A stretch of 64,000 nt of DNA from Intestinimonas butyriciproducens (lineage in GTDB: Bacteria; Bacillota; Clostridia; Oscillospirales; Butyricicoccaceae): contig NZ_JACJKW010000014.1 of the NCBI RefSeq assembly GCF_016901775.1, positions 1 through 64,000 of the forward strand. Direction: 5' to 3'. Shown here in pieces: positions 1 to 64,000 of this stretch. Position 1 is the first letter of the stretch; every line of letters begins with the position of its first letter. The notes below the pieces were generated by a model. The model searched no databases. It was not told the DNA's origin and was given only the letters and a program-made list of their open reading frames with translations. Both the position numbers and the translations under genes were made by a program.

Positions 1-393
1 GGCCGGTTCCTGGGGTGGGGTTTCGGCCGGAGCCGGATCTGGGCTTTGCTGAAGCTGGGCTGGGGATGTGTTTTCCGTCTTGATTGCAGATGCAGTTTTC
101 GTATCGTCGGCCAAAGCAGGAACGGGAGGAGTCTGAGTGGTATCTTTCTCCAAGAGAGGATCTTCCTGCTTTTTATCCTCTGCCACATCCTTGGGCTTTT
201 GCTCATCCGTTTTTGCTGCTTCTTCTTTTTCCAGACTCTTTTCCCCAGAGAAGGACTTTCCTTCCTCTGTGACAGAGACGGCTGGCTGCTTTTCTTTTCC
301 CTCTTCTTCCAGCGTGCATCCTATCAATCCAGCGGCCAAGGAAAGGGCCATGAGCCACAGCAGGCCATGGGTAAAATATGCATTCTTTTTCAT
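1..393 (-). CDS. Lipoprotein, C-terminal part cut off by window edge
   Basis: The reading frame is open from the ATG at 393 to the window edge (131 codons), so only the N-terminal part is seen. The product starts with a basic MKKN segment, a hydrophobic stretch and a lipobox ending LIGC at residues 23-26, so it should be a lipid-anchored surface lipoprotein. What follows is low-complexity, rich in Glu, Lys, Pro, Thr and Ala, and looks like a flexible linker ahead of an unseen domain. A ribosome site GAGAGGA lies about 10 bases before the ATG. No function can be assigned. The three plus-strand frames over this stretch look like antisense artefacts. Confidence 0.75.
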   Translation of the reverse strand, partial: MKKNAYFTHGLLWLMALSLAAGLIGCTLEEEGKEKQPAVSVTEEGKSFSGEKSLEKEEAAKTDEQKPKDVAEDKKQEDPLLEKDTTQTPPVPALADDTKTASAIKTENTSPAQLQQSPDPAPAETPPQEPA

Positions 394-493
394 CGATGTA
401 TTCGATCCTCTCTTTTTAAAATATCCATTTTGTTCCTGTCTTGGCCATGCTATCACACTATGGGATTTTTGGCAAGACGATAGAATGCAGAAT

Positions 494-525
494 AAAAAAA
501 GAGCCGCAGTTGCGGCTCTTTTTTA
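494..525 (-). terminator. Intrinsic terminator of the queuine salvage pair
   Basis: An 8-bp perfect stem GAGCCGCA / TGCGGCTC (501-518, 2-base loop) is flanked by A-runs and T-runs on both sides, so it can act on either strand. It lies just after the yhhQ stop codon at 529. Confidence 0.85.
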
Positions 526-528
526 TGC

Positions 529-1233
529 TTATTCGTTGACTTGCTTTTTTTCCACCATACGCCGGGCCAGATAGACGAAGGGGGTATCGGCCAGGCTGGT
601 GAAAATGAAGATCACATAACTGGAAAGCATGATGGAGATCATGGTAGAGAAATCATACATGCCCCAGAAGGCGCCCAGGGTGAACAGCAAAGTGTTGAGC
701 AGCTGGGAAACCAGAGTGGAGCCGTTGTTGCGCAGCCAGAGGAAACGATGGGGATCGCCCCAGCGCTTGTTGGTGAAATCCCACCAGGCGTGATAGAGCC
801 ACACATCGAACCGCTGGGTGATGGCATAGACCGCAAGGCTGACCAGCATCATCCGGGGGGTGTTCTGGAACACCGCTTCAATGCTGGGAGAGATGAAGTC
901 ATTGGGGGACGGCACATAGAGCATCCAGCTTTGGGAAATGACGATAAAGCTGAGAGAAGTGAGGATGCCGATGTTTACCGCCCGCTGGGCCGCTTTCTTG
1001 CCATAGGATTCACTGAGGATGTCGGTGACCAGAAAGGTGGAGGCAAAGAGCACATTGCCCAGGGTCTGTTCCATGCCGAAGGCATCCACCAGGATCAGAA
1101 CTTCAATGTTGGCTGCGATGGTGGCGATGACTGTCCAGCCATAGAGGCCTTGTTTGCCAAACATCTTCATCCACAAAAGGACACCGCCGTACAGAACTAT
1201 AAGGCTTCCAAGAAGCAGCAATTCATTTCTCAT
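529..1233 (-). CDS. yhhQ: YhhQ-family queuosine precursor transporter
   Basis: A 234-residue integral membrane protein of the YhhQ (DUF165/VUT) family, which imports queuosine precursors such as preQ0, preQ1 or queuine across the inner membrane. The family stretch FLVTDILSESYGKKAA, which follows the second hydrophobic segment, is clear; about six hydrophobic segments are visible. The start at 1233 is preferred to an upstream ATG because GGAGG lies 8 bases before it. Its first 11 bases overlap the end of the radical SAM gene, so the two are translationally coupled. The partner points to uptake of queuine or a related base for salvage into tRNA. Confidence 0.85.
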   Translation of the reverse strand: MRNELLLLGSLIVLYGGVLLWMKMFGKQGLYGWTVIATIAANIEVLILVDAFGMEQTLGNVLFASTFLVTDILSESYGKKAAQRAVNIGILTSLSFIVISQSWMLYVPSPNDFISPSIEAVFQNTPRMMLVSLAVYAITQRFDVWLYHAWWDFTNKRWGDPHRFLWLRNNGSTLVSQLLNTLLFTLGAFWGMYDFSTMISIMLSSYVIFIFTSLADTPFVYLARRMVEKKQVNE

Positions 1234-1951
1234 TGTGTATTCCTCCCACACCAAAATCTGTATTGTGAAGCAAAATATCCACCCGGGGGTTGTGAATGAA
1301 CAAAGGCATCACATCTTTCTGGAACACTTCGATCACACCCGGGTCGGGCTTGATGGAAGTGGAGTTTTCCACCATGATGTTGACGCACACCCGTTCAAAA
1401 TAAGCAAGGCCTGTTTCGATGTCCCGCCGCATGGATGCGGCTGTCTGGCCGGGGAGTCCTTGCAGAAGGCAGACTTCATCAAAAAAGCGGGAGATATCCA
1501 GGGGAGAAGCGTCGCAGTCGATCCCTTTGCACAGATAGCACTCCCGGAACAGAGGATCAAAAGCCTCCACACCGATTTTGATCTTCAGCGCGATGCCCAG
1601 CATGGCCAGGCGGGATTTCAGCGGCGGGATCTGGTTGCGGTGCATCCAGTGACATTCAAAATGCAGGGTGTGAATATGCCGTTCCAGACACAGATCCACA
1701 ATGCTTTCCATGGTTTCTTCATCCAGATCCACAAAGCTGCCGGAGTTGATCACTTCCAGCCGGTGGTGTTCGCCGGTGACCCGGGCCAGTACCCGGCGGT
1801 TGAGAGCAAAATTGGCCTTCTGATCCGGCGAGCAGTCCAGATGATAATCACAGAAGCGGCAGCGCCTCCAGGCGCAGCCCGATCCTCGGAGAAGCACAAT
1901 CTCCCGGGGATTTTTTTCGGTGATGACCGAATAGCGTTCCATTTCGTTCAT
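1223..1951 (-). CDS. Radical SAM protein, candidate queuosine salvage lyase (QueL-like)
   Basis: A 242-residue protein with a cysteine cluster at C26, C31 and C34 (CAWRRCRFC), i.e. CX4CX2C rather than the canonical CX3CX2C of radical SAM enzymes. Other family-like segments are SGSFVDLD near residue 72 and a GLPGQT stretch near residue 167. It is co-transcribed and overlaps with the YhhQ transporter. Queuine salvage in Clostridioides difficile is known to use a radical SAM lyase (QueL) with a queuosine-type transporter, so this gene is a candidate for that role; the family assignment is inferred from context, not proven. A second in-frame ATG at 1942 is an alternative start. Confidence 0.6.
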   Translation of the reverse strand: MNEMERYSVITEKNPREIVLLRGSGCAWRRCRFCDYHLDCSPDQKANFALNRRVLARVTGEHHRLEVINSGSFVDLDEETMESIVDLCLERHIHTLHFECHWMHRNQIPPLKSRLAMLGIALKIKIGVEAFDPLFRECYLCKGIDCDASPLDISRFFDEVCLLQGLPGQTAASMRRDIETGLAYFERVCVNIMVENSTSIKPDPGVIEVFQKDVMPLFIHNPRVDILLHNTDFGVGGIHNEK

Positions 1952-1985
1952 TGGTAAAAATAACCATCCTTTCTTGCTGTTTCAT

Positions 1986-2014
1986 ATTATAGCAAAGTAA
2001 TGTGCTAGGGTCAA
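1986..2014 (-). promoter_or_regulatory. Promoter of radical SAM/yhhQ pair
   Basis: On the minus strand TTGACC (2009-2014) and TATAAT (1986-1991) are 17 bases apart, a near-consensus housekeeping promoter 35 bases before the radical SAM start. It is back to back with the promoter at 2029-2057. Confidence 0.8.
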
Positions 2015-2028
2015 TTCTCATTTGCGCG

Positions 2029-2057
2029 TTGCAAAGGGGGAGAAAGAAGGATATAAT
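2029..2057 (+). promoter_or_regulatory. Promoter of M20 amidohydrolase gene
   Basis: TTGCAA (2029-2034) and a perfect TATAAT (2052-2057) are separated by 17 bases. The start codon of the downstream gene follows 48 bases later. Confidence 0.8.
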
Positions 2058-2105
2058 AAAACGGAAAAAGGCGGTTGCCGCCGGAAAAGGAAAGGTTGGA
2101 AGAAG

Positions 2106-3401
2106 ATGGACATTGCAGAACTGAAGCGCCGGGCCTGTGAGGCTGTGGACAAAAATGCCGATAAGATCATTGCGTTTGGAGAATCGGTCTTTGCAGAGCC
2201 GGAAATGGGATTCAAGGAATTTAAAACCGCAAAGAAAGTGCAGGACATGCTGGATGAGCTGGGCATCGAACATCAGGACGGGGTGGCCATCACCGGTGTG
2301 ATTGCTCCGCTGAAGGGCCGTTCTTCCAAAGTGCGCCTGGCATTGATGGGCGAGCTGGATGCCATTGTGGCTCCGGGCCACCGGTGCGCCGATCCTGTGA
2401 CCGGCGCCGCTCATTCCTGCGGCCATCATGTGCAGATCGCCACCATCATGGGCGCGGCTATGGCGCTGAAAGAAAGCGGTATTATGAGCGAACTGGACGG
2501 TGATATCGTTCTGATGGGCGTACCCGCCGAAGAAGGGGTGGAACTGGAATACCGCCATGGTCTGATCAAAGAAGGCAAGCTGTCCTTTATCGGCGGCAAG
2601 CAGGAATTTATCAAGCTGGGCGTGTTTGATGATATCGATATGATGCTCATGCAGCACACCGATGGCAGCGACAAAGTGGCCGCCGGCGGTCCGGTGGGCA
2701 TGGGTTATGTGGCAAAGCTGGTTTACTATAAAGGCAAAGAAGCCCATGCCGGCGGCGCTCCCTGGGATGGGGTCAATGCCCTCCAGGCAGCCAAGATCGG
2801 TCTGATGGCCATCGACGCTCAGCGGGAGACCTTCCGTGATAAGGACAATGTGCGTGTCCATCCCATCATCACCAAGGGCGGTGACCTGGTGAATGTGGTG
2901 CCGGCCGATGTGCGCATCGAAACCTTCTGCCGGGCCAACAACATGGAAGCCATTGAGGATGCCAGCATGAAGGTCAACCGGGCTTTGAAGGCCGGTGCCG
3001 ATGCTGTGGGGGCCGAAGTGGAGATCGTGGATATCCCCGGCTATATGACTCCTTATGAGTGCCTGGAGATGAAGGCTATTGTGGAGGATAACCTGGCTTT
3101 GATCTACGGCAAGGAAAATGTGGTGCCCGGCGTGGGCTATACCACCGAAGCCAACGATGTGGCCCACCTGATCCCGGTGGTGCACTGCACCATCGGCGGC
3201 GCGGAAGGCATTGCCCACAGCTCCCACTACGAGATCCGGGACAAAGATTCCGCTTACATCAAGGCCACCAAGATGCTGCTGTGCTCGGCCATCGATCTGC
3301 TGGCCAACGGCGCCGAAAAGGGCCTGTCTGTGAAAAAGAACTTCAAAGCTCCTATGACCAAGGAAGAATATCTCCGCACATGGGGCCATCTGGATGTTTG
3401 A
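2106..3401 (+). CDS. M20 family metallo-amidohydrolase
   Basis: A 431-residue zinc or manganese dependent hydrolase of the M20 (M20D-like) group, which cleaves N-acyl or amide bonds of amino-acid conjugates in the cytoplasm. Visible landmarks are GELDAI, the metal-binding HSCGHH with the M20D-type cysteine, the catalytic PAEEG glutamates, and KEAHAG in the lid domain. It is closest in style to AbgA/AbgB-type aminobenzoyl-glutamate or N-acyl amino-acid hydrolases, but the substrate cannot be read from sequence. The start at 2106 is chosen over an ATG at 2022 because a purine-rich ribosome site (AGGAAAGG...GGAAG) sits before it and the promoter -10 lies downstream of 2022. It is a single-gene unit ended by a hairpin. 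Confidence 0.85.
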   Translation: MDIAELKRRACEAVDKNADKIIAFGESVFAEPEMGFKEFKTAKKVQDMLDELGIEHQDGVAITGVIAPLKGRSSKVRLALMGELDAIVAPGHRCADPVTGAAHSCGHHVQIATIMGAAMALKESGIMSELDGDIVLMGVPAEEGVELEYRHGLIKEGKLSFIGGKQEFIKLGVFDDIDMMLMQHTDGSDKVAAGGPVGMGYVAKLVYYKGKEAHAGGAPWDGVNALQAAKIGLMAIDAQRETFRDKDNVRVHPIITKGGDLVNVVPADVRIETFCRANNMEAIEDASMKVNRALKAGADAVGAEVEIVDIPGYMTPYECLEMKAIVEDNLALIYGKENVVPGVGYTTEANDVAHLIPVVHCTIGGAEGIAHSSHYEIRDKDSAYIKATKMLLCSAIDLLANGAEKGLSVKKNFKAPMTKEEYLRTWGHLDV

Positions 3402-3420
3402 TTTGAATCGCTGAAAAGAA

Positions 3421-3456
3421 AAAAGCCCGCCGATCTTTCATCGGCGGGCTTTTTGT
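3421..3456. terminator. Bidirectional intrinsic terminator
   Basis: Perfect 10-bp stem GCCCGCCGAT / ATCGGCGGGC (3425-3449) with a CTTTC loop, A-run on the left and T-run on the right. It separates the M20 gene from the convergent membrane protein gene. Confidence 0.9.
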
Positions 3457-3472
3457 TTTCTGGATGGTGCAG

Positions 3473-4144
3473 TCAGCTGCGGGAAGCAGGATCCGAAGGA
3501 TCGCTGGGGAGCAATTCTTCAAAAGGATCGTCCTCGGGGGACTCGGGAGGCGCCTGGTTATCCCACTGGGCGATGCGCTCAGGGGATTCATCCTCCTCCA
3601 GTGTTTCTTCCGGCCAGGGGCTGGAGCCGGGAGTGGAGGGAGGGGGTGCACAGGGATCACAGGGGGATTCCTTCCGCTCCCGGATGGATTTCACCAGCAC
3701 AACCAGCGAGACGCCGGCCAGAAGACAGGCAGGAATCAGCTGGAAGATGATGAAGCCTGGCAGAAGGCGCATCTGCATGTGGGATACCATGCGAAGAAGA
3801 AAGGCCAGATAGATGGCCGCTTGGATATAGAGGGCATATACCGCCGCGCGGGGCGTTTTCCGGCTGCGGAAATAGAGCAGGAAGGTGAGATCGCACAAAA
3901 AATTCAGCGCTGACCAAAGGTTGAGTGGCATGGAATGGGAAAAGAACAGCAGCAGGGAAATGGCGCAGGCCGAAAAACCGGCCCAGGCCACGGTATCGAT
4001 CTGACGCAGGGAAACGGGATGTTTGAGCACAAAACCCCGCAGCACCAGCAGAGAACTGATGGCGCAGTAAAAAAGACTGGTGAGTCCGCCCAGCAGATCG
4101 AGAAAAAAAGCAAAACCCGGATCGGGACCAATTTGAAAAAACAT
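3473..4144 (-). CDS. Uncharacterised multi-pass membrane protein
   Basis: A 223-residue protein with about five hydrophobic segments in the first 145 residues, then a cytoplasmic-looking acidic, proline-rich tail (residues about 160-223: many Pro, Glu, Asp and Ser). The start at 4144 has CAGGAG 8 bases upstream and removes an implausible polar extension. No family is recognised. It is transcribed away from the division cluster and shares the 330-base intergenic region with mraZ. The tail composition suggests a disordered region. Confidence 0.7.
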   Translation of the reverse strand: MFFQIGPDPGFAFFLDLLGGLTSLFYCAISSLLVLRGFVLKHPVSLRQIDTVAWAGFSACAISLLLFFSHSMPLNLWSALNFLCDLTFLLYFRSRKTPRAAVYALYIQAAIYLAFLLRMVSHMQMRLLPGFIIFQLIPACLLAGVSLVVLVKSIRERKESPCDPCAPPPSTPGSSPWPEETLEEDESPERIAQWDNQAPPESPEDDPFEELLPSDPSDPASRS

Positions 4145-4191
4145 GACAGAGTCTCCTGTGAAATGGGGAAAATCACCCTTCATCTTTTGAT

Positions 4192-4220
4192 ATGCTACCA
4201 CAAGGGAGAAGAAAAAGCAA
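4192..4220 (-). promoter_or_regulatory. Possible promoter of membrane protein gene
   Basis: On the minus strand TTGCTT (4215-4220) and TAGCAT (4192-4197) are 17 bases apart, about 48 bases before the start codon. Both hexamers deviate from consensus. The rest of 4145-4374 shows no gene; it is A-rich on the plus strand. Confidence 0.4.
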
Positions 4221-4374
4221 CGGAGAAGGAGGGAAAAAGGGAAAATAATCCAGGGGAAAAGGGGTCGGAAAGTGTCGGAAAAGAGGAAAAGCGAACATCT
4301 GTTTGATGTGTCGAAAATCCCTTGTTTTCACATCAAATGGCGGCTTTTTGGCAAAAAATAATTATGAAAAGCAC

Positions 4375-4403
4375 TTGCAATTCATACAGGCCAACGGTAT
4401 AAT
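4375..4403 (+). promoter_or_regulatory. Promoter of the division/cell-wall cluster
   Basis: TTGCAA (4375-4380), 17 bases, then a perfect TATAAT (4398-4403). Transcription should begin near 4410, right where the MraZ boxes start. Confidence 0.85.
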
Positions 4404-4411
4404 AAAAGAAC

Positions 4412-4448
4412 AAAGTGGCGGAAAGTGGGGAACAGTGCCTGAAAGTGC
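4412..4448 (+). promoter_or_regulatory. Four MraZ boxes (operator)
   Basis: Four 7-base direct repeats stand at exactly 10-base intervals: AAAGTGG at 4412, AAAGTGG at 4422, ACAGTGC at 4432 and AAAGTGC at 4442, each separated by 3 bases. They match the AAAGTG(T/G)-N3 arrays known to bind MraZ. They begin 8 bases after the -10 element, so bound MraZ would block the start of transcription of its own operon. Confidence 0.85.
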
Positions 4449-4475
4449 ACTCCGAGGGAATAAGGATGGTGGAAA

Positions 4476-4892
4476 ATGCGCGGCGAATTTGAACACAATA
4501 TCGACGCCAAAGGCCGCCTGTTTATTCCGGCCAAGCTTCGGGAGAAGCTGGGAGGCAGCTTTATCATCACCAAAGGGCTGGATGGCTGCCTGTTTGTCTA
4601 TTCCGCAGAGGCCTGGGATGTGCTGGAGGAAAAGATCAACCAGCTGCCCATGTCCCGCTCACGCAATCTTCAGCGTTTTTTCTTTTCCAGCGCCGCCGAC
4701 TGCGCCCCCGATTCTCAGGGCCGGGTGCTCATCCCTCAGAACCTGCGGGAATATGCCGGGCTGCAGAAGGAAGTGACCGTCATCGGTGTCTCCGGACGAG
4801 TGGAGATCTGGGACAAGCAGCGCTGGAAGGAATATAACGGAGAACTTACATCGGAAAGCATTGCCGAGGCCATGGAAGACCTGGGCTTCTAA
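4476..4892 (+). CDS. mraZ: MraZ transcriptional regulator of the dcw operon
   Basis: A 138-residue protein of usual MraZ length, made of two AbrB-like swapped-hairpin domains. The N-terminal motif GEFEHNIDAKGRLFIPAKLR and the second-half DSQGRVLIPQNLREYA are the two DNA-contact repeats. MraZ forms a ring-shaped oligomer that binds direct repeats in its own promoter and usually represses the division cluster. The four boxes just upstream support autoregulation here. The start has AAGGATGGTGG before it. First gene of the cluster, followed 33 bases later by rsmH. Confidence 0.95.
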   Translation: MRGEFEHNIDAKGRLFIPAKLREKLGGSFIITKGLDGCLFVYSAEAWDVLEEKINQLPMSRSRNLQRFFFSSAADCAPDSQGRVLIPQNLREYAGLQKEVTVIGVSGRVEIWDKQRWKEYNGELTSESIAEAMEDLGF

Positions 4893-4925
4893 AGGGGCGG
4901 ATGCCCCGGAGAGGGGGAGGTCCCT

Positions 4926-5885
4926 GTGGAATTCAGTCACAAATCGGTTCTGGCTCAGGAGTGCATGGAGGGCCTTCATATCCGGCCTCAGGGCATTTAT
5001 ATGGACGCCACCACCGGCGGCGGAGGACATTCTTTGGGAATCGTCCAGCGCTTGGGAGAGGGCGGCCGCCTGATCTGCATCGACCGGGACGATGACGCCC
5101 TTCAGGCTGCGGGAAAACGCCTGGAGTCCTACCGGGAGAAAATCACCTTCGTAAAAAGCAATTTTTCTGACATTGCCGCCGTGGCAAAAGATCTGGGGAT
5201 TTCTCAGGTGGACGGCATCCTTTTTGACCTGGGGGTATCCTCCTATCAGCTGGATGCCATGGAGCGGGGATTTTCCTATATGAACGATGCCCCTTTGGAT
5301 ATGCGTATGGACCGCAGCCAGAGCTTTACCGCCGGTGATGTGGTCAACGGATACAGCCAGGAAGAGCTGAAGCGTATCCTGTGGGATTACGGCGAGGAAC
5401 GGTACAGCGGACGGATCGCCGCGGCCATCTGTCGCCGGAGAGAAGAAAAACCCATCCAGTCCACAGTGGAACTGGCTGAAATCATCCGGAGTGCCATGCC
5501 GCCCCAGGCTTTGCGGGAAAAGCAGCATCCGGCCAAGCGCAGCTTTCAGGCTATCCGCATCGAAGTCAACGGCGAGCTGCGGGCGGTGGAACAGGCGGTG
5601 CAGGACAGCGTGGATCTGCTGGCCCCCGGGGGACGCCTGGCGGTGATCAGCTTCCACTCCCTGGAGGACCGGATCGTCAAGAATATCTTTGCGCAGCAAG
5701 CCAAAGGGTGTATTTGCCCGCCGGAATTTCCGGTGTGTGTCTGCGGCAGAAAACCCCGGCTCAAATTGGTTCACCGGGGTGTCATCACGGCCGGAGAGGA
5801 AGAACTGAGAGAAAATCCCAGAGCTCGTTCTGCCAAGCTCCGGGTAGCGGAAAAAATCGAGGGAGGCGATGACAATGGCATATGA
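4926..5885 (+). CDS. rsmH: 16S rRNA (cytosine-1402-N4)-methyltransferase
   Basis: A 319-residue RsmH (MraW), which uses S-adenosylmethionine to methylate N4 of C1402 in the 30S decoding site. Landmarks are HKSVLAQECMEGL at the N-terminus, the SAM-binding DATTGGGGHS, FDLGVSSYQLD, and near the C-terminus the ISFHSLEDRIVK signature. The start is GTG at 4926, 6 bases after GGGGGAGG. The last 11 bases overlap the chosen start of ftsL, so translation is coupled. Confidence 0.95.
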   Translation: MEFSHKSVLAQECMEGLHIRPQGIYMDATTGGGGHSLGIVQRLGEGGRLICIDRDDDALQAAGKRLESYREKITFVKSNFSDIAAVAKDLGISQVDGILFDLGVSSYQLDAMERGFSYMNDAPLDMRMDRSQSFTAGDVVNGYSQEELKRILWDYGEERYSGRIAAAICRRREEKPIQSTVELAEIIRSAMPPQALREKQHPAKRSFQAIRIEVNGELRAVEQAVQDSVDLLAPGGRLAVISFHSLEDRIVKNIFAQQAKGCICPPEFPVCVCGRKPRLKLVHRGVITAGEEELRENPRARSAKLRVAEKIEGGDDNGI

Positions 5886-6363
5886 GCACAAGCACTCGCC
5901 CGCTTCCCGCCAGAGCGTGGCTTATGATTATGCCGGTCTGGCGCAGCAGGATGTGCGGCAGCGGATGCGGGTGCACAAGGGAAAAGTCAAGCCCAAAGTG
6001 CCCTACGGCAAGTACAGTGCCATCTTCTGCGGCGTTTTTGCAGCGCTGCTTGTCATCGTGTTCAATTTTATGCAGCTGACGCAGCTGACAGGAGAGAATG
6101 CCGCCCTGAAAGATGAGCTGGCTACATTACAGAGCGATGCCAAAGCCCTGGAAGCCAGAAAGGAGCAGATTTTCAATCTGACCTATGTGGAAGACCGGGC
6201 CCGTAACGCTTTGGGCATGGTCAAAGCCGACAAGAGTCAGGTGGAATATGTGGACCTGTCCCAGGAGGACAGTGTGGAAATCCCTCAGCAGGAAAGCGAG
6301 ACCCCGGCATTCCTCAGCGGTTTGATGAAAACTTTCAATGCCGTGGTGGAATATCTGAAATAG
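5875..6363 (+). CDS. ftsL: FtsL-like division protein (septum formation initiator family)
   Basis: A 162-residue bitopic membrane protein with a basic cytoplasmic segment, one membrane helix near residues 43-62, and an extracytoplasmic coiled coil (TGENAALKDELATLQ and on) ending in a NLTYVEDRARNALGM region typical of FtsL/DivIC. It would recruit FtsQ and the septal synthase to the division site. Sequence identity to model FtsL is always low, so position between rsmH and the PBP gene carries weight. Start at 5875 is preferred to the ATG at 5869, which would leave only 2 bases after GGGAGG. Confidence 0.8.
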   Translation: MAYEHKHSPASRQSVAYDYAGLAQQDVRQRMRVHKGKVKPKVPYGKYSAIFCGVFAALLVIVFNFMQLTQLTGENAALKDELATLQSDAKALEARKEQIFNLTYVEDRARNALGMVKADKSQVEYVDLSQEDSVEIPQQESETPAFLSGLMKTFNAVVEYLK

Positions 6364-6382
6364 CGCAAGCAATATAATGTGG

Positions 6383-6432
6383 ATGAGAGCGAGTAAGCAA
6401 AGTGGGAATGATGTTTCTTGCTCTCATTTTTT
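6383..6432 (+). terminator. Hairpin with T-run between ftsL and pbp
   Basis: An 11-bp stem (6383-6393 with 6417-6427, one G-T pair) closes a loop of 23 bases and runs into TTTTTT. It looks like an intrinsic terminator inside the operon, and could lower or condition readthrough into the PBP gene. Confidence 0.6.
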
Positions 6433-6449
6433 AATGAACAGGTGAGAAA

Positions 6450-8738
6450 ATGTCCAAAAAAGCCAACAGCATGACACGCCGCCGTATTCTGTTTGCGGCG
6501 GCGGTGCTGGGGGTGGGCGCCTTCGTGATCGTGGCGGGCCGGCTGTTTCAGCTCCAGGTGCTCAATTACCAGTTTTACGAGGAAAAAGCCATTGCCCAGC
6601 AGACCAAAGATACCACGATCGAGCCCATGCGCGGCACCATTTACGACTGCAATATGAAGCCCCTGGCCATCAGCGCTTCGGTGGAGATGGTCACTTTGGA
6701 GCCTCGCAAGATTGCCGATGATGAACAGGCTCAGATCATCTCTCAGAATCTGGCGGAGATTTTGGATATGGACTATGAAACGGTCTATGCCAAAGCATCC
6801 AAAACAGATTCGGCCTATGAGGTGATCAAGCGAGGGGTGGAAAAGGAAGTCGCCGACGAGGTGCGCCAGTTCAAAACCGATTATAACGAAGAGATCAAAA
6901 AATACAACGAAGGGAAACCGGAGGATCAGCAGAAAGAAGCCATCACCAGCATTTATATGGCTCCTGACACCAAGCGGTATTACCCCTTTGGCAACTTTGC
7001 GGCTCAGGTGCTGGGATTTGTAGGAAGCGATAACCAGGGTCTGGCCGGTATCGAAGCCAAGTATGACAGCTATCTCACCGGCACGCCCGGGCGGGCCATC
7101 CGGGCCACCAATGCCAACGGGGAAGAAATGCCCTTTGATTATGAGATGTACTATGAGGCCCAGGACGGAAATGACATCGTCCTGACCATCGATGAAGTGA
7201 TCCAGCATTATCTGGAGAAAAATCTGGAGATCGCCGCTTACGACAACAACACCCAGAATCAGGTGGCGGGCATTGTGATGGATGTGGACACCGGCGCCAT
7301 TCTGGCCATGGCCACCAAAGAGGATTTTGACCCCAACGATCCCTTTACCATCACCAATGAGCAGAAGGCCCAGGAGCTGGCCGCCATCACCGATGAAGAA
7401 GAGTATTCCGAAAAGCGCAATGAGATCCTTCAGGCCCAGTGGCGGAACAAGGCGGTGACCGATACCTACGATCCCGGTTCCACCTTCAAGATCCTCACCG
7501 CGTCCATGGCGCTGGAGGAAAATGTCATTACGGCAAACAGCACATTTTATTGCCCCGGCTACCGGATGGTGGAAGGCTGGCCCCAGCCCATCAAATGCTG
7601 GTACTATCCCCGGGCCCATGGCACCCAGAATCTGTATCAGGCCATCCAAAACTCCTGCAACCCTGCCTTTATCGATATTGGTCAGGCGGTAGGGGCCAAG
7701 ACATTTTTGGAATATTACAAGGCTTTCGGCCTGAATGAAGCCACGGGAATCGATCTGCCCGGCGAAGGGGAAAGCATTTTCCATTCGGAAAAACAGTTCC
7801 TGTCCAACAAAGTAGACCTGGCCACCGCCAGCTTCGGCCAGAACTTCCAGATTTCCCCCATCCAGCTGATCACGGCAGTATCCGCTGTGGCCAATGGCGG
7901 CAATCTGATGAAGCCCTATATCGTCAAAGAGATCCTGGACAGCGACGGCAATATTGTGAAAAGCACCGAGCCTACGGTGGTGCGCCAAGTGATTTCAGAA
8001 GAGACATCGGAACTGATGTGTGATATACTGGAGACCGTGGTCAGCGAGGGTACCGGCAAAAATGCTTATGTGGCCGGCTATCATATCGCCGGCAAAACCG
8101 GTACATCGGAGAAAAAGGTCCGGCAGGCGGAAACAGGCCGCCATGACCTGTATGTATCGTCCTTTATTGCCTTTGCTCCGGCAGACGATCCTCAGGTGGC
8201 GGTTTTGGTGTTGCTGGATGAGCCCACTGTACCACCGGTGACCGGCGGTATTACGGCCGCTCCTGTCATTCGGCGGATCATGAGTGATGTGCTGCCCTAT
8301 CTGGGGGTGGAACCCACTTATACGGCCGATGAGCTGGAGGAAAAGGATGTGTCGGTGCCTGAAGTCATCGGTATGACCAAAACCGAGGCGGAGAGCGCCT
8401 TGAGCAAAGTGAATCTGGATTACAGAGTGGTAGGCGACGGCGATACCGTCACCGATCAGCTGCCCAGTTATGGCGCGGCCATCCCCGGCGGCAGTCAGGT
8501 AGTGCTCTATATGGGAGCAGAAAAACCCACAGAACCGGTGCAGGTGCCCAATGTGACCGGCCTTTCGGTGTCGGCCGCCAGGGCGCAGCTGGAACGGGCG
8601 GGGCTTTACATGAAAGGCTCCGGCGCGGTCAGCAGTTCGGGGAATGTGGTGGCAAGCAAACAGAATATCACCGGCACCGCGGCCATGGGCACGGTGGTGA
8701 CGGTAGAGTTTACCGACCTGGATCAGCGGGCCGAATGA
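6450..8738 (+). CDS. Class B penicillin-binding protein with PASTA domains (FtsI/SpoVD type)
   Basis: A 762-residue D,D-transpeptidase that crosslinks septal (or spore cortex) peptidoglycan. There is one N-terminal membrane anchor (about residues 11-30), a dimerisation/pedestal region with the RGTIYD motif, and a transpeptidase domain with S344-T-F-K347, S402-C-N404 and K549-T-G551. Two PASTA domains follow (about 630-690 and 695-757), as in Firmicute PBP2x/PBP2B and SpoVD. Position after ftsL fits either the vegetative septal PBP or SpoVD; sequence alone does not separate them. A ribosome site AGGTGAG precedes the ATG. Confidence 0.92.
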   Translation: MSKKANSMTRRRILFAAAVLGVGAFVIVAGRLFQLQVLNYQFYEEKAIAQQTKDTTIEPMRGTIYDCNMKPLAISASVEMVTLEPRKIADDEQAQIISQNLAEILDMDYETVYAKASKTDSAYEVIKRGVEKEVADEVRQFKTDYNEEIKKYNEGKPEDQQKEAITSIYMAPDTKRYYPFGNFAAQVLGFVGSDNQGLAGIEAKYDSYLTGTPGRAIRATNANGEEMPFDYEMYYEAQDGNDIVLTIDEVIQHYLEKNLEIAAYDNNTQNQVAGIVMDVDTGAILAMATKEDFDPNDPFTITNEQKAQELAAITDEEEYSEKRNEILQAQWRNKAVTDTYDPGSTFKILTASMALEENVITANSTFYCPGYRMVEGWPQPIKCWYYPRAHGTQNLYQAIQNSCNPAFIDIGQAVGAKTFLEYYKAFGLNEATGIDLPGEGESIFHSEKQFLSNKVDLATASFGQNFQISPIQLITAVSAVANGGNLMKPYIVKEILDSDGNIVKSTEPTVVRQVISEETSELMCDILETVVSEGTGKNAYVAGYHIAGKTGTSEKKVRQAETGRHDLYVSSFIAFAPADDPQVAVLVLLDEPTVPPVTGGITAAPVIRRIMSDVLPYLGVEPTYTADELEEKDVSVPEVIGMTKTEAESALSKVNLDYRVVGDGDTVTDQLPSYGAAIPGGSQVVLYMGAEKPTEPVQVPNVTGLSVSAARAQLERAGLYMKGSGAVSSSGNVVASKQNITGTAAMGTVVTVEFTDLDQRAE

Positions 8739-8762
8739 TGGAATGGGAAGGTGACACGCAAG

Positions 8763-10223
8763 ATGAAGCTCATGGAACTGCTCAGCAATGTGGATGTGGT
8801 GAAATATGCCTGCGATCAGCAGGTGGATGTGGAAGGCCTTTGCTATGATTCCCGAAAAAGTGCTCCGGGAGTGGCCTTTGTGGCCATTCGGGGTTTTCAG
8901 ACCGACGGGCATAAGTACATTGCCCAGGCGGCAGAAAAAGGGGCGGCGCTGGTCATCTGCGAAACACCGCCGGAACGCAGTGTGCCCTATGTGTTGGTGA
9001 AGGATTCCCGTCTGGCCCTGGCTCAGATGAGCGATAATTTCTTCGGCCATCCGGCCCGGGGGATGAAGGTCATCGGCGTCACCGGCACCAATGGCAAAAC
9101 CACCACCACCATGCTGGTGAAGGCCATCTTGGAAGAAAGCACCGGCGCCATGGTAGGACTGATGGGCACCAATGCCAACTACATCGGCCGGAAGGAACTG
9201 CCGGCTCAGCGCACAACACCGGAATCCTATGAGGTATTCCGCCTTCTCTCGGAGATGAAGCAGGCCGGGTGCCAGTATGTGGTGATGGAAGTCTCCTCCC
9301 ACGCGCTGGAGCTGGACCGGGTATATGGCATCCCCTTTGAGGTGGGGGTGTTCACCAACCTTTCCCGGGATCATCTGGATTTCCATGGCACCATGGAAAA
9401 ATACCTGAAAGCCAAAAGCCGCTTGTTTTCCATGTGCCGGTTCGGCGTGGTCAACCGGGACGATCCTGCCTCGGAATACATTCTGGAAAAGGGCAGCTGT
9501 CATTTCCAGACCTATTCGGCCCAGTCGGATAACGCCGATCTGGTGGCCAAAAATATCAATCTGAAAAGTGACCGGGTGGAATTTGAAGCGGTGGTCACCG
9601 GCGCTATCAACCGGCTTACCCTGGGGATTCCCGGCATGTTTTCGGTTTATAACGCCCTGGCGGCTACTGGCTGCTGTCTGGCGTTGGGAGTTCCTCTTTC
9701 GGATATTGCCCAGGCCATGCGCCATGCCCATGGTGTCAAAGGCCGGGCAGAAGTGGTGCCGGTGCCGGCGGATTACACCGTTCTCATCGACTATGCCCAC
9801 TCTCCTGACGGCATCATCAACATCCTCAAGGCGGTAAAAGGTTTTGCCAAAGGCAGAGTCATCGCCTTGTTCGGCTGCGGCGGCGACCGGGATAAGACCA
9901 AGCGGCCGCTGATGGGCAAAGCCGCTGCGGAGTTGGCCGATTTCTGCATCGTCACATCGGATAACCCCCGCACGGAAGATCCCCGGGCCATCATCGAGGA
10001 TATCCTGCCGGGGATGAAGGGCATCGTCACTCCCATGGCGGTGATCGATGACCGGCGGGCGGCCATTGTCTATGCGTTGGAAAACGCTCAGCCGGGAGAT
10101 GTGGTAGTGCTGATGGGCAAAGGCCATGAGACGTATCAGGAGATCTGCGGCGTCAAGCACCATCTGGATGAACGGGAAGAAGTGGCAGCCTATTTTGCTG
10201 CAAAAAATAAAGCAGGACAATAA
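8763..10223 (+). CDS. murE: UDP-MurNAc-tripeptide synthetase (meso-DAP adding)
   Basis: A 486-residue Mur ligase that adds the third stem-peptide residue to UDP-MurNAc-L-Ala-D-Glu with ATP. The ATP loop GVTGTNGKTTTT is clear. The substrate loop reads SDNPRTEDP; DNPR is the established signature for meso-diaminopimelate, so the wall is probably of the direct m-DAP type. The ATG at 8763 is chosen because the purine run at 8745-8751 leaves no spacing for the GTG at 8751, which is the alternative start. It starts 24 bases after pbp. Confidence 0.93.
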   Translation: MKLMELLSNVDVVKYACDQQVDVEGLCYDSRKSAPGVAFVAIRGFQTDGHKYIAQAAEKGAALVICETPPERSVPYVLVKDSRLALAQMSDNFFGHPARGMKVIGVTGTNGKTTTTMLVKAILEESTGAMVGLMGTNANYIGRKELPAQRTTPESYEVFRLLSEMKQAGCQYVVMEVSSHALELDRVYGIPFEVGVFTNLSRDHLDFHGTMEKYLKAKSRLFSMCRFGVVNRDDPASEYILEKGSCHFQTYSAQSDNADLVAKNINLKSDRVEFEAVVTGAINRLTLGIPGMFSVYNALAATGCCLALGVPLSDIAQAMRHAHGVKGRAEVVPVPADYTVLIDYAHSPDGIINILKAVKGFAKGRVIALFGCGGDRDKTKRPLMGKAAAELADFCIVTSDNPRTEDPRAIIEDILPGMKGIVTPMAVIDDRRAAIVYALENAQPGDVVVLMGKGHETYQEICGVKHHLDEREEVAAYFAAKNKAGQ

Positions 10224-10251
10224 GGCAAGGAAGAAGAAAAAAGCCGCGTTC

Positions 10252-10280
10252 GCGCGCAGCGCCCCAAAGGCGCTGCGCGC
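10252..10280. repeat. Perfect 12-bp palindrome in murE-mraY gap
   Basis: GCGCGCAGCGCC (10252-10263) and its exact complement (10269-10280) flank a CCAAA loop. There is no T-run, so it is not a standard terminator. It fills the 116-base gap between murE and mraY where many relatives carry murF. Confidence 0.75.
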
Positions 10281-10339
10281 ACACCCATGCTGTGGGGAAG
10301 AACGGGGCGGGGAAATGAGCTCAAATTGGGGGAAGAGGA

Positions 10340-11326
10340 ATGATGAAAGCAGCGATCTGCGCCTTTGTGGTGGCTTTTGCCCTCACGGCGGTGCTGGGAA
10401 CACCGGTGATCCGGTTTTTGAAAAAGCTGAAATTCGGCCAGAAGATCCTGGAGGACGGCCCCACCTGGCATATGAATAAGCAGTACACTCCCACCATGGG
10501 CGGGATCATGTTTATCGCCGGGTTGGTAGGCGCTTTGTGTGCGTGCCTTCCCGCTATCTGGGCCGCGGCCGATCTCCGGCCTGTGCTGATTTTTGCCCTG
10601 TCGCTGATTTTTGGGCTGATCGGCATGGTGGACGACTACACCAAGATCAAAAAGAAGCAGAACCAGGGTCTGACGCCTCTGCAGAAGCTGCTGCTTCAGA
10701 TCGCTGCGGCGGCACTGTTTGTCACCGTGCTCCGCTCTATGGGGTATATCACCGGTCATGTATACATTCCCTTTGTCAATGTGCTGTGGCAGGTGCCTTG
10801 GTTTGTGTATCTGCCCTGCGCCATCTTTGTCATTGTGGGAGCGGTGAACGCCGTCAATCTCACCGATGGCATCGACGGCCTGGCCGCTTCGGTGACAGCA
10901 GTGGTGGCGCTGTTTTTCTCCGGGGTGTTCCTGGCCCTGGGGGACAGTTCCGCTGTTTTTTCCGCCGGTCTGTTTGGCGCGCTTCTGGGATTTTTGCTCT
11001 ACAACAAAAACCCGGCCCGGGTCTTTATGGGAGACACCGGTTCGCTGTTTCTGGGCGGCGCTGTGTGCGGTATGGCCTTTGCCTGCGATCTGCCTCTCAT
11101 CTTGGTGCCGGTGGGAATCATCTATATCGCCGAGACCTTGTCGGATATTATCCAGGTGACCTATTTTAAAATGACCCACGGCAAGCGGATCTTTAAAATG
11201 GCCCCGCTGCATCATCACTTTGAGATGTGCGGCTGGAGCGAAAAAAAGATTGTCTTTGTGTTTACCGCCATCACTCTGGTGATGTGCATCGTTTCCTATC
11301 TGGGTATCGGGCCATTCCTGGCCTGA
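10340..11326 (+). CDS. mraY: Phospho-N-acetylmuramoyl-pentapeptide transferase
   Basis: A 328-residue polytopic enzyme that moves phospho-MurNAc-pentapeptide onto undecaprenyl phosphate, making lipid I on the inner membrane face. Key segments are QYTPTMGGI near residue 50, GMVDDYTK, NLTDGIDGLA, FMGDTGSLFLGG and the HHHFE (here APLHHHFEMCG) loop, which together hold the catalytic aspartates and magnesium. Start at 10340 has GGAAGAGGA upstream; the next codon is also ATG. Confidence 0.95.
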   Translation: MMKAAICAFVVAFALTAVLGTPVIRFLKKLKFGQKILEDGPTWHMNKQYTPTMGGIMFIAGLVGALCACLPAIWAAADLRPVLIFALSLIFGLIGMVDDYTKIKKKQNQGLTPLQKLLLQIAAAALFVTVLRSMGYITGHVYIPFVNVLWQVPWFVYLPCAIFVIVGAVNAVNLTDGIDGLAASVTAVVALFFSGVFLALGDSSAVFSAGLFGALLGFLLYNKNPARVFMGDTGSLFLGGAVCGMAFACDLPLILVPVGIIYIAETLSDIIQVTYFKMTHGKRIFKMAPLHHHFEMCGWSEKKIVFVFTAITLVMCIVSYLGIGPFLA

Positions 11327-11377
11327 TGTCCGCCGGACCTTTGGAGGTGCATCCCCATCAAAACCCTAGCGGCCAGC

Positions 11378-12523
11378 GTGGAGCTGGGATCAAAACCCAT
11401 CCGCAAACGGAGCAAAAGGCGTCAGAGCATTGATCTGCCCTTTTTGATCCTTACCATATTGCTTTTGAGCATCGGCCTGATCACCCTGTTTTCTGCCAGC
11501 TATGTGGATGCCATCAACAGCACCCAGTCCGGTGACGGCGCCTTTTATTTCAAACGCCAGGGAGTGTTTGCCCTGATCGGCATTGCAGTTATGCTGGGGG
11601 CGGCTTTTTGTCTGGACTACCGAAAGCTCCACTATGCGGCCATCCCTTCCATGGTGGTTTCGATTTTGCTGTTGGTAGCCGTTCTCTTTGTGGGCATCGA
11701 ACACAACGATGCCCAGCGTTGGCTGAAGATCGGCGTGGAATTCCAGCCTTCGGAAATCGCCAAGTTTTCTGTCATATTGTGTTTTGCCAGCATGATCACC
11801 GTATGGGGGCCAAAGAAAATGCGCACCTTCCGGTATGGCATTCTGCCCTTTGTGGCCATTATCGTGCTCATTGCGGGGCTGCTCTATTTTGAGCCCCATC
11901 TGTCGGCCACCGTCATCATCGGCGCTACCGGTATGGTGATGGTCTTTTTGGGCGGCGCCAACCTGGCCTGGCTGATCAGTATGGCAGCCTGCGGTGTGGG
12001 CGGCATTGTGGGGCTGATTTTTTTGCTTCCCCATGCCATGACCCGTGTCAAAGTGTGGCTGGACCCTTTCAGCGATTTCCAGGGCAAAGGCTGGCAGGGA
12101 GCTCAGTCCCTGATGGCTGTGGGCTCCGGCGGCGTATGGGGCCTGGGATTGGGCCAGGGGAGGCAGAAGCATTTGTTTTTACCGGAACCGGCCAATGACT
12201 TTATCTTTGCTGTGATCTGTGAAGAATTGGGCATGGTGGGGGCCATCCTTATCATGATCGTCTTTGCTGCATTGATTTTGCGTGGGTATCAGATCGCCCT
12301 GCGGGCTCCTGACCGGTTCGGAAGTCTGCTGGTGGCGGGGATCACCACCCAGATCGCCATTCAGACCATTTTCAATATGGGCGTTGTCACCGGTCTTTTG
12401 CCGGTCACCGGCGCCGCTTTGCCCTTCTTCAGCTATGGCGGCACCTCATTGCTGATGCTCCTGGCAGAAGTGGGGGTCATTTTGTCGGTATCCCGAAGGA
12501 TCCCGGCGCAAGAACAGGGATAA
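11378..12523 (+). CDS. ftsW: SEDS-family peptidoglycan polymerase FtsW
   Basis: A 381-residue, about ten-helix SEDS glycosyltransferase that polymerises lipid II at the septum with its class B PBP partner. FSYGGTSLL near the C-terminus and the FQPSEIAKF segment are family hallmarks. The position in the cluster favours FtsW (or SpoVE) over RodA. The start is uncertain: GTG at 11378 has no good ribosome site, while a strong GGAGG at 11343-11347 is followed in frame by ATC at 11357 but by no ATG, GTG or TTG at suitable spacing. Confidence 0.9.
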   Translation: MELGSKPIRKRSKRRQSIDLPFLILTILLLSIGLITLFSASYVDAINSTQSGDGAFYFKRQGVFALIGIAVMLGAAFCLDYRKLHYAAIPSMVVSILLLVAVLFVGIEHNDAQRWLKIGVEFQPSEIAKFSVILCFASMITVWGPKKMRTFRYGILPFVAIIVLIAGLLYFEPHLSATVIIGATGMVMVFLGGANLAWLISMAACGVGGIVGLIFLLPHAMTRVKVWLDPFSDFQGKGWQGAQSLMAVGSGGVWGLGLGQGRQKHLFLPEPANDFIFAVICEELGMVGAILIMIVFAALILRGYQIALRAPDRFGSLLVAGITTQIAIQTIFNMGVVTGLLPVTGAALPFFSYGGTSLLMLLAEVGVILSVSRRIPAQEQG

Positions 12524-12565
12524 AAGCATCCCAGAAACACAAAAGAGAATGGAGCGAACAGAGCC

Positions 12566-13690
12566 ATGAAAATCCTTTTTACAGGAGGCGGCACAGCGGG
12601 TCATGTGAATCCCGCATTGGCTGTGGCGGGCTATATCCGCCAGCAGGACCCCTCGGCGGATATCCGTTTTGCCGGGGCTCAGGGCGCCATTGAAGAGCGG
12701 CTGGTCAAACGGGCCGGCTATCCCCTTTACACCTTTCCCCTGGCGGGACTTTCCCGAAAGCTGTCCCCCAAGGGACTGAAACAGAATGTGGAGGCACTGC
12801 AAAAAGCAGCCAAAGCCAGCCGGCGGGCGGAAGAGATCCTGGAGGAATTTGCCCCCGATCTGGTGCTGGGTACCGGAGGCTATGCCAGCTATCCGGCCGT
12901 GCGTGCGGCCGTGCGCCGGAAAGTGCCTTGTGCTATGCTGGAGGTCAATGCCACACCGGGAATGGTGGTCAAGCGGATGAGCCGGAAGGCCGATTGTGTC
13001 TTTACCAGTTTCCCGGAAACCGAGCCCTATCTGAAAGGCGCCAAAAAGGTGGTGCTCACAGGCAGCCCGGTGCGCCAGGAGATTCTGGCGGCTCGTCCCA
13101 ATGGACTGAAAGAGCGGCTGTTTCCAGGGGAAAAGGGACCGCTGGTGGTTTCCTTCTGGGGCAGCGTGGGCGCTTACTATATGAATCAGAAGATGAGCCG
13201 GTGCATTCAGCTGTGCGCCCAGGAGAAGAAATTCTGCCTGATCCACGGCGCCGGACGGAATAATTACCAGTGGATGCCGGAGACCATTGAAAAAATGGGA
13301 GTCCGGTTGGAAGAAGCCAGAAACATCGATTTGCGGGAGTATATTTTCGATATGGATCAGGTGCTCTGCGAAGCCGATCTGGTGATCTGCCGGGCGGGGG
13401 CTTCCACTTTGGCGGAGATCTGCGCCGCCGGAAAACCCTCCATTATCGTTCCATCTCCCTATGTAGCTGACAACCACCAGGAGAAAAATGCCAGAGTGCT
13501 GGAAAAGAGAGGGGCTGCCGTGGTGCTGCTGGAGCAGGAAACCACCGGTGACAAGCTTTATGAAACCGCTTGCCAGCTTCTATCCCAGCCGGACAAGTTG
13601 GCCGAAATGGGCCGCAGAGCCAAGGAAATGGCTCAGACCGATGCCGCAGACCGGATCTATCAGCAGATCCGGAAGCTGGCCGGAGCATAA
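12566..13690 (+). CDS. murG: UDP-GlcNAc:lipid I N-acetylglucosaminyltransferase
   Basis: A 374-residue GT-B fold enzyme that converts lipid I to lipid II on the inner membrane face. The N-terminal loop TGGGTAGHVNPALA and the C-terminal donor-site stretch ICRAGASTLAEICAAGKPSI with PYVADNHQEKNA are diagnostic. It starts 42 bases after ftsW; the A/G-rich run before the ATG gives only a modest ribosome site. Confidence 0.95.
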   Translation: MKILFTGGGTAGHVNPALAVAGYIRQQDPSADIRFAGAQGAIEERLVKRAGYPLYTFPLAGLSRKLSPKGLKQNVEALQKAAKASRRAEEILEEFAPDLVLGTGGYASYPAVRAAVRRKVPCAMLEVNATPGMVVKRMSRKADCVFTSFPETEPYLKGAKKVVLTGSPVRQEILAARPNGLKERLFPGEKGPLVVSFWGSVGAYYMNQKMSRCIQLCAQEKKFCLIHGAGRNNYQWMPETIEKMGVRLEEARNIDLREYIFDMDQVLCEADLVICRAGASTLAEICAAGKPSIIVPSPYVADNHQEKNARVLEKRGAAVVLLEQETTGDKLYETACQLLSQPDKLAEMGRRAKEMAQTDAADRIYQQIRKLAGA

Positions 13691-13741
13691 CAGAACAACC
13701 ACCGACGAGCCGGCATAGTATGGGGTAACAACATAGGCCCC

Positions 13742-13759
13742 CTTCCCTTTGGAGGGAAG
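13742..13759. repeat. Small palindrome in murG-murA gap
   Basis: CTTCCCT and AGGGAAG pair across a TTGG loop. The 106-base gap holds no other recognisable signal except the murA ribosome site. There is no T-run. Confidence 0.45.
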
Positions 13760-13796
13760 CGCGGGCACGAGCGGATCGTCCACAGGAGGAAATACT

Positions 13797-15053
13797 ATGA
13801 GCAGGCTTATCATTGAGGGAGGCCGGCCGCTGGAAGGGTCGGTTCGGGCCGGAGGCGCCAAAAACAGCGTGCTGCCCATATTGGCTGCCACCATCATCAG
13901 CGGCGGCGAGAGCGTGATACATAATTGCCCTGATCTGCGGGATGTACATTCAGCCATTGCCATTCTGCGCCATCTGGGATGCCGGGTCAGCCAGGAGGGC
14001 CACACGGTGACGGTGGATTCCTCAACCATGGACCGGTGGGACATTCCCGATCATCTTATGCGGGAAATGCGTTCTTCGGTCATCTTTCTGGGGCCTATTC
14101 TGGCCCGATGCGGCATGGCTCGTATGACATTCCCCGGAGGCTGTGAGCTGGGGCCCCGTCCCATCGATCTGCACCTGGCTGCTTTACGGAAGCTGGGGGT
14201 GGTGATCCGGGAAGAGGGCGGAGAGATCACCGCCCGGTGTGAAACGCCGAGAGGGTGTGATATCACCCTTTCTTTACCCAGCGTAGGGGCCACAGAGAAT
14301 ATTATGCTGTTTGCCACCGCTTGCCCTGGGGTCACCCACATTATCAATGCGGCCCGGGAACCGGAGATTTGGGATTTGCAGCAATTTCTTCAGGGCATCG
14401 GCGCCCACATTTCTGGTGCAGGCTATCACGATGTGCATATCGGAGGGCGAGGAGTTTTGAGAAAGAACACCCAGCACCGGGTGATGGCCGATCGGATCGA
14501 GTCGGCCACTTATTTGTGCGCCTGTGCCGCAGCAGGGGGGAAGATCACGGTGGAGGACACCGAACCTTCCTATTTTGCTTCCGTGACCCAACTGCTGGAG
14601 GAAAGCGGCTGCGAACTTCAGGTGGGAGCCGACCGGGTGACCATTCAGGCGCCGGGGCGGCTGCGCAGCGTGGGGACGGTGCGCACCATGCCCTACCCGG
14701 GCTTTCCCACAGATGCCCAGTCCCCTTTGATGGCGGCCATGTGTCTGGCCCAGGGCACCACAGTGTTTACTGAGAATATCTTTGAGAATCGCTATCGCCA
14801 CTGTGCCGAACTGATGCGCATGGGGGCGGATATTCAGGTGGAAGGAAAACTGGCCCTGGTGCGGGGAGTGGATCATCTGACGGGAAGCGCCGTCAAGGCC
14901 ACCGACCTGCGGGGCGGCGCTGCCATGGTGGTGGCTGGCCTGGCTGCCTGGGGCGAGACCAGCATCAGCGAAATCGACCACATCGACAGAGGATATGAGA
15001 AGATCGAAAAAGCGTATGCTCAGTTGGGAGCTTGTATCCGTCGGGAAGAATAG
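13797..15053 (+). CDS. murA: UDP-GlcNAc 1-carboxyvinyltransferase
   Basis: A 418-residue enolpyruvyl transferase that starts peptidoglycan synthesis by adding phosphoenolpyruvate to UDP-GlcNAc. The catalytic cysteine is present at C116 in FPGGCELGPRPIDLH, the equivalent of E. coli C115, so the fosfomycin target residue is intact. The N-terminal GAKNSVLPI substrate loop is also present. The start at 13797 has CAGGAGG 8 bases upstream; an upstream in-frame ATG at 13749 would add an unlikely 16-residue leader. Firmicutes often have two MurA copies; this is the division-cluster copy. Confidence 0.95.
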   Translation: MSRLIIEGGRPLEGSVRAGGAKNSVLPILAATIISGGESVIHNCPDLRDVHSAIAILRHLGCRVSQEGHTVTVDSSTMDRWDIPDHLMREMRSSVIFLGPILARCGMARMTFPGGCELGPRPIDLHLAALRKLGVVIREEGGEITARCETPRGCDITLSLPSVGATENIMLFATACPGVTHIINAAREPEIWDLQQFLQGIGAHISGAGYHDVHIGGRGVLRKNTQHRVMADRIESATYLCACAAAGGKITVEDTEPSYFASVTQLLEESGCELQVGADRVTIQAPGRLRSVGTVRTMPYPGFPTDAQSPLMAAMCLAQGTTVFTENIFENRYRHCAELMRMGADIQVEGKLALVRGVDHLTGSAVKATDLRGGAAMVVAGLAAWGETSISEIDHIDRGYEKIEKAYAQLGACIRREE

Positions 15054-15068
15054 ACCGGTGATGGAAGT

Positions 15069-15845
15069 ATGAAGAAGAAAAAAAACAGCGCCCCTCCTGG
15101 GCCGAGACCGAAGAAAAGGCGGCGGCGCAGGCGGGGGCCGGGAATATTGATCAGCTTGCTGTGCCTGGTGTTGATCTGTGCCGCGATCCTGGCGGCGGTG
15201 ACGGTGTTCTTCAAAGTGAAAAAGGTGATTGTGTCCGGCGAAAGCCGGTACAGCGCAGAGGAAGTGCTGGAGGCCGCTGGTATTGCAGAGGGAGAAAATC
15301 TGTTTTTCCTCAACAAGGTGGCCATCACCAACCGGATCTTCCGGGACCGGCCTTATCTGGATACTGTTTCCATCCGGCGGAGATTTCCCGATACCGTGGA
15401 GATCATTTTGCGGGACTGTGTGCCATCGGCGGCGGTCTCTTTTCAGAACCGGTACTGGCTTGTGGATAAAAAAGGAAAAATATTGGAAGAAATCTCCCAG
15501 GAGCAGGCAGCGGGGCATTGTTTGGTCACAGGTCTTGAGCTGGAAGAGCCCCAGTTGGGCGAATATTTGGATTTTTCCCAGCCGGAGCAGGGAAAAGCCC
15601 TGTCTACCATATTGAATACCGCAGAAAATAGTGGTATACTGAAAGAAATTATGGGAATCCACATGGAGAAACTGTTTGAAATTAAATTGCAGTACACAGA
15701 ACGCTTTGTGGTGGAATTGGGAACGGTAGAGGATCTGGAAAAGAAAATCAGTTTCCTCAATCAAGTGGTGGAACGGTTGGGAAGCACGGACACCGGTGTG
15801 ATCGATCTCACCGATCCCCAGACCGCCCGTTTCCGTCCTCAGTGA
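15069..15845 (+). CDS. ftsQ: FtsQ/DivIB-type cell division protein
   Basis: A 258-residue bitopic protein. A very basic cytoplasmic N-terminus ([10 protein letters not shown]) precedes one membrane helix (about residues 26-48), a POTRA domain ([22 protein letters not shown] and on) and a beta domain. It would bridge FtsL/FtsB to the divisome. Placement between murA and ftsZ is classical. It begins 15 bases after murA. Confidence 0.9.
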
Positions 15846-15909
15846 TCCGCATTGGGGAACAAAAGTGTTCTTAAAGAAAAAATACATTGAGAGCAAGGTG
15901 GAGGCAGCA

Positions 15910-17082
15910 ATGGGCTTTTCGTTTGATGCAGGAACAGAAAACAATGTGAATATTAAAGTGGTTGGCGTGGGCGGCGGCGGCGGAAACGCCGTCAACCGCA
16001 TGATTTCCAGCGGCATCCGGGGCGTGGATTTTATCGCCGTCAATACGGACAAGCAGGCTTTGAATTATTCGGCCGCCACCATCAAAATGGCTGTGGGTGA
16101 AAAACTCACAAAGGGCCTGGGCGCCGGTTCCAATCCGGAAATTGGCCGCAAGGCGGCGGAAGAAAGCGCCGAAGAGCTGAAGAAGGTGATGGAAAGCGCC
16201 AACATGGTCTTTATCACGGCAGGCATGGGCGGCGGCACCGGTACTGGCGCGGCTCCCATCATCGCCCAGATCGCCAAGGAAATGGGCATTCTGACCGTGG
16301 GCATCGTCACCCGTCCCTTTGCCTTTGAAGGCAAGAAGCGCACCGATCAGGCTACCGCCGGTATCATGCAGCTGAAGGAAGAAGTGGACGCTCTGGTGAC
16401 CATCCCCAATGAGCGGCTGAAATATGTGAGCGAACAGAAGATCACATTGCAGAACGCCTTTGAGGTGGCCGACAATGTATTGCTCCAGGCTGTGCAGAGC
16501 ATCAGTGAACTGATCACAGTGCCCGGCTTGATCAACCTGGACTTTGCCGATGTGTCCACCATCATGCGCAATGCCGGATATGCTCATATGGGTATGGGCC
16601 GCGCTTCCGGTAAGGACAAGGCAGAAGAGGCCGCCAAAATGGCCATCCAGAGTCCGCTGCTGGAAACTTCCATCGCCGGGGCCCGGGGCGTTATCCTGAA
16701 TATCACAGGTTCTCCCGACATCGGTCTGGAAGAAGTGGAACAGGCTGCGGCCATGGTGCAGACAGCGGCTCATCCGGAAGCCCATATCATCTTTGGCGCA
16801 GCTATCGATGAAAATCTGGAAGATGAAGTAAAGATCACCGTCATCGCCACCGGCTTTGACGATAAACCGGCCATGCCCAAGGAGCCTAAGGCTGCGCCTT
16901 CTCAGGAAGCGGCATCTCAGGTCCAGACCGGTCAGCCTGCCGCCGAACAGGGACAAGCTCCCCAGGAGGGCCAGGAGACCCAGACAGAGGAAGAAGGCCG
17001 TGCGGCTACCACAAAGGAAGAGAAAGACCGGGCGTTTGAAGAGATTCTCAGCATTTTCAATAAGCAGCATCGGAATTTCTAA
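15910..17082 (+). CDS. ftsZ: Cell division GTPase FtsZ
   Basis: A 390-residue tubulin homologue that forms the Z ring. The GTP-binding signature [10 protein letters not shown] and the N-terminal [13 protein letters not shown] loop are intact. The start at 15910 has GGTGGAGG 6 bases upstream; the frame is open back to 15865 but that extension is not FtsZ-like. A linker rich in Gln, Glu, Ala and Pro (about residues 320-375) leads to a C-terminal segment [14 protein letters not shown], which lacks the usual Pro-x-Phe-Leu core of the FtsZ tail. Last gene of the cluster. Confidence 0.95.
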
Positions 17083-17128
17083 ATATTTGTTTTGGACATC
17101 GGCATTTTCATTTTTGCGATGAATCAAG

Positions 17129-17163
17129 CAAGCGGCAGAGATCGTTCTGCCGCTTGTTTTTTG
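17129..17163 (+). terminator. Terminator of the dcw cluster
   Basis: Perfect 11-bp stem CAAGCGGCAGA / TCTGCCGCTTG, GATCGT loop, followed by seven T. Confidence 0.9.
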
Positions 17164-17176
17164 CCGGTAAAAAAGA

Positions 17177-17212
17177 AAAGCTCTGCAAACCGTAAGGCTT
17201 GCAGAGCTTTTT
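17177..17212. terminator. Bidirectional terminator between ftsZ and the minus-strand pair
   Basis: Stem AAAGCTCTGCAA / TTGCAGAGCTTT with a 10-base loop (17177-17210), T-run on each strand. It serves the minus-strand gene ending at 17213 and backs up the ftsZ terminator. Confidence 0.85.
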
Positions 17213-18295
17213 TCAGCTGAGTCGGGAGGGAAGAGAAATGGGAAGCACCGGGGCCAGCAGACGAAAATCGGCAAAAGAAAAGTTATAGGAAGAATCCAGC
17301 AGGAGAGGACGCAGGCAGCTGTCCAATGCAGGGGGATGGTACAGGAGCAGGTCGATATAGCAATGCTCCATACCGGTAGCACCACCTAGAACAATGCCTT
17401 TTTCCTGGCCGCTTCCCCGGGGACCCAGAGCCTGTTGGATCTGCTGCTCCAGCTGATAGCGTATGGCATCGGCTTCTTCTGTGCCCAGATATTCTTCCGG
17501 GGCAAAGGAGAGATAGCAGGCATTGGCTCCGTATTCTCTCAGACCTTCCAGATTTTCCGTCCGTCCGGCGTAATAGTCATTGACCAGGCCGGTGTAGCAG
17601 GTGGAGCCCTGGATTACATCAAAACGGGGCAGCAGATTTTCCTGAGGATGAAAACCATAGGGGACCGATTGTTCATCCGGGCGCTGAATGGGAGGCAGAC
17701 CCAATGCATCCATGGCTTCCAGCAGCCGGTCTTTCAAAGCGGTGAGGGGAAACATTCCCTCTTCCGGCTGGGAGAGGGGCTGAGCATCTGCAATATAGAT
17801 ATAACTCATGCTCTCGCCCAGGGTCAGATCCAGCAGCTGGTAAAAGGCGGACAGACTGTTGGGCTGCTCCAGGGAGCATAGCTGGGGGTGGTAAAAGGAC
17901 AGCCGGAAGGTGCCGGCAGAGGGTTCAAAACCCATGGAAATCTGCACATCACCGCTGGAGAAAGAAAGGCCGAACATGGAAAAATCAAAGGAAAAACTGC
18001 CCTGGCCCGGGAGTAAGGGGCGGAAGGTCCAGCTGTCCAAGACAGGGGGCTTGCGGCTGACCAGGTAGGGAAGAAGGTAAAAAAGAAATTCTTTTCCTTC
18101 TGCGGCAAAGGTAAATTCCCGATGCCCACCCATGGTGTATTGCAGTTGGGAGGACAACAGGGAGACTCCCTGATCCACAAAAGCGATCACATGCTGGGGA
18201 TCATAGAGAGCAGGATGGTCGGCCATTTGGGCAAGAACCGGTTCGTTTTCCACGAACCATTGCCAAAAAGCGTCGGCTTTTTCGGAAAATGTCAA
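17213..18295 (-). CDS. Hypothetical protein
   Basis: A 360-residue soluble protein with no signal peptide or membrane segment and no family I can name. It begins FWQWFVENEPVLAQM, a pattern seen at the start of various uncharacterised Firmicute proteins. A later segment near residues 245-320 (REYGANACYLSFAPEEYLG, then EKGIVLGGATGMEHCYIDLL) looks like a compact alpha/beta domain. Codon use matches its neighbours. It lies 37 bases after the stalk-domain gene and is probably co-transcribed with it. Confidence 0.7.
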   Translation of the reverse strand: MTFSEKADAFWQWFVENEPVLAQMADHPALYDPQHVIAFVDQGVSLLSSQLQYTMGGHREFTFAAEGKEFLFYLLPYLVSRKPPVLDSWTFRPLLPGQGSFSFDFSMFGLSFSSGDVQISMGFEPSAGTFRLSFYHPQLCSLEQPNSLSAFYQLLDLTLGESMSYIYIADAQPLSQPEEGMFPLTALKDRLLEAMDALGLPPIQRPDEQSVPYGFHPQENLLPRFDVIQGSTCYTGLVNDYYAGRTENLEGLREYGANACYLSFAPEEYLGTEEADAIRYQLEQQIQQALGPRGSGQEKGIVLGGATGMEHCYIDLLLYHPPALDSCLRPLLLDSSYNFSFADFRLLAPVLPISLPSRLS

Positions 18296-18332
18296 GAGTA
18301 AACGCCTCTTTCTGTTCCATTTTCAGAGCAGG

Positions 18333-19409
18333 TCAGCTCTGGGAGTAGGGCTTTGTGGTGTCGATGCGGATGGTGCGGCTGCTGTTGTCCCAAAGTACCT
18401 GGAAATCCAGAAGCTCCGCCAGATCCCGCAGTTTAAAATAGTTGTTGCCCCCGATGTTGTATTTTTGGGTGTCCACCGTCCGGCCGTCCAGACTGAGGGC
18501 GTCTTTGGGCTGACGGCCCAGGGTGGGAATGGAGCCCAAAGGTCGGGAGAGCTCTCCTGCCACCGGCTGATAGGGCTTCCCCTGCTCAATGGAGACCTGA
18601 CGGGTCATGTTGTCCCAGCCCACATTGTATTGCTTGTTGGTACCATTGAGGGCAGCGGCCAGGTCCCGCAGCTTGAAATAGTTGCTGCCGTCGATGTTAT
18701 AGACCCCCAGGGAAAGGGGAGAGCCATTGACGGTCACTGCGGCCTGGGAGGGGAGGGCCAGCACCGGGGCTGGGGAGTAACTTTGAAGAAATGCATCCAC
18801 ATCCTGACTCCGGTAGCCGCCGGAAAAGAACTTTTGGGCGGTGAGAGTGTCGGTTTGGGTGGCAAATCCATCCCAGAAATGGTCCATGGCGCTGCGGTAC
18901 TCACTGCCGGAGACCGAGGTCATCTGATTGTTTTTCCACATATAATAAGAAGTGGAGCCGCCGTTTTCCTGGTAGGCAAAGCGTTTGCGGCAGAGGATCT
19001 CACCTTTTTCCAGCGAAAGCTCCCACAAAGCGTTGCCGCCGGCCGGATCATTTCCTTCACAGGTGAGAAGGGCCTCTCCGGTATCGGTGCTGAAGGAAAG
19101 GCGGAGATTCTGCAAAACAGAAGTGGGAGTCTGGCTGCCAGAGGCCAGAGAAAGCTCCGCCAGCTGACCTGCCGAGCAGGCAGCCAGGGGAATGAGAGGA
19201 GACAAAGGTCCGCTGCCGCCGAAAAGCTCCGGCGTGCCGTCCAGATCCACATCGGCCAGCAGCAGATAATGGGGCTGACCATCGGAGAGCAATGTGCGGA
19301 TCTTCCCTTTGTACAGGGTTTGCCAATCATACTCCGCGGCCCGGGGAGAAAGGGCCAGAAGAAAGGTGAAACACAGGGCCAGAAGGCCTCTGCGGAAGAT
19401 TTTTTTCAT
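18333..19409 (-). CDS. Exported protein with calcium-loop motif and two stalk (copper amine oxidase N-terminal-like) domains
   Basis: A 358-residue secreted protein. A signal peptide (MKKIFRRG then a hydrophobic stretch ending ALSPRAA) leads to a region with ADVDLDGTPELF, a DxDxDG-type calcium-binding or FG-GAP-like loop. The C-terminal third holds two repeats containing NYFKLRDLA (about residues 238-295 and 308-355), the signature of copper amine oxidase N-terminal/stalk domains found on Firmicute surface proteins. Start at 19409 has AAGGAG 8 bases upstream. Substrate or partner unknown; a cell-surface role is likely. Confidence 0.82.
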   Translation of the reverse strand: MKKIFRRGLLALCFTFLLALSPRAAEYDWQTLYKGKIRTLLSDGQPHYLLLADVDLDGTPELFGGSGPLSPLIPLAACSAGQLAELSLASGSQTPTSVLQNLRLSFSTDTGEALLTCEGNDPAGGNALWELSLEKGEILCRKRFAYQENGGSTSYYMWKNNQMTSVSGSEYRSAMDHFWDGFATQTDTLTAQKFFSGGYRSQDVDAFLQSYSPAPVLALPSQAAVTVNGSPLSLGVYNIDGSNYFKLRDLAAALNGTNKQYNVGWDNMTRQVSIEQGKPYQPVAGELSRPLGSIPTLGRQPKDALSLDGRTVDTQKYNIGGNNYFKLRDLAELLDFQVLWDNSSRTIRIDTTKPYSQS

Positions 19410-19439
19410 ATAAAAAGCTCCTTGCTGCAATATAAGGAT

Positions 19440-19469
19440 ATTATAGCATGACACCCATGGATGGAACAA
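19440..19469 (-). promoter_or_regulatory. Promoter of stalk-domain operon
   Basis: Minus-strand TATAAT (19440-19445) is perfect, with TTGTTC (19464-19469) 18 bases upstream. Confidence 0.6.
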
Positions 19470-19529
19470 GAGGGCGGAAAACTTTGCAGAAAACCTTGCA
19501 GGATTTTACCGGAAGATGAGGGGGAGATA

Positions 19530-19558
19530 TAGACAGGAAGAAGGAAAAATGGTATGCT
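19530..19558 (+). promoter_or_regulatory. Promoter of nfeD-SPFH pair
   Basis: TAGACA (19530-19535), 17 bases, TATGCT (19553-19558), 26 bases before the nfeD start. Confidence 0.65.
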
Positions 19559-19584
19559 GAACATAGAAAACGAGGTGATGATCT

Positions 19585-20025
19585 ATGCCGATTGCCATGC
19601 CTGTTGTATGGCTCATTGCAGTGGTTATTTTTGTCATTGCCGAAGCGGCAACCATGGGGCTGACCTCCATCTGGTTTGCCTGCGGCGCCTTGGTGGCCAT
19701 GGTGGCTGCTTTGCTGGGGGTAGGCCTGTGGGGACAGCTGATCCTGTTTGTATTGGGGTCGGCGGTGCTGCTGGCCACCACCCGCAAGTGGGTGGGCAAG
19801 CTGAAACTGGGAAAAAAGCCCACCAATGCCGATCGGATCGTGGGACAAAAGGCTGTTGTGATCCAGGAGATCCACAACCAGATGGCCCAGGGACAGATTC
19901 GGGTGGGCGGCCAGATCTGGACGGCCCGCAGCACGGACGAGACACCCATTGCACAGGGCGCTGAGGTGGAAGTGGTGCAGATCTCCGGCGTCAAAGCCAT
20001 TGTGCGCCCCTGGACAGAGAAGTAA
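19585..20025 (+). CDS. NfeD family membrane protein
   Basis: A 146-residue short-form NfeD: two or three membrane helices (residues about 5-70) and a C-terminal OB-fold domain (residues about 85-143, VGQKAVVIQEI to GVKAIVRPW). NfeD proteins pair with SPFH/stomatin partners and are linked to membrane microdomain organisation. The gene directly follows its own promoter and precedes the SPFH gene by 40 bases, the classical arrangement. Confidence 0.88.
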   Translation: MPIAMPVVWLIAVVIFVIAEAATMGLTSIWFACGALVAMVAALLGVGLWGQLILFVLGSAVLLATTRKWVGKLKLGKKPTNADRIVGQKAVVIQEIHNQMAQGQIRVGGQIWTARSTDETPIAQGAEVEVVQISGVKAIVRPWTEK

Positions 20026-20065
20026 AAAGGGAAAAGAGAAAATCTGATGTATGGAGGGTGAATGT

Positions 20066-20983
20066 ATGTTGTTGGCTGTTTTGGCAGGCTCCGCCCTGCC
20101 GGTCATTCTGTTTATCGTCCTGGCGATTTTTGTGCTCATCGTCGTGGCTTCCTGTGTCACCATTGTACCCCAGGCCAGCGCCTTTATTGTGGAGCGGCTG
20201 GGCGCATACAGCGGCACATGGGAAACCGGTCTGCATTTCCGTATTCCCCTTTTGGAAAAGGTGGCAAACAAGGTGACGCTGAAAGAGCGGGTGTCTGACT
20301 TCCCGCCCCAGCCGGTGATCACCAAGGACAATGTGACCATGCAGATCGACACCGTCATCTATTTCCAGGTCACCGACCCCAAACTGTTCACCTATGGCGT
20401 GGTGCATCCCATGGCGGCCATCGAAAATCTGACAGCCACCACGCTGCGTAACATCATCGGTGAGCTGGAGCTGGACCAGACCCTGACCTCCCGGGATATC
20501 ATCAACACCAAAATGCGCACCATCCTGGATGAAGCCACCGATCCCTGGGGCATCAAGATCAACCGGGTGGAGCTGAAAAACATCATCCCGCCCAAGGAGA
20601 TCCAGGATGCCATGGAGCGGCAGATGAAAGCCGAACGGGAACGCCGGGAAGCGATTCTGCGGGCCGAAGGTGAAAAGCGCTCCGCCATTCTGGTGGCCGA
20701 AGGCGAAAAGGAAGCCACCATTCTGCGGGCCGATGCCAACCGGCTGGCCAAGATCGCCGAAGCCGAAGGCGAGGCCGAGGCGCTGCTCAAGGTGCAGACC
20801 GCTCTGGCCGAAGGCTTCAAATTGCTGAATGACGCCGCTCCCACCGACAGCGTGGTGAAGATCAAGGCTCTGGAGGCCTTCGCCAAGGCCGCCGATGGCA
20901 AAGCCACCAAGATTATCATCCCCTCGGAGATTCAGGGGATCGCCGGTTTGGCTGCTTCTGCCAAAGAAGTGTTCAAAGATTAA
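20066..20983 (+). CDS. SPFH/Band 7 (stomatin-like) membrane scaffold protein
   Basis: A 305-residue protein with one N-terminal membrane helix, then an SPFH domain (VPQASAFIVERLGAYSG, then DNVTMQIDTVIYFQVTDP) and a long helical region rich in Ala, Glu and Arg repeats (ERERREAILRAEGEKRSAIL), typical of stomatin/paraslipin. It should form oligomeric membrane rings with NfeD. The start at 20066 has GGAGGG 7 bases upstream; two earlier ATG codons are too close to that site or out of frame. Confidence 0.9.
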   Translation: MLLAVLAGSALPVILFIVLAIFVLIVVASCVTIVPQASAFIVERLGAYSGTWETGLHFRIPLLEKVANKVTLKERVSDFPPQPVITKDNVTMQIDTVIYFQVTDPKLFTYGVVHPMAAIENLTATTLRNIIGELELDQTLTSRDIINTKMRTILDEATDPWGIKINRVELKNIIPPKEIQDAMERQMKAERERREAILRAEGEKRSAILVAEGEKEATILRADANRLAKIAEAEGEAEALLKVQTALAEGFKLLNDAAPTDSVVKIKALEAFAKAADGKATKIIIPSEIQGIAGLAASAKEVFKD

Positions 20984-21024
20984 AAGGCGTGAAAGGGCCC
21001 GCTGCAAAATGGGCCAGTGAAAAA

Positions 21025-21067
21025 GACAGGCTGTGTGCCTTGAAAGGGGTACGCAGCCTGTCTTTTT
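21025..21067 (+). terminator. Terminator after SPFH gene
   Basis: Stem GACAGGCTG / CAGCCTGTC (21025-21062), partly extended inward, then TTTTT. The remaining gap to 21289 is AT-rich and without a recognisable gene; one imperfect inverted repeat (TGGGAA ... TTTCCA near 21180-21207) is visible. Confidence 0.8.
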
Positions 21068-21289
21068 GTTTTCCGGTTAATTTGCAATAAATTGGATTCC
21101 ACAGGTTTCTGATCCGGCGATCTTGACAGTGCAGCCACGGGAAAATCGAAAAGTGTTCCACTATGACATCAGTAAATTACTGGGAATGATTTGTTGTATT
21201 TTTCCAGATCAGCATCGGCAAATTATACAAGAGTTTATATGCAAATTTTGGCATGGTTTACAAAAAGAAGCATCCTTACAGCAACAGTA

Positions 21290-21318
21290 TAGACAACGAT
21301 AAGGGCGTTTGATATAAT
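21290..21318 (+). promoter_or_regulatory. Promoter of symporter gene
   Basis: TAGACA (21290-21295), 17 bases, perfect TATAAT (21313-21318). The leader to the start codon is only about 35 bases, too short for a riboswitch. Confidence 0.8.
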
Positions 21319-21358
21319 GTGCGAACCAGCGCGCGAGAGACTTCAAAGGGGGAAAAAT

Positions 21359-22741
21359 ATGGAATTGTTAAACAGCATCGTCGAATCGCTGAAGGATGTT
21401 CTTTCCGGCAAAATTCTTGTTGTGTTGCTTCTTGGAACCGGCATCTGGTTCACCGCCAGACTGGGCTTTGTGCAGTTCAGGGAATTCGGAAGCGCTTTCA
21501 AGGCGGTGTTTGGAAACATTAAACTCAAGGGGGACAAGGCGGATAAAAATGGCATGAGCTCATTCCAGTCCCTTGCAACAGCTATCGCAGCTCAGGTAGG
21601 TACCGGCAATCTGGCCGGCGCGGCTACCGCTATGGTAATGGGAGGACCTGGTGCCATTTTCTGGATGTGGATCAGCGCCATACTGGGCATGGCCACCATT
21701 TTTGCAGAGGCAACACTTGCTCAAAAGTACAAGACCATTGGAGAAGACGGCGAAATAACCGGCGGCCCTGTTTATTACATCAGAGCAGCTTTCAAAGGGC
21801 GTCTCGGCAAAACTCTGGCTGCCTTGTTTGCCATTCTCATCACCCTCGCTTTGGGATTCATGGGGAATATGGTTCAGGCAAACTCCATTGCAGACTCTTT
21901 TAAAGGAGCCTTCGGCATCAATCCCATCATAATAGGTGTGATCATAGCTGCGCTGTCTGCCTTTGTTTTCATTGGCGGTGCAGCCCGTGTAGCATCTATT
22001 ACGGAAAAAATTGTTCCCATCATGGCTGCTTTCTATATTGTGGGCGCCCTTGTAATCATCGCCATGAATTTCGAGATGATTCCCGAAGCATTCAGACAGA
22101 TTGTGGTGGGAGCGTGGAATCCCGGCTCTGCCATCGGCGGTTTTGCCGGTGTTGCAGTCTCTCAGGCTGTAAAATACGGTATCGCCCGCGGTCTTTTCTC
22201 CAACGAGGCCGGTATGGGCTCTACACCCAATGCCCACGCTCTTGCAAAGGTCAAGCATCCCTGTGATCAGGGTATGGTGGCCATGATGGGTGTATTCATC
22301 GATACCCTTGTCATACTGAATCTCACCGCTCTCGTCATTCTTGTCACAGGTCAGCTTCAGTCGGTCAATCAGACTTTGAGCGGAGCGGGCCTTACACAGA
22401 TGGCCTTCAACATGGGATTCGGCAATTTCGGTAAGATATTCATAGCAATCTGCATGTTCTTTTTTGCCTTTTCCACAATCATCGGCTGGTATTTCTTTGG
22501 CGAAAAGAATGTGAAATACCTTTTTGGACCCAAAGGCGTGATACCCTATGCTTCCATCGTTGTCATTCTCATCGTTGTAGGCTCTGTCCTAAAGGTAGAA
22601 CTGGTATGGAATCTTTCGGATTTCTTCAATAGCCTTATGGTAATCCCCAATGTTCTCGGCCTTCTGGCGCTGTCAGGCGTTGTCAGCAAGCTCTACAAAG
22701 AGTGGGAAGCATCCAAAAAGGCTGGTAAAAACAAAAAATAA
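21359..22741 (+). CDS. Alanine or glycine:cation symporter (AGCS family)
   Basis: A 460-residue sodium-coupled amino-acid transporter with about eleven membrane helices. The AGCS signature is visible as GTGNLAGAATAMVMGGPGAIFWMW (split here over residues about 81-105) together with GGPVYYI and the FSNEAGMGSTPNAHA stretch. Start at 21359 has AAAGGGGG 6 bases upstream. Unlike neighbours, it uses ATA, AGA and CTT codons often and is visibly more AT-rich, as is its upstream region, suggesting separate origin. Single-gene unit with its own promoter and terminator. Confidence 0.9.
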   Translation: MELLNSIVESLKDVLSGKILVVLLLGTGIWFTARLGFVQFREFGSAFKAVFGNIKLKGDKADKNGMSSFQSLATAIAAQVGTGNLAGAATAMVMGGPGAIFWMWISAILGMATIFAEATLAQKYKTIGEDGEITGGPVYYIRAAFKGRLGKTLAALFAILITLALGFMGNMVQANSIADSFKGAFGINPIIIGVIIAALSAFVFIGGAARVASITEKIVPIMAAFYIVGALVIIAMNFEMIPEAFRQIVVGAWNPGSAIGGFAGVAVSQAVKYGIARGLFSNEAGMGSTPNAHALAKVKHPCDQGMVAMMGVFIDTLVILNLTALVILVTGQLQSVNQTLSGAGLTQMAFNMGFGNFGKIFIAICMFFFAFSTIIGWYFFGEKNVKYLFGPKGVIPYASIVVILIVVGSVLKVELVWNLSDFFNSLMVIPNVLGLLALSGVVSKLYKEWEASKKAGKNKK

Positions 22742-22756
22742 GCTGTGATCAACAAA

Positions 22757-22798
22757 AAATCCGCCGCAGAACACTGATGTTCTGCGGCGGATTTTTTT
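22757..22798. terminator. Bidirectional terminator
   Basis: A 17-bp perfect stem (22757-22773 with 22778-22794, CTGA loop), with A-run and T-run, between the convergent symporter and ABC-F genes. Confidence 0.92.
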
Positions 22799-22804
22799 CG
22801 TGGG

Positions 22805-24406
22805 TTAGTTTGCGATGCCTTCCATTTTTTCCAGATATTCGTCATAGCTGCACATCCGGTCCACAAAGCCATCGGGCTTGAGGCAGATGATCCGGTTGGC
22901 GATGGTCTGGATAAACTGGTGGTCATGGGAGCTGAAGAGCACATTGCTCTTGAAATCCATCAGGCCGTTGTTGACGGCGGTGATGCTTTCCAGGTCCAGG
23001 TGGTTGGTGGGCTGATCCAGCATGAGCACATTGGCGTTTTTCATCATCATCCGGGAGAGCATGCACCGCACCTTCTCGCCGCCGGAAAGCACCTGGGCGC
23101 TTTTGAGCACATCGTCTCCGGAAAAGAGCATTTTCCCCAAAAAGCTGCGGAGATAGGTCTCGGTGATGTCATTTTCTGAAAACTGCTCGATCCACTGGAG
23201 AAGGTTCCCCTGGAAATCGTCGAAAAAGGCGGAATTGTCCCGGGGGAAATAGCTGGTGGTGATGGTGGAGCCCCACTTGAATTCCCCTTCATCCGGTTCC
23301 AGCTCGCCATTGAGGATGCGGAACAGGGTAGTGGCGGCGTTTTCGTTTTCGCCGATGAAGGCGATTTTGTCCCCTTTGTTCACCCGGAAGGACACCCGGT
23401 TGAGAAGCATTTCTCCGTCCACCATTTTGCTCAGGTTGGTGACGGTGAGGATCTCCTTGCCCGGCTCCCGGTCCATGGTGAAGCCCACAAAGGGATAGCG
23501 GCGGGAGGAGGCGGGCATTTCGGTGACTTCCAGTTTGTCCAGCAGCTTACGCCGGGAAGTGGCCTGCTTGGACTTGGATTTGTTGGCGGAAAACCGCTGG
23601 ATGAAGCTTTGCAGTTCCCGGATCTTTTCTTCATTCTTTTTGTTCTGATCCCGGATGAGCTTCTGCATCAGCTGGCTGGACTCATACCAGAAGTCATAGT
23701 TGCCCACATAGAGCTTGATTTTGGTATAGTCGATGTCAACAATATGGGTGCACACATTGTTGAGGAAGTGCCGGTCGTGGGACACCACGATGACGGTGCC
23801 CGGATAATCCTGGAGGAAGTTTTCCAGCCAGTTGATGGAAAGCACATCCAGGTCATTGGTGGGCTCGTCCAGAAGAATGATGTCGGGCTGGCCGAAGAGG
23901 GCCTGGGCCAACAGCACCTTCACCTTTTCTTTGCCCTGAAGGGTTTCCATCTGCTTTTCCAGGATGTCCACCGGCAGGCCCAGACCCTGGATCAGGCGGG
24001 AGGCTTCGCTTTCCGCTTCCCAGCCGTTCATCTCGGCAAATTCCCCTTCCAGTTCGGAGGCACGGATGCCGTCCTCGTCGGAAAAGTCCGGCTTCATGTA
24101 AAGGGCTTCTTTTTCCTTCATGATCTCATACAGGCGGCTGTTGCCCATGATGATGGTATCCAGCACGGTATATTGATCGTAGGCGTAGTGGTCCTGCTTG
24201 AGCACGCTCATCCGCTCGTTCTTGCCCAGGGAGACCTCGCCGTGGGAGGGTTCCAGCTCGCCGGACAGGATGCGCAGGAAGGTGGATTTCCCGGCGCCGT
24301 TGGCGCCGATGACGCCGTAGCAGTTGCCGGGGGTAAATTTCAGATCCACATGGGAAAAAAGATTCTGGCCGTCAAAATTCAGGCTCACATCGGTAACTGT
24401 GATCAA
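22805..24406 (-). CDS. ABC-F family ribosome-associated ATPase (YkpA/YbiT type)
   Basis: A 533-residue soluble protein with two ABC ATPase domains and no membrane part. The first Walker A is GANGAGKST near residue 36; the signature and Walker B are near DIILLDEPTNDLDV; the second domain has a degenerate Walker A region (FIGENENAATT) and LSGGEKVRCMLSRM with MLDQPTNHLDLES. A charged linker with many Lys and Gln lies between. ABC-F proteins act on the ribosome in translation elongation or antibiotic protection; lack of resistance-type features favours a housekeeping role. TTG at 24406 is the likely start, with GAGGA 8 bases upstream. Confidence 0.88.
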   Translation of the reverse strand: MITVTDVSLNFDGQNLFSHVDLKFTPGNCYGVIGANGAGKSTFLRILSGELEPSHGEVSLGKNERMSVLKQDHYAYDQYTVLDTIIMGNSRLYEIMKEKEALYMKPDFSDEDGIRASELEGEFAEMNGWEAESEASRLIQGLGLPVDILEKQMETLQGKEKVKVLLAQALFGQPDIILLDEPTNDLDVLSINWLENFLQDYPGTVIVVSHDRHFLNNVCTHIVDIDYTKIKLYVGNYDFWYESSQLMQKLIRDQNKKNEEKIRELQSFIQRFSANKSKSKQATSRRKLLDKLEVTEMPASSRRYPFVGFTMDREPGKEILTVTNLSKMVDGEMLLNRVSFRVNKGDKIAFIGENENAATTLFRILNGELEPDEGEFKWGSTITTSYFPRDNSAFFDDFQGNLLQWIEQFSENDITETYLRSFLGKMLFSGDDVLKSAQVLSGGEKVRCMLSRMMMKNANVLMLDQPTNHLDLESITAVNNGLMDFKSNVLFSSHDHQFIQTIANRIICLKPDGFVDRMCSYDEYLEKMEGIAN

Positions 24407-24549
24407 TGGTAGTTCCTCATTTCTCCGCGCCGGGTATTCTGTCTGCTTTGGGGCCCCTTCTCCTGCGCGGCGGGGAGTTTGAGGGAGCGAGACCACAACA
24501 TGGTATCATATTTTATGTAAAAATCAAGGACTTTTCGGTAAACAATCGG

Positions 24550-24578
24550 TGGACAGAAGAGAAAGGGGCGTGTACAAT
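24550..24578 (+). promoter_or_regulatory. Promoter of ung
   Basis: TGGACA (24550-24555), 17 bases, TACAAT (24573-24578). Confidence 0.7.
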
Positions 24579-24617
24579 AAAATCAAGTGCATTTCATTTT
24601 GGGAAAGGAAAAAATAT

Positions 24618-25289
24618 ATGGTTCACATTGGAAATGACTGGGACGAGCTGCTGAAAGGGGAATTTGACAAGGAATATTACCAGAATCTGCGCAAATTCCT
24701 GGCGTCGGAGTACCGCAGCCGTACCATTTATCCCTCTATGTACGATATTTTCAACGCCCTGAAATATACGCCCTACCATGAGGTGCGAGCGGTGATCCTG
24801 GGGCAGGACCCCTATCATGGCCCTGGCCAGGCCCATGGGCTCAGTTTTTCGGTGCAGAAAGGGGTGCCGGTGCCCCCGTCGCTCAATAACATCTATCAGG
24901 AACTGGAAGAGGATGTGGGCTTTCACCGTCCCGGCCATGGCTGCCTGACCCAGTGGGCCCAGGGAGGGGTACTGCTGCTGAACACCGTGCTCACCGTCCG
25001 GGCCCATGCGGCCAATTCCCATCGGGGTATGGGATGGGAGAATTTCACCGATCGGGTCATCGATCTGCTCAATGAGCGGCAGGAGCCTATGGTGTTTCTA
25101 CTGTGGGGAGCCAATGCCCGGTCCAAACAAAAGCGCATCACAAATCCCCATCACCTGGTGCTCACGGCCCCTCATCCCAGTCCGCTTTCGGCTTATCAGG
25201 GCTTTTTTGGCTGCCGCCATTTCTCTCAGTGCAATACCTTTTTGCAGCAGCATGGGCAAGAGCCTATCCAGTGGCAGCTGGAAGAATAA
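24618..25289 (+). CDS. ung: Uracil-DNA glycosylase (family 1)
   Basis: A 223-residue base-excision repair enzyme that removes uracil from DNA. Both catalytic motifs are intact: GQDPYH (catalytic Asp64) and HPSPLS near the C-terminus, with NTVLTVRAHAANSH between. Start at 24618 is preferred because GGAAAGGA precedes it and homologues begin here; the frame extends upstream to 24549. Single-gene unit between its promoter and a hairpin terminator. Confidence 0.95.
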   Translation: MVHIGNDWDELLKGEFDKEYYQNLRKFLASEYRSRTIYPSMYDIFNALKYTPYHEVRAVILGQDPYHGPGQAHGLSFSVQKGVPVPPSLNNIYQELEEDVGFHRPGHGCLTQWAQGGVLLLNTVLTVRAHAANSHRGMGWENFTDRVIDLLNERQEPMVFLLWGANARSKQKRITNPHHLVLTAPHPSPLSAYQGFFGCRHFSQCNTFLQQHGQEPIQWQLEE

Positions 25290-25293
25290 CCGC

Positions 25294-25331
25294 ATAAAAA
25301 AGCTCCCGGCCTTGCCGGGAGCTTTTTTTAT
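25294..25331. terminator. Bidirectional terminator
   Basis: Stem AGCTCCCGGC / GCCGGGAGCT (25301-25323) with a 3-base loop, A-run and T-run. Between convergent ung and the LiaF-like gene. Confidence 0.9.
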
Positions 25332-25334
25332 GCT

Positions 25335-26018
25335 TCAGGGCTGCACATGAGTGGAGCCGAATACATTGGTGGAATCCAGATAGATTTTAGGGGAGTTTTC
25401 CGGCAAACCGGAGGGCATCTGGTTATAGGTGCGGCCGAACAGGGAAACGCCTTTGGTGTAGACCAGGGTGTTTTCCGGCAAGAGCAGGTGTATGGAGCCG
25501 AAAACGGCGGTGGTTTTCAGCTGGATGTCCTGGGCGATGACGGCGTCACGCAGATCCACCGTCAGAGATCCAAAGACCGCAGTGAGCCGGGCGCCGCCGG
25601 TGATGGTGTTCACGATGCGCCGGGTCTCGTGGGAAAAGACGGCCGACAATTCCGGCGCATGGCTTAGATCCATGGGCGGCGCTTCTCCGGCAGGCACCGG
25701 CACCCGGCGGGGCCGGGCCAGAAGACCAATGCCCAGGATGATGAGAAGAGCAGGAAACATCAGCTGGATCATCCGGTGCCAGCTGAGGAGCCCCCGGGCG
25801 GAAAACAGCAGCATCAGGCCGAAAACCAGACCCAGGGAGTTGCCGGTGTCAAAGCCGTTTTCCACAATGGAAAAAAGACAGGGGACGATGATAAATAAGC
25901 TCCACCAACCGTCGAAAAATAAATCAAAATGCCAAAAATCCATCACATCCCCGGCATAGCCCAGGCCGGCCAGTATGAGAACAACGCCCAGAAGAATGCG
26001 GGACCATTGCTGTTTCAT
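25335..26018 (-). CDS. LiaF-like membrane protein
   Basis: A 227-residue protein with about four hydrophobic segments in residues 8-107 and a C-terminal beta-rich domain (about residues 120-227) with the repeated pattern TAVFGSL, TAVFGSI and TNVFGST, typical of the LiaF C-terminal domain. LiaF proteins restrain LiaRS-type envelope-stress signalling, but no LiaRS pair is next to it here, so a more general envelope role is possible. It starts 18 bases after mtaB with GGGAGG before the ATG. Confidence 0.78.
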   Translation of the reverse strand: MKQQWSRILLGVVLILAGLGYAGDVMDFWHFDLFFDGWWSLFIIVPCLFSIVENGFDTGNSLGLVFGLMLLFSARGLLSWHRMIQLMFPALLIILGIGLLARPRRVPVPAGEAPPMDLSHAPELSAVFSHETRRIVNTITGGARLTAVFGSLTVDLRDAVIAQDIQLKTTAVFGSIHLLLPENTLVYTKGVSLFGRTYNQMPSGLPENSPKIYLDSTNVFGSTHVQP

Positions 26019-26036
26019 GGAAAGACCTCCCTTTTG

Positions 26037-27338
26037 TTATGGATTTTCCGGCAGAGTGCAGCCGGTGAGCCAGCCGTCCTCCGAAAGGCCGGTGATGCGC
26101 ACCGAAAGCAGCTGGTTGTGCAGTCCTTTTTCGCTTACCCGCACTTCACAGTATTCCGGAGAGAAACCGCTGGACAGTCCGTCCTTTTCCTGCTCAAAAA
26201 GAACGGGAAGCACCTGGCCCACCTTGGAACGGAGAAAATCCTGATGAAGCTTGTGAAAACGCCCGATTGCCTGCCGGCTCCGCTCTTCCTTTTCCTTCTG
26301 GGGAACCTGGTCCGGCATGGAATAGGCCGGGGTACCTTTCCGCCGGGAGTAGGGGAACACATGAACCTGGGCCAGACCGCAGGCTTCCACGAAAGCCAGG
26401 CTTTCTTCAAAATCCGCCTGGGTCTCTCCCGGAAAGCCCACGATCAGGTCGGTGGTCACAGCGCAGCCGGGGTAGGCCTTTTTCAGCATTTCCACCGATT
26501 GGGCATAGCGTTCCGGGGTGTATTTCCGGTTCATACGGCGCAGGGTATCCGGGCATCCGCTTTGCAAAGACAGGTGGAAATGGGGACACAGATTGGGATA
26601 GGGCCCCACCTCCTCCAGAAATTCCCGGGTGATGGTCCGGGGCTCCAGGGAGCCGACACGGATGCGGGTGTGGGGAGCGGCCCGGCAGATGGCGGCCAGC
26701 AAAGCGGCCGGGGAAGGATGATCGGGCAGATCGATGCCGTAGGAGCTGACCTCGATACCGGTGACGACGATCTCCTGATAGCCTTCCTTTTCCAGGGAAG
26801 CGGCCTGGCGCACAGCTTCCGTGAGGGGGATGGAGCGGCAGCGGCCCCGGGCATAGGGAATGATGCAGTAGGTGCAGAAATTCTGGCAACCGTCCTGCAC
26901 CTTGAGCAAAGCCCGGGTGCGGCCCCGTAAGCCTCCGGCGGGGAGCACTTCAAATTCCCGGGCTTCCTGTACGGCGCTGCCGCCGGAGAAGGAGGCCTGG
27001 GATTGAGCCTGTTCGGCCAATTCCACAATCTGTCCCTTGCAGCCGGTGCCCACCACAATGTCGGCGCCGCACATCTCCCGGGCCTGTTCCGGCTCCATCT
27101 GGCTGTAGCAGCCGCAGACGATCAAAGTGGCCTGGGGATTGATTTTCTTGCAGCGGCGGGCGGCATTGCGGGATTTTTTGTCGCTGAGGGCGGTGACAGT
27201 GCAGGTGTTGACGATATACACATGGGCAAATTCGTCAAAGGGAACGATGGTGTGTCCCCGCTGTTCAAACAGAGTCTCCAAAGCCTGGGTCTCAAACTGG
27301 TTGGTTTTGCAGCCCAGGGTGTAAAATGCGATTTTCAT
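26037..27338 (-). CDS. mtaB: tRNA t6A37 methylthiotransferase
   Basis: A 433-residue radical SAM enzyme that converts t6A to ms2t6A at position 37 of tRNA. The N-terminal MTTase domain has GCKTNQFE, NTCTV and CGCYSQ cysteines for the auxiliary cluster; the radical SAM motif is CQNFCTYCIIP; a TRAM-like segment closes the protein. GCKxNQ rather than GCxKN marks it as MtaB (YqeV) as opposed to MiaB or RimO. Start has GGAAGGTG upstream. First gene of a two-gene unit with the LiaF-like gene. Confidence 0.92.
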   Translation of the reverse strand: MKIAFYTLGCKTNQFETQALETLFEQRGHTIVPFDEFAHVYIVNTCTVTALSDKKSRNAARRCKKINPQATLIVCGCYSQMEPEQAREMCGADIVVGTGCKGQIVELAEQAQSQASFSGGSAVQEAREFEVLPAGGLRGRTRALLKVQDGCQNFCTYCIIPYARGRCRSIPLTEAVRQAASLEKEGYQEIVVTGIEVSSYGIDLPDHPSPAALLAAICRAAPHTRIRVGSLEPRTITREFLEEVGPYPNLCPHFHLSLQSGCPDTLRRMNRKYTPERYAQSVEMLKKAYPGCAVTTDLIVGFPGETQADFEESLAFVEACGLAQVHVFPYSRRKGTPAYSMPDQVPQKEKEERSRQAIGRFHKLHQDFLRSKVGQVLPVLFEQEKDGLSSGFSPEYCEVRVSEKGLHNQLLSVRITGLSEDGWLTGCTLPENP

Positions 27339-27385
27339 AATTCACCTTCCAAAGGGGATCAGGGTTTGATTTGTCATCTGACAGC

Positions 27386-27414
27386 ATTATAACGGAAAAA
27401 ATCCCTGGGGTAAA
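27386..27414 (-). promoter_or_regulatory. Promoter of mtaB unit
   Basis: Minus strand TTTACC (27409-27414), 17 bases, TATAAT (27386-27391), 48 bases before the mtaB start. Confidence 0.65.
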
Positions 27415-27481
27415 GGGCGAGGAAGGCATGGAGAAAAAAGGAGGTGCATAGACTTTACCACAGGAGAAAGGGGACAGTGCG

Positions 27482-28660
27482 ATGAAGAAATGCGGGAAGA
27501 AAGTTTTGGCCATGATTCTGTGTCTGGGAATGGTATGGGGAGGAGGAAAGGCCGCCCAGGTGCCGGAAGAAGAGCAGCTTCAGCCTCTGGCCGGCATTCA
27601 GGCTCCCAGCGCCATTCTCATGAGCGAGGATGGCACCGTGCTTTATGAAAAAGATGCCGATACCCCCAGGGAACCGGCCAGCGTCACCAAGGTGATGACC
27701 ATGCTTCTGGTGATGGAGGCTTTGGAAAATGGGCAGATCACACTGGATGAGATGGTGACCACTTCGGCCTATGCCGCCAGCATGGGAGGCAGTCAGATTT
27801 ACCTGAAGGAAAACGAGCAGATGACAGTGGATGAGATGCTGAAATCGGTGGCGGTGGCTTCGGCCAACGACTGTGCCGTGGCACTGGCGGAGCATCTGGC
27901 CGGAACAGAGGAAGCCTTTGTGGCCCGGATGAATGAACGGGCCGCACAGCTGGGGATGGAGAACACCCATTTTCAAAACTGCAACGGTCTGCCAGCCGAC
28001 GGCCATGTGACCACGGCACGGGACATTGCCATGATGTCCCGCCAGCTGATGGGCCATGAAAAAATCTTTGAATATACCAGGATCTGGACCGATTGGGTGC
28101 GCAACGGTACCTTTGGCCTGACCAATACCAACAAGATGATCAATACTTATCAGGGCATGACCGGGCTGAAAACCGGTTATACCACCGGGGCGGGATATTG
28201 CCTGTCAGCCACGGCAGAACGGGAGGGGCTTTCTCTCATCGCCGTGGTGATGGGAGCGGCCGATTCCCAAAGCCGCAATGCCGATGCGGCCGCCCTTCTC
28301 AACTACGGCTTTGCAGGCTATCAGGCGGTGCCCATTACAGCAGACCAGCCCATCATGCCGGTGCCGGTGCTGCTGGGGAAACAGGAGTATGTGCTCTGCC
28401 AGCTGGAAGAGCGGCCGCCGTTGGTGCTGAAAAAAGAATTGGTGCCCACTTTGGAAAAGGAACTGGCGATGGCGCCCTCTCTTTCGGCTCCGGTGAAAGA
28501 AGGCGCCCGGGCCGGTCTGCTCACCATCCGCAGCCAGGGGGAAGAAATCGCCCGGATTCCGGTGGTTACAGCAGAAAAAGTGGAAAAAAAGAGTCCGGGC
28601 GGCCTGTTTCTGGAACTTTTTAAACGGTGTGCCATGGAGCGGGAAGAAGGGAGAATGTGA
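27482..28660 (+). CDS. dacF: D-alanyl-D-alanine carboxypeptidase (DacF/PBP5-like)
   Basis: A 392-residue exported low-molecular-weight PBP that trims the terminal D-Ala of stem peptides. There is a signal peptide (residues 1 to about 25), then S67-V-T-K70, S127-A-N129 and K231-T-G, the three active-site motifs of the S11 family. A beta-rich C-terminal domain with VLLGKQEYVLCQLEE follows, as in DacF/PBP5. The gene divergently faces mtaB. The ribosome site is AAAGGGGA. Firmicutes have several such enzymes, so DacF versus DacA is not certain. Confidence 0.88.
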   Translation: MKKCGKKVLAMILCLGMVWGGGKAAQVPEEEQLQPLAGIQAPSAILMSEDGTVLYEKDADTPREPASVTKVMTMLLVMEALENGQITLDEMVTTSAYAASMGGSQIYLKENEQMTVDEMLKSVAVASANDCAVALAEHLAGTEEAFVARMNERAAQLGMENTHFQNCNGLPADGHVTTARDIAMMSRQLMGHEKIFEYTRIWTDWVRNGTFGLTNTNKMINTYQGMTGLKTGYTTGAGYCLSATAEREGLSLIAVVMGAADSQSRNADAAALLNYGFAGYQAVPITADQPIMPVPVLLGKQEYVLCQLEERPPLVLKKELVPTLEKELAMAPSLSAPVKEGARAGLLTIRSQGEEIARIPVVTAEKVEKKSPGGLFLELFKRCAMEREEGRM

Positions 28661-28709
28661 AAAAAATTAAAATCTTCCAGGGAATTTGCGAAATCTTCGA
28701 GAAATCCGG

Positions 28710-28738
28710 TTGTAACTCTTGATGGTTTATGATATCAT
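28710..28738 (+). promoter_or_regulatory. Promoter of small P-loop gene
   Basis: TTGTAA (28710-28715), 17 bases, TATCAT (28733-28738). Confidence 0.65.
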
Positions 28739-28769
28739 TTGATAAACAACTGTTAGGAGGAACGCACTT

Positions 28770-29183
28770 ATGGTAAAAGTCTTTATGGGCCTTCCCGGAA
28801 GTGGAAAAACTAAGCATCTTATCGATCTTGTAAATAACGCGGTGGAAAACGAGTCGGGCAATGTGGTCTGCATCGAACTGGGGCAGAAGCTGCGCTTTGA
28901 CCTGAACCACAACGCCAAGCTGGTGGACATCACCGAGTATGATTTCCAGGGCAGCTTTGAAACCCTGATGGCCTTTGTCAACGGTATGTATGCCGGCAAT
29001 TATGACATCACTCACATCTTCATCGACAGCACCCTGAAGATCGTGGGCTGCGATGATGTGGAAGCCATCGAATCCTTCCTCAGCCGTCTGGACGCTTTCA
29101 GCGAAAAGACCGGCGTCAAGTTCACTGTCAGCCTGAGCGCCGATGTGAGCCGGGCTACAGACAAGATCAAAAAGTATTTCTAA
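28770..29183 (+). CDS. Small P-loop NTPase of unknown function
   Basis: A 137-residue cytoplasmic protein starting MVKVFMGLPGSGKTKHL; GLPGSGKT (residues 7-14) is a clear Walker A. A Walker B-like THIFID follows near residue 87. It is close to the minimum size for an ATP-binding core with no added domain. An excellent AGGAGG ribosome site and near-consensus promoter suggest strong expression. Own terminator follows. No partner is visible, and I do not recognise the family. Confidence 0.8.
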   Translation: MVKVFMGLPGSGKTKHLIDLVNNAVENESGNVVCIELGQKLRFDLNHNAKLVDITEYDFQGSFETLMAFVNGMYAGNYDITHIFIDSTLKIVGCDDVEAIESFLSRLDAFSEKTGVKFTVSLSADVSRATDKIKKYF

Positions 29184-29195
29184 GTGCGCGGAAGC

Positions 29196-29231
29196 GAGCG
29201 GGCGGGGCAGAATGCTCCGCCCGTTCTTTTT
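29196..29231 (+). terminator. Terminator of P-loop gene
   Basis: GC-rich stem CGGGCGGGGCA / TGCTCCGCCCG (29199-29223) followed by TTCTTTTT. Confidence 0.8.
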
Positions 29232-29376
29232 GCCGGAAGAAGGCAGAAATTTGGCCTTTTTCACATTCCCATTTGCCGCGCTTTATGTTACAATGATAAA
29301 AGGCCCAATAGACCCGGCGGATCTGCCGGGCCCCGGGCATATCTTTCCGTGAACGATGAAGCAAAGAGGGTTCTGT

Positions 29377-30750
29377 GTGAAAAGACTGGGAAAAAAGTTT
29401 TTGGCAGTTGTTTTGCTGATGGGATTGATCCTGTCTCTCAGCGGCTGCTCGGTGGAAAGCGGCGACGCTTTGGCCAGCCTGCCCCGGCTGCCGGGAGAAT
29501 ATCTGGCGCTGCAGCAGCAGGTGGATGCAATCCTGGCCCAGGGGTATATCCCTGCCGTGGCCGAAAGCGGTCAGAACCGTCAGGCCATGCAACAGCAGGA
29601 TATCGACGGGGACGGGCAGAAGGAGATCATCTCCTTTTACCGCAGCTCTACCAGCGGCGAATATATGATCTATGTCCATAAGCGCCAGGGAGATGACTAT
29701 GTGGAGCTGGGGCATGCCAAGGGATACGGACGGTATCTGAAAGAAGTGTCCTACCCCCGGTGTCAGAACAATGGGGCCCGGGCCATCGCCCTCAGCTGGG
29801 GCATGGAGGATGACAGTGCTTCGGGAATGTCGGTGCACACCCTGGGCAGCGATGGGTTGAATGAAGCATTGGCTGTCCGATACAGCAATTCCTACATTGC
29901 CGATGTGGACTATGACGGGGTGGACGAAATTTTCCTCACCGCCTTTGACCGGGTGGGCGGCGCGATGGTGATGACCGCTTACGGCTTCCGGAACGGGGCC
30001 TGCACGGAGATTTCTCAGACGCCCCTGTCTTCCGATGTGAAAAATGTGGTGAAGATCACAAAAAGCACCATTCCCGGCCAGTGGGGTCTGTCTCTTTATG
30101 TGGACAGCCTGGCGGCCACCGGCGGCTATATCACCGACATCGTGGAGCTGCGCAGCGGCGTTTTGACCAATACCACCCTGGGCAGCGGCAGCAAACGCAG
30201 CGCCGCCACCTGGCGTCCGGTGAATATCACCTGTCAGGATATTGACAATGACGGGATTCCGGAAGTGCCGCTGGGAGATATGCTCCCCGGCTATACCGAT
30301 CCGGAGGCGGCAGATACCATGTGGAAACTGCGATGGACCCGCTTTGAAAACGGCGGCGCCAGTGGCGTGGCTATAGAGACTTTCCACGCCCCGGCGGACG
30401 GATGGTATTTTCAGTGGCCGGAGACATGGGGCAGCAATGTGAGCGCCCAGCGCAAGAGCGAGGCGGGAATCATCAAGACCACCTTCCTGGTGCCGGTGGA
30501 AGGGGCGGAAGAGGGGTACCTTTTCCAGGGAGAGAACAATGTGCTGCTCCAGATCTGGATGTTTACCGGAGACAACCGGCAGGAATATTTTGCTAGCAGC
30601 GGCATGGAATGGCTGCACACCAGCGACAACGCCATCTATGGCTATTCCCTGCCGGAAAACGGTTATCCCCAGTTGTCCCTCAGTGCCGATCAGGTGGCGC
30701 GGAGTTTTCATGCAATCACAAAGGAATGGACTTCGGAGGTTTTCAGCTGA
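29377..30750 (+). CDS. Lipoprotein with calcium-loop (FG-GAP/VCBS-like) repeats
   Basis: A 457-residue surface lipoprotein: basic N-terminus, hydrophobic stretch and lipobox LSGC at about residue 24 when counted from GTG 29377. Three DxDxDG-type calcium loops are visible (QDIDGDGQKEI, ADVDYDGVDEI, QDIDNDGIPEV), as in beta-propeller FG-GAP proteins. GTG 29377 is preferred because AGAGGG lies 6 bases upstream; ATG 29356 is an alternative. It is followed after 2 bases by a two-component system, so it may sense or modulate the signal for the kinase. Confidence 0.8.
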   Translation: MKRLGKKFLAVVLLMGLILSLSGCSVESGDALASLPRLPGEYLALQQQVDAILAQGYIPAVAESGQNRQAMQQQDIDGDGQKEIISFYRSSTSGEYMIYVHKRQGDDYVELGHAKGYGRYLKEVSYPRCQNNGARAIALSWGMEDDSASGMSVHTLGSDGLNEALAVRYSNSYIADVDYDGVDEIFLTAFDRVGGAMVMTAYGFRNGACTEISQTPLSSDVKNVVKITKSTIPGQWGLSLYVDSLAATGGYITDIVELRSGVLTNTTLGSGSKRSAATWRPVNITCQDIDNDGIPEVPLGDMLPGYTDPEAADTMWKLRWTRFENGGASGVAIETFHAPADGWYFQWPETWGSNVSAQRKSEAGIIKTTFLVPVEGAEEGYLFQGENNVLLQIWMFTGDNRQEYFASSGMEWLHTSDNAIYGYSLPENGYPQLSLSADQVARSFHAITKEWTSEVFS

Positions 30751-30752
30751 TT

Positions 30753-31439
30753 ATGAATAAAAAAGTGTTGATTCTGGAAGATGAGGACAATATCCGCAGT
30801 TTTGTGGTCATCAATCTGAAGCGGGCCGGATATGAGACGGTGGAATTTGCCCTGGGAGAGGATGCGGTCACTTATGTGCGCACCCACAACGATGTGGATG
30901 TGGCCATTCTGGATGTGATGCTCCCGGACATCGACGGCTTTGAAGTCTGCCGTCGCATCCGGGGCAGCGGCAGCCGGATGGGCATCATCATGCTCACCGC
31001 GTTGTCCCAGGAAAACGATAAGATCAACGGTTTTATGACCGGGGCGGACGATTATGTGGGCAAGCCCTTTTCGGTGGTGGAGCTGGTGGCCCGGGTGGAC
31101 GCTTTGTACCGCCGCCTGACCCAAGGCAGCTTCAATGCCGATGTGATCACTTCCGGACCGTTTTCTCTCAACCTCCGTTCACGGGAGCTGATGAAAAACG
31201 GACAGAGGATCGATCTGACCCAGGTGGAATATCTGCTGATGAAGAATTTCCTGGAAAACCGGGGGCGTGCCCTGGCCCGGGACGAGATTATGAACGAAGT
31301 GTGGGGGCGGGATTACCACGGAGACCTGAAAGTGGTGGATGTGAACATCCGCCGTCTGCGGCTGAAAATCGAAGACGATGCCGCAGCTCCCAAGTATATC
31401 GCCACCATCTGGGGATTCGGCTATAAATGGGAAGCTTAA
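30753..31439 (+). CDS. OmpR/PhoB-family response regulator
   Basis: A 228-residue regulator with an N-terminal receiver (phosphoacceptor D54 in AILDVMLPD, acidic pair near residue 10, Lys near 105 in VGKPF) and a C-terminal winged-helix DNA-binding domain (GRALARDEIMNEVWG, then VVDVNIRRLRLKIE). The ATG at 30753 is the start homologues share; CGGAGG lies 13 bases upstream, within the end of the lipoprotein gene. Co-transcribed with the kinase 18 bases later. Confidence 0.93.
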   Translation: MNKKVLILEDEDNIRSFVVINLKRAGYETVEFALGEDAVTYVRTHNDVDVAILDVMLPDIDGFEVCRRIRGSGSRMGIIMLTALSQENDKINGFMTGADDYVGKPFSVVELVARVDALYRRLTQGSFNADVITSGPFSLNLRSRELMKNGQRIDLTQVEYLLMKNFLENRGRALARDEIMNEVWGRDYHGDLKVVDVNIRRLRLKIEDDAAAPKYIATIWGFGYKWEA

Positions 31440-31457
31440 GCAGGAGCGGGAGAGAGA

Positions 31458-32972
31458 ATGGCTGAAGGAATCAAGAAACAGGCGGGGGACGGCCCCATGA
31501 AAAAAGCGGCCCTTTGGCTGAGCCGGCATAAAATGAGCGGGATCAAACGGCGGTGGATCGTCAACAACATGAGCATCGTCGTGCTTTTGCTTGCCATCAT
31601 GTTTATCGCCGTGGGAGCGGCCACCACCAATTATTTTTACGATTCTCTTCATACCAGCCTGCAAAGCCGGGCCAATTCCAGCGCCAAAAACTTTTCCTCC
31701 TATATGAGCTCTACCTATGATGAGTTTTATGGCTATGCCCAGCAGCAGATCACCGAATTCAGTGACAAAGACAAAATGGAGATGCAGGTGCTGGACAGCA
31801 ACGGGCTGATCATCAGTTCCTCCACCGGTCTGGTGGCGGGCACTGTGCCGGCCACCAACGATGTGAATCTGTGCATCGAGACCGGCGAGATGCAGTCCTT
31901 CACCGGTTATGACCCTTCCACCGAAGAGCGGATCATGGCGGTGACGGCTCCGGTGTTCCGGAAAAACAGCCAGGATCTCATCGGGGAAGTGCGCTTTGTC
32001 ACATCCCTTAAGCTGCTGGACCGGCAGGTGGGGCAGATTTATCTGATGCTGGCCGGGGCCGCCCTGGCGGTGCTGCTTTTGCTCACCGTGACCAACCAGT
32101 TTTTCATCCATTCCATCGTCAACCCGGTGCTGAAAATCAACGAACTGGCTCAGAAGATCGCCCAGGGGCAGTATGGAGCCAGGCTGGATATGGATTTCCG
32201 GGATGAAATGGGAGAGCTTTGCAACACCATCAACAATATGTCCACCGAGATCGCCCGGATGGAAAAGCTGAAAAACGACTTTATCTCTTCGGTGTCCCAC
32301 GAGCTGCGCACACCCCTTACCGCCATCGGCGGCTGGGCCGAGACGGTGGAAAACAATCTGGATGACAAAAACACCGTGGAGACCGGGTTGGACATCATCC
32401 GCAAGGAGACCACCCGTCTGTCCCGGATGGTGGAAGAGCTGCTGGATTTTTCCCGGCTGGAAAGCGGCCGGATGAAACTCCAGACCGAAGTGCTGGATCT
32501 GCGGGGAGAAGTGTACGACGCCCTGTTTGTCTATAACGAGATGCTTCGGCAGGAGGGCATCGAAACCAGCTACCACGAACCTTCTCAGCCGGTGTATGTC
32601 AGCGGCGACCGCAACCGGCTGCGCCAGGTGTTCCTCAATATCATTGATAACGCTGCGAAATATGGCGTCAGCGGCGGCAAAGTGGAGATTTCCATCGGGG
32701 TGGAGGAACAAAGCGCCGTGGTGCGCATCCGGGACTATGGCCAGGGCATTCCGGCCGATGAGCTGCCCTTGGTCAAGGAAAAATTCTTCAAGGGCAGCGC
32801 CCGCCAGAGAGGGGCCGGTATCGGTCTGGCCGTGTGCGATGAGATCGTGGCCATGCACGACGGCTCTCTGGATATCGACAGCATTTATGGGGAGGGCACC
32901 ACGGTGAGCATCCGTCTGCCCATGGCCCCGTCTATGGGAGGAACCGATGAAACAACAACCGAAGGAATTTAA
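31458..32972 (+). CDS. Sensor histidine kinase
   Basis: A 504-residue membrane kinase: membrane helix near residues 36-57, about 135 extracytoplasmic residues, second helix near 192-216, HAMP domain (about 217-268), HisKA with phospho-acceptor H281 in SHELRTPL, and an HATPase domain with NIIDNAAKYG (N box), DYGQGIPADE (G1) and GAGIGLAVC (G2). It should phosphorylate the preceding regulator. Its stop lies 26 bases inside the DUF1385 gene. Confidence 0.93.
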   Translation: MAEGIKKQAGDGPMKKAALWLSRHKMSGIKRRWIVNNMSIVVLLLAIMFIAVGAATTNYFYDSLHTSLQSRANSSAKNFSSYMSSTYDEFYGYAQQQITEFSDKDKMEMQVLDSNGLIISSSTGLVAGTVPATNDVNLCIETGEMQSFTGYDPSTEERIMAVTAPVFRKNSQDLIGEVRFVTSLKLLDRQVGQIYLMLAGAALAVLLLLTVTNQFFIHSIVNPVLKINELAQKIAQGQYGARLDMDFRDEMGELCNTINNMSTEIARMEKLKNDFISSVSHELRTPLTAIGGWAETVENNLDDKNTVETGLDIIRKETTRLSRMVEELLDFSRLESGRMKLQTEVLDLRGEVYDALFVYNEMLRQEGIETSYHEPSQPVYVSGDRNRLRQVFLNIIDNAAKYGVSGGKVEISIGVEEQSAVVRIRDYGQGIPADELPLVKEKFFKGSARQRGAGIGLAVCDEIVAMHDGSLDIDSIYGEGTTVSIRLPMAPSMGGTDETTTEGI

Positions 32973-33888
32973 AACCACCATCGGCGGCCAGGCCCTCATC
33001 GAGGGCATTCTGATGCGCGGTCCCCGCAAGACCGCCATCGTGGTGCGCAAGCCCGATGGGGAGTTTGCCATAAAGGAAGAAGAAGTGGGGACCGTCCGGA
33101 AAAATCCGGTGCTGCGTCTGCCTTTGATCCGGGGTGTTCTGGGATTCTGGGATTCCATGAAATACGGCATCAGCGCTCTGACCTATTCCGCTGAGTTTTT
33201 TGAAGAGGAAGACCCTTCCCAGCAGCCGGGAAAGGTGGAAAGCTGGCTTCTCAAAAAGTTCGGCAGCGAAAAGCTGGATAAAATTCTCATGGGTTTTGCC
33301 CTGGTCACCGGTATCGCTCTGCCTGTGGCGCTGTTTATTCTGCTGCCCACCCTTTTGGCGGGGTTTCTCCCCAACGGATCTTCCAACATCCTGCGCAATT
33401 TGCTGGAAGGCGTGGTGCGCATTCTGATTTTTCTGGCTTTTATTATTGTCACATCCAAGCAGAGCGATATCAAGCGGACCTATATGTATCACGGGGCCGA
33501 GCACAAAACCATTGCCTGTTATGAAAAAGGCTGGGAGCTGACGGTGGACAACATCCGCCAGTGCAGCCGGTTTCATCCCCGCTGCGGTACCAGCTTTTTG
33601 TTTGTGGTGATGATCATCAGCATTCTGGTCTTTTCGGTGTTTACCTGGCAGAGCCCCTGGGTTCGCATGGCCCTGCGGCTTTTGCTTCTGCCTGTGGTGG
33701 TGGGCATCAGTTATGAGATCAACCGGTGGGTGGGCCGCCATGACAATGGACTTTCCATGGCTCTGCGGGCGCCGGGACTGTTTTTGCAGCGTTTTACGAC
33801 CAATGAGCCGGACGACAGCATGATCGAGGTGGCCATCGAGGCCATCCGGCGGGTCATTCCCGAAAATCAAGGAGAAGACAGGTGGTAA
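32947..33888 (+). CDS. DUF1385 (YqhQ-like) membrane protein
   Basis: A 313-residue protein matching the DUF1385 family, with GGQALIEGILMRGP at the N-terminus, AEHKTIACYE in the middle and SRFHPRCGTSF, plus about three or four membrane helices (residues 115-265). Function is unknown. In many Clostridia it stands next to prmC, as here. ATG at 32947 has GGGAGG upstream and overlaps the kinase gene by 26 bases. Confidence 0.9.
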   Translation: MKQQPKEFKTTIGGQALIEGILMRGPRKTAIVVRKPDGEFAIKEEEVGTVRKNPVLRLPLIRGVLGFWDSMKYGISALTYSAEFFEEEDPSQQPGKVESWLLKKFGSEKLDKILMGFALVTGIALPVALFILLPTLLAGFLPNGSSNILRNLLEGVVRILIFLAFIIVTSKQSDIKRTYMYHGAEHKTIACYEKGWELTVDNIRQCSRFHPRCGTSFLFVVMIISILVFSVFTWQSPWVRMALRLLLLPVVVGISYEINRWVGRHDNGLSMALRAPGLFLQRFTTNEPDDSMIEVAIEAIRRVIPENQGEDRW

Positions 33889-33894
33889 TGGGAT

Positions 33895-34770
33895 ATGGTA
33901 GGCACCATTTCGGATGTATATTTGGACTTGCGCAATGAACTGCGTCATCACGGGGTCACCTCGGCCCCTTTGGAGGCCAAGGAACTGCTGGCTTTTGCCC
34001 TGGAGATCCCACGGGCGGAATTTAATGAGCGCAGCGGGAGCTACCTTTTCGACGAACAGCTGAAGCGGCTGAATGAGCTGAAAAGCCGTCGTTTGAAAGG
34101 GGAACCCTTGGCTCATATCATCGGGGAATGGGATTTTTATTCCCTCACCTTTACTTTGACCCCCGGCGTGCTCATCCCCCGGCCGGACACCGAAACGCTG
34201 GTGGATGCCGGCCTGGCCTTTTTCAGCCGCCGGGAACGGGGCAGGATGCTGGATCTGTGCTGCGGCAGCGGCTGCGTGGGCATCGCTTTGCTGAAAAATC
34301 TGCCGGATACCATCAGCTGTGTCTTTGCCGACACCTCCGAGGAAGCTTTGGCGGTGACCAAGGAAAACCTGGTGCGTCACCGGCTGACATTTCGAGGGCT
34401 GACGGTGGCCCAGGATGCGCTGAAACCCTGTGACCCGGCTCTGGGCAAATTCAATCTCATCGTTTCCAATCCACCCTATATTCCCACCGGGGACATTCCG
34501 GGGCTGGATGTGAGCGTGAAGGATTATGAGCCTCATGTGGCGCTGGACGGCGGGGCCGACGGATTGGATTTCTATCGGGCCATTGCCGCAAATTTCAAAG
34601 ACGCTCTGACCAAAAACGGTATGCTGGCCTTTGAGTGCGGTATGGGCCAGGCCCAGCAGCTGGAGGAAATTATGAGGGAAAATGGATACGAGGATATCCG
34701 TATTCTCCGGGATTTCTCCGGTGTGGAGCGGGTGGTCACCGGTGTGCGCACACCGCCGGAAAAGATGTAA
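33895..34770 (+). CDS. prmC: Peptide chain release factor N5-glutamine methyltransferase
   Basis: A 291-residue PrmC (HemK) that methylates the GGQ glutamine of release factors with S-adenosylmethionine. The N-terminal helical domain is followed by the Rossmann domain with LDLCCGSGCVGIAL and the catalytic SNPPYIP. The usual release-factor gene prfA is not adjacent here. Starts 6 bases after the DUF1385 stop; AGGTGG is the ribosome site. Confidence 0.92.
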   Translation: MVGTISDVYLDLRNELRHHGVTSAPLEAKELLAFALEIPRAEFNERSGSYLFDEQLKRLNELKSRRLKGEPLAHIIGEWDFYSLTFTLTPGVLIPRPDTETLVDAGLAFFSRRERGRMLDLCCGSGCVGIALLKNLPDTISCVFADTSEEALAVTKENLVRHRLTFRGLTVAQDALKPCDPALGKFNLIVSNPPYIPTGDIPGLDVSVKDYEPHVALDGGADGLDFYRAIAANFKDALTKNGMLAFECGMGQAQQLEEIMRENGYEDIRILRDFSGVERVVTGVRTPPEKM

Positions 34771-34774
34771 AAAA

Positions 34775-34788
34775 CGAACAAATGTTGC
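34775..34788. promoter_or_regulatory. SOS (LexA) box of recA
   Basis: CGAACAAATGTTGC matches the Bacillus-type LexA consensus CGAACRNRYGTTYC at 13 of 14 positions and overlaps the -35 of the recA promoter. Confidence 0.85.
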
Positions 34789-34813
34789 ATAATCCGATGC
34801 CAGGGTGTATACT
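34785..34813 (+). promoter_or_regulatory. recA promoter
   Basis: TTGCAT (34785-34790), 17 bases, TATACT (34808-34813), 24 bases before the recA start. Confidence 0.82.
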
Positions 34814-34837
34814 GGTGTCACGATAGGGGGTTACGCT

Positions 34838-35959
34838 ATGGATAAGAAAAAAGCATTGGAAACAGCCCTGGCGCAGATCGAAAAGGCCTATGGCAAAGGC
34901 TCGGTGATGCGTCTGGGAGAAAATACAGCCATGAATGTGGAAGCCATCTCCACCGGTTCCATCGCTCTGGATCTGGCTTTGGGGATCGGCGGTGTGCCCA
35001 GAGGGCGTATTGTGGAGATCTATGGACCGGAATCTTCCGGTAAGACCACATTGGCCCTCCATGTGGCCGCAGCGGCTCAGAAAGAAGGGGGCGAAGCTGC
35101 CTTCATCGATGCGGAACACGCTTTGGACCCGGTGTATGCCAAAGCCCTGGGCGTGGATGTGGACCGGCTGCTGGTCTCTCAGCCTGACACCGGTGAGCAG
35201 GCGCTGGAGATCACCGAGGCCCTGGTGCGCAGCGGCGCAGTGGATGTAGTGGTGGTGGACTCGGTGGCCGCTCTGGTGCCCCGGGCCGAAATCGAAGGGG
35301 AGATGGGGGATTCCTTTGTGGGCCTTCATGCCCGCCTCATGTCCCAGGCTTTGCGGAAGCTGGCCGGCGCCATCTCCAAATCCAACTGCGTGGTCATTTT
35401 CATCAACCAGCTGCGCGAAAAGGTGGGCGTGGTCTACGGCAATCCGGAAGTGACCACTGGCGGCCGGGCGCTGAAATTCTATTCCAGCGTACGCATTGAG
35501 ATCCGCCGGGCCGAGCACATCAAAAATGGCAGCACCAACATCGGCAGCCGTACCAAGGCCAAAGTGGTGAAAAACAAAATGGCCCCTCCCTTCAAGGAGG
35601 CTCAGTTCGACATCATGTATGGCGAAGGCATTTCCAAGTTGGGCGAGATTCTTGATCTGGGCTGCGATCTGGGCGTGCTGCAAAAGAGCGGCGCCTGGTA
35701 TTACCGGGGCGAGACCCGTCTGGGCCAGGGCCGGGATGCGGCCAAACAGTATTTCCGGGACAATCCGGAAGAGGCTCAGCAGGTGGAAGAAGCCATCCGT
35801 CAGGCTCTGAAGGACAAACTGTCGGAAAACACCGCCCGGGGCGGAAAAGCGGCCGCCAAGGCTGCCACACCTCCGGCACCTCCGGCTCCCCGGACTCCGG
35901 CGGCTGCCAAGGGCGGAGTGGAAGTATTTGCCGATGATTTTGAGGATGACAAGGAATAA
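34838..35959 (+). CDS. recA: Recombinase RecA
   Basis: A 373-residue RecA that forms filaments on single-stranded DNA, drives strand exchange and triggers LexA self-cleavage. Walker [10 protein letters not shown] (near residue 66), the loop L2 region [18 protein letters not shown] and the NQLREKVG segment are intact. The C-terminal tail is rich in Ala, Pro and Lys and ends in the usual acidic [15 protein letters not shown] at 34838 has AGGGGG 7 bases upstream. The SOS box at its promoter indicates DNA-damage induction. recX follows after 21 bases. Confidence 0.97.
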
Positions 35960-35980
35960 CAGACAAAGGACGGTAGGGGC

Positions 35981-36481
35981 ATGAACGAGCAGAACAAAGC
36001 GGTATTGGATTACGCCGCCCGGCTGCTGGCGCCTCGGGCCATGAGCGAAAAAATGCTGCGGGACAAACTGACGGCCAAAAATTTTCCCCAGGAGGGCATC
36101 GATTATGCCGTGGAACGGCTGACCGAGCTGGGTGCTCTCAACGATGGGGAATATGCCCGTATGGTGGCCCGGTATTATGTGGATCGGGGCTTTGGCCGGC
36201 AGAAGGTGGATCAGGAGCTGCGCCGCCGGGGCATCAGTCATGAGATCGCCCAGGAGATTTTGCCTGGTCTGGCCCCTTGCAGCCGTCAGGTGGTGGCTTA
36301 TCTGGAAAAAACCATCCGGGGCCACTACACCGACAAACGGCTTTTGCGTAAAGCCGCCGCCGGGCTTTACCGGCGAGGCTTTTCCTGGGAGCAGATCAAC
36401 ACCGCCATCGATGTGTACTGCGATCCCCAGCTGCGGGAAGAGCCGGGAGAGCAGGAAAATGTGGAGGATAGGGAGGAATAG
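35981..36481 (+). CDS. recX: RecA regulator RecX
   Basis: A 166-residue protein made of repeated three-helix units; landmarks are YAARLLAPRAMSEKMLRDKL, LNDGEYARMVARYYVDRG and the third repeat near residue 125 (KRLLRKAAAGLYRRGFSWEQI, split across two helices). RecX binds in the groove of RecA filaments and limits their extension. Its place directly after recA is classical. Confidence 0.92.
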   Translation: MNEQNKAVLDYAARLLAPRAMSEKMLRDKLTAKNFPQEGIDYAVERLTELGALNDGEYARMVARYYVDRGFGRQKVDQELRRRGISHEIAQEILPGLAPCSRQVVAYLEKTIRGHYTDKRLLRKAAAGLYRRGFSWEQINTAIDVYCDPQLREEPGEQENVEDREE

Positions 36482-36485
36482 ACTT

Positions 36486-37829
36486 TTGACCGTAAAGATC
36501 CATATGAATTCCCTGGGCTGTGCTAAGAATCTGGTCAATTCCGAGCAGATGCTGGCGCTTTTGCGCCGGGAGGGAATGGAGATCGTGGACGATCTCCACA
36601 AGGCCGATGTGGCCATTGTCAACACCTGTGGCTTTATCGATGAAGCCAAACAGGAGGCCATCAACACCATTTTGGAAGAGGCCCGGCTGAAGGAAGAAGG
36701 GCAGCTGAAAGCCCTCATCGCCACCGGCTGTCTGGTAGAGCGGTATAAAGAGGAGATCCTGAAGGAACTGCCCGAGGTGGACGCCATCTGCGGTACCGGC
36801 AGCTATACCGACATCGTTCTGGCGGTGAAGGGAGCTCTGGCCGGACGGCGTCAGGCCTATCTGGGTCAAAGCGCCCAGGCGGCTCTGGAAGGAGACCGCC
36901 AGCTTCTCACAAAGCCCTATTCTGCGTTCCTGCGCATTGCCGAAGGGTGCAACAACCATTGCAGCTATTGCATCATTCCTGCTTTGCGGGGGCCCTTCCG
37001 CAGCCGTCCCATGGAGAATATCCTGGAGGAGGCCCGGTCCCTGGCGGAAAAAGGAGCCAAAGAGCTGCTGGTCATCGCTCAGGACACTACCCGCTATGGC
37101 ACCGATCTCTATGGCAAGCGGATGCTGCCAGAGCTTCTGGAAGGACTTTGCCAGATCCCGGGGGTGGAATGGGTGCGTCTGCACTATCTCTATCCCGATG
37201 AGCTGGACGATGAACTGCTGGATGTAATGGAAAAGTACGAGAATGCCATCTCTTATTTCGATATCCCCATGCAGCACATCAGTGACCGGGTGCTTTCCGC
37301 CATGAACCGGCGGGGAGATGGGGCTCTGATTCGGGAACGGGTGGAAACCATCCGCCGCCGGTTCCCCAAGGCCGTCATCCGCACCTCCCTCATTGTGGGT
37401 TTCCCCGGAGAAACCGAAGAGGAGTTTGATGAACTGTACCGTTTCCTGGATGAGTACAAACTGGAGCGGGCCGGGGTCTTTGCCTATTCCCAGGAAGAAG
37501 GTACTGTGGCCGCCCAGATGGAAAACCAGATTCCCGAAGAGGAAAAGCGCCGCCGCCAGGAGATTCTGGTGGAGCTACAGGATGCGGTGATGGATCAGTT
37601 CTCCCAGACTCTGGTGGGAACACAGCAGAAGGTGCTTTGCTGCGGCTATGACCCGGAGCATGAGATGTACTTCGGCCGCACCTATATGGATTCCCCTGAT
37701 GTGGACGGCATCGTCTATTTCTATTCGGAAGAGCCGGTGGAAGAGGGGAGCTTTGTCACGGTGGAGATCGAAAACGGCGTCGGCGCCGAACTGTACGGCG
37801 AGATCGTCTGTGAAGGAGGAAATCTGTAA
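36486..37829 (+). CDS. rimO: Ribosomal protein uS12 methylthiotransferase
   Basis: A 447-residue radical SAM enzyme that adds a methylthio group to Asp of ribosomal protein uS12. From the TTG start at 36486 the protein begins MTVKIHMNSLGCAKNLVNSE, aligning end to end with RimO; GGGAGG lies 9 bases upstream, whereas the first ATG is at 36504. Cysteines in SLGCAKN, VNTCGF and ATGCLVE bind the auxiliary cluster; CNNHCSYCIIP binds the radical SAM cluster; a TRAM domain closes it. It is 4 bases after recX. Confidence 0.94.
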   Translation: MTVKIHMNSLGCAKNLVNSEQMLALLRREGMEIVDDLHKADVAIVNTCGFIDEAKQEAINTILEEARLKEEGQLKALIATGCLVERYKEEILKELPEVDAICGTGSYTDIVLAVKGALAGRRQAYLGQSAQAALEGDRQLLTKPYSAFLRIAEGCNNHCSYCIIPALRGPFRSRPMENILEEARSLAEKGAKELLVIAQDTTRYGTDLYGKRMLPELLEGLCQIPGVEWVRLHYLYPDELDDELLDVMEKYENAISYFDIPMQHISDRVLSAMNRRGDGALIRERVETIRRRFPKAVIRTSLIVGFPGETEEEFDELYRFLDEYKLERAGVFAYSQEEGTVAAQMENQIPEEEKRRRQEILVELQDAVMDQFSQTLVGTQQKVLCCGYDPEHEMYFGRTYMDSPDVDGIVYFYSEEPVEEGSFVTVEIENGVGAELYGEIVCEGGNL

Positions 37830-37831
37830 AA

Positions 37832-38380
37832 ATGACCACAGCCAACAAGATCACCCTGATCCGGGTGGGGATGATTCCCTTTTTCATCTATTTTGCCTAT
37901 CAGGGCACTCAAACCTGCGATATCATTGCTCTTTGCATCTTTTTGCTGGCCAGCATGACCGATGCGCTGGACGGCTATATCGCCCGGCATTACAATCAGA
38001 TCACCGATTTCGGCAAATTTGTCGACCCCCTGGCCGATAAACTGTTGGTGTGTGCCGCGCTGCTGCTCTTTATCCAGCGGGGCGAGATGAACAGCGTGAT
38101 GGTGTTTATCATCCTGGCCCGGGAATTTATCATCACTTCCCTGCGTATCGTGGCCATCGGCAAGGGACGGGTGCTGGCTGCTGCCTGGTCGGGCAAAGTG
38201 AAAACTACTTTGCAGATTGTGGGCACCGCTGCCATTTTCCTCACCGATATTCTGGGGTGGCCGGGCATGGTGCAGACGGTGAGCGGCTGGGCCATGACTC
38301 TCATCACCCTCTATTCCGGTTTCGACTATATGAAGCGCAACTGGGATATCGTGGCCGACGGCGCCACATCCAAAAAATAA
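37832..38380 (+). CDS. pgsA: CDP-diacylglycerol-glycerol-3-phosphate 3-phosphatidyltransferase
   Basis: A 182-residue membrane enzyme making phosphatidylglycerol phosphate. The CDP-alcohol phosphatidyltransferase motif DALDGYIAR...FGKFVDPLADK (the D-G-x2-A-R-x8-G-x3-D-x3-D pattern) is intact near residues 46-68. About four or five membrane helices. It starts 2 bases after rimO with GAAGGAGG before it. Confidence 0.93.
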   Translation: MTTANKITLIRVGMIPFFIYFAYQGTQTCDIIALCIFLLASMTDALDGYIARHYNQITDFGKFVDPLADKLLVCAALLLFIQRGEMNSVMVFIILAREFIITSLRIVAIGKGRVLAAAWSGKVKTTLQIVGTAAIFLTDILGWPGMVQTVSGWAMTLITLYSGFDYMKRNWDIVADGATSKK

Positions 38381-38395
38381 CAGGAGGACCCTGCT

Positions 38396-39808
38396 ATGGA
38401 ACTGTATAACAGCCTCACCCGGAAAAAGGAAGAATTTGTGTCTCTGGAGCCGGGGAAGGTAAAAATGTATACCTGCGGCCCCACGGTGTATCACTATGCC
38501 CACATCGGCAATCTGCGCAGCTATATCATGGAAGATGTGCTGGAAAAATACCTGCGGTATCTGGGCTATGATGTGAAGAGGGTGATGAACATCACCGATG
38601 TGGGGCATCTGTCCAGCGATGCCGATACCGGCGAGGACAAAATGCTCAAGGGCGCCAAGCGGGAACACAAAACCGTCATGGAGATCGCCCAATTCTATAC
38701 CGATGCCTTTTTTGAAGACTGCCGCAAACTGAATATCAAGCGGCCCGATGTGGTGGAGCCGGCCACCAACTGCATCCCGGATTTCATCGAGATGATTGAG
38801 GGGCTTCTGGAAAAGGGCTTTGCTTATGAGGCCGGCGGCAATGTGTATTTCGACACCTCCAAACTGAAGGAATACTATGTGTTCAACAAACAGGACCAGG
38901 AAGACCTGGCCGTGGGCGTGCGGGACGGCGTGGAGGAAGACACGAACAAGCGGAACAAAACCGATTTTGTGCTGTGGTTCACCAAGTCCAAGTTTGAGGA
39001 TCAGGAACTGAAGTGGGACAGCCCCTGGGGCGTGGGTTATCCCGGCTGGCACATTGAATGCTCCTGCATTAGCCGCCGGTATCTGGGAGAGACCCTGGAT
39101 ATCCATGCAGGCGGTATTGACAACGCCTTCCCCCATCACACCAATGAGATTGCCCAGAGCGAAGCCTATTTTGGCCATAAATGGTGCAACTACTGGTTCC
39201 ATGTCCATCATCTCAACACCACCAGCGGCAAGATGAGCAAGTCCAAAGGGGAGTTCCTCACCGTTTCCCTGCTGGAAAAGCAGGGGTATGATCCGCTGGT
39301 CTATCGCTTCTTCTGTCTCCAGTCCCATTACCGCAAGTCCCTGGTGTTTTCCGATGAGGGAATGCAGAATGCCGCTCTGGCCTACCAGAAGCTGCTGCAA
39401 AAAGTGGCGGACCTTTCTCCCAAGGAAGGGGAAAATTTGGACAAAGAAGGGGCCAAGGCGCTGCAGGAGAATTTCCGCCGGGGCCTGGACAACGACCTGA
39501 ACACCTCTTTGGCGGTCACTGCGGTGTACGATGTGCTGAAAGCACCGGTGAACGATAAAACCAAGCTGTGGCTTCTGGAAGATTTTGATCAGGTGCTTTC
39601 CCTGGATCTGGTGGAAAAGGCCCGTCAGCTTTCCCAGCCGGAGGAGAATGGTCTGGAAGAAGAGATCGAAAAACTGATCGCTCAGCGGCAGGAGGCCCGG
39701 AAAAACAAGGACTTTGCCACCGCCGACCGCATCCGGGATGAACTGAAGGCCCAGGGCATCTTGCTGGAGGATACCCCGCAAGGCGTTAAATGGAGCCGCC
39801 AGAAATGA
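38396..39808 (+). CDS. cysS: Cysteinyl-tRNA synthetase
   Basis: A 470-residue class I synthetase. The HIGN signature ([15 protein letters not shown]), the zinc ligands including HIECS near residue 221, and the KMSKSKG loop are intact, followed by a helical anticodon domain ([13 protein letters not shown]). It charges tRNA-Cys. CAGGAGG precedes the start, 15 bases after pgsA. Confidence 0.96.
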
Positions 39809-39843
39809 TTTTTTTCCGGTAAAAAGCCGGAAAGAATACACCA

Positions 39844-39901
39844 AAAAGCCGCAATGCGCATATCCTGCACCAAGGGGGGATGGATGTGGATTGCGGCTTT
39901 T
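39844..39901 (+). terminator. Hairpin after cysS that encloses the next ribosome site
   Basis: A 12-bp perfect stem (39844-39855 with 39890-39901) is extended by CATATCC / GGATGTG (39859-39865 with 39882-39888, one G-T pair). It ends in TTTTAT, a weak T-run. The ribosome site AAGGGGGG lies in the apical loop and the next gene's first codons lie in the 3' arm. Confidence 0.6.
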
Positions 39902-40161
39902 ATACCGTCAGCCTGCTTGTGGCGCTGGCCTGCATGGGCCTTGCGGCCTGGGTGCTGGAGTGGTACAGCTTTGTGCTGCTCCATCATCTGAGGGGGAGAC
40001 TACGGGTGGATATACATGTTTCCCTGGAAGGACTGACCCCCTGGGAGCAGAAACGGATGCTTCTGTGGGCCAAAAGGCTGTGTGCCCTGCGTTTTCCCGG
40101 GGCATGGAAGCAGGAAGAAGAAGGAGAGGAGGGAGTTTTCCCAGATGAAAGAGACAACTGA
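39880..40161 (+). CDS. Small membrane protein
   Basis: A 93-residue protein with one hydrophobic helix (about residues 8-36), a basic stretch (HHLRGRLRVD) and an acidic C-terminus (KQEEEGEEG). It overlaps the start of recD2 by 17 bases, which suggests translation coupling and a real gene. The start may be ATG at 39880, which abuts the GGGGGG run, or the in-frame GTG at 39886 with better spacing. No family recognised. Confidence 0.6.
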   Translation: MDVDCGFYTVSLLVALACMGLAAWVLEWYSFVLLHHLRGRLRVDIHVSLEGLTPWEQKRMLLWAKRLCALRFPGAWKQEEEGEEGVFPDERDN

Positions 40162-42382
40162 GCGGGAGCTGGAGAAGATCCAGGGTGTGGTGGATACCCT
40201 GATTTATAAGAATGACGACAGCGGCTGGGCGGTGGCCCGGGTGGATCTGGGCGTAGGGGAAGAGCTGGTGATTACCGGCGTCATGCCTTATCTGGGGGCA
40301 GGGGAGAGCATCGTCGCCTATGGCAACTATGTGACCCATCCGGAATACGGTCCTCAGTTTTCCGTTCTTTCCTATGAGCGGCTGCTGCCTTCCACTGCCC
40401 AGGGGATCTATGATTATCTGGCCTCCCGCACCGTCAAGGGCATCGGTCCCAAAACCGCCATGGCCATTGTGGAAAAATTCGGGGAGGACACCTTTGATGT
40501 GCTGGCCAGCCAGCCGGAGCTTCTGGAAACGGTGCGGGGCATCAGTCCCCGGAAGGCCCGGGAGATCCAACAGAATTTTCTTCAGCAAAACGCCATGCGG
40601 GCCCTTTTGCAGTTTTTCACCGAGAGCGGTCTGCCCATGTGGTGTGCCGCCGGGGTCTACAAGGTCTATGGGGCCTATGCAGAGCAGACTTTGCGGGAGG
40701 ACCCCTATCTTTTGTGCCAGGAGCGGTTTGGTCTGGATTTTGGCCAGGTGGACGAGGCCGCCCGGCACATGGGCATGGATCCTTTGAGCCCGGTGCGGCT
40801 GCGGGCCGCTGTGTTGTATGAACTCACCTTCAATCTGCAAAGCGGCCATTGCTTTATTCCTCGGAAAAAACTGCTGACGGCCACCGCATCCCTGTGCGGC
40901 GCAGGGGAAGAGGATGTGGAAGATCAGCTGGAGGAGCTGTTGCAGCGGCAGCAGGTGGTGGAAGAGGATATCCGGAGCCAGCCCATGGTCTATCTGGCCA
41001 CCCTGTTCCGCCAGGAGAACACCGTGGCCCGGGAGGTGGTGCGGCTGCTGAGCATGCACCTGGAAGCGCCGCGGAACCTGGAAAAGATGATCGCCCGCAC
41101 CGAGAAAGAACAGGGGATGACCTATGCGGAAAAGCAAAAGGAAGCCATGGGCCTGTGCTTCCACGGGGCCTTGTCCTTGATTACCGGCGGGCCGGGCACT
41201 GGTAAAACCACAGCGGTACAGGGGCTTTTGTCCCTGTTGGATCAGAACGGCCTGACGGTCTTTCTCTGTGCACCTACCGGCCGGGCGGCCAAAAAACTCA
41301 GCGAGGTCTGTCACCGGGAGGCCAAAACCCTGCACCGGATGCTGGAAGCGGCCTTTTCCCCGGAAGAAGGGGTTATGCGTTTCAAGCGGAACAAGGACAA
41401 CCCTCTGCCTGCTGATGTAATCGTGGTGGACGAGGCTTCTATGCTGGACATTTCCCTCACCGCCTCTTTGCTGGAGGCCATGAAACCCCATACCCGTCTG
41501 GTGCTCATCGGGGATGCCGATCAGCTGCCCCCGGTGTGGGCGGGCAGCGTCTTCTCCGATTTGCTGGCATGTGACTTTGTGCCCAAAGTCCACCTGACGG
41601 AGATTTTCCGCCAGGCTCAGAACAGCCAGATCGTCATGAACGCCCACCGGATCAACCGGGGGGAGATGCCGGAGCTCCGGCTTACCCAGGGGGATTTCTA
41701 TTTTTCCGCTGCCTCCACACCGGAACAGGCGGTGGAGACGGTGGCCAGCCTGGTTTCTTCCCGGATCCCCGGGCATTTTGGCATCGATCCGGAGAACATT
41801 CAGGTGGTCTGTCCCACCCGGCAGCAGATGTGCGGCACGGTCTCTCTCAACCGCATTCTGCAGCAGCGGCTCAATCCGCCGGGAGAGGGCAAGACAGAGG
41901 TGCGTCACGGCCCCTATGTGTTCCGTCTGGGGGATCGGGTGATGCAGGTGCGGAATAATTACGATATCCTGTGGCAGAGCGCCGCCACCGCCGAGGTAGG
42001 GGCCGGGGTGTTCAATGGAGATACCGGGATCATCACCTACATCGACCGTTCTGAGCGGGTGATGGTGGTGCGCTTTGATGATCGGGAAGCGGCCTATTCC
42101 TTTGATGATCTGTACCAGATGGAACCGGCCTATGCCATCACCGCCCACAAAGCCCAGGGCAGTGAATATGAGGCGGTGATCGTGCCGGTGTTCCAAGCTC
42201 CCGCCCGGCTGCTCAACCGCAGTATTCTTTATACCGCCGTCACCCGGGCCAAACGGCTGCTGGTGCTGGTGGGGCGGCAGAGTGTGGTGGAGCAGATGGT
42301 GGAGAGCAACCAGAAAAACCGCCGGTACAGCGCCCTCAAATACCGGCTGAGGAGCTATCATGAAGCCATGGGCCTTGTTTGA
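40145..42382 (+). CDS. recD2: RecD2-type SF1B DNA helicase
   Basis: A 745-residue 5'-3' helicase of the RecD2 (YrrC) group, which works without RecBC in Firmicutes. The N-terminal OB and helix-hairpin-helix regions (GIGPKTAMAIVEKFG near residue 100) precede the helicase core: Walker A GGPGTGKTT near residue 348, DEASMLD motif II, GDADQLPPV motif III, and C-terminal AITAHKAQGSEY and YTAVTRAK. It should act in replication fork or mismatch repair. Start at 40145 has GGAGGGAG upstream. Confidence 0.93.
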   Translation: MKETTERELEKIQGVVDTLIYKNDDSGWAVARVDLGVGEELVITGVMPYLGAGESIVAYGNYVTHPEYGPQFSVLSYERLLPSTAQGIYDYLASRTVKGIGPKTAMAIVEKFGEDTFDVLASQPELLETVRGISPRKAREIQQNFLQQNAMRALLQFFTESGLPMWCAAGVYKVYGAYAEQTLREDPYLLCQERFGLDFGQVDEAARHMGMDPLSPVRLRAAVLYELTFNLQSGHCFIPRKKLLTATASLCGAGEEDVEDQLEELLQRQQVVEEDIRSQPMVYLATLFRQENTVAREVVRLLSMHLEAPRNLEKMIARTEKEQGMTYAEKQKEAMGLCFHGALSLITGGPGTGKTTAVQGLLSLLDQNGLTVFLCAPTGRAAKKLSEVCHREAKTLHRMLEAAFSPEEGVMRFKRNKDNPLPADVIVVDEASMLDISLTASLLEAMKPHTRLVLIGDADQLPPVWAGSVFSDLLACDFVPKVHLTEIFRQAQNSQIVMNAHRINRGEMPELRLTQGDFYFSAASTPEQAVETVASLVSSRIPGHFGIDPENIQVVCPTRQQMCGTVSLNRILQQRLNPPGEGKTEVRHGPYVFRLGDRVMQVRNNYDILWQSAATAEVGAGVFNGDTGIITYIDRSERVMVVRFDDREAAYSFDDLYQMEPAYAITAHKAQGSEYEAVIVPVFQAPARLLNRSILYTAVTRAKRLLVLVGRQSVVEQMVESNQKNRRYSALKYRLRSYHEAMGLV

Positions 42383-43055
42383 TTGGCTGTTTCCGCCCCG
42401 GTGTGCTTTGTGCGGACGCTTTCTTTGGGGAAAAGAAAAGCAGGACCAGCTTTGTCCGGCTTGCAGCGGGCGGGAAAAGCTAAAAGAGAGCTGGAAAATG
42501 GGAAAGCTCCCTTTTGTGGCGGGATCGGTGTGCGTTTACCCTTATGAAGGGAGTGTGCGCTGGGGAGTGCACCGGTTCAAGTTCCGGGGCGCGGCCCGGA
42601 GCGGAGAAATATTTGGCGTCTTGCTGGCCCAGCGGGTACGGGAAACCGGCCTTTTGGAGCAGGTGGACCTGGTGTGCTATGTGCCCTGTCACAGGAAAAT
42701 CAAGCGGAAGCGGGGCTATGAGCAGGCCCAGAAAATTGCCAGGCCCCTGGCCGAAGAACTGGGACTTCCCCTGGAGGCTCTTCTGGAAAAGCGGCGGAAC
42801 ACAAGGCCCATGTACCGGCTGAAAGCGGCCCAGCGGCGGGCCAATGTGCTGGGGGCCTTTGCGGTGACGCCGGGGAAAGAGGCCCTTGTCCGCTCCCGGC
42901 GAGTGCTTGTGGTGGACGATGTGCTCACCACCGGCAGCACCTTGTCGGAATGCGCCCGGGTGCTGCGGGAGGCCGGGGCCCGGGAGGTATATGGGGCGGC
43001 GTTTGCCCGCACCTTTGCCAAAAGGCCGGGGGAGAAAACCGGGAAAGGGGTGTGA
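42360..43055 (+). CDS. comFC: ComF family phosphoribosyltransferase-like protein
   Basis: A 231-residue ComFC protein: an N-terminal zinc ribbon (CALCG and CPAC) and a C-terminal type I phosphoribosyltransferase fold with the PRPP loop VLVVDDVLTTGST. It takes part in DNA uptake during transformation in naturally competent bacteria, but is also widespread without known competence. It overlaps recD2 by 23 bases. Confidence 0.9.
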   Translation: MKPWALFDWLFPPRCALCGRFLWGKEKQDQLCPACSGREKLKESWKMGKLPFVAGSVCVYPYEGSVRWGVHRFKFRGAARSGEIFGVLLAQRVRETGLLEQVDLVCYVPCHRKIKRKRGYEQAQKIARPLAEELGLPLEALLEKRRNTRPMYRLKAAQRRANVLGAFAVTPGKEALVRSRRVLVVDDVLTTGSTLSECARVLREAGAREVYGAAFARTFAKRPGEKTGKGV

Positions 43056-43057
43056 AA

Positions 43058-43579
43058 ATGGAACTTTGTCTGGCTGGGATGGAAGATTTGGACCAAGTGG
43101 AGCGGATGTATCGGCGCATTGTGGCGGACATGGAGAAAAAGGGCCTTTTTATTTGGAACCAATATTATCCCGCAGAGGTGCTGGGGGAGGACATCGCTCA
43201 AAGGAGGCTTTATGTGTGCCGGGAGGGCGGGGCGATCTGGGGTGCCTTTGCCCTGACTGAGTGGGAGGAAGGGGAAGGGGACATCCGGTGGACGATCCCC
43301 GGGAAGGCTCTTTACCTGGACCGGCTGGGGGTGGAGCCCGCCCGGTCTGGAAAAGGAGTGGGAACCCAGGCGGTGCGGCAGGCCATGGCCCAAGCCGAAA
43401 AGCGGGGGGCGGAAGTTCTTCGGCTTTTCCTGGCGGAAGGCAACGAGCCGGCTTTCCGGCTGTATCAGAAACTGGGGTTTTGCCGGGCTTCGGGCATCTA
43501 TGAAGAGAAAATCGACCTTGGGCACACCCTTCGGCAATCCGGCTGGGAGATCCCATTGGCAGCCGGGATTCGGGAATAG
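43058..43579 (+). CDS. GNAT family N-acetyltransferase
   Basis: A 173-residue acetyltransferase with the acetyl-CoA loop region RSGKGVGTQAVRQAM and a C-terminal NEPAFRLYQKLGFCRAS helix typical of GNAT. Substrate unknown. ATG at 43058 lies 2 bases after the comFC stop; no strong ribosome site is visible, so translation is likely coupled. Confidence 0.85.
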   Translation: MELCLAGMEDLDQVERMYRRIVADMEKKGLFIWNQYYPAEVLGEDIAQRRLYVCREGGAIWGAFALTEWEEGEGDIRWTIPGKALYLDRLGVEPARSGKGVGTQAVRQAMAQAEKRGAEVLRLFLAEGNEPAFRLYQKLGFCRASGIYEEKIDLGHTLRQSGWEIPLAAGIRE

Positions 43580-43647
43580 CAAGAGGGACAGGCAATTTTC
43601 TCCCCTTCTTTTGGGCGTTTTTTCGACAGAGAAATCCAAACTATGTG

Positions 43648-43676
43648 TTGAAAACATGATTCCAGTTGGGTATAAT
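43648..43676 (+). promoter_or_regulatory. Promoter of mreB
   Basis: TTGAAA (43648-43653), 17 bases, perfect TATAAT (43671-43676). The leader of about 125 bases to 43808 holds no recognisable gene or riboswitch. Confidence 0.82.
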
Positions 43677-43808
43677 AAAAAGAGCTATGGAAAAAGAAAA
43701 CCAACCGTGGTTTTGTGTGAAGATTTGGAGAAATGGGCGCCCAGACCCCACCCGGCAGCGGGGACGGGCCCTGAAAGCAGGCAGCCGGAGAAATGGAGCG
43801 GGAAAGAT

Positions 43809-44831
43809 ATGTCAGCAGGCGATATCGGAATTGATCTGGGTACGGCTTCCGTACTGGTTTATGTAAAAGGCAAGGGCATTGTTTTGTGCGAGCCTTCTGT
43901 TGTGGCGGTGGACAAGTCCACCGGCAAGATTCTGGCCATCGGTGAGGATGCCCAGAAGATGCTGGGCCGTACCCCGGGCAACATCATCGCTGTGCGCCCT
44001 CTGCGGGACGGCGTCATCTCCGACTATGAAATGACGGAGAAAATGATCAAGGAGTTTATCCATAAGGTGCTGGGCTTCCGTCTGTTCAAGCCCAATGTGG
44101 TTATCTGTGTGCCTTCCATCATCACCGAAGTGGAAGAGCGTGCCGTCATCGATGCCGGCACCCAGGCCGGCGCCCGGAAGGTTTATCTCATCGAAGAGCC
44201 GGTGGCTGCTGCCATCGGCGCAGGGATCGAGATCTCCAAGCCCGACGGCAACATGATCGTTGATATCGGCGGCGGCACCACCGATGTGGCGGTCATTTCC
44301 CTGGGCGGTATTGTGGAAAGCACCTCCATCAAGGTGGCTGGCGATAAGTTTGACGATGCCATCGTCAAATATGTGCGCCGTAAACACAATGTGCTCATCG
44401 GCGAGCGTACGGCGGAAGAGCTGAAAATGACCATTGGCTGTGTCTATCCCCGGGAAGAGGAAGCAAGCATGGAGGTCAAGGGCCGCTGCCTGATGACCGG
44501 CCTGCCCCGGGTGTTTACCGTCACTTCCACCGAGCTGCTGGAGGCTTTTGAAGAGGTGTCCGCTAAGATCGTGGAAGCGGTACATTTTGTGCTGGAGCGC
44601 ACCGCTCCTGAGCTGGTGGGCGACATTGCCACAAACGGCATTGTCATGACCGGCGGCGGCAGCCTGATCTATGGTTTTGACAAGCTGATCGAGTCCAAGA
44701 CCGGTATTACCACACGGGTGGCCGACGATGCCATCTCCTGTGTGGCTCTGGGTACCGGCAAAACTCTGGATAATCTGTCGGTGATGCAGGACGGTACTAT
44801 GAACCTGTCCTGGCGGCGGCAGATGATGTAA
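43809..44831 (+). CDS. mreB: Actin-like cell-shape protein MreB/Mbl
   Basis: A 340-residue bacterial actin that guides lateral wall synthesis. Phosphate loops DIGIDLGTASVL and DIGGGTTDVAVI and the adenosine loop TGGGSLIYGFDKLI are intact. The beginning DIGIDLGTASVLVYVKGKGI resembles Bacillus Mbl more than MreB. No mreC or mreD follows, which also fits an Mbl-type copy. ATG at 43809 is preceded by GGAGCGGGAAAG. Confidence 0.93.
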   Translation: MSAGDIGIDLGTASVLVYVKGKGIVLCEPSVVAVDKSTGKILAIGEDAQKMLGRTPGNIIAVRPLRDGVISDYEMTEKMIKEFIHKVLGFRLFKPNVVICVPSIITEVEERAVIDAGTQAGARKVYLIEEPVAAAIGAGIEISKPDGNMIVDIGGGTTDVAVISLGGIVESTSIKVAGDKFDDAIVKYVRRKHNVLIGERTAEELKMTIGCVYPREEEASMEVKGRCLMTGLPRVFTVTSTELLEAFEEVSAKIVEAVHFVLERTAPELVGDIATNGIVMTGGGSLIYGFDKLIESKTGITTRVADDAISCVALGTGKTLDNLSVMQDGTMNLSWRRQMM

Positions 44832-44843
44832 GACAAAACGGCA

Positions 44844-44872
44844 CAAGGCCCGGTCCCTGGGAAGGGGCCGGG
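44844..44872 (+). repeat. Upstream copy of duplicated mreB terminator hairpin
   Basis: A 29-base sequence beginning CAAGGCCCGG that recurs exactly at 45054-45082. It folds as a GC-rich hairpin (CCCGGTCCC / GGGGCCGGG) but is followed by ATCAC, so it has no T-run. Confidence 0.85.
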
Positions 44873-45053
44873 ATCACACTGTGGACGAACCGATACAGGA
44901 AAAGGGTTGTTTGCCCTGATCCTCATCAATCTGCAAAAAGCTGCGACCTGTGCGTGGCTTTTTGCACCTATCAAGGGGCAAGTGTGCGCCGAAGGCGTGC
45001 ACACAGCCCCTTGCAAACTCTCGAAAAAGTGGCCGGGCCACTTTTTCGAAATG
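44873..45053 (+). mobile_element. Structured non-coding repeat element, copy A
   Basis: A 181-base non-coding insert between two copies of the mreB terminator hairpin. From about 44905 it aligns closely with copy B at 49001-49202. Hairpins, in order: GGG...CCC near 44904-44918; GCAAAAAGC / GCTTTTTGC (44932-44965); CAAGGGGC / GCCCCTTG with GTGTGC / GCACAC inside (44972-45013); TCGAAAAAGTGGC / GCCACTTTTTCGA (45021-45049). No transposase or other frame that looks coding. It may be a non-autonomous mobile element or a structured RNA. Confidence 0.75.
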
Positions 45054-45087
45054 CAAGGCCCGGTCCCTGGGAAGGGGCCGGGCTTTT
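45054..45087 (+). terminator. Downstream copy of mreB terminator, with T-run
   Basis: Exact repeat of 44844-44872, here followed by CTTTT, so this copy keeps the complete terminator form. Confidence 0.7.
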
Positions 45088-45114
45088 GACATAGGGCGAA
45101 AAGGAGAAATGGAT

Positions 45115-46155
45115 ATGTTGGCCTATACTTATGTGGAACAGGGCCGGTTTGCCTTTCTGGAAAAACCCCGGCCCCATGTGGAAGGGCCGGAGGATGTGGT
45201 GGTGCGTGTAACCTTGGCCAGCATCTGCACCAGCGATCTGCACATCAAGCATGGTTCGGTGCCTCGGGCGGTACCCGGAGTGACAGTGGGCCATGAAATG
45301 GTGGGCGTTGTGGAAGAAGTGGGGGAGAAGGTGCGGAAGTTTGCCCCCGGCGATCGGGTGGCCGTCAATGTGGAGACCTTCTGCGGGAAATGCTTTTTCT
45401 GCCGCCAGGGGTATGTGAACAACTGCACCGATCCCCAGGGAGGCTGGGCCTTGGGCTGCCGCATCGATGGCGGTCAGGGGGAATATGTGCGGGTGCCCTA
45501 TGGAGACCAGGGGCTGAGTCATATCCCTCAGGGGGTGACCGATGAGCAGGCCTTGCTGGCGGGAGATCTGCTGGCCACCGGCTATTGGGCCGCCGGTATC
45601 GCCGGGATCCAGCCGGGAGAGTCGGTGCTCATCATCGGTGCAGGCCCCACCGGGCTGTGCACGCTGCAATGTGTGCTGCTCTGTCAGCCAGGAGTGGTGA
45701 TGGTGTGTGAAAAAGACCCTCAGCGGCGCAAGTTTGTGGAAGAACACTATCCCGGGGTACTCACCGTGGCGCCGGAAGGGGCGGAGGAATTTGTGAAAAC
45801 TCATACACCCCATGGAGGCGCCGGGCGGGTGCTGGAAGTGGCCGGGAGCGCTGACAGCTTCCAGCTGGCCTGGAAATGCGCTCGACCCAATGGTGTGGTG
45901 ACGGTGGTGGCGCTGTATGACGCCCCCCAGGTGCTGCCTTTGCCGGAGATGTACGGAAAAAATCTCACATTCCAGACCGGTGGGGTGGACGGATGTCATG
46001 TGGATGACATTCTTCAGTTGATTGCAGAGGGCAAACTGGATCCCCGGCCGCTGATCACCCATACTTTTCCCTTGCGGGAAATCGAGAAGGCCTATGAAGT
46101 GTTTGAAAAAAGGGAAGACGGGGTCATTAAGGTGGCCATTCAAATGGAGGAATAG
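45115..46155 (+). CDS. Zinc-dependent medium-chain alcohol dehydrogenase
   Basis: A 346-residue MDR-family dehydrogenase. Catalytic zinc ligands are in ASICTSDLH and GHEMVG; the structural zinc cysteines are CGKCFFCRQGYVNNC; the NAD(P) loop is IIGAGPTGLC. Substrate unknown; the pattern is close to threonine/sorbitol dehydrogenase-like sets. ATG at 45115 is preferred to ATG 45109 because AAGGAG lies 8 bases upstream of it. It forms a pair with the SDR gene 2 bases later, which suggests two successive oxidation/reduction steps on one polyol or sugar acid. Confidence 0.88.
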   Translation: MLAYTYVEQGRFAFLEKPRPHVEGPEDVVVRVTLASICTSDLHIKHGSVPRAVPGVTVGHEMVGVVEEVGEKVRKFAPGDRVAVNVETFCGKCFFCRQGYVNNCTDPQGGWALGCRIDGGQGEYVRVPYGDQGLSHIPQGVTDEQALLAGDLLATGYWAAGIAGIQPGESVLIIGAGPTGLCTLQCVLLCQPGVVMVCEKDPQRRKFVEEHYPGVLTVAPEGAEEFVKTHTPHGGAGRVLEVAGSADSFQLAWKCARPNGVVTVVALYDAPQVLPLPEMYGKNLTFQTGGVDGCHVDDILQLIAEGKLDPRPLITHTFPLREIEKAYEVFEKREDGVIKVAIQMEE

Positions 46156-46157
46156 CT

Positions 46158-46862
46158 ATGTTTCAGGACAAAGTGGCCGTGGTCACCGGCGGCGCCCAGG
46201 GCATCGGCCGGTGCATTTGTGAGGAGTTTGCAAAACAGGGGGCCAAGGTCTGCACCATCGATCTGCTGGAAAACGACTTTTTCCAGGGGGATGTGGGGGA
46301 AAAGGAAGATCTGGAGCAGTTCGCTCAAAAGGTCATTCAGACCTATGGCCGGGTGGATTTTCTGGTGAACAATGCAAAACCCCTGTTTCTGGGGATCGAT
46401 ACCTGCACTTGGGAGCAATTCAACCAGGCTCTTCAGGTGGGAGTGGCGGCGCCTTTTTATCTGACCCAGCTGCTGCTTCCCTATTTGGGGAAGGGAGCCA
46501 GCATCGTCAATATCTCTTCCAGCCGGGACCGGATGAGTCAGCCTTTCACCGAAAGCTATACCGCCGCCAAAGGGGGAATCGCCGCCCTCACCCATGCTCT
46601 GGCGGTGAGCCTGCGGGACAGAGCACGGGTCAACTCCATTTCTCCCGGCTGGATCGACACCACCGGTTCCCGGTTCTCCGGGGCCGACGAGAGCCAGCAC
46701 CCTGTGGGGCGTGTGGGAGCGTCTCAGGATATCGCCCAGATGGTGCTCTTCCTTTGCTCGGACAAGGCCGGATTCATCACAGGGGAAAATATCTGCATCG
46801 ATGGCGGCATGACCCATCAGATGATTTATCATGACGACTGCGGCTGGACTTTCCATGGTTGA
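46158..46862 (+). CDS. Short-chain dehydrogenase/reductase
   Basis: A 234-residue classical SDR. The cofactor loop TGGAQGIG, the catalytic Ser in NISSS and the Tyr-Lys pair of YTAAK are intact. The usual NNAG is NNAK here. C-terminal ITGENICIDGGMT is typical. Paired with the zinc dehydrogenase. Its last 8 bases overlap the helicase gene. Confidence 0.88.
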   Translation: MFQDKVAVVTGGAQGIGRCICEEFAKQGAKVCTIDLLENDFFQGDVGEKEDLEQFAQKVIQTYGRVDFLVNNAKPLFLGIDTCTWEQFNQALQVGVAAPFYLTQLLLPYLGKGASIVNISSSRDRMSQPFTESYTAAKGGIAALTHALAVSLRDRARVNSISPGWIDTTGSRFSGADESQHPVGRVGASQDIAQMVLFLCSDKAGFITGENICIDGGMTHQMIYHDDCGWTFHG

Positions 46863-48978
46863 TATTCAGGGATTTCAAAGCCGGTTTGGTCTTTCTCTCA
46901 ATCCCCAACAGCAGGCGGCGGTGGAAAGTGTGGAAGGACCAGTGCTGCTGTTGGCCGTGCCGGGAAGCGGCAAGACCACTGTACTGGTCAGCCGGGTGGG
47001 GTATATGGTCTATGAAAAGCAGATTCCGCCGGAGCAGATCCTCACGGTCACCTATACCGTCTCCGCCGCCCGGGATATGAAAGCCCGTTTTTGCCGTACT
47101 TTTGGGGAAGAGATGGGAAACCGGCTGGAATTTCGCACCATCAACGGTCTGTGCAGCCGGGTGATCCGTGCCTATGAACGGATGCTTGGGCGGCAGGCTT
47201 TTTCCCTGCTGGAGGACACCGGGGCCCAGGGGGCGCTTTTGGGAGAACTGTGCCGCAGGCAGCAGAAGGAATTTGTACCGGAGAGCACCGTCAAGGCTCT
47301 TCAGACCGCCATCACTTATGCCAAAAATCAGATACTCACCCGGGAGGAACTGGAAACGGTGGAGGTGGAAGGGGTGGACTTTCCCGCCCTGTTTCAGGCC
47401 TATGACCAGACTCTGCGCCAGCGCCAGCAAATGGATTACGATGATCAGATGGTCTATGCCCGTCAGATCCTGCTGCGCTATCCGGAGGTTTTGGCCCGTT
47501 TTCAGGAGAGATACCGGTATCTTTCGGTGGATGAAGCCCAGGATACCTCCAAGATTCAGCATGCCATTTTGGATCTTCTGGCCGGGAAAGCGAAAAATAT
47601 TTTTCTGGTGGGGGATGAAGATCAGAGCATTTACGGCTTCCGGGCAGCTTATCCCCAGGCTTTGACCCAGTTTTCCAAACGATATCAAGGAGCCAAGGTG
47701 CTTTATTTGGAGAAAAACTATCGTTCCACCCCACAGATCGTGGAGACCGCCCAAAACTTTATCCAGAAGAACCGGGACCGGTATCCCAAACACATGGAGG
47801 CGGTACGCCCGGCGGGACTGGCGGTGGAGAGCATTTCTCTTTCCAACCGCAAGGCCCAATATTCCTATCTGATGCAGGTGGCCCAGGACTGCCAGGAGGA
47901 AACGGCGGTGCTGTATCGGGACAATGAAAGTGCCTTGCCACTGATCGACCTGCTGGCCCGGAAGGGGATCCCTTACCGGTGCCGCCAGGTGGACAGCGCC
48001 TTTTTCACCAGCCGGGTGGTGCGGGATATCAGCAATATCATCCGCTTTGCCCAGGACCCTCAATCCTCTGCTTTGTTTTTGGACATCTATTATAAATTGG
48101 GGGCAGGCATCCGGAAAAAGGATGCCGAGGAAGCGGCAGCGCAAAAGGGAAAGGGCACCATTTTGGAGCGTCTGGCGGAAAATCCCCAGGCCTCGGCCTT
48201 TACCCGGCGACAGTGCCGGGCTCTGCAAACCCATCTGGATCACATGCTGCTGGAGCCAGGAGACAAAGCGGTTTACCGGATTGTCCGGTTTATGGGATAT
48301 GGGGACTACTTGCAGCGTCAGGGTATGGAAGGGGGAAAGGCTCAGATTCTGGAATCCCTGGGGGCCATGGAACAGAATCCCATGGATCTGCTGCGGCGCC
48401 TGGGAGAGCTGGAGAGTCTGGTGCGGCAGGGGGGAGAGCCGGATTGCCCCTTTGTGCTTTCCACCATTCATTCCAGCAAGGGACTGGAGTATGACCGGGT
48501 GATCCTGATGGATGTGGCTGACGGCATTTTCCCCCGGGCAGGCCAGCCGGAGCCGGGGGACGAAGAAGCCTGGAAAACCTGGGAAGAGGAACGGCGGCTT
48601 TTTTATGTGGCGATGACCCGGGCCAAAAACCGGCTCCAGGTGTTTCGTTTTCGCCATCCGGAGATGGAGTCCACATTCAGCCAGGAGATCTTTCCGGTAA
48701 AGAAGCCTGCCCGGGCTCCCGCGCTCCGGCCGACGGTGAGCAAAAAGCCGGGGACACTGGTCCAGCGTCCCGCAGCTCTGGAAAAAAAGCTTCCGGTTTT
48801 GCCTGGGGCAGAGCAATATTATGTGAAAGGGGCGGCGTTGAGCCACCGGCGCTTTGGGCCGGGGGTCATTGCAGACCGCCAGGGAGACCTGGTCACCGTG
48901 GCCTTTCAGGACGGAAGCCAGCGGACATTTTCTTTGGCCGCCACTTTGGGGCTGGGACAATTTGCACCAGAAAAATAA
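46855..48978 (+). CDS. UvrD/PcrA-like SF1A DNA helicase
   Basis: A 707-residue 3'-5' helicase. It has the Q-motif LNPQQQAAV, Walker A AVPGSGKTT (about residues 34-42), motif II VDEAQDTS, GDEDQSIYGFR, HSSKGLEYD and a VAMTRAK motif VI. The C-terminus (KGAALSHRRFGPGVI...VTVAFQDG) resembles the Tudor-like RNA-polymerase-binding domain of PcrA/UvrD. Motif Ia (YTVSAARDMKARF) departs from the PcrA FTNKAAREM form, so it may be a paralogue and not PcrA itself. ATG at 46855 overlaps the SDR gene by 8 bases. Confidence 0.88.
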   Translation: MVDIQGFQSRFGLSLNPQQQAAVESVEGPVLLLAVPGSGKTTVLVSRVGYMVYEKQIPPEQILTVTYTVSAARDMKARFCRTFGEEMGNRLEFRTINGLCSRVIRAYERMLGRQAFSLLEDTGAQGALLGELCRRQQKEFVPESTVKALQTAITYAKNQILTREELETVEVEGVDFPALFQAYDQTLRQRQQMDYDDQMVYARQILLRYPEVLARFQERYRYLSVDEAQDTSKIQHAILDLLAGKAKNIFLVGDEDQSIYGFRAAYPQALTQFSKRYQGAKVLYLEKNYRSTPQIVETAQNFIQKNRDRYPKHMEAVRPAGLAVESISLSNRKAQYSYLMQVAQDCQEETAVLYRDNESALPLIDLLARKGIPYRCRQVDSAFFTSRVVRDISNIIRFAQDPQSSALFLDIYYKLGAGIRKKDAEEAAAQKGKGTILERLAENPQASAFTRRQCRALQTHLDHMLLEPGDKAVYRIVRFMGYGDYLQRQGMEGGKAQILESLGAMEQNPMDLLRRLGELESLVRQGGEPDCPFVLSTIHSSKGLEYDRVILMDVADGIFPRAGQPEPGDEEAWKTWEEERRLFYVAMTRAKNRLQVFRFRHPEMESTFSQEIFPVKKPARAPALRPTVSKKPGTLVQRPAALEKKLPVLPGAEQYYVKGAALSHRRFGPGVIADRQGDLVTVAFQDGSQRTFSLAATLGLGQFAPEK

Positions 48979-49000
48979 AAAAACGCCTGAAAAGGCGTTT
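48978..49000 (+). repeat. Upstream copy of duplicated helicase-gene terminator hairpin
   Basis: AAAAAACGCCTGAAAAGGCG plus TTT; the same 23 bases recur at 49203-49225. Stem AACGCC / GGCGTT, but followed by CAGTC, so the T-run is cut short. Confidence 0.85.
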
Positions 49001-49202
49001 CAGTCTTTGAAAAATGGCTCTGGATGGAGGGGCGTTTGCCCTTTCTCTTATCAATCTGCAAAAAGCCGCGACCTGTGCGTGGCTTTTTGCACCTCTCAAG
49101 GGGCAAGTGTGGCCGATTGGCCGATGAAAGCAGCCAATCGGCTGCATGCAGACCCTTGCAAAAACTCGAAAAAGTGGCCTTTGCCACTTTTTCGAAATGT
49201 TC
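49001..49202 (+). mobile_element. Structured non-coding repeat element, copy B
   Basis: A 202-base non-coding insert that aligns with copy A from about 49030 on. Hairpins in order: GGGC-GTTT-GCCC (49030-49041); GCAAAAAGCC / GGCTTTTTGC (49058-49090); CAAGGG / CCCTTG enclosing a 10-bp stem GCCGATTGGC / GCCAATCGGC (49097-49160); TCGAAAAAGTGGC / GCCACTTTTTCGA (49167-49196). The middle arm differs in sequence from copy A but still pairs. Bounded by direct copies of the local terminator hairpin. Confidence 0.75.
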
Positions 49203-49231
49203 AAAAAACGCCTGAAAAGGCGTTTTTTATT
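49203..49231. terminator. Downstream copy of terminator, with full T-run
   Basis: Repeat of 48978-49000 followed by TTTTTTATTTT; A-run on the left makes it usable for the convergent minus-strand gene as well. Confidence 0.85.
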
Positions 49232-49703
49232 TTGTCATGATGGCTGTCACGGAATCCACCCACTGGGAAGAAACAGGGGTGACCGGAAGGGAAGAGGTTT
49301 CCTGGAAGCTGAGGGTGAAATCACCGAAAAAGTTCTGCACCCACAGACCGCCGTCCGGGAAAATGCAGTGGATCTCCCACCGAATATCGCCGGTCTGGAG
49401 CGGATGAGTGCGGGTACCTTGGCTGGGGATCAGGCCCCACAGACTGCGGCGGAACTCGGCCTGCTTTAACAAAGACAGGATCTGCTCAAATTCTTTATTT
49501 TCCGGTGTAAAGGTTTGGTGATAGGTCACGCTTTCCCGGGGACTTTCTTTGTAGTAATCCCCTTGCAGGGTGATGCTGGCACACTGGGACAGATCCAGGC
49601 CGGGAAAAATCTTTGGGAGGGGAAGGCTGCGCCGGTAAAACAAGGCCAGAGCAATGCAAAGCACCAGAACCAAAAGAACAGGTGTTTTCTTGCGGAGCTT
49701 CAT
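49227..49703 (-). CDS. Small membrane-anchored exported protein
   Basis: A 158-residue protein with an N-terminal signal-anchor (MKLRKKTPVLLVLVLCIALA) and a beta-rich extracytoplasmic remainder containing many aromatic residues. No cysteine lipobox is seen. A very strong ribosome site AAAGGAGGTG stands 6 bases before the ATG. No family recognised. It stands alone between a promoter shared back to back with sbcD and the terminator next to copy B of the repeat. Confidence 0.75.
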   Translation of the reverse strand: MKLRKKTPVLLVLVLCIALALFYRRSLPLPKIFPGLDLSQCASITLQGDYYKESPRESVTYHQTFTPENKEFEQILSLLKQAEFRRSLWGLIPSQGTRTHPLQTGDIRWEIHCIFPDGGLWVQNFFGDFTLSFQETSSLPVTPVSSQWVDSVTAIMTK

Positions 49704-49727
49704 TGTGCCACCTCCTTTTATGCTGTT

Positions 49728-49755
49728 ATGATATCATATCAGTGCGGAAAAGCAA
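49728..49755 (-). promoter_or_regulatory. Promoter of small exported protein gene
   Basis: Minus strand TTGCTT (49750-49755), 16 bases, TATCAT (49728-49733). Confidence 0.5.
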
Positions 49756-49767
49756 AAGAAAACATGG

Positions 49768-49796
49768 TTGCAGCTTTTGGGGGCTGCCGATATAAT
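49768..49796 (+). promoter_or_regulatory. Promoter of sbcDC
   Basis: TTGCAG (49768-49773), 17 bases, perfect TATAAT (49791-49796). Confidence 0.82.
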
Positions 49797-49836
49797 AAAA
49801 ACAGCAGCATTTCAGCCAAAAGAGGGAGGAAAACAG

Positions 49837-50985
49837 ATGAAATGGATCCATTTATCCGATCTGCATCTGGGAAAGCGGGTCAATGGCTTTTCTATGGTGG
49901 AGGATCAGAATTATATTTTGAAAGAGATTCTGGAGATCATTCGCCGGGAAGAACCTCAGGGGGTGCTCATTGCCGGGGATGTGTACGACAAAGCAGTGCC
50001 TTCGGCGGAAGCAGTGGGAATGCTGGATGATTTTCTGGTGTCCCTGTCCAGGATGGGGCCTGAGGTTTTCCTCATCAGCGGCAACCACGATTCTCCCGAG
50101 CGGCTGGCTTTTGGCGGACGGCTGATGGAGCAGAGCGGCGTTCATCTGGCGCCGGTGTATGATGGAAAGCCCTGCCGCTTTACCCTTCAGGATACCCATG
50201 GGCCGGTGGATGTTTTCCTGCTGCCCTTTCTGAAGCCTGCCCATGTGCGCCGTTTTTTCCCGGAGGAAACCATCGAAAGCTATACCGATGCACTTCGGGT
50301 AGCCATCGGCCATCTGGGAGTGGAGGAAGGAAGGCGGAATGTGCTGGTGACCCACCAGTTTGTCACCGGGGCCGCCCGCTGTGAATCGGAGGAACTGTCG
50401 GTGGGGGGCAGTGACAATGTGGATGCCTCGGTATTTGAACTCTTTGACTATGTGGCCCTGGGGCATATTCACGGCCCTCAGCAGGTGGGAAAACCTACCA
50501 TTCGCTATTGCGGCACTCCCTTGAAATACTCCTTTTCGGAGGCCCATCATGAAAAATCGGTGACTGTGGTGGAGATGGAGGAAAAAGGGAATGTATCCAT
50601 CCGCACCATTCCGCTCGGGCCTTTGCGTGAGGTGCGGGAGATCCGGGGAAGTTATGAAGAAGTGACCCTGCGGGATTTCTACAAGGGAAAGGATTTCCGG
50701 GAAGATTACCTGCATATCATTCTCACCGATGAAGAGGATGTGCCGGACGGGGCGGCCAAGCTGCGGCTCATTTACCCCAATTTGATGAAGCTCAGCTATG
50801 ACAACCGCCGCACCCAGAACCAGGCTCAGTGGGAGGAGATGGGGCCCCAGGAGAAGAAAAGCCCCTTGGCCATGCTGGAAGAATTTTATGAAAAACAAAA
50901 CGGCCAGCCCATGCAGGAGACCCAGCGGTCTTTTGCGCAGGAGCTGCTGGAAGCAATCAGGGAGGGTGAATCATGCGACCGCTGA
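49837..50985 (+). CDS. sbcD: Exonuclease subunit SbcD (Mre11-like)
   Basis: A 382-residue metallophosphoesterase nuclease subunit. The metal motifs are HLSDLHLGKR, AGDVYDKAVPS, SGNHDSPERL, VTHQFV and GHIHGPQ. With SbcC it cleaves DNA hairpins and protein-blocked ends. Start at 49837 has GAGGGAGG upstream. It overlaps sbcC by 13 bases, as usual for the pair. Confidence 0.95.
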   Translation: MKWIHLSDLHLGKRVNGFSMVEDQNYILKEILEIIRREEPQGVLIAGDVYDKAVPSAEAVGMLDDFLVSLSRMGPEVFLISGNHDSPERLAFGGRLMEQSGVHLAPVYDGKPCRFTLQDTHGPVDVFLLPFLKPAHVRRFFPEETIESYTDALRVAIGHLGVEEGRRNVLVTHQFVTGAARCESEELSVGGSDNVDASVFELFDYVALGHIHGPQQVGKPTIRYCGTPLKYSFSEAHHEKSVTVVEMEEKGNVSIRTIPLGPLREVREIRGSYEEVTLRDFYKGKDFREDYLHIILTDEEDVPDGAAKLRLIYPNLMKLSYDNRRTQNQAQWEEMGPQEKKSPLAMLEEFYEKQNGQPMQETQRSFAQELLEAIREGESCDR

Positions 50986-53900
50986 AATTGACCATGTCGG
51001 CCTTTGGCCCCTATGCAGAGGAAACGGTGGTAGAGCTCGGAAAGCTGGGAGAAGAAGGACTCTACCTGATCACCGGGGATACCGGGGCCGGAAAAACCAC
51101 CTTGTTTGATGCCATTGCCTATGCATTGTATGGAGAACCCAGCGGACAGAACCGGGATTCTTCCATGTTCCGCTCCCAGTATGCACATCCGGAGACACCC
51201 ACCTTTGTGGAGCTGGAATTTGCCTATCGAGGGAAAAAATATACTTTGCGCCGCAATCCGGAATACCAGCGCCCGGCCAAACGGGGAGAAGGGATGACCA
51301 CCCAGAAGGCGGAAGGGGAGCTGCACATGCCCGATGGGCGAGTAATCACCCGGCCACGGGAGATCACCGCGGCCATCACCCAGATCATCGGCCTGGACAG
51401 AAACCAGTTTTCCCAGATCGCCATGATCGCCCAGGGGGATTTTCTCAAGCTTCTTCTGGCCGACACCAAAAGCCGTCAGGAAATATTCCGGGAAATATTC
51501 CAGACCCGATATTATATGGCGTTCCAGGAAAAAATCAAGGCGCTGACCCTTCAGGAGGGAAAGGAATGTGAGCAGGCCCGGCAAAGTATGCGCCAGTATG
51601 TAGAGGGCATCCGGTGGGAAGAAGATGACCCGTTGGCCGATTTGGCCCAGCAGGCCCGGCAGAATCAGCTGCCGCTGGAAGAGACGGTGGATGTGCTGGA
51701 ACGGCTTTCTTCTCAGGACCAGCGGAGGGAAGGACAGTTGACCCTTCAGCTGAAAGAGCTGGAAGAGCAGCTGGCCCAGGTCAATGCCCAGCTGGGCAAG
51801 GCAGAAGAGCGGGAAAAGGCAAAAAAACAGCTGGAAGAAACCCAAAAGCAGCTGGAAGAACAGCGTCCCCAGGCAGAGCAGGCTCAAAAGCGGCTGGAAG
51901 AGCAGCAGAATCTGGCGCCCCAGCGGCAGGAGGTCATCGGTCAGCTGAAGGCGCTGGAGGGGGAACTGCCGGCCTATCAGCAGCTGGAAAAGGGAAAGAA
52001 CCAGCTGACGGCGTTGGAAGAGCAGACGCAGGCACTGGAAGCCCAGCAAGAGAGAATCAGGCAGCGGCAGGAAGCAGTGAGCCGTCAGGCGGAAGAGCTG
52101 GAAGGCCAGGCAGCAGCTTTGCAGGAATCGGCTGCTCTGCGGGAAAAGGCTCTGGGGCAGCAGCGGGAAGCACAGGCTTGCCAGGATCTCTGGCAGGCAC
52201 TGTGGCAGGACAGGAAAACATGGGAAGATCATGTCCGGCAAATCAACGAGAGCAAAGGGAAAGAGAAAAAACTGGAAGAGCAGCGCCTGGCAGAGAGCAA
52301 AGCCCGGGAAGCGCTGGAGCAAAAGCAGCAGGAGCTTTCCCGGCGTTATCAGGAAGAGGCTATGCTGGAAAGCTTGCAGGAACGGCTGCTTTCACAGCAG
52401 GCCCAGGCCCGGCAGGAGGAAGAAAGCCTTGCGCAGTTGGAAGAGCTGGTGCGGGATTGGGAGCAGGCGGAGAGCAGGCTGAAACAGACCCAGCAGGCAT
52501 ACCGGGAGGCCTGGGATGTGCAGGTTCGGCAGGATACCCAATACCAGGAGAAAAACAGGGCATTTCTGGCCGAACAGGCCGGGCTTCTGGCTCAGGAGCT
52601 GGAAGAGGGAAAACCCTGTCCGGTGTGCGGTGCTCTCCAGCATCCGGCTCCGGCCCGTTTGTCTCCCCAGGCTCCTACCAAAGAAGAGGTGGAACAGGCC
52701 AAAGCCGCACTGGAAAAGGCCCAGCAGCAGGCTGCACAGAAAAGTCTGGAAGCGGGGCAATGGAAGAGCCTCCTTCAGGAACGGCAGCGGCAGTTGGAAA
52801 CCGCCCTTCAGCAGCGGGATGAAAACGCTTCACCGGACCAGGCCCGGGAAAAGCTGAAAGACTGGAAAGAAGGATCCCGGCAGCAGCAGGAGGTGCTTCG
52901 GCAGCAAGAGCAGCAGCTTATCAGGCGGCAGCAGGAACGCCTGGAAATCAAGGGGCAGCTGGAAGAGCTGGAAGCGCAGCACCAGGCCAGTTCCGCAGGG
53001 GAAAAAGAGCGGGAAGAGGAGCTGCACCGGCTCCAGCTGGAGTGCAAAGGTCTGGAAGGACAAAAGCAGCAGCTGGAACGGGATCTGAACCGGCGTCTGG
53101 AAGCACAGGGAGAGACCTGTTCCCTGATGGATGCCGGGGATGTGATCTGCCGGCGTTTGCAGGAGGAAAAAGAGAGCCTTTGCCGGCTGGAACAAGTGGT
53201 GAAACTGCGGGAAGAAGAGATCCGGAAGAAAGAGATGCTGGAAAAGCAAAGAGAGGACAGCATCCGGCAGAGGGATCAGCTGATCGGGGAAAAGGAAGAA
53301 GTGGGCGCCCAGCTGGCCCAGGCCCAGGCCCAATGGCAGGGGGTGGCCGGACAGGTGTCTGCATTGGCCGGACAGCTGCGTTTTCCTGATGTACGCCAGG
53401 CCCAGGCCCACCATGCTGATTTGAGCCGGCAAAAAGAAAAAATGGAGCAGGCCCTGCTTTGTGCAGAGCAGAACAGCCGTCAGCAGCAGACCCGACTGAC
53501 TCAGCTGGAGGCAGCTTTCCGGCAGCTGACGGCCCTGCTCAGTCAGGGGAGCGATACAGACCGGAATGCTCTGGAAGAAAAAAGCCAGGCATTGACCCGG
53601 CAGCGGCAGGAGAAACTGGACCGTCAGCAGCAGATCCGCACCCGGATGCAGACCAATGAAACCATACGGGAACAGGTTGTGGAGAAATCCCGGGATCTGG
53701 CCCGGCGGGAAGAGCGGTACCGCTGGATGGCCGCTCTGTCCGATACGGTCAACGGCTCCCTGAAGGGGAAGGAAAAGGTGATGCTGGAGACCTATGTGCA
53801 GATGACCTTTTTTGATCAGATCATCCGGCGGGCCAACCGTCGTTTTCTGGTGATGTCCGGCAATCAATATGAGCTGCGGCGCAAGGCTGGCGGAGAAAAT

Positions 53901-54266
53901 AACCGGAGTCAGACCGGCCTGGAGCTGGAAGTGATCGATCACTATAACGGATCCTGCCGCAGCGTGCGCAGCCTGTCTGGCGGCGAGTCTTTCCAGGCGG
54001 CGCTGTCTCTGGCTCTGGGACTGTCCGATGAAATTCAGTCAATTTCCGGCGGCGTGCGGCTGGACACCATGTTTGTGGATGAGGGTTTTGGTTCTCTGGA
54101 TGAAGAATCCCTGGCTCAGGCCATTCAGGCGCTGAGCAGCCTGACCGAAGGAAAAAAGCTGGTGGGAATTATTTCCCATGTGGCTTCCCTGAAAGAAAAA
54201 ATCGACAAGCAGGTCCTGGTGAAAAAGGATCGGTCCGGCGGCAGCCGGGTGGAATTGGTTTTATAA
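50973..54266 (+). CDS. sbcC: Exonuclease subunit SbcC (Rad50-like)
   Basis: A 1097-residue SMC-like ATPase. The N-terminal ATPase half has GDTGAGKTTLFDAI; two very long Gln/Glu-rich coiled coils (about residues 185-540 and 570-920) flank the zinc hook CPVC at residues 549-552; the C-terminal half has the SLSGGESFQAALSLALGLSD signature and FVDEGFGSLDEE Walker B. It holds DNA ends for cleavage by SbcD. The Gln-rich coils raise open antisense frames that are not genes. Confidence 0.96.
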   Translation: MRPLKLTMSAFGPYAEETVVELGKLGEEGLYLITGDTGAGKTTLFDAIAYALYGEPSGQNRDSSMFRSQYAHPETPTFVELEFAYRGKKYTLRRNPEYQRPAKRGEGMTTQKAEGELHMPDGRVITRPREITAAITQIIGLDRNQFSQIAMIAQGDFLKLLLADTKSRQEIFREIFQTRYYMAFQEKIKALTLQEGKECEQARQSMRQYVEGIRWEEDDPLADLAQQARQNQLPLEETVDVLERLSSQDQRREGQLTLQLKELEEQLAQVNAQLGKAEEREKAKKQLEETQKQLEEQRPQAEQAQKRLEEQQNLAPQRQEVIGQLKALEGELPAYQQLEKGKNQLTALEEQTQALEAQQERIRQRQEAVSRQAEELEGQAAALQESAALREKALGQQREAQACQDLWQALWQDRKTWEDHVRQINESKGKEKKLEEQRLAESKAREALEQKQQELSRRYQEEAMLESLQERLLSQQAQARQEEESLAQLEELVRDWEQAESRLKQTQQAYREAWDVQVRQDTQYQEKNRAFLAEQAGLLAQELEEGKPCPVCGALQHPAPARLSPQAPTKEEVEQAKAALEKAQQQAAQKSLEAGQWKSLLQERQRQLETALQQRDENASPDQAREKLKDWKEGSRQQQEVLRQQEQQLIRRQQERLEIKGQLEELEAQHQASSAGEKEREEELHRLQLECKGLEGQKQQLERDLNRRLEAQGETCSLMDAGDVICRRLQEEKESLCRLEQVVKLREEEIRKKEMLEKQREDSIRQRDQLIGEKEEVGAQLAQAQAQWQGVAGQVSALAGQLRFPDVRQAQAHHADLSRQKEKMEQALLCAEQNSRQQQTRLTQLEAAFRQLTALLSQGSDTDRNALEEKSQALTRQRQEKLDRQQQIRTRMQTNETIREQVVEKSRDLARREERYRWMAALSDTVNGSLKGKEKVMLETYVQMTFFDQIIRRANRRFLVMSGNQYELRRKAGGENNRSQTGLELEVIDHYNGSCRSVRSLSGGESFQAALSLALGLSDEIQSISGGVRLDTMFVDEGFGSLDEESLAQAIQALSSLTEGKKLVGIISHVASLKEKIDKQVLVKKDRSGGSRVELVL

Positions 54267-54274
54267 AGAAAAGG

Positions 54275-54315
54275 AAAAGCTCCGAAAACCTTTGAATGGT
54301 TTTCGGAGCTTTTTT
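54275..54315. terminator. Bidirectional terminator
   Basis: A 16-bp stem (54275-54290 with 54298-54313, TTTGAAT loop), A-run and T-run, between sbcC and the convergent kinase-like gene. Confidence 0.92.
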
Positions 54316-55129
54316 ATCCCTGCTGCCATTGCCGGAGAAATTCCGACAGGGAGGACTGACGCAAAGCAGGTTCTTCCAGGGTGGCTTGCCGGGCGGCCTG
54401 AAAGCGGCTGGAAGACAACGGCCAGTCCCGGCGCTGCCGGGAACCGTTTTTTCCAAACAGAGCAAAGGCGGTGGCTCCCATACGGTATACATTGGTGCGC
54501 TGATCGATGGGTTCACCGGTGAGAAATTCCTCCGGGGCCATAAAGCGGGTGGAGCCGGGCATCCGGCCCACGGGGTTACAGTAGGGTTCCTGTTGGTATT
54601 CATCGATGTCGCAGATCAATGTTTTTCCCTTTTTCGGGTCGTAGAGAATGGAGGCATCGTAGAAATCCACAGCCAGATACCCCAGTCTCCCTGCAAGATG
54701 GTGGAAGTCCAGGATCTCCTCAAAGATCCGCTGCCGCACAGGAAGGGGCAAGGACAAAAATGCTTCCCGGGTGGGGTATTGTTTGCCCATACAAAGCCCT
54801 TCCACCCAGGGAAAAAGCAGTGCAAAGCCCTGGGGCACAGGACGGGCGTCGAGAAGGGGGATCAGGTTGGGGTGGGCCAGATTCCGGTAGAGTTCCGCGG
54901 CCTGCTCCAGGCGGGTGATGGCTTGCTGAGGCGGGACTTTGCTGCGGCAAGGTAAAGCACCGGCCAATTTGAGAAAATAGCGGCGGCCGCCGTGTTCCAG
55001 ACCAAAGCCCATATAGCCGGAATCCTGCTGGTCAAAGACCTGGAAGGGCTGGCCATAGCAATGGAGAAAGGAAAAATCAAAGGGCTTCTGAAGGGAAAAA
55101 GAAAGGCTGCCGGCCTGCTGTATGATCAT
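54314..55129 (-). CDS. Divergent Ser/Thr protein kinase-like protein
   Basis: A 271-residue soluble protein with a eukaryotic-type kinase fold. The ATP lysine is K54 (YFLKLAG); the catalytic loop is AVDFYDASI, with D155 kept but Lys replaced by Tyr and Asn by Ser160; DFG is D174-I-D; the APE motif (residues 198-200, RFMAPEEF) is intact. Similar altered motifs occur in a known group of Bacillus-type kinase-like proteins, so activity is uncertain. ATG 55129 has AAGGAG 8 bases upstream. It lies 30 bases after the GntR gene and is likely co-transcribed. Confidence 0.75.
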   Translation of the reverse strand: MIIQQAGSLSFSLQKPFDFSFLHCYGQPFQVFDQQDSGYMGFGLEHGGRRYFLKLAGALPCRSKVPPQQAITRLEQAAELYRNLAHPNLIPLLDARPVPQGFALLFPWVEGLCMGKQYPTREAFLSLPLPVRQRIFEEILDFHHLAGRLGYLAVDFYDASILYDPKKGKTLICDIDEYQQEPYCNPVGRMPGSTRFMAPEEFLTGEPIDQRTNVYRMGATAFALFGKNGSRQRRDWPLSSSRFQAARQATLEEPALRQSSLSEFLRQWQQG

Positions 55130-55159
55130 GAAACATTCTCCTTTCGGCAAAGTGAAAAA

Positions 55160-55864
55160 TCAAAGCTGCAAAACAAAACGGTCGCCCCGGTAGACAATGC
55201 GCAGCACTTCCAGGACTTCACCATCTGGGGAAGAGAGGGTTTTGGAGGTGAGGACCAGGGCGGGTGAACAGCCGGAAATGTCCAACAGTTTCCGCTCCTT
55301 TTTGGTGGGCACCAGCATGGCCAGACAACGCTGGGACGCCTGGCAGTGTTCATAGCCCTGAGCACGGAGATACTGGCTGACCGACTGGATGTTTTTTTCA
55401 TCTGCTTCCAGATGAGGAAACCGGGCGGCAGAAAGATAGCTGGTGTGCAGGGCGGCCGGAATGCCCTCCACCATTCGCAAACGGCTTATTTTCAGGACTT
55501 TGTCCTGAGAAGAAGCCCCCAATGTCTGGAAAAGCTGGGGCTTGTAATGCAGCCATTTTCTCTGCACCACCCGATTTTCGCATTGCAGACCCTGCTGGGC
55601 CATTTCCTGGGCAAAGCCGGACAGTTCCATGGCCAGGGGAATCATGGGGGGAGGAAGAGCGGCAAAGGTTCCTTTTCCCTGGTGGGAAGACAGATAGCCC
55701 AGCTCTTCCAGCTGCTCATAGGCTTTGCGGATATGGGTGCGTGGCAGGCCAAAGTGTCCGGCCAGTTGGTTCTGGCTGGGCATTTTTTCTCCCGGGGGGA
55801 GTTTTCCGCTTCTGATATCCTGCATCAGCTTTTCCGCAATGCTTTCCCAAGGTTTTTCTTTCAT
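55160..55864 (-). CDS. phnF: GntR/HutC-family regulator, probable PhnF
   Basis: A 234-residue repressor-type protein: N-terminal winged helix (residues about 5-70, PSQNQLAGHFGLPRTHIRKAYEQLEELGYLSS broken into recognition helix and wing) and a C-terminal UTRA effector domain (about 90-230). HutC-subfamily proteins named PhnF control phosphonate operons, and this gene is divergent from one, 174 bases away. GGGAGG stands before the ATG. The effector is unknown from sequence. Confidence 0.83.
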   Translation of the reverse strand: MKEKPWESIAEKLMQDIRSGKLPPGEKMPSQNQLAGHFGLPRTHIRKAYEQLEELGYLSSHQGKGTFAALPPPMIPLAMELSGFAQEMAQQGLQCENRVVQRKWLHYKPQLFQTLGASSQDKVLKISRLRMVEGIPAALHTSYLSAARFPHLEADEKNIQSVSQYLRAQGYEHCQASQRCLAMLVPTKKERKLLDISGCSPALVLTSKTLSSPDGEVLEVLRIVYRGDRFVLQL

Positions 55865-55893
55865 AAAGGCTCCTCCCTCTTCGGTGCAAACCC

Positions 55894-55922
55894 ATTATAG
55901 AAGGGTGCTGGAGAGAGTGCAA
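55894..55922 (-). promoter_or_regulatory. Promoter of phnF-kinase unit
   Basis: Minus strand TTGCAC (55917-55922), 17 bases, perfect TATAAT (55894-55899). Confidence 0.75.
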
Positions 55923-55952
55923 TGGGCTGGGATGAACTTTGACCAAATCCAC

Positions 55953-55981
55953 TTGGCGCCTTTACAAAAGGAATTTAGGAT
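55953..55981 (+). promoter_or_regulatory. Possible phn operon promoter with palindromic operator
   Basis: TTGGCG (55953-55958), 17 bases, TAGGAT (55976-55981), weak on both hexamers. A palindrome CCTTT-ACA-AAAGG (55959-55971) fills the spacer, a likely place for repressor binding. Confidence 0.45.
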
Positions 55982-56038
55982 GGCCCTGTCAGCAAGACCC
56001 TGGCAGACAAGCAAAGGAATCGAAGGAGGATTCACAAA

Positions 56039-56989
56039 ATGAAAGTGAAACGAATGACAGCTGCTTTGCTCATGGCGGCCATGACCTGCGCCGTGCTTAC
56101 CGGATGCACCCAGGACAGCAAGGAAGGGGAGCAGGAAACGGTATCCGGCGGCAGTGGTACGGAGCAGACTGCCGATTATGGCCTGGAAGAAATGGTGATG
56201 GTGCTGATTCCTGGCGAAGACACGGAAAAATCCGTGCAGCTGCGGGATGATATGGCGGAAGAGATGAGCAAGGCCATTGGTATTCCGGTGACCACTTACC
56301 GGGCCACCGATTACAGCGCCGCAGTGGAAGCCATGCGCACCGGCCATGCGCAGCTGGCCCTGCTGGGGCCCTTCTCCTATGTGACGGCCCGGGAACGGTC
56401 TGGCGCTGAATGCCTGGTGACCACAGCCACCAATGGTGAAATTGGCTACTATTCCCATATCATCGCAGCGGCGGACAGCGATATCGACAGCGTAAAAGAC
56501 CTGGAGGGAAAGACCTTTGCCTTTGTAGACCCGGAGTCCACCAGCGGCAATGTAGTGCCTTCCGATGAGATTCTGAATGAGGTGGGCGATGACGAGCTGT
56601 CCTTTGACGATCTGCACACCGACGGAAAATTCTTCAAATCGGCTATGTATGCCGGCAACCACGCCGCCTCTCTTCAGGCTGTGGTACAGGGAAATGTGGA
56701 TGCGGCCGCCGTGTCCTCCAGCACCTATCAGAATCAGCTGGAAGAGGGGAATTTCAACGAGGAAGATGTGAAGATCATCCATACCTCCCCTCTGATTCCC
56801 GGCAGCCCCATCGCTGTGCAGAAAGACCTGCCCCAGGAACTGAAAGACAAGGTCCGGGATTTTCTGCTGGATTACAGCGAAGAGTATTTTACCGCTTTGG
56901 GCGAGCCGGATAAGCGGTATGTGGAAGTGGAAGACAGCACCTACGATTACCTGGCCGAGCTGAAGGAAGAGTATGGGCTGAGCGATTGA
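56039..56989 (+). CDS. phnD: Phosphonate ABC transporter substrate-binding lipoprotein
   Basis: A 316-residue lipoprotein with lipobox LTGC (C23) and a type 2 periplasmic-binding fold. The ATDYSAAVEAMRTGHAQLALLGPFSYV segment (two parts around residues 85-110) and the STSGNVVPSDEIL stretch are typical of PhnD, in which they contact the phosphonate group. It delivers phosphonates to PhnE. GAAGGAGG lies 9 bases before the ATG. First gene of the operon. Confidence 0.93.
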   Translation: MKVKRMTAALLMAAMTCAVLTGCTQDSKEGEQETVSGGSGTEQTADYGLEEMVMVLIPGEDTEKSVQLRDDMAEEMSKAIGIPVTTYRATDYSAAVEAMRTGHAQLALLGPFSYVTARERSGAECLVTTATNGEIGYYSHIIAAADSDIDSVKDLEGKTFAFVDPESTSGNVVPSDEILNEVGDDELSFDDLHTDGKFFKSAMYAGNHAASLQAVVQGNVDAAAVSSSTYQNQLEEGNFNEEDVKIIHTSPLIPGSPIAVQKDLPQELKDKVRDFLLDYSEEYFTALGEPDKRYVEVEDSTYDYLAELKEEYGLSD

Positions 56990-57015
56990 TGGATCGGGCA
57001 GAAAGGAAAAGGCAA

Positions 57016-57810
57016 ATGGAACAGGTGCTGAGTATACGCGGCCTGAAAAAATATTACGGATCCACCCGAGCGGTGGAGAATGTAAGCTTTGATGTGGCCC
57101 GGGGGGAGCTGGTGGTGATCATCGGCCCCTCCGGGGCGGGAAAATCCACCGTCCTTCGCTGCATCAACCGGATGATCCAGCCCACAGAGGGAGAGATCCT
57201 TTTTCAGGGGCAGGATATGGCCGCTCTTCACAGAGAAAGTCAGCTCAAGCCTTTGCGGCGGCAGATCGGCATGATCTTCCAAAGTTTCAATCTGGTTTAT
57301 CGTCTTTCGGTGTTTCAGAATGTGCTTCATGGGAGGCTGGGATATCTATCCACCCCCGATGCGGTGCTGGGGCGTTACAGCGAAGAGGATAAGAAGAAGG
57401 CTTTGGAAATTCTGGAAATGGTAGGGCTGAGGGGAATGCTTTACAAGCGGGCCGGGGAGCTTTCCGGCGGCCAGAAGCAACGGGTGGGGATTGCCCGGGC
57501 ACTGATGCAGGATCCTGTTCTGCTGTTGTGCGATGAACCCATTGCGTCTTTGGACCCCAATTCCTCCAAGGTAATCATGGATCAGATCCAGCAGATGGCC
57601 CACAAAAAGCAGATCGCCTGTATTGTCAATCTTCATCAGGTGGATGTGGCCCGCACCTATGCAGACCGGATCGTTGGAATCCATCAAGGACGGGTGGTGT
57701 TCGATGATGTGCCGGAAAAACTCACCGACCAGATGATCGAGACCATTTATGATGCGCCGCTCAGCCAGTTGACAGTGAACATGGAAGGGGGAAAAGCGGT
57801 CAATGAATAG
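57016..57810 (+). CDS. phnC: Phosphonate ABC transporter ATP-binding protein
   Basis: A 264-residue ABC ATPase with GPSGAGKST, Q-loop IFQSFNLV, signature LSGGQKQRVGIARA and Walker B LLCDEPIASLD. It powers the PhnDE import system. ATG 57016 is preferred (AAAGGA with 8-base spacing); TTG/ATG codons at 56986-56989 inside the end of phnD are alternatives. Confidence 0.94.
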   Translation: MEQVLSIRGLKKYYGSTRAVENVSFDVARGELVVIIGPSGAGKSTVLRCINRMIQPTEGEILFQGQDMAALHRESQLKPLRRQIGMIFQSFNLVYRLSVFQNVLHGRLGYLSTPDAVLGRYSEEDKKKALEILEMVGLRGMLYKRAGELSGGQKQRVGIARALMQDPVLLLCDEPIASLDPNSSKVIMDQIQQMAHKKQIACIVNLHQVDVARTYADRIVGIHQGRVVFDDVPEKLTDQMIETIYDAPLSQLTVNMEGGKAVNE

Positions 57811-58600
57811 GCACACAACCATTCCGCTGATTCCCCGGCGAGAAAAGATCATGACTCTCCTGCTGGCGTTGGGAGTGGGACTGCTTTTTGTGATATCCAC
57901 CCTGTCCACAGGGTATAACCCCCTTGATTTTCTGCTGAATATGGAAAACTTCTGGGATTTTATTTTCCAGGATATCCTTCCGCCCAAGATCGCCGACTGG
58001 AAGACCATTGGCGAAGGAGTGCTGCAAACCATCTGCATGGCAGTGGGAGCCAGCCTGGTGGCATCGGTGTGTTCCCTGGTTCTGGCATTTCTGGGCTCCA
58101 ATACCACAGCGCCCTGGCCGCCACTGAAGAAGATCGTCCGTCTGGTGGCTTCGGTGCAGCGGAATATCCCCAGCATGATCTGGACATTTCTGCTCATCAT
58201 GTCTTTTGGCATCGGCAATCTGGTGGGCGTGCTGGCCCTGCTGATCACCACCTGCGGTTTTCTCATCCGTTCCTTTATCGAGACCATCGATGAGGTGGGG
58301 AATGAAAGTCTGGAGGCCATGGAAGCGGTGGGGGCCGGACGGCTGACCACCATCACCCAGGTGATCGTGCCGGCTTGTCTGCCCGGATTTCTGTCCTGGC
58401 TGCTTTATTCTTTGGAAGTCAACATTCGCTCGTCCACTTTGGTGGGCGCAGTGGGAGGAGGAGGCATCGGTCTTGTGATGATGGGATATATCAAACAATT
58501 TCGCTATCATTCCGCCATCGGCGTGATTTTGCTCATTGCTGCCATTGTTATTTTGGTGGATATGCTTACCAATTTCCTGAGAAAGAAGGTACTGGCCTGA
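57803..58600 (+). CDS. phnE: Phosphonate ABC transporter permease, first copy
   Basis: A 265-residue permease with about six membrane helices. The EAA loop for contact with PhnC is visible near residues 172-185 (ESLEAMEAVGAGRLTTI). It overlaps phnC by 8 bases and shares its stop A with the start of the second permease. PhnE-type systems with two permease genes usually assemble a heterodimer. Confidence 0.92.
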   Translation: MNRHTTIPLIPRREKIMTLLLALGVGLLFVISTLSTGYNPLDFLLNMENFWDFIFQDILPPKIADWKTIGEGVLQTICMAVGASLVASVCSLVLAFLGSNTTAPWPPLKKIVRLVASVQRNIPSMIWTFLLIMSFGIGNLVGVLALLITTCGFLIRSFIETIDEVGNESLEAMEAVGAGRLTTITQVIVPACLPGFLSWLLYSLEVNIRSSTLVGAVGGGGIGLVMMGYIKQFRYHSAIGVILLIAAIVILVDMLTNFLRKKVLA

Positions 58601-59484
58601 TGAACAGCATCGCTACAACTGCTCCGGCCAAGATGCTGGCCACCGGAAGCAGCCAAGGGAAAACCAGGCAGGAAGATCTGCTGCGGGACGGCAGAGGGCG
58701 TATCCGCACAAAGGATCCCAGCCGGGATCGGACCTTGCATTTGTTTTTGCTGGCCTTTGCGATTTTGGGCGTGCTGGCTCTTGTGGGCATGAAGCTGGAT
58801 ATGGAGCAGCTCATTCAGGGAGTGGGAGAGATTCCCACGGCCATCGGCAAACTGGCGGAACTGGATTTCAGCCAGGTGGACATCACTTTCACTTCTCTTT
58901 TGGAATCGGTGGCCGTGGCCATTCTCTCCACGGTGTACAGCATGCTGGGCGGTATGGTGCTGGCGGTGTTTCTGGCCAAAAATCTCACACCGATGCGGTG
59001 GATTTCCACACTGCTTTCTGCGGCCATGACTTTCCTGCGGGCCATTCCTTCCATCATCTGGGTGCTTTTGGTGCTGGTCTGCGTTGGGTTTGGTCCGGAC
59101 GCCGGCATCATCGGCATCTGCATTTTCAGCACATCCTTTTTTGCCCGCTCCTTTGCCCAGTGCTTTGAGGAAGTGCCCCAGGAAACCTTGGAGGCTCTTC
59201 AGGCCATGGGTGCAGGCCGTGTGAAGATCTTTTTCAGTGCTGTGCTGCCTTCGGCCCTTACCGGAGTGATCGCCTGGACCTCCATCAGCTTTGAAAGCAA
59301 TTTTGAAGCTTCTTCGGTGTTGGGCACAGTGGGAGCCGGGGGTATTGGCTATGTGATCTCCAACAGTTTTGGCCGCTATGCTTATGGCCAGGCCATTGTG
59401 GCCATCGGCATGGTGCTGCTGTTCACCTACGCCATGGAGATGCTCTTTACCTTTGTCAAAGAGAAAAAAGCCAGAATCGGATAG
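58600..59484 (+). CDS. phnE: Phosphonate ABC transporter permease, second copy
   Basis: A 294-residue permease. An extra 48-residue hydrophilic N-terminus precedes about six membrane helices, and the EAA loop ETLEALQAMGAGRVKIF is present near residue 200. Start ATG at 58600 overlaps the previous stop codon by one base (TGATG), with AGAAAGAAGG upstream. Confidence 0.92.
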   Translation: MNSIATTAPAKMLATGSSQGKTRQEDLLRDGRGRIRTKDPSRDRTLHLFLLAFAILGVLALVGMKLDMEQLIQGVGEIPTAIGKLAELDFSQVDITFTSLLESVAVAILSTVYSMLGGMVLAVFLAKNLTPMRWISTLLSAAMTFLRAIPSIIWVLLVLVCVGFGPDAGIIGICIFSTSFFARSFAQCFEEVPQETLEALQAMGAGRVKIFFSAVLPSALTGVIAWTSISFESNFEASSVLGTVGAGGIGYVISNSFGRYAYGQAIVAIGMVLLFTYAMEMLFTFVKEKKARIG

Positions 59485-59501
59485 CAGAAAAGGGGAGAAT
59501 G

Positions 59502-59930
59502 ATGGAAAGTCACAATTATTCCAAGGTTCTTTGTCAAAGCTCCGGCCCGTGGGTGGTGGATCTGGCCAGGCCGGTGATGGACAAATATCCGGTGCGGGTG
59601 CTGCGCAAACCGGCCAAAACCCTGGTGATGATCAGAATGCGGGAAACAGTGGCCAAAGCTCAGTTTTATCTGGGAGAAATGTTGGCTTGTGAAGCCATGG
59701 TGGAGCTGGAAGGGAAAAAGGGATTCGCATTGATGATGGGCGACGACACCCAAAAGGTCATGGCGGCTGCTGTGGTGGATGCGCTGCGGAAAACCGATCT
59801 GCCGGAAAAGGAGCCGGTGCTCAGGGCACTGGAGCAGCGGAAGCAGGAACTGGAAAAAGAGCAGCAGCAGGACATTGCCCGTCACGCCCGCTCAAAAGTC
59901 CAGTTTGAGACCCTGGATGTTTCCTATTGA
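59502..59930 (+). CDS. phnG: C-P lyase core complex subunit PhnG
   Basis: A 142-residue subunit of the carbon-phosphorus lyase core (PhnGHIJ). The segment KTLVMIRMRETVAKAQFYLGE is typical of PhnG. With PhnH and PhnI it helps form ribose methylphosphonate triphosphate from ATP and phosphonate. ATG 59499 directly before is an alternative start; AGGGGAG is the ribosome site. Confidence 0.9.
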   Translation: MESHNYSKVLCQSSGPWVVDLARPVMDKYPVRVLRKPAKTLVMIRMRETVAKAQFYLGEMLACEAMVELEGKKGFALMMGDDTQKVMAAAVVDALRKTDLPEKEPVLRALEQRKQELEKEQQQDIARHARSKVQFETLDVSY

Positions 59931-59945
59931 CAGGAGGAAGGACTT

Positions 59946-60539
59946 ATGATCACATCGGACCGATTTGACCTGGTGTTCGATTGCCAGAAGGTCTTTAAAC
60001 AGTTGATGGATGCCCTGGCCATGCCGGGAAAGATCCGCTCCATTGCCCGGGAAGGACAAAACCTGGAGCACCCCCAGGGGGTTATGGCGGCCGCTGCTTT
60101 GACCCTTGTGGACCATAGCTGTACTTTTGCCGTCATCAGGAACCACTCTTTGGAAGAAGAGCTTCGCCAAATGACCTATGGACGGCCGGCGGCCTTGGAA
60201 GAAGCCGACTATATCTTTCTGCCGGACAGCCAGGACATGGAAAATGATCAGGTGGAAGAAATCCTGGAAAAGGCCAAGAAGGGGACTTTGCCGGAACCCC
60301 ACAAAAGTGCTGCGCTGTTTGTGGGCATTCCTTCTTTGCAGGATGGGGAAGAAAGCATGCTCACCGGCCCTGGGGTAAAGGGGCGGATTTCCATCCATCT
60401 GCCTCAGACGGGGACCAGGTGGCTGAAAATCCGTCAGGAAATGGAGATCGAGTTTCCTTGCGGTGTGGAGATCTATTTTCTCACACCGGAGGGGGAGTTG
60501 ATGGCCGTGCCCCGGAAAGTGAAATGGGAGGAAAAATAG
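59946..60539 (+). CDS. phnH: C-P lyase core complex subunit PhnH
   Basis: A 197-residue PhnH with family segments FRxLMDAMAxPG-like (VFKQLMDALAMPGKI), ALTLVDHSCTF and LTGPGVKG. PhnH is a structural partner of PhnGIJ. AGGAGGAAGG stands before the ATG; 15 bases after phnG, 1 base before phnI. Confidence 0.93.
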   Translation: MITSDRFDLVFDCQKVFKQLMDALAMPGKIRSIAREGQNLEHPQGVMAAAALTLVDHSCTFAVIRNHSLEEELRQMTYGRPAALEEADYIFLPDSQDMENDQVEEILEKAKKGTLPEPHKSAALFVGIPSLQDGEESMLTGPGVKGRISIHLPQTGTRWLKIRQEMEIEFPCGVEIYFLTPEGELMAVPRKVKWEEK

Positions 60540-60540
60540 C

Positions 60541-61620
60541 ATGGGATATGTTGCAGTGACAGGCGGCCAGGAGGCCATCGACGCCTCCATTGAGCTGCTT
60601 CGTGATTACCGCTCCCGGGGCGATGTGCCGGTGGATCTGACGGCCCTGCGGGACCGGATGGGACTTCTGATCGATCGGATTATGTCGGAAGCGGGACTGT
60701 ACGCACCGGATTACGCCGCTTTGGCACTGAAGCAGTGCGAAGGAAGTCCGGAAGAGGCGGTTTTTCTTCTGCGGGCATATCGGAGCACCTTGCAGCGAAA
60801 TTACACTTCCTGTACGGTGGATGGAAGCCAGATGCATCTCCGCCGCCGGATCAGTTCAGCTTTCAAGGACATTCCAGGCGGACAGCAGCTGGGGGCCACC
60901 TATGATTATGTCCATCGCCTTCTGGATTTCAGCCTGGAACAGGAAAACGAAGAAGAAGTGCAAAGCTGGAAGGAACAGTTCCGGGCAGAAACCGAAGAGA
61001 CTCAGGCCCTTTCCGATCAAGCGCCCCGGGTGCTGGATCTTCTCCGTCAGGAAGGGCTTTTGGAACAGGTGGAGGAAGATACCAGCGAGCCCTGTGATAT
61101 CACCATGGAAAAACTTCCCCTACCCGCTCCCCGCAGCGCCATTTTACAGACGCTCACCCGGGCCGACACCGGTTTTGTCAGCGGCCTGGCATACAGCGAT
61201 ATCCGGGGATTCGGTATGTCCCACCCCACCATTGGAGAGCTGCGGTATGGCTGGCTGGATATTGAGGTGGATTCTCCGGTGGAAGAAGGAGAACGGATCT
61301 ATGTGGGGGCAGTGGATATCACCGAGGTGGAAGGGCTTATGGGAAGCCGTCCCGGAAGCAGCGGCATCGGAGTGGGGTATGGCTGCGTCATGGGGCGCAA
61401 TGATACCAAGGCTATTGCCATGGCCGTGCTGGATCATGCGCTCACATTGAAAGATACCGGACCTACCAGCGATATGGAGTTTGTGCTGCTTCATGGAGAT
61501 TGTCTGGAAATGAATGGATTCATTTCCCATTTGAAGCTTCCCCACTATGTCACCTTCCAGTCCAAACTGGATGGCCTGAGAAATCAAAAAAGGAGCATGG
61601 GTCATGATGAGGAAAAATGA
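60541..61620 (+). CDS. phnI: C-P lyase core complex subunit PhnI
   Basis: A 359-residue PhnI, the nucleosidase-like subunit that displaces adenine from ATP so that phosphonate joins ribose triphosphate. Conserved PhnI segments are YVAVTGGQEAIDAS at the N-terminus, DQAPRVLDLLRQEGL, and the SDMEFVLLHGDCLEMNGF region. It overlaps phnJ by 17 bases. Confidence 0.93.
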   Translation: MGYVAVTGGQEAIDASIELLRDYRSRGDVPVDLTALRDRMGLLIDRIMSEAGLYAPDYAALALKQCEGSPEEAVFLLRAYRSTLQRNYTSCTVDGSQMHLRRRISSAFKDIPGGQQLGATYDYVHRLLDFSLEQENEEEVQSWKEQFRAETEETQALSDQAPRVLDLLRQEGLLEQVEEDTSEPCDITMEKLPLPAPRSAILQTLTRADTGFVSGLAYSDIRGFGMSHPTIGELRYGWLDIEVDSPVEEGERIYVGAVDITEVEGLMGSRPGSSGIGVGYGCVMGRNDTKAIAMAVLDHALTLKDTGPTSDMEFVLLHGDCLEMNGFISHLKLPHYVTFQSKLDGLRNQKRSMGHDEEK

Positions 61621-62494
61621 CAGGGAGGATTATAACTTCGCTTTTTTGGACGAGGGGTCCAAACGGGAGATCCGCCGATCCATCCTGCATGCCATCGGCA
61701 TTCCCGGTTATCAGGTGCCCTTCGGCTCCCGGGAGCTTCCCATCGGCCGGGGCTGGGGCACTGGGGGGATTCAGCTGACGATGTCCATCATCGGGCCGGA
61801 GGATACCCTGAAGGTCATTGATCAGGGCAATGATGACAGCGTCAATGCAGTCAGCATCAAGCGGCTGATCTGCCATACCACCGGAGTGGAAACCACCACC
61901 GACACCCAGAAAGCCGATATCATCCAGTCCCGCCACCGGATCCCCGAAGAGCCTTTGCGGGAGGATCAGGTGCTGGTGTTGCAGGTGCCCCAGCCGGAAC
62001 CTTTGCGGCGGGTGGATCCTCACGAAGAGGTGACCCGTCAGCTGCATGCCGATGGGGAATATACCGGTATCTGGGTGAATCTGTTTGAAGCCCTTCTCAC
62101 CCGGGGATCTCCATTTCTGGGCGCTTCCCATCCGGTGCTGGTGGATGGGCGGTATGTGATGAGTCCCAGCCCCATTCCCCGGTATGACAACCCCAAGCTC
62201 CACCAGGCCCAGTGTCTCTATCTGTTCGGAGCCGGGCGGGAAAAGAAGATTTACGCTGTGCCACCCCATACCGATGTGGTATCTCTGGCTTTTGAAGACC
62301 ATCCCTTCCGCCAGGAGGATATGAGCGGCCGGAAATGCCGGTTGTGCGGGGCCGAAAATGTATATTTTGACGAACTGGTGGATGAAAAAACAGGGGAGAC
62401 ATATTATCAGTGTTCCGACACCGGCTACTGTCAGAAGCGCCGGCAGCAGCAGGAGCAGGCGGAATGCCAGGGAAAGGGGCCGAACCATGGATAA
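61604..62494 (+). CDS. phnJ: Carbon-phosphorus lyase PhnJ (radical SAM)
   Basis: A 296-residue catalytic subunit that breaks the C-P bond of ribose phosphonate phosphate, giving methane (or another alkane) and a cyclic ribose phosphate. The unusual cluster motif CX2CX21CX5C is exact: C245, C248, C270 and C276; the last corresponds to the thiyl-forming E. coli Cys272. Gly35 in IPGYQ corresponds to the glycyl-radical Gly32. WGTGGIQ and AGREKKIYAVPPHT are also kept. All catalytic residues are therefore present. Confidence 0.96.
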   Translation: MMRKNDREDYNFAFLDEGSKREIRRSILHAIGIPGYQVPFGSRELPIGRGWGTGGIQLTMSIIGPEDTLKVIDQGNDDSVNAVSIKRLICHTTGVETTTDTQKADIIQSRHRIPEEPLREDQVLVLQVPQPEPLRRVDPHEEVTRQLHADGEYTGIWVNLFEALLTRGSPFLGASHPVLVDGRYVMSPSPIPRYDNPKLHQAQCLYLFGAGREKKIYAVPPHTDVVSLAFEDHPFRQEDMSGRKCRLCGAENVYFDELVDEKTGETYYQCSDTGYCQKRRQQQEQAECQGKGPNHG

Positions 62495-63323
62495 CAGAAC
62501 GCCGGTATTGGAAGGAAATCACATCACGGTGCGTTTCGGAGAGGGATGCGATTACTGCCGCAGTCATCCGGAGATTGAGCGGGGCCGGTGCCCCAAATGC
62601 CATACCATTTGGGCGGTGCGGGATGTGAGCTTTCAGCTCTTCCCCGGAGAGATCCTGGGGATCGTGGGAGAATCGGGAAGCGGCAAAAGCACCCTTTTGA
62701 GGGCCCTTTATTTTGATCGCCCGGCCACAAGCGGCGAGGCCCACATCTCCCTGTATCACCAGGGAAAGACCAATATTCTCCAGGCCAGCAGCCAGCAGAA
62801 ACGGTATTTGCGCAACCATCTGATGGGCATGGTCTACCAGAACCCCATGCTGGGATTGCGCATGGGCTTGTCATCCGGGGCCAATGTGGCCGAAAAGCTC
62901 ATTGCCGCCGGAAACCGCAACGCAGGAGAGATGATCGGCCGCAGTCAGCAGCTGCTGCGTCATGTGGAGATCCCGGTGGAGCGGATGAAGGAGGCTCCCG
63001 CTGTTTTTTCCGGCGGGATGCAGCAAAGAGTGCAGATCTCCAAGGCCACAGCCAACAATCCGCCGATTCTCTTTCTGGATGAGGTGACCACCGGGTTGGA
63101 TCTCAGCGTACAGGCCAAGGTGCTGGATCTGATCCGATCCATTCAAAAAGAACTGGGCATTGCCATGATGGTGGTCAGCCACGATCTGGCGGTGATCCGC
63201 ATGATGGCCGACCGGACCATGGTCATGTTGGGCGGCCGGGTGGTGGAAGAAGGCCTTACCGATCAGATTCTGGAAGATCCCATTCACGAATACACACAGA
63301 CATTGGTCAGCTCGCTGCTTTAG
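62487..63323 (+). CDS. phnK: C-P lyase complex ATP-binding subunit PhnK, with N-terminal zinc-ribbon insert
   Basis: A 278-residue ABC ATPase that binds the PhnGHIJ core. Walker A GESGSGKST (61-69), signature FSGGMQQRVQISKA and FLDEVTTGLDLSVQ are intact. Between the first strand and Walker A there is a four-cysteine insert C21-x2-C24 and C35-x2-C38, which resembles a small zinc ribbon and is absent from E. coli PhnK. ATG 62487 overlaps phnJ by 8 bases. Confidence 0.92.
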   Translation: MDNRTPVLEGNHITVRFGEGCDYCRSHPEIERGRCPKCHTIWAVRDVSFQLFPGEILGIVGESGSGKSTLLRALYFDRPATSGEAHISLYHQGKTNILQASSQQKRYLRNHLMGMVYQNPMLGLRMGLSSGANVAEKLIAAGNRNAGEMIGRSQQLLRHVEIPVERMKEAPAVFSGGMQQRVQISKATANNPPILFLDEVTTGLDLSVQAKVLDLIRSIQKELGIAMMVVSHDLAVIRMMADRTMVMLGGRVVEEGLTDQILEDPIHEYTQTLVSSLL

Positions 63324-63340
63324 CATGTCAAGGAGGAACC

Positions 63341-64000
63341 ATGGAAGAGATTTTTATCATACACAATGGGGAAGTGGTTTTGCCGGACAAGGTGCTTTCC
63401 CAGGGCGCTGTTGTGCTGGAGGGAAACCTGATCCGGGAGATCTGTCCCAAAGGGCAGTGGGAGGACCGGTATCCCGGAGTCAGAACGCTGGATGTTCAGG
63501 GAAATTTCCTTTTCCCCGGATTCATTGATATTCACTCGGACAACATCGAAACGGTGATCCAGCCCCGGCCCCAGAGCATGATTGATTTTGAACTGGCCAT
63601 GCGGGAACAGGAAAAACAACTGGTGAATCAGGGCATTACCACCATGTTTCATTCTCTCAGCATGACAAATGGCAATGTGCGGGTCAACCGTTCCAGTCTG
63701 CGCACGCCGGAAAATCTCACCAAGCTGGCCGGACTGATTCGCCGCTTCCACGAAGGCGACCATTTGATCCGCCACCGGTTCCATTGCCGCTATGACATCA
63801 CCAATCTGGACTGCTACCCTTTGCTGCTGGAGTTCATCCGCCGGGGAGATATGCAGCTGCTTTCCTTCACCGATCACACTCCCGGCCAGGGCCAATACCG
63901 GGATCTGGAATTTTTCAAGCAGCGGGTGATGGCCCAGGATCAAAGCGATGAGGAAAAGGAGCGGATCCTTCGCCAGAGAATGGAGCGGGCCAAGCTCACA
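63341..64000 (+). CDS. phnM: Alpha-D-ribose 1-methylphosphonate 5-triphosphate diphosphatase, 3' end beyond window
   Basis: The frame is open for 220 codons to the window edge. It begins MEEIFIIHNGEVVLPDKVL and has the amidohydrolase strand FLFPGFIDIHSDNIE; HSDN is characteristic of PhnM, which removes pyrophosphate before the PhnJ step. AAGGAGG stands before the ATG, 17 bases after phnK. phnL, which often lies between phnK and phnM, is not there. Confidence 0.92.
   Translation, partial: MEEIFIIHNGEVVLPDKVLSQGAVVLEGNLIREICPKGQWEDRYPGVRTLDVQGNFLFPGFIDIHSDNIETVIQPRPQSMIDFELAMREQEKQLVNQGITTMFHSLSMTNGNVRVNRSSLRTPENLTKLAGLIRRFHEGDHLIRHRFHCRYDITNLDCYPLLLEFIRRGDMQLLSFTDHTPGQGQYRDLEFFKQRVMAQDQSDEEKERILRQRMERAKLT

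Follow-up and report, generated by a model that had tools for sequence, protein, structure and literature searches.

Short non-coding elements in the window, the whole 64,000-nt stretch of Intestinimonas butyriciproducens DNA analyzed here, are in our judgment quite probably MITEs with the ends of one IS1182-family clade, which take a palindrome, usually a transcription terminator, as their target and duplicate it whole by way of a cruciform. On both sides of most copies of the MITE there is a whole hairpin whose sequence is specific to the site. In full-length IS copies of the clade the palindrome is duplicated in its entirety, the length of the duplication varies with that of the palindrome, its center falls on the dyad, and a single hairpin was present before insertion. 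This clade targets palindromes, in most cases intrinsic terminators.

The two copies in the window, A and B (Table 1), were recognized in a first-pass annotation, which claimed that each is flanked by a direct repeat consisting of the local terminator hairpin, that these repeats differ between the two sites and so belong to the target and not to the element, and that a T-run follows the downstream duplicate and is missing after the upstream one. Each of these claims is borne out: both pairs of repeats are perfect, they sit at the edges of the element, the hairpin sequence is new at each site genome-wide, and the T-run is placed as described. The end of the MITE in copy A, CACACTGTGGACG..., is a decayed form of CAGACTGTCGAAA. 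In copy B the first base of the upstream duplicate is also the last base of the stop codon of a helicase-like gene, and the copy appears to lie between convergent genes (ORF 46831-48978 on the forward strand and ORF 49227-49703 on the reverse strand). From the names used in that annotation and from known motifs, we take the gene beside copy A to be mreB and the one beside copy B to encode a helicase.

Table 1. Features of MITE copies A and B and of their flanking hairpins (window coordinates)
Feature	Coordinates	Strand	Remarks
Copy A, upstream duplicate of the terminator hairpin	44844..44872	+	29 nt; no T-run after it; identical to 45054-45082; folds as a hairpin
Copy A, MITE	44873..45053	+	181 nt, the spacing between the direct repeats; matches copy B; in multiple alignment
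Copy A, conserved internal hairpin	44932..44966	+	loop region GCGACCTGTGCG
Copy A, right-end hairpin	45021..45049	+	TCGAAAAAGTGG...CCACTTTTTCGA; belongs to the terminal repeat
Copy A, downstream hairpin duplicate	45054..45082	+	followed by CTTTTG
Copy B, upstream duplicate of the terminator hairpin	48978..49000	+	23 nt; identical to 49203-49225; folds as a hairpin
Copy B, MITE	49001..49202	+	202 nt, the spacing between the direct repeats; query of the genome search; in multiple alignment
Copy B, conserved internal hairpin	49057..49091	+	loop region GCGACCTGTGCG
Copy B, right-end hairpin	49166..49195	+	belongs to the terminal repeat
Copy B, downstream hairpin duplicate	49203..49225	+	followed by the T-run TTTTTTATTTT

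The host genome is a draft assembly of 2.58 Mb in 74 contigs. A search of it with copy B yielded 94 candidates, of which 40 were scored and all 40 proved to be places of the element, and an end-motif search with its follow-up gave 11 further copies; the resulting lower bound for the genome is 50 distinct copies, each about 170-250 nt long. Two hits at contig ends (L034 and L039) look like one copy over an assembly break and were excluded from the flank counts, in which 49 copies were analyzed. A flank-to-flank repeat scoring at least 13 is present in 33 of the 49, as against 2 of 2,352 mismatched flank pairs, and the flank repeats are not due to chance. Thirty of the 33 copies have as their repeat a hairpin of 22-37 nt whose sequence is particular to the site; the remaining three have a weak hairpin (L018) or partial repeats only (L023, L037). 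In 30 of the 33 the center of the repeat is no more than 3 nt away from the dyad. The 16 copies under the threshold include three (L020, L022, L051) with diverged hairpins on both sides, as judged by eye, and about ten with a hairpin at one side only, usually the right of the element. Whole-hairpin duplication at copies throughout the genome, as predicted from A and B, is accordingly the rule for the majority, and the expectation that no copy would lack hairpin duplicates fails for this minority.

The initial proposal also held that the element inserts into terminators and that in both copies it has the same orientation relative to the terminated gene. The hairpins are indeed terminator-like and stand whole on both sides, but the target is better called a palindrome, of which terminators are the commonest kind. 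Constant orientation is seen in copies A and B and not in the rest of the genome: at the 33 repeat sites, read in the orientation of the element and with a run defined as 5 in 6 bases (by which copy A itself counts as having the A-run only), a T-run lies downstream only at 4, an A-run upstream only at 9, both at 17 and neither at 3. The constant orientation of A and B is a coincidence. When the ORFs beside the 49 copies were picked by a crude procedure, 18 settings came out as convergent, 25 as tandem, 5 as divergent and one as an edge; these counts support no conclusion, the method having erred in choosing a wrong-strand ORF to the right of copy A.

The element is short, non-coding (its short overlapping ORFs were not taken as genes) and present in many copies, and it has imperfect terminal inverted repeats (CAGACTGTCGAAAAAC / GAGCGTGTCGAAAAAG) and a target-site duplication at 33 of the 49 copies, all of which are marks of a MITE. 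An autonomous partner, a further such mark, was found in another genus of the family and not in the same genome. Other bacterial MITEs (PMC10969869) resemble it in being short and non-coding, with inverted-repeat ends and many intergenic copies; unlike here, duplication of a whole terminator hairpin as the target is not described in the portion of that paper available to us. The partner, L059, is an IS of 1571 bp with ends CAGTCTGTCGAAAAAGTCC and CAGCCTGTCGAGAAACC and a 492-aa transposase, and it is flanked on both sides by a perfect 30-nt hairpin repeat. By model score (NF033551, 403.5 bits against a cut-off of 270) it is a member of the IS1182 family (NF033551; PF13751, PF05598, PF01609), from whose IS the MITE differs in having no gene. 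The left end of the MITE, CAGACTGTCGAAAAACC, agrees with the right end of the L059 IS at 15 of 17 bases, and its right end, which read inward is GAGCGTGTCGAAAAAG, agrees with the left end of the IS at 13 of 16. In its ends and its whole-hairpin duplication the MITE thus has the character of an IS1182 member.

In the host genome no IS1182 transposase was detected with PF13751 at E≤0.001 or with the L059 protein at E≤1e-30. Across the family PF13751 matches 15 of 87 genomes, and at the other IS1182-type loci among these matches no hairpin repeat like that of L059 was seen. Because the host yielded no IS1182 transposase, the link of the MITE to this family rests on its ends and its target behavior; and since the L059 IS lies in another genus and its protein is unmatched in the host, the MITE counts as an orphan within this draft. 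It looks like a non-autonomous element with the ends of one IS1182-family clade, and it was probably moved by an IS1182 transposase of that clade now missing from this assembly. Viral contigs contained no relatives of the L059 protein and no exact match to the core pattern of the MITE.

Other identities considered for the element were given up. The long duplications of IS1202-type elements had been an early lead; the relative proved to be IS1182, and a literature search found no support for the lead. Readings as a group IIC intron or as a REP-IS200 element are disfavored by the inverted repeats at the ends and by the match to an IS1182 element. Group IIC introns insert beside intrinsic terminators by an RNA-mediated route and share this preference with the present element; to our knowledge they cause no hairpin duplication, and in contrast to them there are here terminal inverted repeats and a DDE-transposase relative. 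In ISfinder the duplications of IS1182 elements reportedly range from 0 to 60 bp. Some members of the family target palindromes (Siguier et al. 2015, as cited in PMC4923244 and PMC5678879), and IS1182 is among ten families reported, in the section of PMC9208149 concerned, to be overrepresented between convergent genes, which fits the present picture.

Relatives of the L059 protein turned up in 33 of the 394 genomes from the order (E≤1e-30), and an Enterococcus query recovered relatives in 20 of 398 genomes of the phylum (E≤1e-60); relatives were also recovered in 370 plasmid records. After the exclusion of 9 rows cut by contig ends, a first set of IS copies held 60 uncut rows, several of them gene fragments. 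A whole-hairpin repeat, 20-47 nt in length, is present at 27 distinct loci of this set (L172 and L111 count as a single place, as do L071 and L119; L130, which reached a score of at least 13 through a repeat away from the element ends, was not counted). At 26 of these 27 loci the center of the duplication lies within 0.5 nt of the dyad, the remaining one being 1.5 nt off, and the length of the duplication correlates with that of the contiguous palindrome (Pearson r=0.84). A further set of 13, one of which (L205) is cut, added 8 of 12 uncut copies with a whole-hairpin repeat (17-27 nt, all 8 centered); the four without it are L211-L214. Pooled, this makes 35 full IS1182 copies, from 19 genomes and 3 plasmids, with duplications of 17-47 bp, 34 of which are centered within half a base of the dyad. 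The targets mostly begin with A and end with T.

The following course of events would yield such duplications. The palindrome would be extruded as a cruciform, at whose four-way junction the 5' feet of the two hairpins would lie side by side whatever the length of the arms. Each foot would receive a 3' end of the transposon, joined to it by the DDE transposase, and repair of the gaps would then leave a hairpin on both sides. Because the T- and A-tracts mostly lie outside the duplicated part, preserved termination is plausible: the far copy would retain a complete terminator and the insertion would be nearly neutral. A related proposal, which we regard as unlikely, is that insertion takes place at a hairpin of single-stranded DNA, for instance at a replication fork, and not at a double-stranded cruciform. 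Palindromes fold in single strands too, and in one IS copy (L111, genome G098) the loop is inverted in one of the two target duplicates relative to the other (GAAGATTC versus GAATCTTC), a difference that fold-back repair could produce; we infer that the same inversion is to be expected from a resolved cruciform or hairpin end. Against this proposal, we reason that a single-stranded target alone does not offer a DDE transposase the two opposite strands that it uses.

The cruciform model treats the element as a transposon, and it might be asked whether it is mainly a structured RNA or a regulatory repeat selected at gene ends, its mobility being incidental. The internal hairpin is strongly conserved, and in a 32-row alignment of the MITE 9 of the 37 predicted pairs, which fall into a few hairpins, have two-sided changes. 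These changes are no proof of RNA function, because they are largely one subfamily difference (12-13 of the 32 rows) and could have come about by arm-to-arm conversion of palindromes. The copies moreover have matching ends and target duplications, and Rfam gave seven matches for positions 40000-52000 of the window, none of them at the gathering score. A MITE query matches 21 of the 87 genomes of the family, the host included, some through the internal hairpin alone; of 11 loci examined among these relatives, two in other genera have a flanking hairpin repeat (L191, 28 nt; L199, 25 nt) and nine do not. Seven loci (L193-L198 and L201), from as many genomes of another genus (g2), have a hairpin nearly identical to the internal one of the MITE beside an infB-like gene, at locus positions of about 1501-1536 (971-1006 in L195), with no flanking hairpin repeats. 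This hairpin looks to be at one orthologous place, which speaks for a function as RNA, and it is perhaps a long-kept, exapted copy. On balance the RNA reading is improbable.

A long and roughly fixed staggered cut, together with a preference for terminators by sequence or supercoiling, would duplicate hairpins by accident. Many of the duplications are indeed of 20-30 nt, the ordinary size of a terminator hairpin, and the A-first, T-last tendency of the targets hints at a sequence preference. In the MITE alone the length of the repeat does not correlate with the palindrome span (Spearman 0.08, p 0.65) when measured in a way that runs through mismatches and was judged too permissive; by the same measure 12 IS gave a correlation of 0.57 (p 0.05), and a contiguous-pair measure was adopted in its place, for the IS only. 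The range of the IS duplications, their correlation with palindrome length and their centering on the dyad, as given above, argue against a fixed stagger and leave this explanation very improbable.

That the MITE merely entered between hairpins already doubled, or that the hairpins arose later, without any target duplication, is scarcely credible: there is no empty MITE site to set against it and the hairpins of the two sides differ in five copies (L020, L022, L029, L032, L051), but at many sites the two are perfectly identical with a sequence new to each, and two IS copies of the same clade have natural empty sites with a single hairpin. These two are Enterococcus copies, whose flanks were joined around one hairpin and compared with plasmid records. 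The joined sequence of L136 (126 nt) matches 329 records, with 80% or more of the query covered in 307, and that of L137 (113 nt) matches 101, with such coverage in 85; 15 and 10 rows of the respective lists were viewed. For the IS, the empty site has one hairpin and the filled site two. The first-pass annotation had predicted one-hairpin empty sites for the MITE itself, and there the prediction met with no true empty site, the sole comparison being a congener (G001). Homologous flanks were found in G001 for 15 MITE copies, and of the seven inspected gene ends four (those of copy A, L002, L006 and L028) have one hairpin of another sequence and three (L015, L035, L044) have none that could be recognized. 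A scan with the helicase-like protein, with its own species left out, gave 20 loci of at most 64% identity and no empty site of the MITE.

Related IS also show other outcomes at their targets, the classes of which were assigned by eye from the flanks. Eight copies (L103, L106, L110, L114, L115, L138, L162, L166) have hairpins at both ends, but different ones. In L103, from genome G271, the left hairpin is H1 and the right one H2; in the copy on plasmid pTVN of Thermocaproicibacter melissae (L135, L215; NZ_CP101828.1) the order is H2, then H1, when the circular record is followed through its start. Such reciprocal hairpins are the product expected from recombination of two copies with matching hairpins; two more G271 copies, L202 and L203, do have matching hairpins. 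Recombination was shown to fit only one of the eight cases; unlike hairpins at the two ends had at first seemed to speak against the model. We infer that G271 is the same organism as the host of pTVN, and the sequences look as though recombination between two IS copies had taken the circle out of the chromosome or brought it in. The plasmid also carries a type III-A cas10 gene.

In five further copies (L119, L129, L130, L178, L190) the IS lies inside a palindrome and the duplication is confined to the loop or to a few central bases. In genome G818 one copy (L212) looks to be of this loop or center type and another (L211) does not, and L213 in G247 is partly so; no target structure was seen at L056, L058, L121, L123, L128 and L214. 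In a 45-row transposase tree (from which L168 dropped out, with L120 and L184 left out) the 24 whole-hairpin, 8 two-hairpin and 3 undecided rows form one 35-row group, with support of 88/79, not starred, and a root placed for drawing only; five loop-type rows fall outside it.

IS1272 and TnSha1 of staphylococci are comparable as IS1182-family elements that target stem-loops, often terminators, in both orientations and with no sequence specificity. According to the portions of PMC4923244 and PMC5678879 available to us, from whose description we know IS1272, it deletes or replaces the stem-loop with no target duplication, whereas here the whole stem-loop stands on both sides, so that replacement of the IS1272 type does not apply. 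In the text to their Fig. 13, Wan et al. 2017 (PMC5678879) put forward the hypothesis that the whole stem-loop is duplicated when the ends join at the 5' feet of a cruciform, and the loop alone when they join at the loop. These pathways (b and c) were drawn there with no example; the present data, from natural elements with such products, agree with what they predict. We consider it somewhat more probable than its opposite that in this clade the duplication is set by the secondary structure of the target and not by transpososome geometry, that the transposase recognizes a four-way junction, with joining at the 5' feet of its hairpins, and that sister lineages use the loop and IS1272 perhaps the 3' feet. 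If so, the IS1182 family would yield whole-hairpin duplication, loop or center duplication and hairpin deletion, its lineages differing in the joining position on the hairpin; all three cruciform pathways of Wan et al. 2017 would be realized, and IS1182 transposases would be natural cruciform-directed integrases.

Among the literature matches listed, that hypothesis apart, there is no description of whole-hairpin duplication by IS1182 elements, of its exact centering on the dyad or of an IS1182 MITE in terminators; ISfinder and TnPedia lay outside the search, and priority is uncertain. The length of the target duplication is set by the enzyme in most DNA transposons. Duplications of 17-47 bp that are set by the palindrome and centered on its dyad would be a signature, in natural genomes, of the recognition of folded target DNA, and they offer a possible read-out of which palindromes fold in bacterial chromosomes. 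Insertion of this kind can place an element at the ends of genes and probably leave termination intact, and doubled terminators in annotation may mark such insertions.

Two MITE copies of the host genome depart from the usual form. One (L033:1466-1651) has at its left end GAGCGTGTCGAAAAAC, which is of the right-end type of terminal repeat. The other (L040:1018-1271) is longer, at 254 nt, the middle hairpin having been replaced by an unrelated longer palindromic insert.
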